The position numbers and the translations under genes were made by a program. The notes beneath the pieces are model-generated. The model worked only from the letters and a program-made list of their open reading frames with translations. It was not told the origin of the DNA and made no database searches. A stretch of DNA of 31,166 nt. It comes from a virus. The stretch spans positions 1 through 31,166 of IMG/VR virus record IMGVR_UViG_3300023276_000103. One strand, 5' to 3'. This document shows, piece by piece, positions 1 to 31,166 of the stretch; the first letter of the stretch is position 1, and each line of letters opens with the position of its first letter.

Positions 1-127
1 TATTTCCTCGTCTCAACTTTTCTTCTTGAGTCATTTTATCAAATTTGTGTGCTAAAAAAGTGTGCATTTGATGTACTGGTATTTTAAAAACTTTTTCCAT
101 ATTTAATAAATTGTCATCTGCTAACAT
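1..127. repeat. Terminal direct repeat, left copy (assembly overlap)
   Basis: These 127 bases are identical to 31040-31166 at the other end. An exact end repeat of 127 nt equals a common maximum assembly k-mer, so it is best read as the overlap of a circularised contig and not a biological terminal repeat. The unique circle would be 31,039 bp. The repeat lies inside coding sequence (the -1 frame extension of the tail chaperone-like gene), which also argues against a packaging-end repeat. Confidence 0.9.
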
Positions 128-738
128 CACAATTGTTGCGTACCAACCCCATTTTTCAAAGTATCTTGTTGTTTTTGCACCCTCCGTATTTCCTTTTGTG
201 TATATTTCTGGATAGCTATTCTTAATTCCCTCGATAAACTCGAAAAAAAAACCAAAGCACCATTTACAATATTCATTGGCATTTGTAACATTATTTGTGA
301 CGTTTCTTTTGTGCCAGTATAGTTTATAATACTATAATTGCCAAATACGTCCTCTGACTCTATTCTTCTAAATAATATAGACATTACTTTGTTTAGTGTT
401 TCTGGCTTTGTATCGTATTCAACTAAATCCACATATTCAGCCGTAGTAATATCGTTGAGGTTTGGAATAAAACCATATTCAACTCCGTCTAAAAAAAATC
501 TATCTGTAAAATCTACTTCTGTATTTAAAGCATTTGTAATTTGTTCTACAATGTCCGTAAAATCAGATAGCTTAACTCCTTGCAAATCATTATATTTTAA
601 ATTGCTAAAAATACTAACTGCTCTTTTGCTAAACTCATTACTGGTTAAACCTTTTTTCCTTGTCAACTTTTCGTACTTCTGAAACTGCAATAATGTAATA
701 TCGCTATTGTTTTCTGGTAATGTTACTTTGACTTTCAT
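127..738 (-). CDS. Tail assembly chaperone-like protein (203 aa, frame 0)
   Basis: The protein resembles a family seen in many Bacteroidetes phages next to tail genes: an N-terminal MKVKVTLPE strand, a central GVEYGFIPNLNDITTAEYVDL segment (about residues 87-106), then ILFRRIE and a C-terminal MPMNIVNGALVFF hydrophobic segment (about 153-165). It follows the large terminase and precedes a tail completion-like gene. It contains a run of nine T residues on the coding strand (243-251), read GTT TTT TTT TCG, which offers the canonical slippery heptamer T TTT TTT at codons 164-165. A -1 shift there would continue through an 86-codon extension (ending at 31023) with the well-formed segment RYFEKWGWYATIVMLADD. 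This matches the G/GT arrangement of siphovirus tail chaperones. The normal frame ends in TGA overlapping an ATG (TGATG). Chaperone identity is inferred from architecture; the frameshift is a prediction. Confidence 0.65.
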   Translation of the reverse strand: MKVKVTLPENNSDITLLQFQKYEKLTRKKGLTSNEFSKRAVSIFSNLKYNDLQGVKLSDFTDIVEQITNALNTEVDFTDRFFLDGVEYGFIPNLNDITTAEYVDLVEYDTKPETLNKVMSILFRRIESEDVFGNYSIINYTGTKETSQIMLQMPMNIVNGALVFFSSLSRELRIAIQKYTQKEIRRVQKQQDTLKNGVGTQQL

Positions 739-771
739 ATACTAATAATAAAATTTTTAAGTTTTTGTTAT

Positions 772-1977
772 TTATCTTATTTCTATTCCGAATTGATTAC
801 CTAAAACATAAGAGGCAACGTATCTCAATGGGTCAATCGTATGATTAAAATCGTCAACAAATAATTTGCTTTTTTTGTCTGCATAAGTAAAATTATTCAA
901 CTCCTTTGCAATATTTGTACTGTTAACCTCAACGATTAATTTATAATCTAATAGCAAACTAATTCCTAAAGATATTGAGCCTTGTCCTTTCATTGCTCCC
1001 ATTACATTATTACCTTGATTGTTTAACTCTTGAATAAGTCTTGGCTCGGCACTATCTCCAATGATTAAACTATTACCAGCACAAGATTTATTTATTTCTG
1101 CTATCTGGCTTGTAGTTAGTTTTGCTTTATATAAATGCTCTTTTACCCAAATTATTTTATCTCTTTTATCAATAGCCACTTCAATAAGCGTAGTTGGGTC
1201 TATACTAAAGCCGTAATCTTGACCGAATATAGTTTGTATTCCTTTAGGATTAAACTTTCCATATTCCCAATTCGTGATAACAACGCCCTCTTTTTTTTCT
1301 AACCAGCCTCCTAACATTTGATGCTGATATTTACTTGGTCGATTTAATTTAAGATTTTCAATTTGCTCTAAATAACTCTTTGATAAATTCTCTTTGTTGT
1401 CTAAATACGTAGTATGAATATAATTTGTATTTCCTTTTGTTGTGTTACTTCCAGCTTGGACTCCTTTGTCTTGAAAAAATCTGCTATAAATCCAATGTTC
1501 CTTTGTGACTGGATTTAAAATTAAAATAACTCTGTTTTTTTTCTTGTTATTTCTAACTGACATATCTATTTTGTCAAAGATATTTTCGTCAACCAATTCT
1601 TCTGCCTCGTCCATAATCCAAGTCGTTATATTAGTCAAAGATTTAAGCGATGCCGTATTGTCTCCACTCGAAGTTTTAATGCCTTTAAAAATAATCTTGC
1701 TCCCAGAAAGTTTGTTTATTATTTCGCTTTTAGTAATATTAAAATGCTCCTCTAAATTAAGAGTCTCTATTTTATCTAAAAACTCTGGTATTATTGAAAC
1801 GTATGCAGAGGTTAAAGTTAGTCTTGTAAATAAGATTGTATGACCAGCCTCGTAAGTTAAAAGTAATAATAATGTATTTATAGAATATGATTTACTTGAG
1901 CCTCGACCTCCAGTAACAATAAAATATCTTGCATTCGATGTTTTTATTGGCTCAAATTTTCTATGTATCTCAATCAC
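772..1977 (-). CDS. terL: Terminase large subunit
   Basis: This 401-residue protein is the packaging motor: an ATPase that pumps DNA into the prohead and a nuclease that cuts it. Visible motifs are Walker A GGRGSSKS (23-30), Walker B WIMDEAEE (120-127), and a motif III-like ILILNP (151-156). The C-terminal RNase H-like nuclease shows acidic residues in GQDYGFSIDPT (about 252-262), IIGDSAEPR (305-313) and DFNHTIDPLRY (376-386). Length fits a compact terminase. Its start overlaps the stop of the small terminase-like gene by 4 nt, suggesting translational coupling. Confidence 0.95.
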   Translation of the reverse strand: MIEIHRKFEPIKTSNARYFIVTGGRGSSKSYSINTLLLLLTYEAGHTILFTRLTLTSAYVSIIPEFLDKIETLNLEEHFNITKSEIINKLSGSKIIFKGIKTSSGDNTASLKSLTNITTWIMDEAEELVDENIFDKIDMSVRNNKKKNRVILILNPVTKEHWIYSRFFQDKGVQAGSNTTKGNTNYIHTTYLDNKENLSKSYLEQIENLKLNRPSKYQHQMLGGWLEKKEGVVITNWEYGKFNPKGIQTIFGQDYGFSIDPTTLIEVAIDKRDKIIWVKEHLYKAKLTTSQIAEINKSCAGNSLIIGDSAEPRLIQELNNQGNNVMGAMKGQGSISLGISLLLDYKLIVEVNSTNIAKELNNFTYADKKSKLFVDDFNHTIDPLRYVASYVLGNQFGIEIR

Positions 1978-2240
1978 TTAAATTTAATAATATCTTTAAA
2001 GTTTATATTAAAACCCTCACTGGAATTTATGTCAACTGTTTCTTTTGGTTTACCATATCTGTAACCAAAGTATAATGACATTGCTCTGCTATCTCCTTTA
2101 AATATCTGTTTACCTAAAGTTTCAATGACCTTTTCATTATCAATAAGTTTATCTAACTTCTCAATCAATTTGAGTTCGTCTGCTTTACTTGGTCTTCCAG
2201 CTCCCTCTCTTTTACCTCCGTTGTTTTTTCTTTTGTCCAT
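1974..2240 (-). CDS. Terminase small subunit-like DNA-binding protein
   Basis: An 88-residue basic protein beginning MDKRKNNGGKREGAGRPSKA. The GGKREGAGRP motif is typical of small terminase-like proteins in many phages. A short helical region follows (LIEKLDKLIDNEKVIETLGKQ), then LYFGYRYGKPKETVD, also typical of these proteins just before a large terminase. It is shorter than classical TerS proteins. Its role would be recognition of phage DNA for packaging. Position directly upstream of terL with a 4-nt overlap supports the call; sequence alone would be weaker. Confidence 0.75.
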   Translation of the reverse strand: MDKRKNNGGKREGAGRPSKADELKLIEKLDKLIDNEKVIETLGKQIFKGDSRAMSLYFGYRYGKPKETVDINSSEGFNINFKDIIKFK

Positions 2241-2257
2241 AATTGATAGTTTATTGT

Positions 2258-2389
2258 TTAATCAATTTTTTTTTCGTTACGACAAGCCTTTAATTCTTCG
2301 TCCATTTCTGTAATCTTAACATAAAGTTTTGAGACTACTGTCTCCAATACAGATAACCTTTGTTTAGTTGTGTAATTTTTAGCTTTCAT
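2258..2389 (-). CDS. Small coiled-coil protein, unknown function
   Basis: A 43-codon ORF starting MKAKNYTTKQRLSVLETVV and ending NEKKID before TAA. A heptad-like pattern (LSVLETVVSKLYVKITEMDEEL) suggests one coiled-coil helix. The start lies 11 nt inside the end of the upstream gene and the stop is 18 nt before the terminase small subunit-like gene, so it fits the operon. Short coiled-coil proteins in this position are common in related phages, but I cannot assign a function. Confidence 0.6.
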   Translation of the reverse strand: MKAKNYTTKQRLSVLETVVSKLYVKITEMDEELKACRNEKKID

Positions 2390-2822
2390 AACTAAGATGT
2401 ACTTTATCTAATTCGTTGCTCATTTTTAAAAGTAGTTTTCCACTTCCATTGCAGTTTTTACATAAGTCTGTTTTTTGATATTGTGTCGCAAATATATAAG
2501 CGTAAGACTCAATCAGTAAATCAATCTCTTTGTCATTCCAAAGCTTTAAAGTTCTATTCTTAATATAATTTGAATATCTTTTATATAAATCCTCTGTAAA
2601 ACATCTAACTGGTTTGCGTCTTATTGGAAACAATTTATTTAGTTTCTGTTTACGCTCCTCACAACCACAATCGTCATTGTCTTTAAATATAGCTTTTTTA
2701 ATAACTTTAGTTAATGGTTTAATTGGTTTACTCTCCAATACATTTTCTACAACGTCGCCAAGACCTTGTGGAGTCACTTTTACTTTTGTTCCTTTTTTCT
2801 TCCTTACTTGTTTTTTTGCCAT
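2379..2822 (-). CDS. Conserved phage protein with CxC and CxxC motifs, unknown function
   Basis: A 147-residue protein with a very basic N-terminus (MAKKQVRKKKGTKVK), a GLGDVVENVLE segment, then DCGCEERKQKLNKLFP (about 52-67), an alpha-helical middle and a C-terminal CKNCNGSGK (about 121-129) like a zinc-knuckle or DnaJ-type CxxCxGxG repeat. The DCGCxxRKxKLNKLFP block recurs in Bacteroidetes phage proteins encoded near the terminase. A metal-binding or nucleic acid-binding role is plausible from the cysteines and basic tail, but is inference. Confidence 0.75.
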   Translation of the reverse strand: MAKKQVRKKKGTKVKVTPQGLGDVVENVLESKPIKPLTKVIKKAIFKDNDDCGCEERKQKLNKLFPIRRKPVRCFTEDLYKRYSNYIKNRTLKLWNDKEIDLLIESYAYIFATQYQKTDLCKNCNGSGKLLLKMSNELDKVHLSYES

Positions 2823-3286
2823 TTTAATTTACTGTTTTTATATTTATAATAATCTTCGTCTAATATTTCTTGAATGCCTAATTTTGTTTCTCTAAATACA
2901 AAGCCATAATTTATGTCGTATGTCTCTGCAATTTCTCTATTACTTCGGTCGTAACTTTCCTTAATAAATTCCAGCCTATGCCATTTAATATTTTGTGCCT
3001 TGTCTAATATCTTTTGCTCTGCGTCTGTCGGCTCAAATTGTTTCGTACTGTCTTCTATATAATAAAAACTTTCTAAACTGACTGGCTCTTTTTTTGCCTT
3101 ATTCATTTTAGCTCTAAATAAGTTTTTAAGAGTTGTAAATATATATCCAGCCGTTACGTTTTGTTTGTCCATTACCAAAAAATACATTTCTTGAGTAATA
3201 TCGTCAGCAAGTTGTTTGTCCCTATTACAAATGTAATAAGCCATTTCTCTCCACTTGCTATCGTTTTTTGCTAACTCCTTGAGCAT
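2804..3286 (-). CDS. RNA polymerase sigma factor-like protein
   Basis: With the ATG at 3286 the product has 160 residues. Residues about 18-40 (YICNRDKQLADDITQEMYFLVM) resemble sigma-70 region 2, including the DDITQE signature. Residues about 115-141 (SNREIAETYDINYGFVFRETKLGIQEI) look like the region 4 helix-turn-helix. Longer in-frame starts up to 3376 exist, but they would translate the terminator hairpin (3335-3361) and a promoter, so I reject them. As first gene of the late block, directly after its own promoter, it is a good candidate for directing host RNA polymerase to late promoters. The family is divergent; late-factor function is inferred from position. Confidence 0.75.
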   Translation of the reverse strand: MLKELAKNDSKWREMAYYICNRDKQLADDITQEMYFLVMDKQNVTAGYIFTTLKNLFRAKMNKAKKEPVSLESFYYIEDSTKQFEPTDAEQKILDKAQNIKWHRLEFIKESYDRSNREIAETYDINYGFVFRETKLGIQEILDEDYYKYKNSKLKWQKNK

Positions 3287-3301
3287 TTTATCTGACTTGT
3301 T

Positions 3302-3333
3302 CAAATTTAGGTAAAAGTTATTAACAAAACAAA
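3302..3333 (-). promoter_or_regulatory. Predicted promoter of the late block
   Basis: On the minus strand a -33 element TTTG (3330-3333) is followed after exactly 20 nt by TAAATTTG (3302-3309), matching the Bacteroidetes -7 consensus TAnnTTTG. The spacing equals that of the two early promoters in this genome. The ATG of the sigma-like gene lies 15 nt past the -7 box, so the transcript would be nearly leaderless. The -33 box overlaps the T-rich tail of the preceding terminator. Confidence 0.6.
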
Positions 3334-3361
3334 AACGCCTAAACTTGAGAGGTTTAAGCGT
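3331..3361 (-). terminator. Rho-independent terminator after the endolysin
   Basis: On the minus strand ACGCTTAAAC and GTTTAGGCGT (arms 3352-3361 and 3335-3344) pair over 10 bp with one G-U wobble and a 7-nt loop, followed by TTTTTGTTTTG. It follows the endolysin stop by about 100 nt and would end early block 2. Its T-tract runs directly into the late promoter. Confidence 0.8.
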
Positions 3362-3407
3362 CTTAAAACAAAACAAAACAAATCAACTATTTTGAAGATT
3401 TATTATT

Positions 3408-3415
3408 CAAATATA
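3408..3415 (-). promoter_or_regulatory. Isolated TATATTTG box (possible -7 element)
   Basis: A perfect TAnnTTTG match on the minus strand in the gap between the endolysin and the terminator. I see no TTTG at the 20-nt spacing used by the other promoters. If it is active, its transcript would run straight into the terminator hairpin, which would then act as an attenuator. It may be chance in such A+T-rich DNA. Confidence 0.25.
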
Positions 3416-3454
3416 AACTTTGCTATATTTAATGTCTTTATGTTTTGTTATTTT

Positions 3455-3463
3455 TTATCCACA
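3455..3463. promoter_or_regulatory. Perfect DnaA-box consensus TTATCCACA
   Basis: The plus strand reads TTATCCACA, an exact match to the classical DnaA box, at the right edge of the roughly 100-nt A+T-rich gap between the endolysin stop (3465) and the late terminator. The genome encodes a DnaA domain IV-like protein (8361-8924). The site could belong to a replication origin or a transcription switch. A single box is weak evidence for an origin. Confidence 0.45.
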
Positions 3464-3464
3464 A

Positions 3465-3821
3465 TTAATAAACCCAAATAACGTTTTCGTGTTTGTCGCA
3501 GTCAACGTCACAATGTATAAAAGTCTTTGCTATTCCAATTCTATTTATTCCAGCATCTAATAAAGCATTAACTATTATAAATCTGTCTGTGCTATAATTA
3601 CAAGCTATGTCAACTGCTAAACCTTTTAAATGACTTGATTGAGACGCTCCTCCGACCTTTTTATTATGTTTAGATGTTCTATATCCACTATTTATTTTAA
3701 ATGGAATACCAGCGTTGTGACGTGCCATATTTAATTTAGCTAATAACTCTGCTTTCATTTTACTTCCAGAGCCTTTTAAATCTGGACTGTCAAATTCACT
3801 TTCTTTAAAGTATGTTTTCAT
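3465..3821 (-). CDS. Endolysin, peptidase M15A family
   Basis: A 118-residue single-domain zinc peptidase. The sequence has INSGYRTSKHN (43-53), then SSHLKGLAVDIA (62-73) providing zinc ligands His64 and Asp71, and FIHCDVD (101-107) providing His103 with Asp105 nearby. This pattern fits phage M15 peptidases that cleave cross-links in host peptidoglycan. No signal peptide or membrane segment is visible, so export would need the holin genes, which lie far away at 13094-13778. It starts 3 nt after the stop of the ParB-like gene and is the last gene before a terminator. Confidence 0.9.
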   Translation of the reverse strand: MKTYFKESEFDSPDLKGSGSKMKAELLAKLNMARHNAGIPFKINSGYRTSKHNKKVGGASQSSHLKGLAVDIACNYSTDRFIIVNALLDAGINRIGIAKTFIHCDVDCDKHENVIWVY

Positions 3822-3824
3822 AAT

Positions 3825-4544
3825 TTATTCAATTTTATATTCTTTATTTATTTTAAAATTATAAACCTCAATAATTTCATAAACAACGTCTGCCTCGTTA
3901 TAGAAAAAATGTAGTTTCTTTTTAGTAGAATTTTTTAATAAAATATCAATATTAAAATTATCGTTTCTAGTCATTACAGTTTTTAAAGCTCTTACAAACC
4001 TTGTATGAAAAGCATCTGAAAAAATCTGTTTCATTTTGCAACAATTATCTAATAATTGGTCTCCAAGTATTTCGTTTAATTTATAAGTTCCGTTTTTAAT
4101 TGGTGTGCTTACGCTCATTGCAGTTTCATAATATGCGTGTTGTACTTTTCCACTTGTAAAAATTTTATCCCAATATTGTATTTTCTCTCTTAATAACTTA
4201 TAATCTGCGTTTCCTTGTTCTGCATAATGCTTTATCCAGTCATCAGAAGTCCATTTACGTTGTGTATTATTTGCCTCCATTACTGCTTTACTACTTATTT
4301 TGTAATTAACAACATAAGTTACTGGTAAATTTAATCTCATTGATGCAGACAGTCTATGTTGTCCGTCAATAACATATCCGTCGCTCGAAACTATTATTGG
4401 TTGAATTAAACCATATTTAACAATGGATTTCATCATTTGTAAAACTGTTTTTTCGTGTAAATTTCTATTTGTAATATGGCTTTTGAACATTCCATAATTT
4501 GAAGTTACAAATAATTTCATCGTGTTTTCATTATTTTTTTCCAT
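3825..4544 (-). CDS. ParB/sulfiredoxin-fold domain protein
   Basis: A 239-residue protein whose N-terminal third has the ParB/Srx fold hallmarks: VLQMMKSIVKYGLIQPIIV (34-52) followed by YVIDGQHRLSASMRL (57-71), where the DGQHR motif corresponds to the ParB NTPase/nuclease motif. The C-terminal part is helical and unrecognised. Phage proteins of this type are variously partition-like, nucleases or transcription regulators. Partition is unlikely here, because no ParA or plasmid functions are seen. It sits between microproteins and the endolysin in early block 2, led by an AAAACAAAAACAAAATGG start region. Confidence 0.75.
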   Translation of the reverse strand: MEKNNENTMKLFVTSNYGMFKSHITNRNLHEKTVLQMMKSIVKYGLIQPIIVSSDGYVIDGQHRLSASMRLNLPVTYVVNYKISSKAVMEANNTQRKWTSDDWIKHYAEQGNADYKLLREKIQYWDKIFTSGKVQHAYYETAMSVSTPIKNGTYKLNEILGDQLLDNCCKMKQIFSDAFHTRFVRALKTVMTRNDNFNIDILLKNSTKKKLHFFYNEADVVYEIIEVYNFKINKEYKIE

Positions 4545-4590
4545 TTTGTTTTTGTTTTAATTATTAATAAAAATCCTCGTATATATCATT

Positions 4591-4680
4591 TACGTGATTT
4601 TTTTCTTCGTCTGTTAATTCAGTTACGCATTTGTCATAAATTCTAAATGCAATTTTCATTAGTGTTGTACTTCTTTCCAT
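4591..4680 (-). CDS. Microprotein, unknown (possibly shortened at a homopolymer)
   Basis: A 29-codon ORF starts at an ATG preceded by the usual AAACAAAACAA leader and reads MERSTTLMKIAFRIYDKCVT before ending at TAA. The coding strand carries a run of six A residues near the end. One extra A would extend the ORF to 38 codons ending NDIYEDFY. I cannot tell whether the short or long form is real. Function unknown. Confidence 0.4.
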
Positions 4681-4691
4681 TTGTTTTGTTT

Positions 4692-5039
4692 TTAAATTAA
4701 TAATTTATTTATTGGTAATAAAATCCCTTTTGAAGTATTATTGTCGCCTCCTAAAATATCATTTTTTGTTCCTATATATTTTCTGCATATAATCTTTAAT
4801 TTTTCTGTATTAATTAAAACAAATATTTCATTAAACGCAAAACAATAATAGTCCGATTGAGTTGTACTAATTCCAGATTTTTTATTTCGGCTTTCATATT
4901 CTATAAAAATATTACCAGTTTTTATAGCTTGTAAATCGTTTTTAACTTCAATTTTTTTATTATTAAATATATCTCCAAGTTCTTTTTCTTTTATTTGACC
5001 AACCTTTAAATCAAATCTAAAATCATTATTATAATTCAT
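4692..5039 (-). CDS. PD-(D/E)XK nuclease-like protein
   Basis: A 115-residue protein with the arrangement of small phage PD-(D/E)XK-fold nucleases: an acidic N-terminal helix (KEKELGDIF, 18-26), then KKIEVKNDLQA (28-38) supplying the E-x-K pair at 31-33, then TGNIFIEYESRNKKSGISTT (41-60), in which Glu47 and the SGIxxT turn are characteristic. Enzymes of this type act as Holliday-junction resolvases, recombination endonucleases or packaging-associated nucleases. It starts 4 nt into the end of the upstream gene. The fold assignment is fairly secure; substrate is unknown. Confidence 0.7.
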   Translation of the reverse strand: MNYNNDFRFDLKVGQIKEKELGDIFNNKKIEVKNDLQAIKTGNIFIEYESRNKKSGISTTQSDYYCFAFNEIFVLINTEKLKIICRKYIGTKNDILGGDNNTSKGILLPINKLLI

Positions 5040-5266
5040 AATTTATTGTAATGATTATTTATATACTCATTTATAACTCTTGACGCTTTTTTCTTTTCAG
5101 CTATTAATTTTTGGAAGGCCTTATCTGACTCATAAAGATTTTTTGTGTCTGGGAGTATTCTATAATCTCTAACGTCAAAATTGTCATATAAAAATTTCTC
5201 GGCTTGGATAAAATCTTGCTCTGAAATATTTATTGTGAATGATACTTTTAAGTTCTTAAATTTCAT
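5036..5266 (-). CDS. Small protein, unknown function
   Basis: I take the ATG at 5266 (76 residues, MKFKNLKVSFTINISEQDF) rather than the TTG two codons upstream. The sequence has a short beta-like N-terminus and then a charged helical stretch (DKAFQKLIAEKKKASRVINEYI). No recognised domain. It overlaps its upstream neighbour by 11 nt and its downstream neighbour by 4 nt, firmly inside the operon. Confidence 0.65.
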   Translation of the reverse strand: MKFKNLKVSFTINISEQDFIQAEKFLYDNFDVRDYRILPDTKNLYESDKAFQKLIAEKKKASRVINEYINNHYNKL

Positions 5267-5387
5267 TGTCAATTTTTTCTATAATTTCTCTTAACTCGCT
5301 TTTCTCAAATTCTCCAAGATTTATTTCTCTAATAATTATCATAAAATAATCTTCTCTTGTTTCAATACATTTAATTAATTTTTTCAT
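5256..5387 (-). CDS. Microprotein, unknown function
   Basis: A 43-codon ORF (MKKLIKCIETREDYFMIIIR...) ending in an acidic, probably helical tail (EFEKSELREIIEKIDNEI). It is led by an A-rich upstream region and overlaps the next gene by 11 nt. No recognised domain. Confidence 0.5.
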   Translation of the reverse strand: MKKLIKCIETREDYFMIIIREINLGEFEKSELREIIEKIDNEI

Positions 5388-5388
5388 T

Positions 5389-5496
5389 TTATTCTGTTTT
5401 ATTGGTTTCTATTTTGCATAAGCAACTGTCAACATTTAAAGAGCAGTCGCATATTCTCCATTGCATATTTTTATTTACAATATCTTCTTCTTTCAT
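5389..5496 (-). CDS. Cysteine-containing microprotein, unknown function
   Basis: A 35-codon ORF (MKEEDIVNKNMQWRICDCSL...) with a CDC motif and a CLC motif nine residues apart, a spacing that could bind a metal. The start overlaps the preceding stop as ATGA, which supports translation. Confidence 0.5.
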   Translation of the reverse strand: MKEEDIVNKNMQWRICDCSLNVDSCLCKIETNKTE

Positions 5497-5618
5497 AATA
5501 AAGAGGCTTCAAAACAAGTTCCAGAGCATACGCCCTTATCTTTTTCCATTGCTACTCCACATTCTGAGCATTCATACTCTGATTGTTCGTTTGGATTTAA
5601 AAAATCGTCCCAGCTCAT
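5493..5618 (-). CDS. Zinc-ribbon-like microprotein
   Basis: A 41-codon ORF (MSWDDFLNPNEQSEYECSEC...) with ECSECGVAM and then VCSGTCFE: a CxxC knuckle followed 12 residues later by CxxxC. This resembles a minimal zinc ribbon. It overlaps the next gene as ATGA. A protein- or DNA-binding accessory role is possible, but unproven. Confidence 0.55.
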   Translation of the reverse strand: MSWDDFLNPNEQSEYECSECGVAMEKDKGVCSGTCFEASLL

Positions 5619-5620
5619 AA

Positions 5621-5755
5621 CTATACGTTAAATAAAATTGATGCAAATACTCTGAATGCAAAGTAGCATAATGCAAAGATTAAAAACCACTTTGTTAATT
5701 TCTTAAATAATTTTCCAGCTTTCGCTCCGATACTTTCTTTTTTTGATTTTCTCAT
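5621..5755 (-). CDS. Single-pass membrane microprotein
   Basis: A 44-codon ORF with a strongly basic N-terminus (MRKSKKESIGAKAGKLFKK), followed by one hydrophobic segment (WFLIFALCYFAFRVFASILF, about 23-42). It begins after the AAAAACAAAACAAAATG leader. The basic N-terminus predicts it stays cytoplasmic. It might act at the host envelope or in lysis. Confidence 0.6.
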   Translation of the reverse strand: MRKSKKESIGAKAGKLFKKLTKWFLIFALCYFAFRVFASILFNV

Positions 5756-5781
5756 TTTGTTTTGTTTTTAGAGTTATTAAA

Positions 5782-5799
5782 GGAGGCTTTTAAACCTCC
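5782..5799. repeat. Intergenic hairpin repeat, copy 1
   Basis: GGAGGCTTTTAAACCTCC, a 5-bp GC stem with an 8-nt loop, sits between two short genes. The same hairpin recurs at 5993-6010, 10886-10905 and 11207-11226. Here a T8 run follows on the plus strand; on the transcribed strand the following sequence is TTTAATAA, so it is a weak terminator or an RNA processing/stability element. Confidence 0.7.
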
Positions 5800-5812
5800 C
5801 TTTTTTTTAGTT

Positions 5813-5965
5813 TTATATTATTTCTAAATCGTAAACTGATTTGTTTAATTTATTACATTGACTCAATAATTGACTTGCTATAAAAGTTATCTCAGAATTT
5901 GGTAATTTATTTCCAGATTTTCTTAATTTGCTTTCGATGTAGTTTAGTTTAAATTCTGTTGTCAT
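5813..5965 (-). CDS. Small protein, unknown function
   Basis: A 50-codon ORF (MTTEFKLNYIESKLRKSGNK...) predicted mostly helical. Its leader combines the hairpin repeat (copy 2) with TAAAAATCAACAAATT, the same module found just before the first gene of each early block. No recognised domain. Confidence 0.55.
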   Translation of the reverse strand: MTTEFKLNYIESKLRKSGNKLPNSEITFIASQLLSQCNKLNKSVYDLEII

Positions 5966-5992
5966 AATTTGTTGATTTTTAGAGTTATTAAA

Positions 5993-6010
5993 GGAGGCTT
6001 TTAAACCTCC
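5993..6010. repeat. Intergenic hairpin repeat, copy 2
   Basis: Identical 18-base core to copy 1 (5782-5799), lying just after the stop of the gene at 6020-6175 and upstream of the next gene's leader. Confidence 0.7.
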
Positions 6011-6019
6011 CTTTTATTG

Positions 6020-6175
6020 TTATTTTACTACTTGGTATATTTTTTTTAATTCTCTTGTTATTCTTTCGTATAAAGCTACCTCTTGTTGTAGTGTAGCACA
6101 TTGTATGTACCAACTGTATTCCCCTATTTTTTCGCTTTCTAATTTTCTAAATTCTTGTCTTGTTACTGCTTTCAT
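6020..6175 (-). CDS. Small protein, first gene of early block 2
   Basis: A 51-codon ORF (MKAVTRQEFRKLESEKIGEY...) predicted helical, ending YQVVK. It is the first gene after the promoter/operator at 6236-6280, with a roughly 60-nt leader that is nearly identical to the leader of the first gene of early block 1. Function unknown. Confidence 0.6.
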   Translation of the reverse strand: MKAVTRQEFRKLESEKIGEYSWYIQCATLQQEVALYERITRELKKIYQVVK

Positions 6176-6179
6176 AAAT

Positions 6180-6213
6180 TGTTGATTTTTAGTGTTTTAC
6201 GTTTTGTTTTTGT
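6180..6213. repeat. Duplicated early leader, copy 2
   Basis: These 34 bases are identical to 11901-11934. On the transcribed strand they read ACAAAAACAAAACG, then TAAAACACTAAAAATCAACA, immediately before the start codon of the first gene of the block. The leader is rich in A and lacks a Shine-Dalgarno sequence, as usual in Bacteroidetes. Confidence 0.8.
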
Positions 6214-6235
6214 GCTTTTCTTTGTTAAGCATAGT

Positions 6236-6280
6236 GCAATATATGTAAACATAAGTTATCCACCAAACATATTGATAACT
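6236..6280 (-). promoter_or_regulatory. Early promoter 2 with inverted-repeat operator
   Basis: On the minus strand: AGTTATC (6274-6280), 13 nt, GATAACT (6254-6260), with a TTTG -33 element (6264-6267) inside the 13-nt spacer, then after 20 nt TATATTGC (6236-6243) as the -7 element. On the plus strand the site contains TTATCCACC (6256-6264), one mismatch from a DnaA box. The whole layout is conserved at 11957-12001. Confidence 0.7.
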
Positions 6281-6288
6281 TTTTTTAT

Positions 6289-6696
6289 TTAATAGTCAGT
6301 AATTATTTCTTGTATCAAGTTTTTAAGTCTATTAATTATCTTCTCGTCTTTAAATTTTTCCATTATTTCCTCGTACTCTTTAATCTCTGGTTTTATATTA
6401 TGTATTTCAATCTGTTTTAATTCGGTAGCAAACAGATAATAACTCTCCTCCAGACTTATTTTAAGATTGCGTAGTATGTTATCAATAGACAATTTATAGT
6501 TTCCCTCTGTTCTTATTATTTCGCTCTTAAAATAGCCTATAAACAGTTTTGCAAATAGTAAATTTTTATCAATGATTGGCTCTTGTATTTTATTATAATA
6601 TTTTATAATATTTTTTAAAGCAATTTCGTCTTGAACATTCATTTTTCTGCCAACGTTTCTAGCAGTCATTAATTGATTTATGTCTTGTCTTGTCAT
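6289..6696 (-). CDS. Helical protein, unknown function, end of early block 1
   Basis: A 135-residue protein that starts in a TAATG overlap with the ATPase gene, so the two are probably coupled. It appears all-helical, with charged C-terminal helices (EIKEYEEIMEKFKDEKIINRLK). No recognised domain or motif. Position after the replicative ATPase suggests a replication accessory such as a loader or ssDNA-associated factor, but nothing in the sequence proves this. Confidence 0.7.
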   Translation of the reverse strand: MTRQDINQLMTARNVGRKMNVQDEIALKNIIKYYNKIQEPIIDKNLLFAKLFIGYFKSEIIRTEGNYKLSIDNILRNLKISLEESYYLFATELKQIEIHNIKPEIKEYEEIMEKFKDEKIINRLKNLIQEIITDY

Positions 6697-7550
6697 TATG
6701 TAAACATTGTTTTTAAATTATCATCAATTGTGTCCTCGCTGATATATGGTAGCCAGTCATTATTTATTCTTATTGTAAAATCTGCAAATTTCATATCGCC
6801 TCTTGACCTCCTACATTTTACGCTTGAAAATTCTCCCTCGTCTTTAACTAAAATTACATTTTCACATTTTTGCTGGAGCATAGTTCCCAAATGACCTCTT
6901 GACTTTTGGCTATTTGGATTGACGTGGACAACTCCAGAAATATGACATTTAGTTAAACTACTATATTTCATAAGTAAACCAATAAATTCGGAGCATTCGT
7001 GCTGACTGTTAAAGTCTTTTATAAAATCGACAAATCCGTCCAGCATTACAAAACCTAGATTATCTTTATATTCGCTTTCCATAAATAAATAATGCAGTAA
7101 TTCTAATCGTTCGTCAATGCTTTTTTCTCGCCATTTAAACATTTTATAAACAGTTGGAAATCCTCCAGCCATTTCTGGCACTCTTTTACCATTTAACCAA
7201 ACATCGTATGCACTTTGCTCCGTATCTATTGAAAATATATATTTATTTGGGTTTAAATGTCCAACGAGTAAGTCGTTTGTGTAATTATTTGCTCTGCCTC
7301 CAACGATTGACGCCTCAATTAAACTCTTTAAAAATGATTTTCGGCTTTTTTCTTCTCCCATAATCATTGATAAATTGCCCTCGCTCATAACTTTTATTGG
7401 ATTGTTGTTATAATTGTTACGTCCACAACTTAAAATAATTGGTGGCTTTTTAATTTTCTCGTTTAGATTTACAATGGTATTTTCAAAATCTAAAGCTGGT
7501 GTTTTTTTCTGATAATCTATTTCGTAATTATCTATTATTTGTTTTGTCAT
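6696..7550 (-). CDS. RecA/RepA-type ATPase, probable replication helicase or AAA ATPase
   Basis: A 284-residue RecA-fold ATPase. GEEKSRKSFLKS (65-76) is a Walker A variant with G-x-x-x-x-x-K-S; FSIDTE (106-111) matches the strand after the first helix in RepA/DnaB-like domains; LGFVMLDGFVDF (165-176) is Walker B; VVHVNPNSQKSRGHLG (207-222) matches the sensor/loop region. Related single-domain RepA-like ATPases are replicative helicases or ATPases of plasmids and phages. It overlaps the winged-helix replication protein by 23 nt and follows the DnaA-like gene, completing a plausible initiation set. Confidence 0.8.
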   Translation of the reverse strand: MTKQIIDNYEIDYQKKTPALDFENTIVNLNEKIKKPPIILSCGRNNYNNNPIKVMSEGNLSMIMGEEKSRKSFLKSLIEASIVGGRANNYTNDLLVGHLNPNKYIFSIDTEQSAYDVWLNGKRVPEMAGGFPTVYKMFKWREKSIDERLELLHYLFMESEYKDNLGFVMLDGFVDFIKDFNSQHECSEFIGLLMKYSSLTKCHISGVVHVNPNSQKSRGHLGTMLQQKCENVILVKDEGEFSSVKCRRSRGDMKFADFTIRINNDWLPYISEDTIDDNLKTMFT

Positions 7551-8208
7551 ATAATTGGGTTTTAGATTTGTAAGCTGAATAGTATTTCTGAAAACTTTCT
7601 TCCTTTAAAAAATGGTCTGGTGTTTCTAGTGTGATTGGTAATTTGTTTTTTTGCATATAAAAGCCTTTTAAGGCTTGAATAATGTTTTGTTTGCCGTAAG
7701 ATATACAAAGTTTTTTAAATGCCTTGTGTTGATGCTCTGCTAATTTTAAAATATATGATTTTGGGCTTAATTCTTTCCAGTGTTTTAAGAATTCTTTTTC
7801 ACTATATCCCTCTTTGCCATATTTTATTTTTTGAACATCTGTTTTTTCAAATTCTGGCTCTGGACATATATATATATTATTATTATTTATATTATTATCT
7901 TTAAAGTTTTCTTCTATACCCTCTATAATAATTGTTATATACCTATTAAGGATTTCTTTAGTACCATTTTTATATACTATTTTCCTTTCAACATAGCCAT
8001 ATTTAACTAAATTACTTATCCAGTTGCTTACGCTTTGAGTTGTTACGTCATATAGCTTTGCAAAATAGCTATTGGAGGCAAAACATTTTCCAGTTTTGTT
8101 AGTCAATGCCGTTATTTCAGCGTATAAAAGTTTCTCGTTTGGTTTCAGTCGGTTGTCATATCTTACCTTTGCTGGTAAAATAGCATAATAGTTTGGTGTT
8201 TCATTCAT
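7528..8208 (-). CDS. Winged-helix replication initiation protein
   Basis: A 226-residue protein whose N-terminus follows the HTH_36/replisome-organiser pattern: YYAILPAKVRYDNRLKPNEK (7-26), LLYAEITALTNKTGKCFASN, then the helix-turn-helix YFAKLYDVTTQSVSNWISNL (48-67) and wing VKYGYVERKIV. A low-complexity Asn-rich linker (about residues 104-110) leads to a C-terminal helical domain with KEFLKHWKELSP and PDHFLKEESFQKYY, like DnaD/RepO-type helicase-loading regions. It sits directly upstream of the ATPase gene. It probably binds the phage origin and recruits the ATPase. Confidence 0.8.
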   Translation of the reverse strand: MNETPNYYAILPAKVRYDNRLKPNEKLLYAEITALTNKTGKCFASNSYFAKLYDVTTQSVSNWISNLVKYGYVERKIVYKNGTKEILNRYITIIIEGIEENFKDNNINNNNIYICPEPEFEKTDVQKIKYGKEGYSEKEFLKHWKELSPKSYILKLAEHQHKAFKKLCISYGKQNIIQALKGFYMQKNKLPITLETPDHFLKEESFQKYYSAYKSKTQLYDKTNNR

Positions 8209-8217
8209 TTGTTTTGT

Positions 8218-8361
8218 TTAAAAATCGAGCGTCAAAGTTACAATAAATAAATATATAGATATTGTTCTGTAATTAAATTCTTGAGTAGGCTGGATAACTT
8301 CCCAACCTACCAAAAATCTATCGTGAGGATAATGAAATTGTATTGTTAGTTCCCAATTCAT
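8218..8361 (-). CDS. Conserved phage microprotein (HYPHDR...VGWE motif)
   Basis: A 47-codon ORF whose ATG overlaps the preceding stop as TAATG. It reads MNWELTIQFHYPHDRFLVGW and then NYRTISIYLFIVTLTLDF. The combination of YPHDR, GWE and a terminal hydrophobic beta-like segment recurs in small proteins of Bacteroidetes phages, so I regard it as a real conserved gene. The function is not known; the last 20 residues could insert in a membrane. Confidence 0.75.
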   Translation of the reverse strand: MNWELTIQFHYPHDRFLVGWEVIQPTQEFNYRTISIYLFIVTLTLDF

Positions 8362-8924
8362 TATAATACTCCTCTTGCGTCTGTCACATTATTGCCACAA
8401 TTAATAACCTCTCCCTTTTGATTTTGTTTTTTCCATTTAAGGCTTTTTAAAAACAATCCAGCTCTTTCGTCATAATCCATTTTTTGCTCTTTGGTTAATG
8501 TTCTATATTCTTTCTCGTTTTTAGTTAAGCCTCCAGCCATACTATTAACAATTCTTTCAAGCTCTGCGACATTATCTAATTGCTTATTTAATTGATTTGT
8601 CAATCGTTGAATTTCAATGCTCTCCTCGTCTGTAAAGTCAATTACTTCCGTATTGTAAAGAGCCATATATTTTTTATATAAATTTCTATATTTCTCCAAA
8701 CTCATCATATATTCAAAAGTATTATTTCTTGAATGTATAATAGTTGAATGGTCTCTGTCCACAACTTTAGCAATTTTTATTGTGCTTTCGCTTGTTAAGT
8801 CTAAAGCCAGTTTATAATACAATACTCTAAATAAAACTATTGGTCTATGTCTGCTCCTAGTTGAAATATCAACTCCAGCCTCTTGGTCTAAATGGTTTTT
8901 AAGATTTATTAATGTCTTGTTCAT
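8361..8924 (-). CDS. DnaA domain IV-like DNA-binding protein
   Basis: A 187-residue protein. Residues about 22-70 resemble DnaA domain IV: RSRHRPIVLFRVLYYKLALD, then STIKIAKVVDRDHSTIIHSR, with the DRDHSTIIH signature that reads the DnaA box in the bacterial protein. There is no AAA+ ATPase domain. The remainder is helical, with a coiled-coil-like LTNQLNKQLDNVAELERIVN and a basic segment. It may bind DnaA boxes without forming the ATP-driven filament, acting as an origin binder, a competitor of host DnaA or a transcription regulator. Three TTATCCAC(A/C) sites in the genome's intergenic regions are candidate targets. Confidence 0.75.
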   Translation of the reverse strand: MNKTLINLKNHLDQEAGVDISTRSRHRPIVLFRVLYYKLALDLTSESTIKIAKVVDRDHSTIIHSRNNTFEYMMSLEKYRNLYKKYMALYNTEVIDFTDEESIEIQRLTNQLNKQLDNVAELERIVNSMAGGLTKNEKEYRTLTKEQKMDYDERAGLFLKSLKWKKQNQKGEVINCGNNVTDARGVL

Positions 8925-9294
8925 ATTTAATTATTTGATTGTTTAAATGTTTTAGTAATTCCTCTTTTTCAAATTTATGCAATTTACTTATACTATTTGC
9001 TTTTAAAGTAAGATTATCTATATAATCAGTTCCTTTGTATTTTTCCAGCCATTTAACAAACTCTAAAGGCGTTTTGTGTGCTGAAAATGTACTGCTAAAA
9101 GTGTGATGTCCAACGCATAAGCAAATACCATTTTTTACGTCCCAACGGACGCTCCTTTTACTTCTGGAATAAATATGATGCGAGTTTAAATAGGTTGTTT
9201 TACCACAATATTCGCATTTGTTTCCAGCACGTAATTTGACCAATTTACTCCAAGCGATGTCAAGTTTTCCGTCAACTCCTTTTAGTTTTTTCAT
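8899..9294 (-). CDS. HNH-like nuclease, NinG/Rap-type
   Basis: A 131-residue protein with a zinc-finger HNH arrangement: KCEYCGKTT (26-34), LNSHHIYSRSKRSVRWDVKNG (36-56) with the His-His and Asn of the ββα core, and CLCVGHHTFS (58-67). The layout matches phage proteins annotated as NinG/recombination or HNH endonucleases. It overlaps the DnaA-like gene by 26 nt and touches its upstream neighbour in a TAATG overlap. A role in recombination or junction processing during replication is inferred from family and context. Confidence 0.75.
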   Translation of the reverse strand: MKKLKGVDGKLDIAWSKLVKLRAGNKCEYCGKTTYLNSHHIYSRSKRSVRWDVKNGICLCVGHHTFSSTFSAHKTPLEFVKWLEKYKGTDYIDNLTLKANSISKLHKFEKEELLKHLNNQIIKYEQDINKS

Positions 9295-9599
9295 TAATTC
9301 ATTTTTAATTCAAGGTGCATTGATATTGCAACGTTTTTTGATGCGTCCATTATCTTTCGGCACATATAAAGCTCTGGAACAACTTGCTCTGCGTATTTTT
9401 GCTTTTGAGCATTTACAGTCGATTTATGCAAGTGATATTCAGCGTTAAATTTCTGGTGGTATTCAACTTGCTTTTGTGCAAGAAAAAACATATTTGTACT
9501 TAATATTCTTTGCATCTGGTTTAAATCTTTGTATTGTCCACTTTCATAAGTCGAAACAACTCTTGTAATATTTTCTAAAATCTCCTCAAGGCTTTTCAT
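9294..9599 (-). CDS. Helical phage protein, unknown function
   Basis: A 101-residue protein, apparently all-helical with high Gln and Tyr content (AQKQVEYHQKFNAEYHLHK in the middle). Similar short proteins occur beside HNH and recombination genes in other Bacteroidetes phages, but no function is known to me. ATGA overlap with the gene upstream. Confidence 0.65.
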   Translation of the reverse strand: MKSLEEILENITRVVSTYESGQYKDLNQMQRILSTNMFFLAQKQVEYHQKFNAEYHLHKSTVNAQKQKYAEQVVPELYMCRKIMDASKNVAISMHLELKMN

Positions 9600-9751
9600 T
9601 TTATAATATTTTTGATTTGTTTAATATCGACTGTTCCGTATCTTTTATGTACGCCTCGCAAATAAACTTCTGCGTTATCAATCTCCTCTTGATTATTAGA
9701 GTATAAATAAACTCTTAATTGGTCTTGTATTTCTGTAAGTTCTGTTTTCAT
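9596..9751 (-). CDS. Microprotein, unknown function
   Basis: A 51-codon ORF (MKTELTEIQDQLRVYLYSNN...) with a predicted helical N-terminus and a basic C-terminus (DIKQIKNIIK). ATGA overlap with the next gene (9599) supports translation. Confidence 0.55.
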   Translation of the reverse strand: MKTELTEIQDQLRVYLYSNNQEEIDNAEVYLRGVHKRYGTVDIKQIKNIIK

Positions 9752-9756
9752 TTTTT

Positions 9757-9861
9757 TTATTTTTTTATTTCTTCAAAATCAGCGTGTTCTTTACAATCTG
9801 AACATATATCCGTTTCGTCATACAATCTATTTGCATAACAACAATTTGATAATTCTTCCAT
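9757..9861 (-). CDS. Cysteine-containing microprotein
   Basis: A 34-codon ORF (MEELSNCCYANRLYDETDIC...) with CC and CSDC pairs separated by 11 residues, a potential zinc site. Its ATG is 2 nt before the stop codon of the upstream gene at 9863. A third cysteine-pair microprotein in this genome. Confidence 0.5.
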   Translation of the reverse strand: MEELSNCCYANRLYDETDICSDCKEHADFEEIKK

Positions 9862-9862
9862 A

Positions 9863-10276
9863 TTATTTCTTTTTAAATTCTTCTGACTCATCTTCGCCAA
9901 AAATTCCCAATTCGTATAAATTACAAATCTGTAAAACGGCTCTTGAGAATGCTCTCTTTTCTGCCATTTCCATTATATACCAACTCGAGGTGTTTCCCGT
10001 TTCTACATATTTTTTGGTTTCTTCATTCCAAGTCTTTTTTCCATACTTTGCTGAGCCAAATGTTTCTATTTGCTCCTCTCCCTTAATTGCAGTCGCTTTA
10101 ACAACGCAAAACTCTGGAGTTGATGCTATGGAGTCATATTTTATTTTAATGTCCTCTAACGCACTTATTTTAGATATTCCACTTCTGGTAATAATTAAAT
10201 AATGTTTGTGCTGGAATACATCGTCTTTCGTTAAATTATAACGCTTATACATTTCTGCTACTTTTTCTCTATTCAT
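9863..10276 (-). CDS. Conserved phage protein, possible single-strand annealing/recombination factor
   Basis: A 137-residue protein with HKHYLIITRSGISKISALEDI (24-44), ETFGSAKYGKKTW (71-83), and WYIMEMAEKRAFSRAVLQIC (99-118). The pattern of a substrate-like beta domain followed by a helix rich in Ala/Arg (AEKRAFSRAVL) recalls RecT/Erf-type annealing proteins, in which a similar ALxRA helix occurs, and its place upstream of the HNH gene fits recombination. I have not been able to confirm family membership; treat the function as a hypothesis. It begins after the ACTAAACAAAATG leader. Confidence 0.6.
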   Translation of the reverse strand: MNREKVAEMYKRYNLTKDDVFQHKHYLIITRSGISKISALEDIKIKYDSIASTPEFCVVKATAIKGEEQIETFGSAKYGKKTWNEETKKYVETGNTSSWYIMEMAEKRAFSRAVLQICNLYELGIFGEDESEEFKKK

Positions 10277-10281
10277 TTTGT

Positions 10282-10410
10282 TTAGTTTAAATTGTTAATT
10301 TCAAGTTTTGCCTCTAATTCTTTAATTCTGTTTTGTAAAGCCTCGACTCTGTATTGGTGTTCTGTCAATACTGCGTCTGTTGTTTGATTACTAAAATTTG
10401 TTTTTACCAT
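10282..10410 (-). CDS. Coiled-coil microprotein
   Basis: A 42-codon ORF (MVKTNFSNQTTDAVLTEHQY...) whose C-terminal half, RVEALQNRIKELEAKLEIN, is a clear coiled-coil heptad pattern. Standard AAAACAAAATG leader. Confidence 0.6.
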   Translation of the reverse strand: MVKTNFSNQTTDAVLTEHQYRVEALQNRIKELEAKLEINNLN

Positions 10411-10428
10411 TTTGTTTTGTTTTTAAGA

Positions 10429-10680
10429 TTAATAAATTATTCCAGCGTCCATATACATTTGGACTTTTTCATTACTTGCTATATAACTTGCTTTTCCGTT
10501 ACTTGGCTCTGCAAATACTAAAGTAAATGCGTTGTAAGTTCCACAAATAACAAGAGTACTTTTTAGTTTTACATTTACTGTCCAGTAATCGTTTCTTTCT
10601 TCTATTGATAATATCTCTCCTTTGCGTTGAAATATTGTTTCAATGTATTTCTCTTTTGTTAATTTAATTGGTTTAATCAT
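10429..10680 (-). CDS. Small protein, unknown function
   Basis: An 83-residue protein (MIKPIKLTKEKYIETIFQRK...) with alternating beta-like segments (YWTVNVKLKSTLVICGTYN, then FTLVFAEP) suggesting a small beta-barrel. No recognised domain. Led by the TAAAAACAAAACAAAATG module. Confidence 0.6.
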   Translation of the reverse strand: MIKPIKLTKEKYIETIFQRKGEILSIEERNDYWTVNVKLKSTLVICGTYNAFTLVFAEPSNGKASYIASNEKVQMYMDAGIIY

Positions 10681-10692
10681 TTTGTTTTGTTT

Positions 10693-10860
10693 TTATTTGT
10701 TTGTATAATAATTTTTTAATCTTAATAAATCTCTTAATGGATTTTGTGATTTTTCAGTTAAAGATAATAAAAGTTGCTCTGTTTCTTCTAATAATCTTTC
10801 TTTTGATAATTTAGATAAACTTTCTAAACATTCTTTTGTTAATTGTTCTTTTGTATTCAT
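10693..10860 (-). CDS. Helical microprotein, unknown function
   Basis: A 55-codon Leu-rich ORF (MNTKEQLTKECLESLSKLSK...) predicted as two amphipathic helices. Led by AAAACAAAACAAAATG and the hairpin repeat copy 3. Confidence 0.55.
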   Translation of the reverse strand: MNTKEQLTKECLESLSKLSKERLLEETEQLLLSLTEKSQNPLRDLLRLKNYYTNK

Positions 10861-10885
10861 TTTGTTTTGTTTTAAGGTTATTAAT

Positions 10886-10905
10886 GGGAGGCTTTTAAAC
10901 CTCCC
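10886..10905. repeat. Intergenic hairpin repeat, copy 3
   Basis: GGGAGGCTTTTAAACCTCCC: 6-bp GC stem and 8-nt loop between the stop at 10923 and the leader of the gene starting at 10860. Confidence 0.75.
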
Positions 10906-10922
10906 TTGTTAATTTTATTATT

Positions 10923-11180
10923 TTATTTCCAACTGTTTGGTGTTCCTACAATGTCAGCACCTTTATAAGTAAGACACCACATTTTAATTCCATCTTCGTC
11001 TGTAAAATTTTCGTAACTGTTATAAATTAAATCTTTTTTAATTAAATTAGCCAATACTCCTGCCCTTGATTTTGTAATTACATCTTCGTTTGTGAAATCG
11101 CTATGTCCTTCTTCGTTTTGGTCAAATTTAATTTCGTTTAATAATTCTAATTCTTTTACTGTTAATTTAATAGTTTTCAT
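10923..11180 (-). CDS. Small protein, possibly winged-helix, unknown function
   Basis: An 85-residue protein with MKTIKLTVKELELLNEIKFD at the N-terminus, an ITKSRAGVLANLIKKDLI helix-like segment (about 35-52), and a beta-like end (MWCLTYKGADIV). The order of helices followed by a hairpin is compatible with a winged-helix fold like those in small phage regulators, but the match is loose. Confidence 0.6.
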   Translation of the reverse strand: MKTIKLTVKELELLNEIKFDQNEEGHSDFTNEDVITKSRAGVLANLIKKDLIYNSYENFTDEDGIKMWCLTYKGADIVGTPNSWK

Positions 11181-11206
11181 TTTGTTTTGTTTTTAAGGTT
11201 ATTAAT

Positions 11207-11226
11207 GGGAGGCTTTTAAACCTCCC
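11207..11226. repeat. Intergenic hairpin repeat, copy 4
   Basis: Identical to copy 3, followed on the transcribed strand by ATTAATAACCTTAAAAACAA and then CAAAATG, the composite leader used repeatedly in this block. Confidence 0.75.
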
Positions 11227-11235
11227 TTGTTATTG

Positions 11236-11541
11236 TTATATACTTAAACTTTGGTTTAACTTTTTGTGTGTTTTAATCATTTCTTTTGCAAATATTCTAA
11301 TCTCTGCGTCATTATCTCTTAAATTATTGTCGTCTTTTGAAGGTGTATTTAACCATTCGCAAAGTACTTTTAATTCTCCAACTGAATTCTCGCTTGTTAC
11401 TCTTAAACTCATTCCAGTTGATTTCATTGAAAAAGTAGTTTTAGTTGAAATTGCTTCGTTTTCTAAAGTTAAAATTAAATGTGCTACGTGTACAGTTAAA
11501 TCTAATTTTGTAATTTCTGTTAATTTAATAGTTGCTTTCAT
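11236..11541 (-). CDS. Small protein, unknown function
   Basis: A 101-residue protein (MKATIKLTEITKLDLTVHVA...) with a beta-rich N-terminal half and a helical C-terminus (DNDAEIRIFAKEMIKTHKKL). No recognised domain. It shares the AAAACAAAACAAAATG leader with its neighbours. Confidence 0.65.
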   Translation of the reverse strand: MKATIKLTEITKLDLTVHVAHLILTLENEAISTKTTFSMKSTGMSLRVTSENSVGELKVLCEWLNTPSKDDNNLRDNDAEIRIFAKEMIKTHKKLNQSLSI

Positions 11542-11563
11542 TTTGTTTTGTTTTTAAGGTTAT

Positions 11564-11719
11564 TTATTTTATTAATTTTAATGTTTCTATTCTTAAATTT
11601 AATTCTGTTACCAACTTGTAAGATTTTGTGTATTTTTCAAGTTGTCCATTATTAAGGAATTGAAGTCCTCTTGAGTGTTCTAAATCTGCTATTTTTGTTA
11701 ATTCTTTGATTGTTTTCAT
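11564..11719 (-). CDS. Microprotein, unknown function
   Basis: A 51-codon ORF (MKTIKELTKIADLEHSRGLQ...) predicted helical. Its leader carries the AATAACCTTAAAAACAAAAC module, here without the hairpin. Confidence 0.55.
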   Translation of the reverse strand: MKTIKELTKIADLEHSRGLQFLNNGQLEKYTKSYKLVTELNLRIETLKLIK

Positions 11720-11740
11720 TTTGTTTTGTTTTTAAGGTTA

Positions 11741-11896
11741 TTATTTCCAAAGTTTATTTAGTGTACTAACTAATTTTAGAGCCTCTCCTTTTGCTTTTAA
11801 TAATTCTACTATCTCAGCATCGTTTTCAAGATTCTGCTTAATTTGTACATCTAATTCTTCTATTACTTTGATTGTGTCTTTGATTGAATTTCTCAT
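11741..11896 (-). CDS. Coiled-coil microprotein, first gene of early block 1
   Basis: A 51-codon ORF (MRNSIKDTIKVIEELDVQIK...) with a continuous amphipathic helix through NDAEIVELLKAKGEALKLVS. First gene after the early promoter at 11957-12001 and therefore probably among the first made in infection; short first genes like this often modify the host, but nothing in the sequence identifies a target. Confidence 0.6.
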   Translation of the reverse strand: MRNSIKDTIKVIEELDVQIKQNLENDAEIVELLKAKGEALKLVSTLNKLWK

Positions 11897-11900
11897 AACT

Positions 11901-11934
11901 TGTTGATTTTTAGTGTTTTACGTTTTGTTTTTGT
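11901..11934. repeat. Duplicated early leader, copy 1
   Basis: 34 bases identical to 6180-6213. It joins the promoter region to the first gene of early block 1. Confidence 0.8.
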
Positions 11935-11956
11935 TTGTTTTGTTTCTAACAACACT

Positions 11957-12001
11957 GCAATATAGAAAGAATATAGTTATCCACCAAATGTATTGATAAC
12001 T
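11957..12001 (-). promoter_or_regulatory. Early promoter 1 with inverted-repeat operator
   Basis: Minus strand order: AGTTATC (11995-12001), 13-nt spacer holding TTTG (-33, 11985-11988), GATAACT (11975-11981), and TATATTGC (-7, 11957-11964) exactly 20 nt after the TTTG. On the plus strand TTATCCACC (11977-11985) is a one-mismatch DnaA box. The same elements with the same spacings are at 6236-6280 although the bases between them differ. Confidence 0.7.
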
Positions 12002-12023
12002 TTTTTGAAGAAAAATAAAAAAA

Positions 12024-13064
12024 CTACTCGAAAATGTGAGTCAATCTAGCAATTTGACCATATTGTTTATGGTGTATAAACGCCTCAACGGCTTCAACTG
12101 CTCCAGTATATCCGTTTCTGTGATGCCAACTGTCTGACGTGCTAGGACTTCTCAAGCTTTCAACTGTGCAACCTATAAAATCCTTACTTGTTTTATGGTG
12201 GACGTGATGAGTGTAAAAATAACGCTTTTTGCAGTTGCTCCAATCGTTACTCTCGTGAGCCATTAAGTTTGGTAAGTCTCCAATCTTTGCTCCGTCTCCG
12301 TGAGTAGTACCGATTAAGTTGTTATGATAAGTAAAATATTTTCTGTGAGCAATACCAGTATCAAAAGTTATATTTTTGCAATGTCGAAAATGGCTTTCAA
12401 TAGTTTGTGACAACATAAAGCCACTAATATAATCGTGGTTACTTGGATTAAATGTAAAATGTACATCAGCAATTGACAATAATATCTCCAAAACATCTAC
12501 ATAAAGCTTTTTAGCCATTAAGAAATTCTCATACCACATTCCGTCCGTATCTTGTGGAGTTCCAGAAGTAGTTTTACGATGTGGAGTATCTATGTGTAAA
12601 ATATCGTTTCCAGCGATAAAATTTATCTTATCTATATCAAACCCATTGGAAGATTTTAAAACGCCTCTAACACCTCTTAAAACTCGTTTAACGGCTATCT
12701 GAGAGTTATACTCTTGACCAGTTTCTAATCTAGTACATAATTTTCCAATGTGAATGTCTGCTGGGTCTAAAACCATTAAGTGTCCAGCTTTAGATTTTTC
12801 TCTTTTTATTTCTGGATATTGTGGAGAGTAATTATCTAATTCCTTAATCAAATCTTCAACGAATTTATTTCGTTTTACTGACTGAAAATTTGGATTTTTT
12901 ACGAATAGACTTGCATTGTCGCTTTTAAGCCAAGCGTGTTTCACATCGTCAATATGTACTCCACTTTCTTCGGCTACTTCTTTTAAGCCTCGATACTCAT
13001 TAATAATATCAACTTCGTCTTGTTTTAATCTTAATCTTGTTGTGTTTCTATTTTGCTCTGACAT
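12024..13064 (-). CDS. Metallophosphoesterase-like protein with N-terminal helix-turn-helix
   Basis: A 346-residue protein. An N-terminal helical segment (YRGLKEVAEESGVHIDDVKH, 24-43) looks like a DNA-binding HTH. The rest has the calcineurin-like phosphoesterase motifs: DPADIHIGK (100-108) with D-x-H, GND (152-154), NHD (209-211), GTTHGDGAK (252-260) with the GDxxH-like loop, and HHVHH (286-290). Related phage proteins are annotated as phosphoesterases or DNA exonucleases of the SbcD/Mre11 fold. It closes the late region, just upstream of early promoter 1. Substrate unknown; nuclease activity is a reasonable guess. Confidence 0.8.
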   Translation of the reverse strand: MSEQNRNTTRLRLKQDEVDIINEYRGLKEVAEESGVHIDDVKHAWLKSDNASLFVKNPNFQSVKRNKFVEDLIKELDNYSPQYPEIKREKSKAGHLMVLDPADIHIGKLCTRLETGQEYNSQIAVKRVLRGVRGVLKSSNGFDIDKINFIAGNDILHIDTPHRKTTSGTPQDTDGMWYENFLMAKKLYVDVLEILLSIADVHFTFNPSNHDYISGFMLSQTIESHFRHCKNITFDTGIAHRKYFTYHNNLIGTTHGDGAKIGDLPNLMAHESNDWSNCKKRYFYTHHVHHKTSKDFIGCTVESLRSPSTSDSWHHRNGYTGAVEAVEAFIHHKQYGQIARLTHIFE

Positions 13065-13093
13065 AATAAATTGTTAGCCAACAATATACGAAA

Positions 13094-13270
13094 TTATTTC
13101 TTTTTATTTTTTGATTTATTATTTTCTTTGATTAGATAGTACCAACGTGAGATTGTATATCCAAGAATTACAACTCCAGTAAGTGTCGCAATAAAGGTGT
13201 TAAATCCACTTAAATTTATATATAAACCCAACGTGCCGAGTATAGCCATTTTAATATCTGTAATATTCAT
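13094..13270 (-). CDS. Small membrane protein, holin-like
   Basis: Using ATG 13270 the product is 58 residues (MNITDIKMAILGTLGLYINL...), with two hydrophobic segments (about 8-23 and 28-44) and a basic tail (YYLIKENNKSKNKKK). A GTG at 13294 would add eight residues and overlap the holin-like gene. Two close membrane helices and a charged tail beside a holin suggest a second holin, antiholin or accessory lysis protein. Confidence 0.65.
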   Translation of the reverse strand: MNITDIKMAILGTLGLYINLSGFNTFIATLTGVVILGYTISRWYYLIKENNKSKNKKK

Positions 13271-13286
13271 TTTATATTTTTTTTCT

Positions 13287-13778
13287 TTAATCACTTTTTT
13301 TAATTGTTTTCATAACCTTTTCAATGCCTCGACTTCCAAAATAAAAAATAGTCATTGTGCCAAATAAAGATTGTATGACTGGAATATATAAAGGATTTAT
13401 TTTAAAGCTACCAATGTTTCCGTCAAAAAATACCATTGAAAGAAATAAGATAAACATACAACCGAAAGTAACTGGTCTTATAAGTCTTGTAATCGTATGC
13501 TCATTGTCGATTTTTAACCTCTTGGTCATTTCGACCATTTCAATCATATCATTTTCCATTTCTAGTAGCAACAATTCTTTATCTGCATTTTGTAGATTTT
13601 TGTCACTTCTAATCGCATTCCCTAATTTAGCCAAACCTTGAACGCCAGTAATTTCTCCAGCTAATTCTAAAAGCTCTGGAGCAACTTTTTTTCCAGTCAA
13701 AGCCAACCAACGCAAAGCATTTCCAACGTTTGTGCCTTTGCCTCCGTTTTTTATTAATTTAGGGTTTTTATTTTCCAT
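13287..13778 (-). CDS. Holin-like protein (Holin_3TMs-type)
   Basis: A 163-residue protein. The N-terminus (GNALRWLALTGKKVAPELLE, ITGVQGLAKLGNAI) and central acidic helix (KELLLLEMENDMIEMVEMTK) match a phage holin family common in Bacteroidetes phages. Two clear membrane segments lie at about 104-119 (VTFGCMFILFLSMVFF) and 130-148 (YIPVIQSLFGTMTIFYFGS). It would permeabilise the inner membrane to release the M15 endolysin encoded at 3465-3821. Confidence 0.8.
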   Translation of the reverse strand: MENKNPKLIKNGGKGTNVGNALRWLALTGKKVAPELLELAGEITGVQGLAKLGNAIRSDKNLQNADKELLLLEMENDMIEMVEMTKRLKIDNEHTITRLIRPVTFGCMFILFLSMVFFDGNIGSFKINPLYIPVIQSLFGTMTIFYFGSRGIEKVMKTIKKSD

Positions 13779-13848
13779 TACTCGCCATAATCATTGCAAT
13801 TATTATCATTGATAACAATACTGTTACTAATAAAATTTTACTCCTCAA
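13768..13848 (-). CDS. Possible hydrophobic leader-like microprotein
   Basis: A 26-codon reading frame starting with TTG (13848) and running into the start of the holin gene (11-nt overlap). After a short basic start it is almost entirely hydrophobic (ILLVTVLLSMIIIAMIMA). It could be a small lysis or spanin-like peptide. The TTG start and small size make it uncertain; the 59-nt gap it fills may simply be non-coding. Confidence 0.3.
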   Translation of the reverse strand: MRSKILLVTVLLSMIIIAMIMASNGK

Positions 13849-14089
13849 AATCGTCTGGGTTTGGTGGTGTTGGTGGCTCTGGTGGTACTGGTGGCTCTGG
13901 ATAAGGATTTATTCCGTTTTCAATTAAAACCTCTGCCCAATCCTCCTCGTTATCAAAAGTCGTTAAAACTGGTTGCCCAGTTGTCATAGTTTCTTCTGGA
14001 GTAACGTCTCCCCAACTTATAATAACTTCTTCGTCATTGTAAGTTATAAACCATTTTGTTTCCGTTGGAAAATCTATTGAGTTTGCCAT
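13838..14089 (-). CDS. Small acidic protein with Pro-rich tail, possible fibre-associated protein
   Basis: An 83-residue acidic protein: DFPTETKWFITYNDEEVIIS at the N-terminus, a WAEVLIENGINPYP segment, and a proline-rich end (PEPPVPPEPPTPPNPDDFEE). It lies 10 nt after the adhesin gene, where fibre assembly chaperones or decoration proteins are often found. No firm family. Confidence 0.6.
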   Translation of the reverse strand: MANSIDFPTETKWFITYNDEEVIISWGDVTPEETMTTGQPVLTTFDNEEDWAEVLIENGINPYPEPPVPPEPPTPPNPDDFEE

Positions 14090-14099
14090 AATTATTTTT

Positions 14100-15620
14100 T
14101 TATACTAATCCTCCGTCTGTTATTGTCCAGCCTCTTGAAATTAATGTATTTCTTCTGGCTTGTCCACTTACTGTATATTTTATTGTTCCCATTCCTAAAG
14201 TAACATTTAATTGACCTCCTTGTAAACAAGCATATAATAAATTATCATAATTTGTCGAGCTGAATTGTAAGTGTGTTCTATTACTCATAAAACTTGCCAT
14301 ATTAGTAATTGAAGATAAATCCCAAGCACTTAAATTTTGGTCAAAATCAGTAGCAAGTTGAAACATACTTTCCATATTGGTAACGTTTCCAACGTCCCAA
14401 CTTCCAATAGGCTGGTCAAAATTATTACAATTGTAAAACATTCGATACATATTTGTTGCACTAGAAGTATTCCAACTACTTATATTTTGATTAAAAGCAT
14501 CAGCACTATAAAACATTTTGTCAAAATTATCAACATTGATAACATTCCAGCTCGAAATATCACGATTAAAAAGATAACAAGTTGAAAACATATCTTTCAT
14601 AGTTGTAACAAGTCCAGTATTAAAGCCAGTTATATCTCCATTAAAATTATCATTGCCTTTAAACATAGTTTGCATATTCGTTGCACTAGACGTATTCCAA
14701 TTTGTTAAGTCTTGATTAAATGAAACTCCACTTACAGTATGAATGTCTGTAAAACAACCTTGAAAATTTTGTACATTACTTACATCTAAAGTATTAATAC
14801 TAGAATTATTAAAACTTGTTCGTGCTATAAAATTGTCCATTCTCGTAAGTGTACTTGTGTCCATTCCAGTTAAATTTCCGTTAAACTGTTGAGAATTATA
14901 AAAAAGAGAATAAGCGTTACTGGTTGCACTTGTTAAATCAAATGGAGCATCACTATTAAAATTCAAAGTCATACCAGAAAACATTTGATTTACTCTAGTA
15001 CAATTTGACAAATCCCAACCACTCGCATCAAAATTTAAAGCGTAACAATTATAAAACATATAAGAAACGTTTAAACAATTACTCATATCCCAATTAGATA
15101 AATCGCCTATAAATTGCTGACAATTCATAAACGCCCAAAAAGGATTTGGAACGTTTGTCCAATCCCAATTTTCTATATACTGGAAAGTAATCATATTCGT
15201 ATTATTATAGAACATAAAACCAGAGTCTCCACTATTTATAATTGGCGTATCTCTACAATTCGGCCCTCCTATAAGATTTGAACATTGTCGCATTCTTAAA
15301 GTAGAAAAAGTATAAGTTCCAAATCCTAAAACTTCTTTTAATTTGTCTCTTGATGTAGTATTACTTTGAGTGTCGAAATGGGAGCATTCTCCGTCAATTA
15401 TAATATTATAATCTCCAGCCGTTGAGTAAGTGTGTGACCTATTTGCGTAAGTATTTGCGACTGGAATACTTCCGTCTCCCCAATCAATAGTTCCAGAATA
15501 AACTCCGTTAGACTTATATGGCAATTCAATTACTTCATTTACACTTGTGGTTGTCCAACGAGTTTCAAATCCACCAGCAACAACTGGTTGAACGTATCTA
15601 TAAGAATTTATAAAATGCAT
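14100..15620 (-). CDS. BspA/DUF285 leucine-rich-type repeat adhesin with PKD-like domain, probable receptor-binding protein
   Basis: A 506-residue protein. After a short N-terminal anchor, residues about 21-75 form a PKD-like domain (GTIDWGDGSI, YSTAGDYNIIID). Residues about 130-460 contain about a dozen 24-25-residue repeats of the form xFNxxISxWNTSSATNMxxMFxxCxx, the BspA/DUF285 repeat of Bacteroidetes surface proteins. The C-terminal about 50 residues (TLGMGTIKYTVSGQARRNTL, ...) form a cap like that of bacterial members. It is the largest protein in the fibre cluster, following a repeat-containing fibre protein. Host recognition is inferred from domain type and position. The repeats may have been acquired from a host. 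Confidence 0.8.
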   Translation of the reverse strand: MHFINSYRYVQPVVAGGFETRWTTTSVNEVIELPYKSNGVYSGTIDWGDGSIPVANTYANRSHTYSTAGDYNIIIDGECSHFDTQSNTTSRDKLKEVLGFGTYTFSTLRMRQCSNLIGGPNCRDTPIINSGDSGFMFYNNTNMITFQYIENWDWTNVPNPFWAFMNCQQFIGDLSNWDMSNCLNVSYMFYNCYALNFDASGWDLSNCTRVNQMFSGMTLNFNSDAPFDLTSATSNAYSLFYNSQQFNGNLTGMDTSTLTRMDNFIARTSFNNSSINTLDVSNVQNFQGCFTDIHTVSGVSFNQDLTNWNTSSATNMQTMFKGNDNFNGDITGFNTGLVTTMKDMFSTCYLFNRDISSWNVINVDNFDKMFYSADAFNQNISSWNTSSATNMYRMFYNCNNFDQPIGSWDVGNVTNMESMFQLATDFDQNLSAWDLSSITNMASFMSNRTHLQFSSTNYDNLLYACLQGGQLNVTLGMGTIKYTVSGQARRNTLISRGWTITDGGLV

Positions 15621-15634
15621 AATATTATTTTATT

Positions 15635-16675
15635 TTAAATACAAAGTCTGTTATTATAAACCATAGTAGCTTTTAAACCAGCTCCAGCAACTGTACTTCC
15701 AACTTGAGTAATAAGTACTCTTAATTCATCTCCAATTGCTAAACTAAAATTAGAGCCATTTATTTGTTGTTGAGTTGTTGCAGTCGCAGTAAGTTTTTCT
15801 CCAGCGTCAATACTTGGTGTTATAGTATAAACAGTTGTTCCGTTTTTTAAAACATCAAATTCTAAATTTGCACCAGTTGGAGCTTCTGTTACTGAAAACT
15901 CGACTGACGAAACATAAGGATAATCTCTATTGCAAATCATTGTAAAAACTCTAGTAACTGCTAAGTCACTATCTTCATCACTACAAGCAAAATCCATATA
16001 ATCTGGAGTAAATATTAATTCAGTTGGATTTGGTAATCCATAACCAACTTTAACGTTTTTCCCATTTTGACAATCATAACTTACTGGTGTGTCTGTTAAC
16101 TCAATAAATTCATCTACAAAAGACGGAGTTGTATTAACCCATTCTTCTTCGGTACTATCATAAGTTAAAATTTGTCCTTCAGCAAGAGTATTTTCGTCAA
16201 TAACAACATCTTCAATTTCTGAAATCTCCAAACTATTGGAAACCCATTTCAAAGTAGCGGAATCATATCTTAAAAAATTTCCGTCTTGTGGTGACGGAGC
16301 ATTTACATCTGTTAAGTCGTTTAATACAGTTGCACCAGTTGGAATATCTATATTTTGCCATTCGTCATCGTTGCTATCATAAGCAATTATTTGTCCGTCA
16401 GTTAAAGTAGCTCCGTCAATAACAACGTCTATTAAGTCGCTTAATTGAATAGGTTGTGCCACCCATTGTGTACCATTCCATTGTAAATAGTAATCATCTG
16501 GTGTTCCAGTTACATTTACGTCTCCAACATCGTTTAAAGAAGATATACTTCCAGCGTTAAAATTTTGTGCCTCTTTTTGATAACTTACATTGCCTCTAAC
16601 AACGTGAATAATATCAGTATCTTGAGAGTTTGTTAATGCTGGTCTTTCCGTTAATTTTTCGTTATCTAGTGCCAT
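15635..16675 (-). CDS. Tail fibre-like protein with beta repeats
   Basis: A 346-residue protein. Its N-terminus (ERPALTNSQDTDIIHVVRGN) resembles the base-attachment segment of the protein at 30032-30505. Residues about 44-200 have four to five imperfect repeats of about 37 residues, pattern LxDVxDVxxxxxTDGQxLxYDSxxxxWxN (for example DGQIIAYDSNDDEW and EGQILTYDSTEEEW), typical of trimeric fibre shafts. The C-terminal about 140 residues are a beta-rich domain with no recognised fold. The gene sits directly upstream of the adhesin. Confidence 0.75.
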   Translation of the reverse strand: MALDNEKLTERPALTNSQDTDIIHVVRGNVSYQKEAQNFNAGSISSLNDVGDVNVTGTPDDYYLQWNGTQWVAQPIQLSDLIDVVIDGATLTDGQIIAYDSNDDEWQNIDIPTGATVLNDLTDVNAPSPQDGNFLRYDSATLKWVSNSLEISEIEDVVIDENTLAEGQILTYDSTEEEWVNTTPSFVDEFIELTDTPVSYDCQNGKNVKVGYGLPNPTELIFTPDYMDFACSDEDSDLAVTRVFTMICNRDYPYVSSVEFSVTEAPTGANLEFDVLKNGTTVYTITPSIDAGEKLTATATTQQQINGSNFSLAIGDELRVLITQVGSTVAGAGLKATMVYNNRLCI

Positions 16676-16678
16676 TTT

Positions 16679-17257
16679 TTAATCGTTAAATATGTAATTC
16701 GTTAAAATTGAGTCGTTAAATACAAAATTTGTATCTGGACTTTCGTTAAATATGTAATTTTTTTCTGCGTCAATTATAAATTCTGGAAGTAAACTATCCA
16801 TATAATACGCTTGGTTATCTTCTTTTGCAGTTATTGTAATTTGATAACTATTGGCACTTGATTTATCGCTACCAGTTGTATCGGTAACAGTAGCCTCGCA
16901 ACCATTATATAAACCAAGTATTCTAATATTGCCAACCCTATCGATAAAAATTGCTCTGTAATCTTTATTTACCAGTTTATAGACCTCGCTTCCTTCGTAA
17001 GTTTTAAGCAACTCTAAATTTAAAGTCTGTGTCCAAGTCACATTCCCTCTTTCAATACTTGTAGACTCGCTGAAATCTGCAACTTGACTAAAATAAGTAT
17101 AAATCTGAGTTGTTGGAAACTCTACTAATTTCTGTCCTAAAGTTTTGATTTGAGAACGTGAATACTTTACAAAAGGAAATAAATAAATCGCATCAATTCC
17201 ACCTTGTAAATTTTTACAAATCCTATCTTCTATATTTGAAATATCACAATTATTCAT
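16679..17257 (-). CDS. Tail tube-like protein, second paralogue
   Basis: A 192-residue protein that aligns along its length with the tail-tube-like protein at 20285-20797: CDIS...R.CK...GG start, a central TWTQTLNLELLK / TNTQTLTISLKK block, then FIDRVGNIRILGLYNG / VVDRNGNWHCLALDDG, TVTDTTGSDKSSANSYQIT / TVVSTTGGAKTDMNGYTLT and YYMDS / PLMDS. The additional C-terminus carries three copies of N(Y/F)(I/V)FN(E/D). It overlaps the connector gene by 8 nt. It may form a specialised tube segment, terminator ring or tail tip. Confidence 0.65.
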   Translation of the reverse strand: MNNCDISNIEDRICKNLQGGIDAIYLFPFVKYSRSQIKTLGQKLVEFPTTQIYTYFSQVADFSESTSIERGNVTWTQTLNLELLKTYEGSEVYKLVNKDYRAIFIDRVGNIRILGLYNGCEATVTDTTGSDKSSANSYQITITAKEDNQAYYMDSLLPEFIIDAEKNYIFNESPDTNFVFNDSILTNYIFND

Positions 17258-17822
17258 CGCAGCCTAAATTACAGTCATCTAATAAATAATCATTATAAGG
17301 TTTTCTTGTATTATAATTATTTGCGTTTCCAAAATACCAGCCTCCAATATTTCTTAGTTTTTTCTCTGCGTCAACTTCTTCTTGACAAACTTTATATTCT
17401 GGTAATGGGTTTTTACATATCCACTTTTCAAATCTTATAATATACATATCAGCCAATCCAGAATATTTTTGACTTAACATTACAATATCCTCTTTGTCCA
17501 TTAATTGAGTATTTTCTGGAGTATATTTAAAAGCACCTCCATTAGCTATCGTAAAAGGAGAAATTTCTATATAAGACGCTAAAGCTTGGTTTTTAGTTAT
17601 TGGTTTTACATAGTTATTATACAATGTAAGATACTTTCCAGCGAGTGTATTGTTCTCAGCACCAGCTATTATATAATTATATAGTTGAGTGCCTAAAAGA
17701 GCCTCTAATACAGTAATTTGAGTATTAGCAATACAGAAAACATACTTATCAATATCTAAATTACCTCCTAATATGGTGGTCTTTGCGATTTCTTGTGGTG
17801 TTACAAATAAAAACTCTGCCAT
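17250..17822 (-). CDS. Head-tail connector-like protein (DUF6712-like)
   Basis: A 190-residue protein starting FLFVTPQEIAKTTILGGNLD, with an all-helical middle (VLEALLGTQLYNYIIAG, YLTLYNNYVKPITKNQALAS) and a C-terminal segment of GGWYFGNANNYNTRK. This pattern matches helical connector proteins found after portal genes in Bacteroidetes phages. It starts 4 nt after the portal stop. It would complete the neck between portal and tail. Confidence 0.7.
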   Translation of the reverse strand: MAEFLFVTPQEIAKTTILGGNLDIDKYVFCIANTQITVLEALLGTQLYNYIIAGAENNTLAGKYLTLYNNYVKPITKNQALASYIEISPFTIANGGAFKYTPENTQLMDKEDIVMLSQKYSGLADMYIIRFEKWICKNPLPEYKVCQEEVDAEKKLRNIGGWYFGNANNYNTRKPYNDYLLDDCNLGCDE

Positions 17823-17826
17823 TTGT

Positions 17827-19890
17827 CTATTTTTTATCTATTTGTTTTAATTTCTTTGACGCCCAGTTTATACCAGAAGTACCTCCCCAGCCTAGCCAAG
17901 CAACATAACCTTTGTCTTTCCAAGGAGTCGATTTATTTTCTGCACTTACTTCAGCGTTTTTTTTGTGTCTTTGAAATGCTGACATTCTCGCAATCGTTGA
18001 ACGGCTAATATTTCTGCCTTTTGCTAATTGATTTGCACGTACCCAACCAACACTTGTCATTCCTTTTACTTCACTTCCGTATTTCTCCCTCCAGTCTAAA
18101 ACTTTTTGAGCGTTATTCTTTGCACTATCTGGATAATCATTGTAACTTTCAAATTCAACCTCAACATCTTTAGCCAATCTTTGAGGTGTTACTCCACTTT
18201 TTCTATAATTTGGCGTTAGACTCCAGTAATTATTTTGTTGCTCTGCGATTTGTGCAACTTGCTTTGGATTAGTTTCCCATTTAGCGTCTTTTCTTTCGCT
18301 TGGCTCTAATTCCAAAATCATTTTAACTGCCTTTGTAACTGTTATTCTTTTATTGTTTTCTTTTAAGAAAATAACTCTCTCGAACCAATGTTTACAGTTA
18401 ACTCCTCCCTTAAAAAGAAAAATATTATAAGAATTTTGACCCTTTGGAGCAAAGTCTAAATTAGCAGTTGACTGCTTATCCAAATCTTCTATTCTGTAAA
18501 ATCTTCTTGCACTTAACACCTTTGTACAAAACTCTCTTTGATTGCTTTGGCTTGGTGCTCCAGCGTATCGGTATCGTACTGCAAATAAACTCGTATCTTG
18601 TTTACTCTTTTTTTTTGGCGTTGCCTTTGGAGATTTTGTCATTTCCAAAAGGTAATCGTCAAGTACTGCCTCTGTTAAAGTAACCTCGTCGCATCGTCTT
18701 ACATCAATAGGAACATATCCGTCAAGACTTTCTTCTCCCATTGCTATAAACTCGTCAATGCTATCTTTTTTTTTTAGACCAACTCCAGTATTGTTCTCCT
18801 CGCTACTATCTTTTAATTTGTCTTCCGTTAATGGTTTAAACATCAAATCTAAATTCATTCCGAATTGCGATATTATATGTTCAAAGCTTTCAGTAATAAA
18901 ATCTTTTTTAGGCTGAATTACTCGCTTTACCATTTGACGCTCTGCCATATCCATTTCGTCTGCAACGCTACTAAAACCACTTGAGGTGCTTAAACCAATA
19001 ATACTAGGAGAAATGACTCTGTGAGCCGTCATAATCTGATTTTTAGCCTCTCCACTTAACCAATCCCATTGTTTGTGTATAGCAGAATTTTGAGGTAATG
19101 GAGTAACTGTTATTTCAACGTCAGCACCATTAAAAGATAAAATAAACTGCGATGCGTTTGGTGTTCTGGTTAATCGATTTCTTACTTGTCTTTCAAAATC
19201 GTCTTTTTCTTGTGGCGTAAGTGATTTTCCGTTTGGTACATTTATTATATATCCAGCACTTAAACCATTTTTAATTGAATTTATATTTAGGTTTGCCAGT
19301 TCCTCCTCAAATTCACAATAAGGCATTCCAGAAAGATAACTTGGACTTGCAAAATATACGTCTCCAACTGTGTATGGACTTCCAACAAAAATACTTATTG
19401 GAGCGTCTGCGTCATATCCAAAAGCTGGAAACTGCTCTGGTGCATTTTGATTTAATTTTCTCCAGTTTCTAGAATACCAATAACTATCAATCTCATAATC
19501 TTCATTGCATATACTCGGCACAATCATTTGTTTTGGAATATGCTTTATACTTGAAATGTCTCCTCCTTTTGTCTGAATAACTTGACACGCAAACTCTCCA
19601 AAAACTTGAAAGTCTGTGACCATTTTTCTTACGTCTGCTGGTCTTAATATTGTTTGTAATTTCGCCCAATCATTAACTCCGTAAATTCCATTCTTGTAAG
19701 TTAAACCACCTCCGTAAATTAAACTCGTGTATGTTTCGTTTATTGAAGAATTTGTTGGACTTCCGTTATTTCTATCAATGATATACTGATAAAAACTGTT
19801 ATGGTGTCCGTTTAACACATAGCCTCTAGATTTGTTTTCTACAACCTTTGGTCTTACGTAATTTGATAAAGTTATTAATTTTATGTCCAT
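17827..19890 (-). CDS. Portal protein fused to C-terminal conserved phage domains
   Basis: A 687-residue protein. Residues about 1-360 have a portal layout: NGHHNSFYQYIIDRNNGSP (27-45), TDFQVFGEFACQVI (92-105), FVGSPYTVGDVYFASPSYLS (168-187), and the stem/clip helices WLSGEAKNQIMTAHRVISPS (277-296) followed by DEMDMAERQMVKRVI. Residues about 436-515 form a second domain (VRYRYAGAPS, EFCTKVLSARRFYRIEDLD, NIFLFKGGVNCKHWFERVIF) and about 580-686 a third (YPDSAKNNAQKVLDWREKYG, ARANQL-like VRANQLAKGRNISRSTIARM, YVAWLGWGGTSGINWASKKL). These C-terminal domains recur in phage head proteins; their function is not known to me. Total length is much greater than usual for portals (about 400-550). Confidence 0.8.
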   Translation of the reverse strand: MDIKLITLSNYVRPKVVENKSRGYVLNGHHNSFYQYIIDRNNGSPTNSSINETYTSLIYGGGLTYKNGIYGVNDWAKLQTILRPADVRKMVTDFQVFGEFACQVIQTKGGDISSIKHIPKQMIVPSICNEDYEIDSYWYSRNWRKLNQNAPEQFPAFGYDADAPISIFVGSPYTVGDVYFASPSYLSGMPYCEFEEELANLNINSIKNGLSAGYIINVPNGKSLTPQEKDDFERQVRNRLTRTPNASQFILSFNGADVEITVTPLPQNSAIHKQWDWLSGEAKNQIMTAHRVISPSIIGLSTSSGFSSVADEMDMAERQMVKRVIQPKKDFITESFEHIISQFGMNLDLMFKPLTEDKLKDSSEENNTGVGLKKKDSIDEFIAMGEESLDGYVPIDVRRCDEVTLTEAVLDDYLLEMTKSPKATPKKKSKQDTSLFAVRYRYAGAPSQSNQREFCTKVLSARRFYRIEDLDKQSTANLDFAPKGQNSYNIFLFKGGVNCKHWFERVIFLKENNKRITVTKAVKMILELEPSERKDAKWETNPKQVAQIAEQQNNYWSLTPNYRKSGVTPQRLAKDVEVEFESYNDYPDSAKNNAQKVLDWREKYGSEVKGMTSVGWVRANQLAKGRNISRSTIARMSAFQRHKKNAEVSAENKSTPWKDKGYVAWLGWGGTSGINWASKKLKQIDKK

Positions 19891-19893
19891 ATC

Positions 19894-20196
19894 TTAATAA
19901 TAATACGCATTTTTTGTAATTAAATACTCTTGTGGCTCTTGACTTGTTGCAATACTTAAACCTCGATAAACCACCTCATCGTTACTATCTAATATTTTGA
20001 TTTGGTGTTTATCGCTTTCCTTAAATGTAAAATCAAAAGTGATTTCAGTATATACATCTGCATTAGAGTAAGTCGCATTAGGATTACTCGTTTCTTGAGT
20101 AGCCTCGTTATACAGAAAAAGATTAATTGTATCTGTTGGATAGTATCTTGGAACAACTCTAATTGTATGCGTTAAATTGTTTGGATTTATTACCAT
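19894..20196 (-). CDS. Small beta-rich virion-associated protein, unknown
   Basis: With the ATG at 20196 the product is 100 residues (MVINPNNLTHTIRVVPRYYP...). A longer in-frame start would reach back into the terminator at 20230-20263 and add a run of Phe and Tyr, so I reject it. The sequence has the alternating pattern of a small Ig-like or fibre-base domain (INLFLYNEAT, VYTEITFDFTFKES, HQIKILDSNDEVVYRGL). It is the first gene after the terminator and lies 4 nt before the portal gene. Confidence 0.65.
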   Translation of the reverse strand: MVINPNNLTHTIRVVPRYYPTDTINLFLYNEATQETSNPNATYSNADVYTEITFDFTFKESDKHQIKILDSNDEVVYRGLSIATSQEPQEYLITKNAYYY

Positions 20197-20229
20197 AACA
20201 TAATAATAAAAAAAAGAGATTTTTGTTAT

Positions 20230-20263
20230 AAAAAAAACCCTAAACATTTCTGAATAGGGTTTT
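20230..20263 (-). terminator. Rho-independent terminator after tail tube gene
   Basis: Minus strand: AAAACCCTA and TAGGGTTTT (arms 20255-20263 and 20234-20242) form a 9-bp stem with a 12-nt loop, followed by T8. It lies about 20 nt after the stop of the tail-tube gene and would sharply limit read-through into the portal operon. A-tracts upstream could also make it work on the other strand. Confidence 0.9.
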
Positions 20264-20284
20264 GGTCAATTATTATTTATATAA

Positions 20285-20797
20285 TTACACTACTAATGCC
20301 TCAAATGCAGTTTGTGTTGCACTGTCCATTAATGGTGCTAAATCTCTAGTCGTAGCTACACCAGTTAAGGTATATCCATTCATATCGGTTTTTGCTCCTC
20401 CAGTAGTTGAAACAACTGTAAAATCCATTCCGTCATCTAACGCTAAACAATGCCAGTTTCCGTTTCTGTCAACCACAACAGCTTGAGGGTATCCAGCAAC
20501 TAATAAATTAAACTGTGCGTTTGTAGACGCATCAATTTTCTTTAGTGAAATTGTTAATGTTTGGGTATTAACTTCTGTTCCAGTATTTCTGTCTCCAACT
20601 TGAGATTGTTCAAGAGTATTTAAATCTCCCTCTAATTCAAATTTGTAAACTGCCGTCAACCCAGCATTTATTGAAGTTGCCTCTCCACTTGTAATAGTGA
20701 ATGCATCTTTTAATCCATTATATAAATATAATACGGAGTTACCTCCCAATCCGTCTTTACACGCTCTTAAACGTCCTTGGCTTATATCACAACTCAT
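20285..20797 (-). CDS. Major tail tube-like protein
   Basis: A 170-residue protein beginning MSCDISQGRLRACKDGLGGN, a start seen in tail-tube-like proteins of Bacteroidetes phages. A beta-rich body follows, with VYKFELEGDLNTLEQ (50-64), TNTQTLTISLKKID and VVVDRNGNWHCLALDDG. It is the gene right after the capsid protein and is closed by a strong terminator, giving it the high, discrete expression expected of a virion repeat unit. The protein at 16679-17257 is a paralogue. Tube assignment comes from family resemblance and position. Confidence 0.7.
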   Translation of the reverse strand: MSCDISQGRLRACKDGLGGNSVLYLYNGLKDAFTITSGEATSINAGLTAVYKFELEGDLNTLEQSQVGDRNTGTEVNTQTLTISLKKIDASTNAQFNLLVAGYPQAVVVDRNGNWHCLALDDGMDFTVVSTTGGAKTDMNGYTLTGVATTRDLAPLMDSATQTAFEALVV

Positions 20798-20815
20798 TGT
20801 ATTTTATTTTTAAGT

Positions 20816-20830
20816 GACTGATAATCAGTC
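20816..20830. promoter_or_regulatory. Perfect 15-bp palindrome between capsid and tail tube genes
   Basis: GACTGATAATCAGTC: seven paired bases around one central base, in the 42-nt gap between the capsid stop (20840) and the tail tube start (20797). No T-run follows on the transcribed strand, so it is not a normal terminator. It may be an operator, an mRNA processing hairpin or a partial attenuator. Confidence 0.5.
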
Positions 20831-20839
20831 TGTTAATAA

Positions 20840-21784
20840 TTATGCAGTAGTACTTAGATACCAAACTATGTCTTGAGAACAATAGTAACCTACGGCTGCT
20901 CCGTAAACCATTTTTCCTCTTATCTGTCCAGTCAATAGTCCAATGCTATCTTCGTCAACTAAAGATAATTCGTTAAAATCAGCTTGTAATCCAGTAGCAA
21001 AAACAACATTAGCTTTTTCAAATACAACTATTGTATTGTCTGCTAATCCGTTTACTTCTGTTAAAGTGTAACGTCCAAAACGTACTTGCTTTGGCTCTGC
21101 GTTTCCGTCATTTGCAATTCCTTTAGATACTAGGTAAAACCAGTATGATTGGAATACGTCTGGAGAAACTGCAACTGTTAAATCTTTTCTTCTTATTGCA
21201 ACTGGTACTGCCTCTAAAACTTTTTTAAGTTCAGCTTCAACGTTTGCCTCTGTTATCGGTGCCCCACCAGCAACAATTCCGTTTCCAGCTTTGATAACGT
21301 TTCCGTCAGCCGTAAATTGTGCCACAAGACCTCCAAACTCTCCGTCAGTCGCTCCGTTTCCATTCCAGATATCATTGTCAACTTGTTCAGCCGTACTATC
21401 TAATAAGTTTGTTTGGATAGCGTCTAAAATTTCAGTTGGCTCATTTGGATTTGATGCAGAAGCTCCCATTTGGTCTTCTGACCAAGTTTGTCTGAAATCT
21501 TCTTTACATACTTGAATTGGATTCATTATTTTTTTAATCTCCAATACCTTTTCTGACAAAGTAACTGCTCCCGCTGGAGTAAAGCCACAAGTGTAATCAG
21601 TTAAACCACTTGTATAAGCGATTTTTCTTAAGTTCAATTTGTAATTTACGTTTTCAGCTACTGTTAATAAACCTAAACGTAGTGTGTCAGCCTCTTTAAA
21701 AGCACAACCGATAATTCCACCAGCAACTTTTCCAGCGTAATTTGACGCTACTGTTACAGTGGTTGCTAAATTTACATTTTCCAT
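20840..21784 (-). CDS. Major capsid protein
   Basis: A 314-residue HK97-fold-type coat protein. N-terminus VNLATTVTVASNYAGKVAGG; then MNPIQVCKEDFRQTWSEDQM (about 87-106); QTNLLDSTAEQVDNDIWNGN (about 124-143) resembles the spine-helix/P-domain region; VAVSPDVFQSYWFYL and VFATGLQADFNELSLVDEDS complete the P- and A-domain-like pattern. It follows the protease/scaffold gene by 22 nt and precedes the tail tube gene. The gene and its neighbours form a cluster flanked by two terminators. Confidence 0.85.
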   Translation of the reverse strand: MENVNLATTVTVASNYAGKVAGGIIGCAFKEADTLRLGLLTVAENVNYKLNLRKIAYTSGLTDYTCGFTPAGAVTLSEKVLEIKKIMNPIQVCKEDFRQTWSEDQMGASASNPNEPTEILDAIQTNLLDSTAEQVDNDIWNGNGATDGEFGGLVAQFTADGNVIKAGNGIVAGGAPITEANVEAELKKVLEAVPVAIRRKDLTVAVSPDVFQSYWFYLVSKGIANDGNAEPKQVRFGRYTLTEVNGLADNTIVVFEKANVVFATGLQADFNELSLVDEDSIGLLTGQIRGKMVYGAAVGYYCSQDIVWYLSTTA

Positions 21785-21805
21785 TTTAAATGTTCTTTTT
21801 ATTAA

Positions 21806-22966
21806 TTAATTTTTTGCGTTGTCAATTGCTTGTCTTAAACGCCCTTTTCTAGTTAATGCCACTTTTTGAGTAGCTGGTTTTGAAACTATCGGTTTTGATG
21901 CTGGTTGATTGCTCAATTCAGTAACCTCACTTTTTAGTTTCGCATTTTCTTCTTTTAGAGAAGTCAATTCAGTTGAGAAATTGTTAAATCTTTCTTCAAG
22001 TTTAGCGTCCATATCTTCTGAATACTTAACTAAAATTGATTTGATAGAGTTTATTACATCGCTATCTAACATTGCTTTTTTCTTTTTCTTCATATCTCCA
22101 CCATATCCAAGTTGCTCATCGCTTTCATCTTCTCCAACTTTCTTGTCTACTTCTTCATCGCCCTCTGCTCTGATTTCCGATACTACTCCGTCATTTACTA
22201 TCACTAACCCCATTTCTGTTGGATAGTCTCCGTCTGGTAAGCTAATACGCTCCTCATCGCTTTCAACGAATACTGGCATACCAACTTCCAATTCTTCTCC
22301 GTCATAAGTGATAACAATTTCTCCACTTCTAACCTCTCCCATTTCAACTTTCTTTTTAGTCAAAATGTTTTCTGTAAACCAAACTTCCATTTGGCTCAAT
22401 AATGATTTTTTTTCGTTTGACATTTCTTCTGTCTTTAAATTATTATTTGACATTTCAATTTCTTGCAAATCTACCATTGCATCTACTGAAAAGCCGTTTA
22501 CTTTTCCAGTCTTAACGTAGTTGTTCCAAATTTCGTCATTGTCCACTTTCATTGTAGCAATCCAACTGCCTTTTGGATATTCAAAACCAAAGTTGTAAGA
22601 CTTGTCAATTTTAGGATTTTCTACTAACCAGCTTTCAACAAAACTAACGCCCTCGATTGACTCGTTATGTTCTAATTTGCTATTTAATTGAAAACCACTT
22701 TGTAAAAAGTTTTGTGATAATTCTTTTATTGTTTCAGCACTAAAGTAAATATTAAACTCTTGACCTCCTTGATTTCGGTAAATTAATTGGTCTGGTTGTA
22801 ATACTAAGCCCATAACAATACGTTGCTCTTTATCTACATCTGCCAGTCTAATCTCTTGTGGCTTGGACATTGCAATAAAGTGTTCTTGTGTTGCTGGGTC
22901 GTCTACTAATGAAATTGCGAAAACGCCTTTTGAATTTTTTTTGAAATTTGCACTATATGTTTTCAT
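21806..22966 (-). CDS. Prohead protease-scaffold fusion (XkdF-like)
   Basis: A 386-residue protein. The N-terminal domain (about 1-170) has GVFAISLVDDPATQEHF (14-30), KLEHNESIEGVSFVESWLVE (97-116) with the probable catalytic His100, and VKTGKVNGFSVDAMVDL (151-167) with the probable nucleophile Ser160. This is the pattern of XkdF-like/S78-type prohead proteases. Residues about 300-350 (coiled coil: EDMDAKLEERFNNFSTELTS and the LKEENAKLKSEVTEL block) and a basic end (LTRKGRLRQAIDNAKN) look like a scaffold. The fusion couples capsid assembly to processing. First gene after the tape-measure terminator. Confidence 0.8.
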   Translation of the reverse strand: MKTYSANFKKNSKGVFAISLVDDPATQEHFIAMSKPQEIRLADVDKEQRIVMGLVLQPDQLIYRNQGGQEFNIYFSAETIKELSQNFLQSGFQLNSKLEHNESIEGVSFVESWLVENPKIDKSYNFGFEYPKGSWIATMKVDNDEIWNNYVKTGKVNGFSVDAMVDLQEIEMSNNNLKTEEMSNEKKSLLSQMEVWFTENILTKKKVEMGEVRSGEIVITYDGEELEVGMPVFVESDEERISLPDGDYPTEMGLVIVNDGVVSEIRAEGDEEVDKKVGEDESDEQLGYGGDMKKKKKAMLDSDVINSIKSILVKYSEDMDAKLEERFNNFSTELTSLKEENAKLKSEVTELSNQPASKPIVSKPATQKVALTRKGRLRQAIDNAKN

Positions 22967-23010
22967 AACCTAATAATAAATTAAAAAGGTTATTGTTACA
23001 CTTTTGCAAT

Positions 23011-23046
23011 AAAAAAACCCCAAACACTTCCCAACGCTTGAGGTTT
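23011..23046 (-). terminator. Rho-independent terminator after tape measure gene
   Basis: Minus strand AAACCTCAA and TTGGGGTTT (arms 23038-23046 and 23015-23023) pair over 9 bp with one G-U wobble, loop of 14 nt, followed by TTTTTTTATT. It lies about 50 nt after the tape-measure stop and separates tail genes from the capsid cluster. Confidence 0.8.
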
Positions 23047-23095
23047 AAAAACTAAAATCTATTCAAAAAATTACTTTGCTAATATAATAAAAAAG

Positions 23096-25609
23096 TTATA
23101 AACTACTATTCTCGATAATGTTTCTGTCCATTTCTTGACCAGAGGTTACGTCACTTGTCACAACGAATGCTTTTATTGGTTGTTGGTTTTGGTCATTTAA
23201 ACTATTTGCAATTTGATTGTCAGCACTTCCTTCAACTAAATTAAAACTTGGTGGTGCTGGTGCTCCTCCTCCAGCTCCGAGACTAATATTTGGAGCAGTT
23301 TTTTCTACTGGCTTTGTTGCTAATATCTTTTTAACATTCATTAAACCCATAACGCCAACCGATATTGCATTTGCTACTTTTAACGCTTGTCCTAATGGGT
23401 CTGGAACAGTTGAAACGGCACTTAAAGCCGCCGTTATACCTTGATAAGTATTCATTGTCGCTTGTGCTACTGCAACGCCTTTTGATAATGCACTTCCCTC
23501 CTCTGCGATAGCACCTAAAACATTTAAACCAGCGTTTGCAATTCCAATTTTTGCGTCTGTTACATCTTGAGCGTCTTGTTTCTCTTTATCGCTTGTGCTT
23601 TGGTTTTCATTCTCTATAAGTCCAGCATAGTATTTTTTTACTTGTGCTTTTTCTTCTTCGGTTGCTTTTAAATCTTCTAATTCTTTTAATTTTGCGTCTC
23701 TGTCTTTTTCTATTTGTGCAATATTTCTTTCTTCTTCTGTCTCAAGATTTTTAATTCTAAATTCGTCATCTATTGCATCGACTGTTTGCTGATTTTTTCT
23801 TTTTAATTCTTCACTTTCTTTATATTTTTTGTTTTCTAATTGTAGCTCTAACTCATCATAATATTCATTTATTAATAGTTGTGCCTCCCTTTTTTCTTCT
23901 GTGCTACCTTTTAATAAATCTAAAGACTGTTGTGCCCTTTGTCTTTGTAACTCTAATTTTTCTTCTTCGGTTTTAGCATATAAATCCTCGTCTTTTTTAT
24001 TTAATGCCTCTTTAAATTTAGATATTTTATCTAGTCTTTCTTTTTCTTTTTTAATATCTTCATCGCTTGACTCTGGTTTTGTTTGTGCTTTTTCTTCTGC
24101 TAAAGCTTTTTCAATTTGTGCCTCTGCTAAAAGTTTTTTCTCTGCATTTATAGTTTTTGAAATTCCAGCAACTGTCAAAAGTTTTCTTGCATCTGCAAAT
24201 TTTTCAACACCAAGAGCCATTCTATTTTGAGAAGACTCAAGTAATTTTTCAGCCTCAAATAAATTCTTTTTTATATTTGTTGTGTCTATTGCCTCTCCTA
24301 TAATCGGTATTTTAGAAAGCACTAACATAGTATCTCCAGCAAAAAGTTTTAATTTTGCACTCATAAAATCAAAAGCACCAGAAAAAACCATTTTTGTAGA
24401 CTCAAAGCCTTTAGGTATAAACTCAAAAAAGTTTTTAAAAGCAGCCGATAAAATTTGCATTCCAGTTGTTAATTGGGAGATTCTTTTGGTAAGCAATTGA
24501 ATATATCCTCTAGCTAATTGAGTTAAAATTCCAGTTCCGTCTTCTATATTCAAAAGAAATCCGTCCCACGCACTCGAAAGTTTAGTAGTATCTCCAGCCA
24601 AATTGTCAAGCCTTATTTCTGCCATATCTTTAGCACTTCCACTAGCAATGTCAAAAGCCCTTTTTAATTCTAATGTAGACTCTGTTCCCTCTGCTAATGT
24701 TAAAAATGATTTTGCACCAACGGCTCCAACTAATTTTATTGCAGTATTTAATTTGTCACTAGAATTATTGACTTTCGCAAATGCGTCCTCAACTGTAATT
24801 CCTTTTTTGGCTAATTCAATAAACATTTTTGAAAGTCCAGTTCCAGCCATACTTCCTTTAAGACCATTATTTGCAAGTGTTCCTAGATAAGCTGCCGTTT
24901 GCTCTAAACTAACGCCAGTTGCTTTAGATACTGGAGCAACCACCTTTAAACTTTCTCTTAATGCCTCAAAATTTAATGCAGATTTTGAAGTACTTAAAGC
25001 CATAACATCTACAACTTTTGCAGTTTCTTTAGTTGTTAAACCGAATGACCTTACAACGCTCCCAGCAAATTCAGACGCAGATGCTAAATCTATTTCTAGA
25101 GAAGCCGCTAAGTCAAGAATTGACGGAGTAGAATTTTCAATATCTTTAACTGTAAATCCTAATTTTGCTAACTCTGTTTGCAGTTGCACCACTTCAATAG
25201 CAGTAAATTGTGTTGTCGCTCCTAGTTCTTTCGCTTGTAGTGTTAAACTAGATAATTGCTCGGAAGTTTTGCCAGTTACGGCTCTTAATGTACTTATTTC
25301 TTTTGCAAATTTTGAGCCAATGTCTTGAGCTTTTTTAAATACAGTTATTAATGCTCCTAATCCTACAACTAAAGCACCAACACCAGTACTAATCATTGAT
25401 AATTTAAAAGCGTTTAGGGCTGGAATTGCTGATAAAACGGCAGTTTTTACTGCTCCAAATCCTTTAGTAAAACTACCAGCTAATCCCTTAACACCTTTTG
25501 CAGAAGTTCCAACAGATTTGTTGAGTTTTTTAGTTGACTTTTCTACATCTTTTATTTTTGCAGTTGCTTTGTCTTCAACTTTTACAACTATTGTTTTTGT
25601 GATAGGCAT
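23096..25609 (-). CDS. Tape measure protein
   Basis: An 837-residue TP901-type tape measure. The N-terminus is MPITKTIVVKVEDKATAKIK, followed by a hydrophobic stretch (about 60-88: SAIPALNAFKLSM, GVGALVVGLGALITVF), the conserved middle (TQFTAIEVVQLQTELAKLGF, FEALRESLKVVAPVSKATGV, ETAAYLGTLANNGLKGSMAG) and a long charged coiled-coil region (about 480-680: LAEEKAQTKPESSDEDIKKE, etc.). The C-terminal region has small hydrophobic helices (GAIAEEGSALSKGVAVAQAT). At about 1.5 Å per residue the helix predicts a tail near 120 nm. It shares 22 nt with the upstream microprotein. Confidence 0.9.
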   Translation of the reverse strand: MPITKTIVVKVEDKATAKIKDVEKSTKKLNKSVGTSAKGVKGLAGSFTKGFGAVKTAVLSAIPALNAFKLSMISTGVGALVVGLGALITVFKKAQDIGSKFAKEISTLRAVTGKTSEQLSSLTLQAKELGATTQFTAIEVVQLQTELAKLGFTVKDIENSTPSILDLAASLEIDLASASEFAGSVVRSFGLTTKETAKVVDVMALSTSKSALNFEALRESLKVVAPVSKATGVSLEQTAAYLGTLANNGLKGSMAGTGLSKMFIELAKKGITVEDAFAKVNNSSDKLNTAIKLVGAVGAKSFLTLAEGTESTLELKRAFDIASGSAKDMAEIRLDNLAGDTTKLSSAWDGFLLNIEDGTGILTQLARGYIQLLTKRISQLTTGMQILSAAFKNFFEFIPKGFESTKMVFSGAFDFMSAKLKLFAGDTMLVLSKIPIIGEAIDTTNIKKNLFEAEKLLESSQNRMALGVEKFADARKLLTVAGISKTINAEKKLLAEAQIEKALAEEKAQTKPESSDEDIKKEKERLDKISKFKEALNKKDEDLYAKTEEEKLELQRQRAQQSLDLLKGSTEEKREAQLLINEYYDELELQLENKKYKESEELKRKNQQTVDAIDDEFRIKNLETEEERNIAQIEKDRDAKLKELEDLKATEEEKAQVKKYYAGLIENENQSTSDKEKQDAQDVTDAKIGIANAGLNVLGAIAEEGSALSKGVAVAQATMNTYQGITAALSAVSTVPDPLGQALKVANAISVGVMGLMNVKKILATKPVEKTAPNISLGAGGGAPAPPSFNLVEGSADNQIANSLNDQNQQPIKAFVVTSDVTSGQEMDRNIIENSSL

Positions 25610-25740
25610 ACTCTCTTAATTTTTCTTGTTATACCTTTTAAGGAGGTAATCATTTCTTTTTTCCCTTTTGCGATTTCAGTGTTTTCTCCAGCACCATAAA
25701 AATCGTTTTGTCTCAATGTATTTATTATTTCTGCAATCAT
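25588..25740 (-). CDS. Small protein upstream of tape measure, unknown
   Basis: A 50-codon ORF (MIAEIINTLRQNDFYGAGEN...) with a Lys-rich second half (AKGKKEMITSLKGITRKIKR) that overlaps the tape measure start by 22 nt and begins 1 nt after the upstream stop codon. The position recalls tail chaperone genes, but it is far too short for a chaperone. Unknown function. Confidence 0.6.
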   Translation of the reverse strand: MIAEIINTLRQNDFYGAGENTEIAKGKKEMITSLKGITRKIKRVCLSQKQ

Positions 25741-25741
25741 A

Positions 25742-28411
25742 TTAGTTGGATTGTGCGATTAATGTTCTTTGTATTTCTACTCCGTCTAAACTTAATATTA
25801 TAAATACTGACCTTGGTACTGCTCCAACATCTTGGTTAGCGTCAATTTCAATATCTAATCTGTTTGGGAATTTAACCCAATGTACAGTTGGAATATTTAT
25901 CCAAAAAGTACCAAACCCATTCGATACTAAATCTATTGTATAATTTTGTAAATTAGCTATCTCATATCGTATTGTTTGCTCATCGCTAGTTAGTTGTATT
26001 AATTCTGGCATTTGTATTAATATTGTATCAAAAGCGTTTATAAGTTCAAAAGTTGTATTTCCATTAAGTAAGTCAACACTAAATTTATTTATTCTATATT
26101 GATTATCTCTAATTTTTAACACGTCATTTAACTTTAAATTATTAATGATATTTAAAGGCAAATCGTTTGCAGTATAATTCCAAATTCTTCTTTTGATATT
26201 AAATATATTACTGATATAATCTGACCAATGATTTTTATAAAGCGTATTTGTTACCAACGCACTATCCCAAGTCGAAAACTCGCTACCAAATAAAACAGAA
26301 TAACTAGGCTGACTTAATGGAAAATCACTTGAAATGTTATTCATATTTCCAGCTATTTCAAAACCAACTCCGTCTTCGTCACGCATTTTTATAGATGTAA
26401 ATTGTGGCATCGTTACATTATTAATATAATGAATTATTGGTGCTGGATTAACTGGGTTTAAATCTCGGTCATAAATACCAGCAACTTGAATGTCTTTTAA
26501 GTCTCCAGTATTTTGGTCAATTATTCTTTCATAAACTGGTTGCTCAAATGGAGACTCTATTTTTAAAGTTCCTCCGTCTAATGGTTTTCCGTTTGCGTCT
26601 TTTAAATCAACTTTCTCCTCTCCGTATGGTGTATTATTATTTTCTTGAAACTGAATAGCCAAATTAGTTGTCGGAGATACTGTCTTAAATTCGATTTCCT
26701 TTAATAACTCTCCTCTGTTGGCGTCATACGTATCAAAATTAATATAGTTCGTTAAATCGTAGTTAAATCCCTCTTGATAGTAATTATTTAAAGTGTTTAC
26801 GTAAAGTTGTCCGTCATCTTGAGCAATTACTACCAATTTAAACATATCGAATAAGCCTTTGAGAAAATCTATAATTTTTATCTCTGGCATATTATTAGTA
26901 AAATTAAATATTGGTTGTGCGTTATTTGTTGCTCCTCCTCCCTCTGCTAAACCATTAGCTGTTCCGTTTATAATTGGGACACATTTGACAAAATCAATAT
27001 CTTGTGCAACTGTTCTAATTTCATAAAAAATAGTATATGTGCCTCCAGTTTCAGCAATAAATTCAACATTTAATCTCGCAAAAACTTCGGCTAAATTACT
27101 TGCGTCCCAATATATCCAGCCAAATTGTGTATTTTTTCGAGAATAAATCTCTCCGTTAACATATAATCTGATATGTATATTCTTGTAATTAGTTTGGGGA
27201 AATGGTCGATTAATTGGAGCCGTTGGAGTATCTCTTTTTGCCCAAAAATTAAGTTTTAATGTATCTCCAGCGTTTAAATTAAAAGTACCCTCGTTTGTTA
27301 CTGTGCTTATATTTGGACTTGTCGAGGTATCAAATTCAACTTTCCTTATAACGCTACCAATTCCCTCTGTTGCATCGTCATCGCACCATAAATATAAATT
27401 TTGAAACTCCTCTGTGTTAAAAAATTCTCTTGAAAATGACAATCCGTCTTCATCTGTTCCGTACTTTATAAGAGTAAAAGTTGCCTCCATATCAGTAGCC
27501 GTATATTGCTCAAATACTGGGTCTAATTGTAAACCACCAACAACAGAGGTAATCGTTAAAATTGCTCCGTTTTGAATTACTCTATACGCTGGAACAAAAG
27601 CCTCTAAATATTGTCTTATTTGTAAAGCGTTTGACGTTGGTGTTCCAAATGTAACTGGTATTTCATAAGTAAGACCATTTAAAGTTATCTTACAAAAAGA
27701 ATTAAAGCTATTTGTTGTGCTAACTGTAACCTCTAATTGTACTATTTGACTTGAGCCGTATTCTTGTTCGATTGCCTCAATTATTCTTATCAGTCTTAAA
27801 CTTGGTCTTAAATCTTGATAATTAACTCCGTTACTCGAATTGCCTCCAGAAATTCCGTCCCAATCTATATTGCTTATTTGCTCCGTTTCGTCAAGTGAAT
27901 TATTAGAATTATAATAATATCTTTTGCCAGACGCTAACGTATATTTCACATCTGTAGCAAATAAACTACTCTGTAATCCAGTTTTTACATTATTATAGCT
28001 AAATGTATGATTATAGTTATTTAAAAAACTTAAATTACTTAATTCGTCTTCTCCTAAAATATCTTTTAACGATACAAAGTTTCCAAAAAAGTTTAACGTA
28101 TAGCTACTGACTTTTTGATTTTTAACATTTACTTTGGCTAATCTAAAAGCACCAATCCTAAATGGCATTCCGTCAATATCAATTCTTCCGTCAACTTTTA
28201 CTCTGGCGTCAAACTGATTATCAATATTAGCGTTATACCAATGCTTAAATAATAAATTGTTATTCTTACTAGCTGGTACTGTGAAAGTCTTGGAATAGTC
28301 GCCTAAATTCTTCTCTATGTTTGAAATATCTAAAACATTTGAAACAACTGTTGCTGACTCATCTTTAAATTGGTCAACTTTTGTTCCACCTATGTAAATA
28401 TCTGACTTCAT
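25742..28411 (-). CDS. Large tail tip/baseplate protein
   Basis: An 889-residue beta-rich protein. The N-terminal part (MKSDIYIGGTKVDQFKDESA, NIEKNLGDYSKTFTVPASKN, MPFRIGAFRLAKVNVKNQK) matches large tail proteins found in many Bacteroidetes phages near the tape measure and resembles distal tail/Tal-type adaptor proteins; the middle includes jelly-roll-like carbohydrate-binding features (TNEGTFNLNAGDTLKLNFWA, about 369-388) and NMPEIKIIDFLKGLFDMFKL (about 500-519). The position upstream of the tape measure is unusual, since tail tip genes normally follow it. A role at the tail tip is likely; the specific function is not. Confidence 0.7.
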   Translation of the reverse strand: MKSDIYIGGTKVDQFKDESATVVSNVLDISNIEKNLGDYSKTFTVPASKNNNLLFKHWYNANIDNQFDARVKVDGRIDIDGMPFRIGAFRLAKVNVKNQKVSSYTLNFFGNFVSLKDILGEDELSNLSFLNNYNHTFSYNNVKTGLQSSLFATDVKYTLASGKRYYYNSNNSLDETEQISNIDWDGISGGNSSNGVNYQDLRPSLRLIRIIEAIEQEYGSSQIVQLEVTVSTTNSFNSFCKITLNGLTYEIPVTFGTPTSNALQIRQYLEAFVPAYRVIQNGAILTITSVVGGLQLDPVFEQYTATDMEATFTLIKYGTDEDGLSFSREFFNTEEFQNLYLWCDDDATEGIGSVIRKVEFDTSTSPNISTVTNEGTFNLNAGDTLKLNFWAKRDTPTAPINRPFPQTNYKNIHIRLYVNGEIYSRKNTQFGWIYWDASNLAEVFARLNVEFIAETGGTYTIFYEIRTVAQDIDFVKCVPIINGTANGLAEGGGATNNAQPIFNFTNNMPEIKIIDFLKGLFDMFKLVVIAQDDGQLYVNTLNNYYQEGFNYDLTNYINFDTYDANRGELLKEIEFKTVSPTTNLAIQFQENNNTPYGEEKVDLKDANGKPLDGGTLKIESPFEQPVYERIIDQNTGDLKDIQVAGIYDRDLNPVNPAPIIHYINNVTMPQFTSIKMRDEDGVGFEIAGNMNNISSDFPLSQPSYSVLFGSEFSTWDSALVTNTLYKNHWSDYISNIFNIKRRIWNYTANDLPLNIINNLKLNDVLKIRDNQYRINKFSVDLLNGNTTFELINAFDTILIQMPELIQLTSDEQTIRYEIANLQNYTIDLVSNGFGTFWINIPTVHWVKFPNRLDIEIDANQDVGAVPRSVFIILSLDGVEIQRTLIAQSN

Positions 28412-28412
28412 T

Positions 28413-29462
28413 TTAGCTATTATTTACGAGATTATAACTCTTTTTAAATTTAATATCGTACTGTATTTGTCTATCTTTTTGACGTGTCTTATAAGTCATA
28501 CTTTTACTTTCGATATTCAATGGTATAAGATTATTATTTTCTTTATACCAGATTTTCTCCGACAGTAATAATTCGGTCAATACAATATTCATTTCCTCAT
28601 CTATAAAACCAGTATTAACGTCAAGACTTTCTCTGCCGTTTACGTTGTATCTAACAAATTGATGTTTGCCGTTAATCGCTTGACCTTGACTGCTTTGATA
28701 TTCTTCGTCCGTAGTTGTAAAGCTTTGAGTTCTCTCTTTAAAAAAAGTGTATATCTGCTCTGCTCCCTCTTTATTTTGAAAGTAAATATCTAAAGGCTCA
28801 TATTTACAATCTTCAACTGGAAATAAAGTAACAGTTTTATTATTATAATTTATGTTTATTAATTCGTCTGTTGGAGCGTCTGCAACTCTTATAAATAAAT
28901 ATTGCACTACTTCGCTACTTGCAAGGGTTTCTCCAATATTAAAGCTGGTGTTTATTTCCCCATTTGGCTCACTTATTACTGTAATAACCTCTGTTTTATT
29001 TGGAGATAATAAAGGAACAATAAACATACTTTGTCTGCTCGTTAAATATTCCAATGGTCTAATCAAAATATTATTTTCAATAGTAGTAACATTTTCGCCC
29101 TCGTCTCCCCAGCTATAAGCAAGACTCATTATATCGGTAGCCTCTTGTTGAGGTGTTACAACGCCATTATAATAAACACTATGTTTTACCCACATTTGAT
29201 TGTCTCCGTCAACTATTGATGTTGTGGTTATATCCTTTGGCGTGAAATCAATATAATCTGAAACTAACCTAGCAATATCTACTTTGTCATTTCCAGTTTC
29301 TCCAGCTACATTTTTCTTTGTGAATTGATACGTTGCAGTTGGTGGAGTATTTTTATTTCCATTCCAAATATATATTAGCATTGTATAACTAGAACATACA
29401 ATATTATCTACTGGATTTGTCCAAGGTGTCGTTACATAATACGGACTTAAACTCTTAATCAT
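28413..29462 (-). CDS. Tail protein, unknown (Bacteroidetes-phage type)
   Basis: A 349-residue beta-rich protein (MIKSLSPYYVTTPWTNPVDN...). Sections such as TMLIYIWNGNKNTPPTATYQ and IARLVSDYIDFTPK near the N-terminus and DVNTGFIDEEMNIVLTELLL later recur in tail proteins of related phages next to large tail tip proteins. It ends 1 nt before the next gene and starts in a 4-nt overlap with the gp10-like gene. A minor tail or tail-tip structural protein is the most likely role. Confidence 0.65.
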   Translation of the reverse strand: MIKSLSPYYVTTPWTNPVDNIVCSSYTMLIYIWNGNKNTPPTATYQFTKKNVAGETGNDKVDIARLVSDYIDFTPKDITTTSIVDGDNQMWVKHSVYYNGVVTPQQEATDIMSLAYSWGDEGENVTTIENNILIRPLEYLTSRQSMFIVPLLSPNKTEVITVISEPNGEINTSFNIGETLASSEVVQYLFIRVADAPTDELININYNNKTVTLFPVEDCKYEPLDIYFQNKEGAEQIYTFFKERTQSFTTTDEEYQSSQGQAINGKHQFVRYNVNGRESLDVNTGFIDEEMNIVLTELLLSEKIWYKENNNLIPLNIESKSMTYKTRQKDRQIQYDIKFKKSYNLVNNS

Positions 29463-30031
29463 TTTTTACTTTTTAATGTTGTTTTTAATAAATTTTCTAC
29501 TGTCAATGCGTATTCCAAAACAACTTCTTCTGGCAGTTTATTAAATTGATTATTAAATGGCGTTGTTAAAAAACCAGTTGTTTCAATTCCAGTATGATAA
29601 ACAGATTTTGCTATTGCAAACATAAGTCCTTTTCTTGTTTGGAATTGACCTTTTTTATTTCTTGGTGCTATGCCTTTTTTTACTGTCCACATATTAAAAA
29701 CTCTTGTCGGAGGCATTTTATCTTTATACTTGTATTTACTGTTGTTTACTCTTTTAACTTGCCATTTTTCGCCCTTAACTATTTTCTTTTCGCCATTTAC
29801 ATATATTGTCTTGTCTGCCTTTGTGCCTCCAACTCCTTTAACACCATAGTCAACATAAGTCCAATATTTCTCTGCGTATATGTCTAACTGAAAACTGTTT
29901 TTACTTACATTTACTTTATAACTTAAACTATTTTCTAAAGCTCCATTGTCCTTGTCATATCGTTTTAGATTGTTTTTAGCATCTTTGACAACACCAGCAC
30001 CAAATTTATTTAAAGCATCGCCTAACGCCAT
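29459..30031 (-). CDS. HK97 gp10-like head-tail/tail completion protein
   Basis: A 190-residue protein with an N-terminal helix (NKFGAGVVKDAKNNLKRYDK), KVNVSKNSFQLDIYAEKYWT and YVDYGVKGVGGT (the Y/F-x-x-Y-x-x-x-G motif of gp10-like proteins), and a basic region (KWQVKRVNNSKYKYKDKMPP) before PPTRVFNMWTVKKG and a C-terminal helix. Proteins of this family help join the tail to the neck or terminate the tail. The C-terminal PRNKKGQFQTRKGLMFAIAK is typical. Confidence 0.75.
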   Translation of the reverse strand: MALGDALNKFGAGVVKDAKNNLKRYDKDNGALENSLSYKVNVSKNSFQLDIYAEKYWTYVDYGVKGVGGTKADKTIYVNGEKKIVKGEKWQVKRVNNSKYKYKDKMPPTRVFNMWTVKKGIAPRNKKGQFQTRKGLMFAIAKSVYHTGIETTGFLTTPFNNQFNKLPEEVVLEYALTVENLLKTTLKSKK

Positions 30032-30505
30032 TTAAGATGCCTTTTTCTGTATGATATACCATTGTGTTCCGTCACTCCAAACTTGTATTCCCTCGTATGC
30101 CTTATTTATAACATAAGCATTTGTACTTCCGTCTAAAGTCTGTCCTAAAATTGGCGTTAGATTTACTCTTGTTGAGGTTGCAAAACTATCGTTTGAAATA
30201 AATCTTATTACTCTATTTACATTTATACTGTCCGTTGCGTCTGGTAGGTTTAAAGTCATAGTACCATTTGAGCCATTCCAAGTCAATCTTATCATATCTG
30301 CAAACTGATAAGTAGCATCGTTGAGGTTTACAACCTCATCTGGAATAACTGTTAAGTCAGTAGGAGTTATATAGTTTCGTGTTGCGTAATTTCTTACGTC
30401 ATTTAACGTGCTTTTTTTAGTTGTGCCTCCTTGGACCACTGCTAATTCTTCTGTGCCTTGTAAAGTGGACGCTTGAGGTAATTCTGATATTTTTAAATTT
30501 GCCAT
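30032..30505 (-). CDS. Fibre-base or tail-associated protein
   Basis: A 157-residue protein starting MANLKISELPQASTLQGTEE and LAVVQGGTTKKSTLNDVRNY, an N-terminal motif frequent in phage fibre and virion proteins. The rest (RLTWNGSNGTMTLNLPDATD and later IQVWSDGTQWYIIQKKA) is a beta-rich domain that recurs in fibre tips. It lies in a cluster of tail completion genes, with 1-nt overlap upstream and none downstream. It may be an additional fibre or decoration protein. Confidence 0.6.
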   Translation of the reverse strand: MANLKISELPQASTLQGTEELAVVQGGTTKKSTLNDVRNYATRNYITPTDLTVIPDEVVNLNDATYQFADMIRLTWNGSNGTMTLNLPDATDSINVNRVIRFISNDSFATSTRVNLTPILGQTLDGSTNAYVINKAYEGIQVWSDGTQWYIIQKKAS

Positions 30506-31023
30506 TAGATTTCTATTTTTGCATTATTTTCTTGTAATATTAATTCTCTTGTTTCTTGAGCCAAATAATCCTCGCAAATACTTATTTGATTTGTAGGTAA
30601 TTCAACGTTAAAATCTAACTCCCAGCCGTCCAATAAATTTTCATTTGCTAACTCTATTTTTGTAATACTTGGACTGTCACTTGCCGTTATATCTAAATTT
30701 ACAAAACCTCTGTGTGCTTTGACCCAAACGCCATTTAAAGCTGAAAGTGTATTGTTCCAATTGTCAACTGCATTGTCATTCTCATAAAACTTATCGTTTA
30801 CTATCTCCTTGTTTATGTCTCTCAAATCTAAACATTGTATCTGGACTGAAAACTGAATAGTTGCGTTGCTGGTAAAAACTGCATTGTTTATTTCGATATT
30901 AGCTAAAGGGAAAATATTTGCTCTGTTAATATCAATATCTTGACCAGTTGTTATGGTATTAATAAACTCGCTCTCCTCAAGTCTTTGTCTTAAATATCTT
31001 AATAATTCTGTGTACTGATTCAT
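30505..31023 (-). CDS. Tail completion/terminator-like protein
   Basis: A 172-residue protein (MNQYTELLRYLRQRLEESEF...). The layout with a helical start, a central beta region (ANIFPLANIEINNAVFTSN, TIQFSVQIQCLDLRDINKEI) and AVDNWNNTLSALNGVWVKAH is compatible with the tail terminator family in Bacteroidetes phages. It begins in a TAATG overlap with the chaperone extension frame and ends in overlap with the next gene. Assignment rests on length, predicted secondary structure and neighbours. Confidence 0.55.
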   Translation of the reverse strand: MNQYTELLRYLRQRLEESEFINTITTGQDIDINRANIFPLANIEINNAVFTSNATIQFSVQIQCLDLRDINKEIVNDKFYENDNAVDNWNNTLSALNGVWVKAHRGFVNLDITASDSPSITKIELANENLLDGWELDFNVELPTNQISICEDYLAQETRELILQENNAKIEI

Positions 31024-31166
31024 TATAATTCTATTGCGTTATTTCCTCGTCTCAACTTTTCTTCTTGAGTCATTTTATCAAATTTGTGTGCTAAAAAAGT
31101 GTGCATTTGATGTACTGGTATTTTAAAAACTTTTTCCATATTTAATAAATTGTCATCTGCTAACAT
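31023..31166 (-). CDS. C-terminal -1 frame extension of the tail chaperone (or 47-aa ORF)
   Basis: Read as a separate ORF, the ATG at 31166 (identical to 127 in the left copy) gives 47 residues: MLADDNLLNMEKVFKIPVHQ, then MHTFLAHKFDKM. The same frame is open upstream across the cut for another 204 nt (down from 331 to 127 in window coordinates) with no ATG, including RYFEKWGWYATIV just before this Met. That segment looks like genuine protein, so I favour production as a -1 frameshift fusion of the 127-738 gene (about 251 residues). The stop overlaps the start of the tail completion-like gene (TAATG). Confidence 0.6.
   Translation of the reverse strand: MLADDNLLNMEKVFKIPVHQMHTFLAHKFDKMTQEEKLRRGNNAIEL
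31040..31166. repeat. Terminal direct repeat, right copy (assembly overlap)
   Basis: Identical to 1-127. See the left copy. Confidence 0.9.

Follow-up and report, generated by a model that had tools for sequence, protein, structure and literature searches.

A standalone DnaA domain IV-like protein in the replication module of a phage and a putative dyad operator at two of its promoters

Domain IV of DnaA (PF08299) reads TnCACA with its recognition helix, while residue R399 reads TTA from the minor groove (PMC5742627). Proteins with a single DnaA domain IV are already annotated in many flavophages and represent a known kind (e.g. P12002L gp46, Olleya phage Harreka_1 gp24, Flavobacterium phage mumin9-1 gp28, and I6RTB7 of Nonlabens phage P12024L), and we found no functional study of these standalone proteins in the open-access literature. 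Plasmid and phage initiators of the RepE/RepA type are autoregulated through inverted-repeat operators. Among flavobacterial promoters, the SM5 motif of Flavobacterium psychrophilum (TAnnTTGY), located at −12 to −5, most likely belongs to an alternative sigma factor (PMC9723704).

The viral DNA analyzed here (31,166 nucleotides; hereafter the window) encodes a single-domain protein of the same sort, DnaA-IV (Table 1), on the minus strand, opposite a plus strand that is interrupted by many stop codons. The protein scores 33.0 bits against Pfam Bac_DnaA_C (PF08299), i.e. above the curated cut-off of 31.5 bits, and neither Pfam nor NCBIfam finds an AAA+ ATPase domain III in it, so it is not a full DnaA initiator. 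An HTH domain (approximately residues 1–92) is predicted to be followed by two long helices (99–141 and 145–168). The AlphaFold (AF2) model has a mean pLDDT of 69, with blocks of the HTH domain at 61–89, and its best PDB matches in Foldseek are complexes of the DnaA DNA-binding domain with DNA (3pvp and 1j1v, target TM 0.75–0.76). PDB ranks 1–7 are all DnaA, with probabilities of 0.97–1.00 and E-values of only 0.027 to 0.4. A profile of seven phage relatives likewise retrieves DnaA alone among PDB chains, and we regard matches of the protein to clathrin adaptors in Pfam and PDB as chance.

Equivalents of E. coli R399, R407, D433, H434, T436, and H439 are kept in DnaA-IV, and T435 is replaced by Ser60. 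Specifically, R399 corresponds to R25, D433 to D58, H434 to H59, and T436 to T61; the DRDHSTIIH signature spans residues 56–64, and R25, H59, and T61 are invariant across the seven phage proteins. Judging from sequence and predicted structure, the ORF product is thus a genuine standalone DnaA domain IV with most DNA-reading residues kept. The preliminary description, which had seen a DnaA domain IV-like protein without AAA+ domain and had proposed a DnaA C-terminal profile search and structure prediction as checks, agrees with the outcome of both. Compared with DnaA itself (1j1v, 3pvp), the fold and most contact residues are common to the two proteins, whereas the phage protein lacks the AAA+ and N-terminal domains, carries an extra helical C-terminus, and has a putative target site.

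Table 1. Coordinates of the features discussed, in window positions
Feature	Position	Strand	Basis or remark
Isolated TTATCCACA	3455..3463	plus	begins just past endolysin stop codon; without dyad
P1 promoter, TTTG-N20-TATATTGC	6236..6267	minus	promoter elements
P1 dyad AGTTAT-N15-ATAACT, putative operator, contains TTATCCACC	6254..6280	minus	inverted repeat and conservation
284-aa downstream module protein	6696..7550	minus	translation; 97–99% identical in G1–G3
HTH_36 replication initiation protein	7528..8208	minus	Pfam HTH_36 7e-14; PHROG replication initiation 1.8e-30
Standalone DnaA domain IV-like protein (DnaA-IV), 187 aa	8361..8924	minus	Pfam, Foldseek, profile, AF2
NinG/HNH-type endonuclease, overlaps DnaA-IV gene	8899..9294	minus	PHROG NinG/Rap 4.9e-11
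P2 promoter, TTTG-N20-TATATTGC (TAnnTTGY type), heads operon with DnaA-IV	11957..11988	minus	promoter elements; PMC9723704
P2 dyad AGTTAT-N15-ATAACT, putative operator, contains TTATCCACC	11975..12001	minus	inverted repeat and conservation

Three viral contigs (G1–G3) encode DnaA-IV proteins that are 95–99% identical to this one (97–99% in G1 and G2). A further contig, L012, was added to the group through a scan for the dyad pattern described below; it ends before the position orthologous to the DnaA-IV gene. L012 also carries a second, divergent DnaA-IV paralogue of 160 aa beside the endolysin (5254–5736, minus strand; 40.2 bits in Pfam).

Transcription of the DnaA-IV gene from P2 (i.e. the promoter at 11977) is plausible from the gene arrangement, given that the genes are co-directional, many with overlapping ends; the stretch between P2 and the gene showed no second strong TTTG/TAnnTT promoter. 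The −7 element of both P1 and P2 is TATATTGC, rather than TAnnTTTG, and a TATATTGC or TAAATTGC box is present at all dyad sites. Because the closing element of P1 and P2 is a TAnnTTGY sequence, as in the SM5 motif, their label as early sigma-A promoters is unproven. The likeness to the SM5 class is one of motif letters: F. psychrophilum SM5 promoters and the phage promoters have the −7 TAnnTTGY in common, and the phage ones add a dyad around TTTG.

The preliminary description had connected DnaA-IV with three DnaA-box-like 9-mers, TTATCCAC(A/C), as one set of sites. The window does contain exactly three matches to this pattern (TTATCCACM; at 3455, 6256, and 11977), all non-coding and outside likely genes, compared with a mean of 0.42 in the shuffled window, where 1 of 100 shuffles gives three. 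Both promoter sites (6256–6264 and 11977–11985, plus strand) read TTATCCACC, and the overlap with the −33 elements that had been claimed for them exists but amounts to one base shared with each TTTG (6264–6267 and 11985–11988). These two sites lie inside a duplicated 114-bp cassette, the copies of which are 81% identical (repeat family D5), and hence they are not independent occurrences. The site at 3455 reads TTATAAACA in G2, TTATGCACA in G3, and TTATCCACA in L012; since it differs among relatives and has no dyad, we judge from these sequences that it falls outside the operator set.

The box core also varies at the orthologous promoter sites, with TTATAAACC at P1 of G1 and G2, and TTATACACC at P2 of G3. 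A DnaA-box set (TTATNCACA) would retain its core in relatives that have the protein, but the core is lost at P1 of G1 and G2 and at the 3455 site of G2. Nor is TTATNCACA enriched in the window, with 1 copy seen vs 2.3 expected. With one member devoid of a dyad and with variable promoter cores, the grouping of the three 9-mers into one DnaA-box set is not supported, and relatives that keep the gene but have lost the box core exist for P1 (G1 and G2) as well as for P2 (G3). In G2 (L056), the right arm of P1 (TTATAAACC, 7176–7200) and the post-endolysin site (TTATAAACA, ~9440) carry the same CC-to-AA change, which may be chance.

At each promoter, the 9-mer forms one of the two arms of a 27-bp dyad, with the −33 TTTG enclosed between them. 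Its perfect inverted repeat, GTTATC-N13-GATAAC, is found twice in the window (6255–6279 and 11976–12000), with 0.05 expected. At seven distinct sites from five closely related phages, a small set of genomes of which some are fragments, the arms AGTTAT and ATAACT are invariant, and the invariant columns read AAAAAAGTTAT.AAT...TTTGGT..ATAACT..........TA.ATTGC. The ATAACT arm is thus kept within the −33/−7 spacer, while all ten spacer bases that follow it vary. As the arms and TTTGGT are invariant and the DnaA-box core is not, the conserved element is the dyad and not the 9-mer, and the DnaA-box look of the 9-mers appears to come from the right arm and the preceding −33 bases. A shared, conserved element that resembles a protein-binding site does exist at the two promoters, which supports the preliminary description in part, but the reading of this element as a DnaA box is not supported; its symmetric, conserved arms overlap promoter elements, as in a dyad promoter operator.

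The dyad has so far been seen only in this phage group, as far as sequence scans can tell. A scan of the GTDB collection (84,980 bacterial and archaeal species) gave no match, the bacterial genomes also yielding no relatives by protein or by dyad, and no dyad in a matching promoter context was found in viral contigs outside the group. Dyad matches in L009, L010, L064–L076, and L078–L081 lack a matching promoter context, and we consider them chance or unrelated. In G3, the P1 cassette is present twice, in versions that differ from each other, at opposite contig ends (L058 63–87, and the end of L059, G3 30480–30504); duplication of this promoter cassette seems to occur easily.

The gene itself keeps company with replication genes (Table 1). 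The 284-aa protein of the module is probably a P-loop ATPase, judged by eye from GEEKSRKS, and has no family match in Pfam or PHROG. DnaA-IV-like ORFs are present in 12 of 39 viral loci that encode relatives of the HTH_36 initiator, three of these loci being the close relatives. In eight others (L021, L022, L026–L030, and L032), the ORF ends at the start codon of the initiator gene, and in L021 and L026 the sequence itself shows the two genes overlapping by 4 bases; initiator-adjacent proteins score below the Pfam cut-off (15.7–27 bits in the three tested). This conserved overlap suggests a replication role for DnaA-IV. Polaribacter phage P12002L has the same neighborhood as this phage—i.e. 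NinG, a DnaA-type initiation protein, and a primosomal protein in that order. The remaining 27 initiator relatives have no DnaA-IV within the available flanks, and DnaA-IV is therefore not an obligate partner of the initiator.

Several other carriers of such a gene are without the promoter features altogether. Specifically, no promoter box or dyad of the P1/P2 type was found in the scanned loci L021, L022, L026, and L029, and, in contrast to this phage, the genomes of P12024S, P12002L, mumin9-1, and Harreka_1 contain no promoter box, promoter-placed TTATCCACM, or dyad of this type. Given these relatives and the replication genes around it, the DnaA-IV gene travels with the replication genes rather than with promoter boxes. 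An origin was not located in the window, and GC skew keeps one sign. The window ends (1–127 and 31040–31166) form an exact 127-base repeat, so that the contig probably represents an entire circular map of ~31,039 bases. The predicted structure of a 135-aa protein adjoining P1 (6289–6696) was uninformative (pLDDT 45).

We favor, at a probability of about 0.5, a reading where DnaA-IV assists the replication module as an accessory DNA-binding protein, and the dyad separately serves as operator for a phage regulator. DnaA-IV would act in replication initiation of the phage, next to the HTH_36 initiator and the likely ATPase, where it probably helps initiator loading or marks the phage origin. P2, in front of this module, and its copy P1 would be controlled via the dyad. 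With their centers 21 bp apart (i.e. two helical turns, on one helix face), the half-sites lie on either side of the −33 element, an arrangement that fits a dimeric repressor; a dimer bound there would keep RNA polymerase out and shut off the two operons jointly.

Candidate binders of the dyad that are conserved and have a recognized DNA-binding domain are the HTH_36 initiator, DnaA-IV, and a sigma-like ORF (2804–3376), the first two being kept in G1–G3 and the third wherever its region is covered. Several small proteins without a recognized fold, also conserved, are possible further candidates. Binding by HTH_36 would amount to autoregulation, by analogy with plasmid Rep proteins; in RepE/RepA-type systems the replication operon likewise has a dyad over its promoter, although no iterons are seen in this phage. 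A ParB_N protein and a small ORF at 10923–11180 (winged-helix-like by eye) were rejected as binders, the former being missing from G2 and L012 and the latter from all relatives. The dyad thus represents a compact candidate regulatory switch with few candidate binders.

One point in favor of DnaA-IV as the binder is that the arms of the dyad correspond to TTAT, a sequence that is read by DnaA domain IV as well, through R399 in the minor groove (PMC5742627), so that part of the pattern fits. We keep as a tentative alternative that DnaA-IV, dimerized by its C-terminal helices, binds the dyad as it accumulates and represses both P2, i.e. its own operon, and P1, thus tying replication to shut-off. 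The protein is one of only three dyad-conserved ones with a recognized DNA-binding domain, has invariant R25, H59, and T61 and a long predicted helical C-terminus, and the TTATC arms match a DnaA box in its 5′ half. However, none of the phages has a CACA core in the left half-site, TTATCAATR, the right half-site has lost its core at P1 of G1 and G2 even though their proteins are 97–99% identical, gene-bearing relatives exist without the dyad, and the usual target of DnaA domain IV is a non-palindromic 9-mer. The broader proposition, that a DnaA domain IV which has parted from its ATPase and gained a dimerizing helical tail became a dimeric repressor at symmetric TTAT half-sites of two promoters, coupling replication to shut-off of two operons, is in our view doubtful.

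The competition with host DnaA raised in the preliminary description is a bare possibility. In a decoy reading, DnaA-IV would occupy DnaA boxes of the host oriC and block host initiation. A protein that has the DNA-reading domain but neither AAA+ nor domain I does resemble a dominant-negative DnaA, but the gene lies within the replication module of the phage, related genes overlap that of the phage initiator, and the sequence contains no hint of the host origin, making a decoy unlikely. DnaA also acts as a transcription factor, and host DnaA could bind TTATCCACC, which matches 8 of 9 positions of the consensus TTATCCACA, to repress or time P1 and P2 and thereby let the phage sense the replication state of the host. 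Single imperfect DnaA boxes are bound weakly, however, and with C as the final base at all TTATCCACC sites, a core lost in natural variants, and the lack of TTATNCACA enrichment, we find such sensing highly improbable. That the dyads are plus-strand intrinsic terminators rather than protein sites has next to no likelihood, for although a T run follows each dyad on that strand and the RNA folds at −5.3 and −4.4 kcal/mol, the A+T-rich stems are weak (z-scores −2.0 and −0.9), plus-strand genes are absent here, and the A-tract fits an upstream promoter element.

Further sequence features of note lie elsewhere in the window. An intrinsic terminator (3364–3332) is directly followed by a sigma-A-type promoter, TTTG-N20-TAAATTTG (3302–3333), ahead of the sigma-70-region-like ORF and the terminase genes, and terminator and promoter together (3302–3364) possibly form a late-gene switch. 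Four near-identical hairpins, (G)GGAGGCTTTTAAACCTCC(C), are found in the leaders of small genes (5782–5799, 5993–6010, 10886–10905, and 11207–11226), next to a repeated CATTTTGTTTTG leader.
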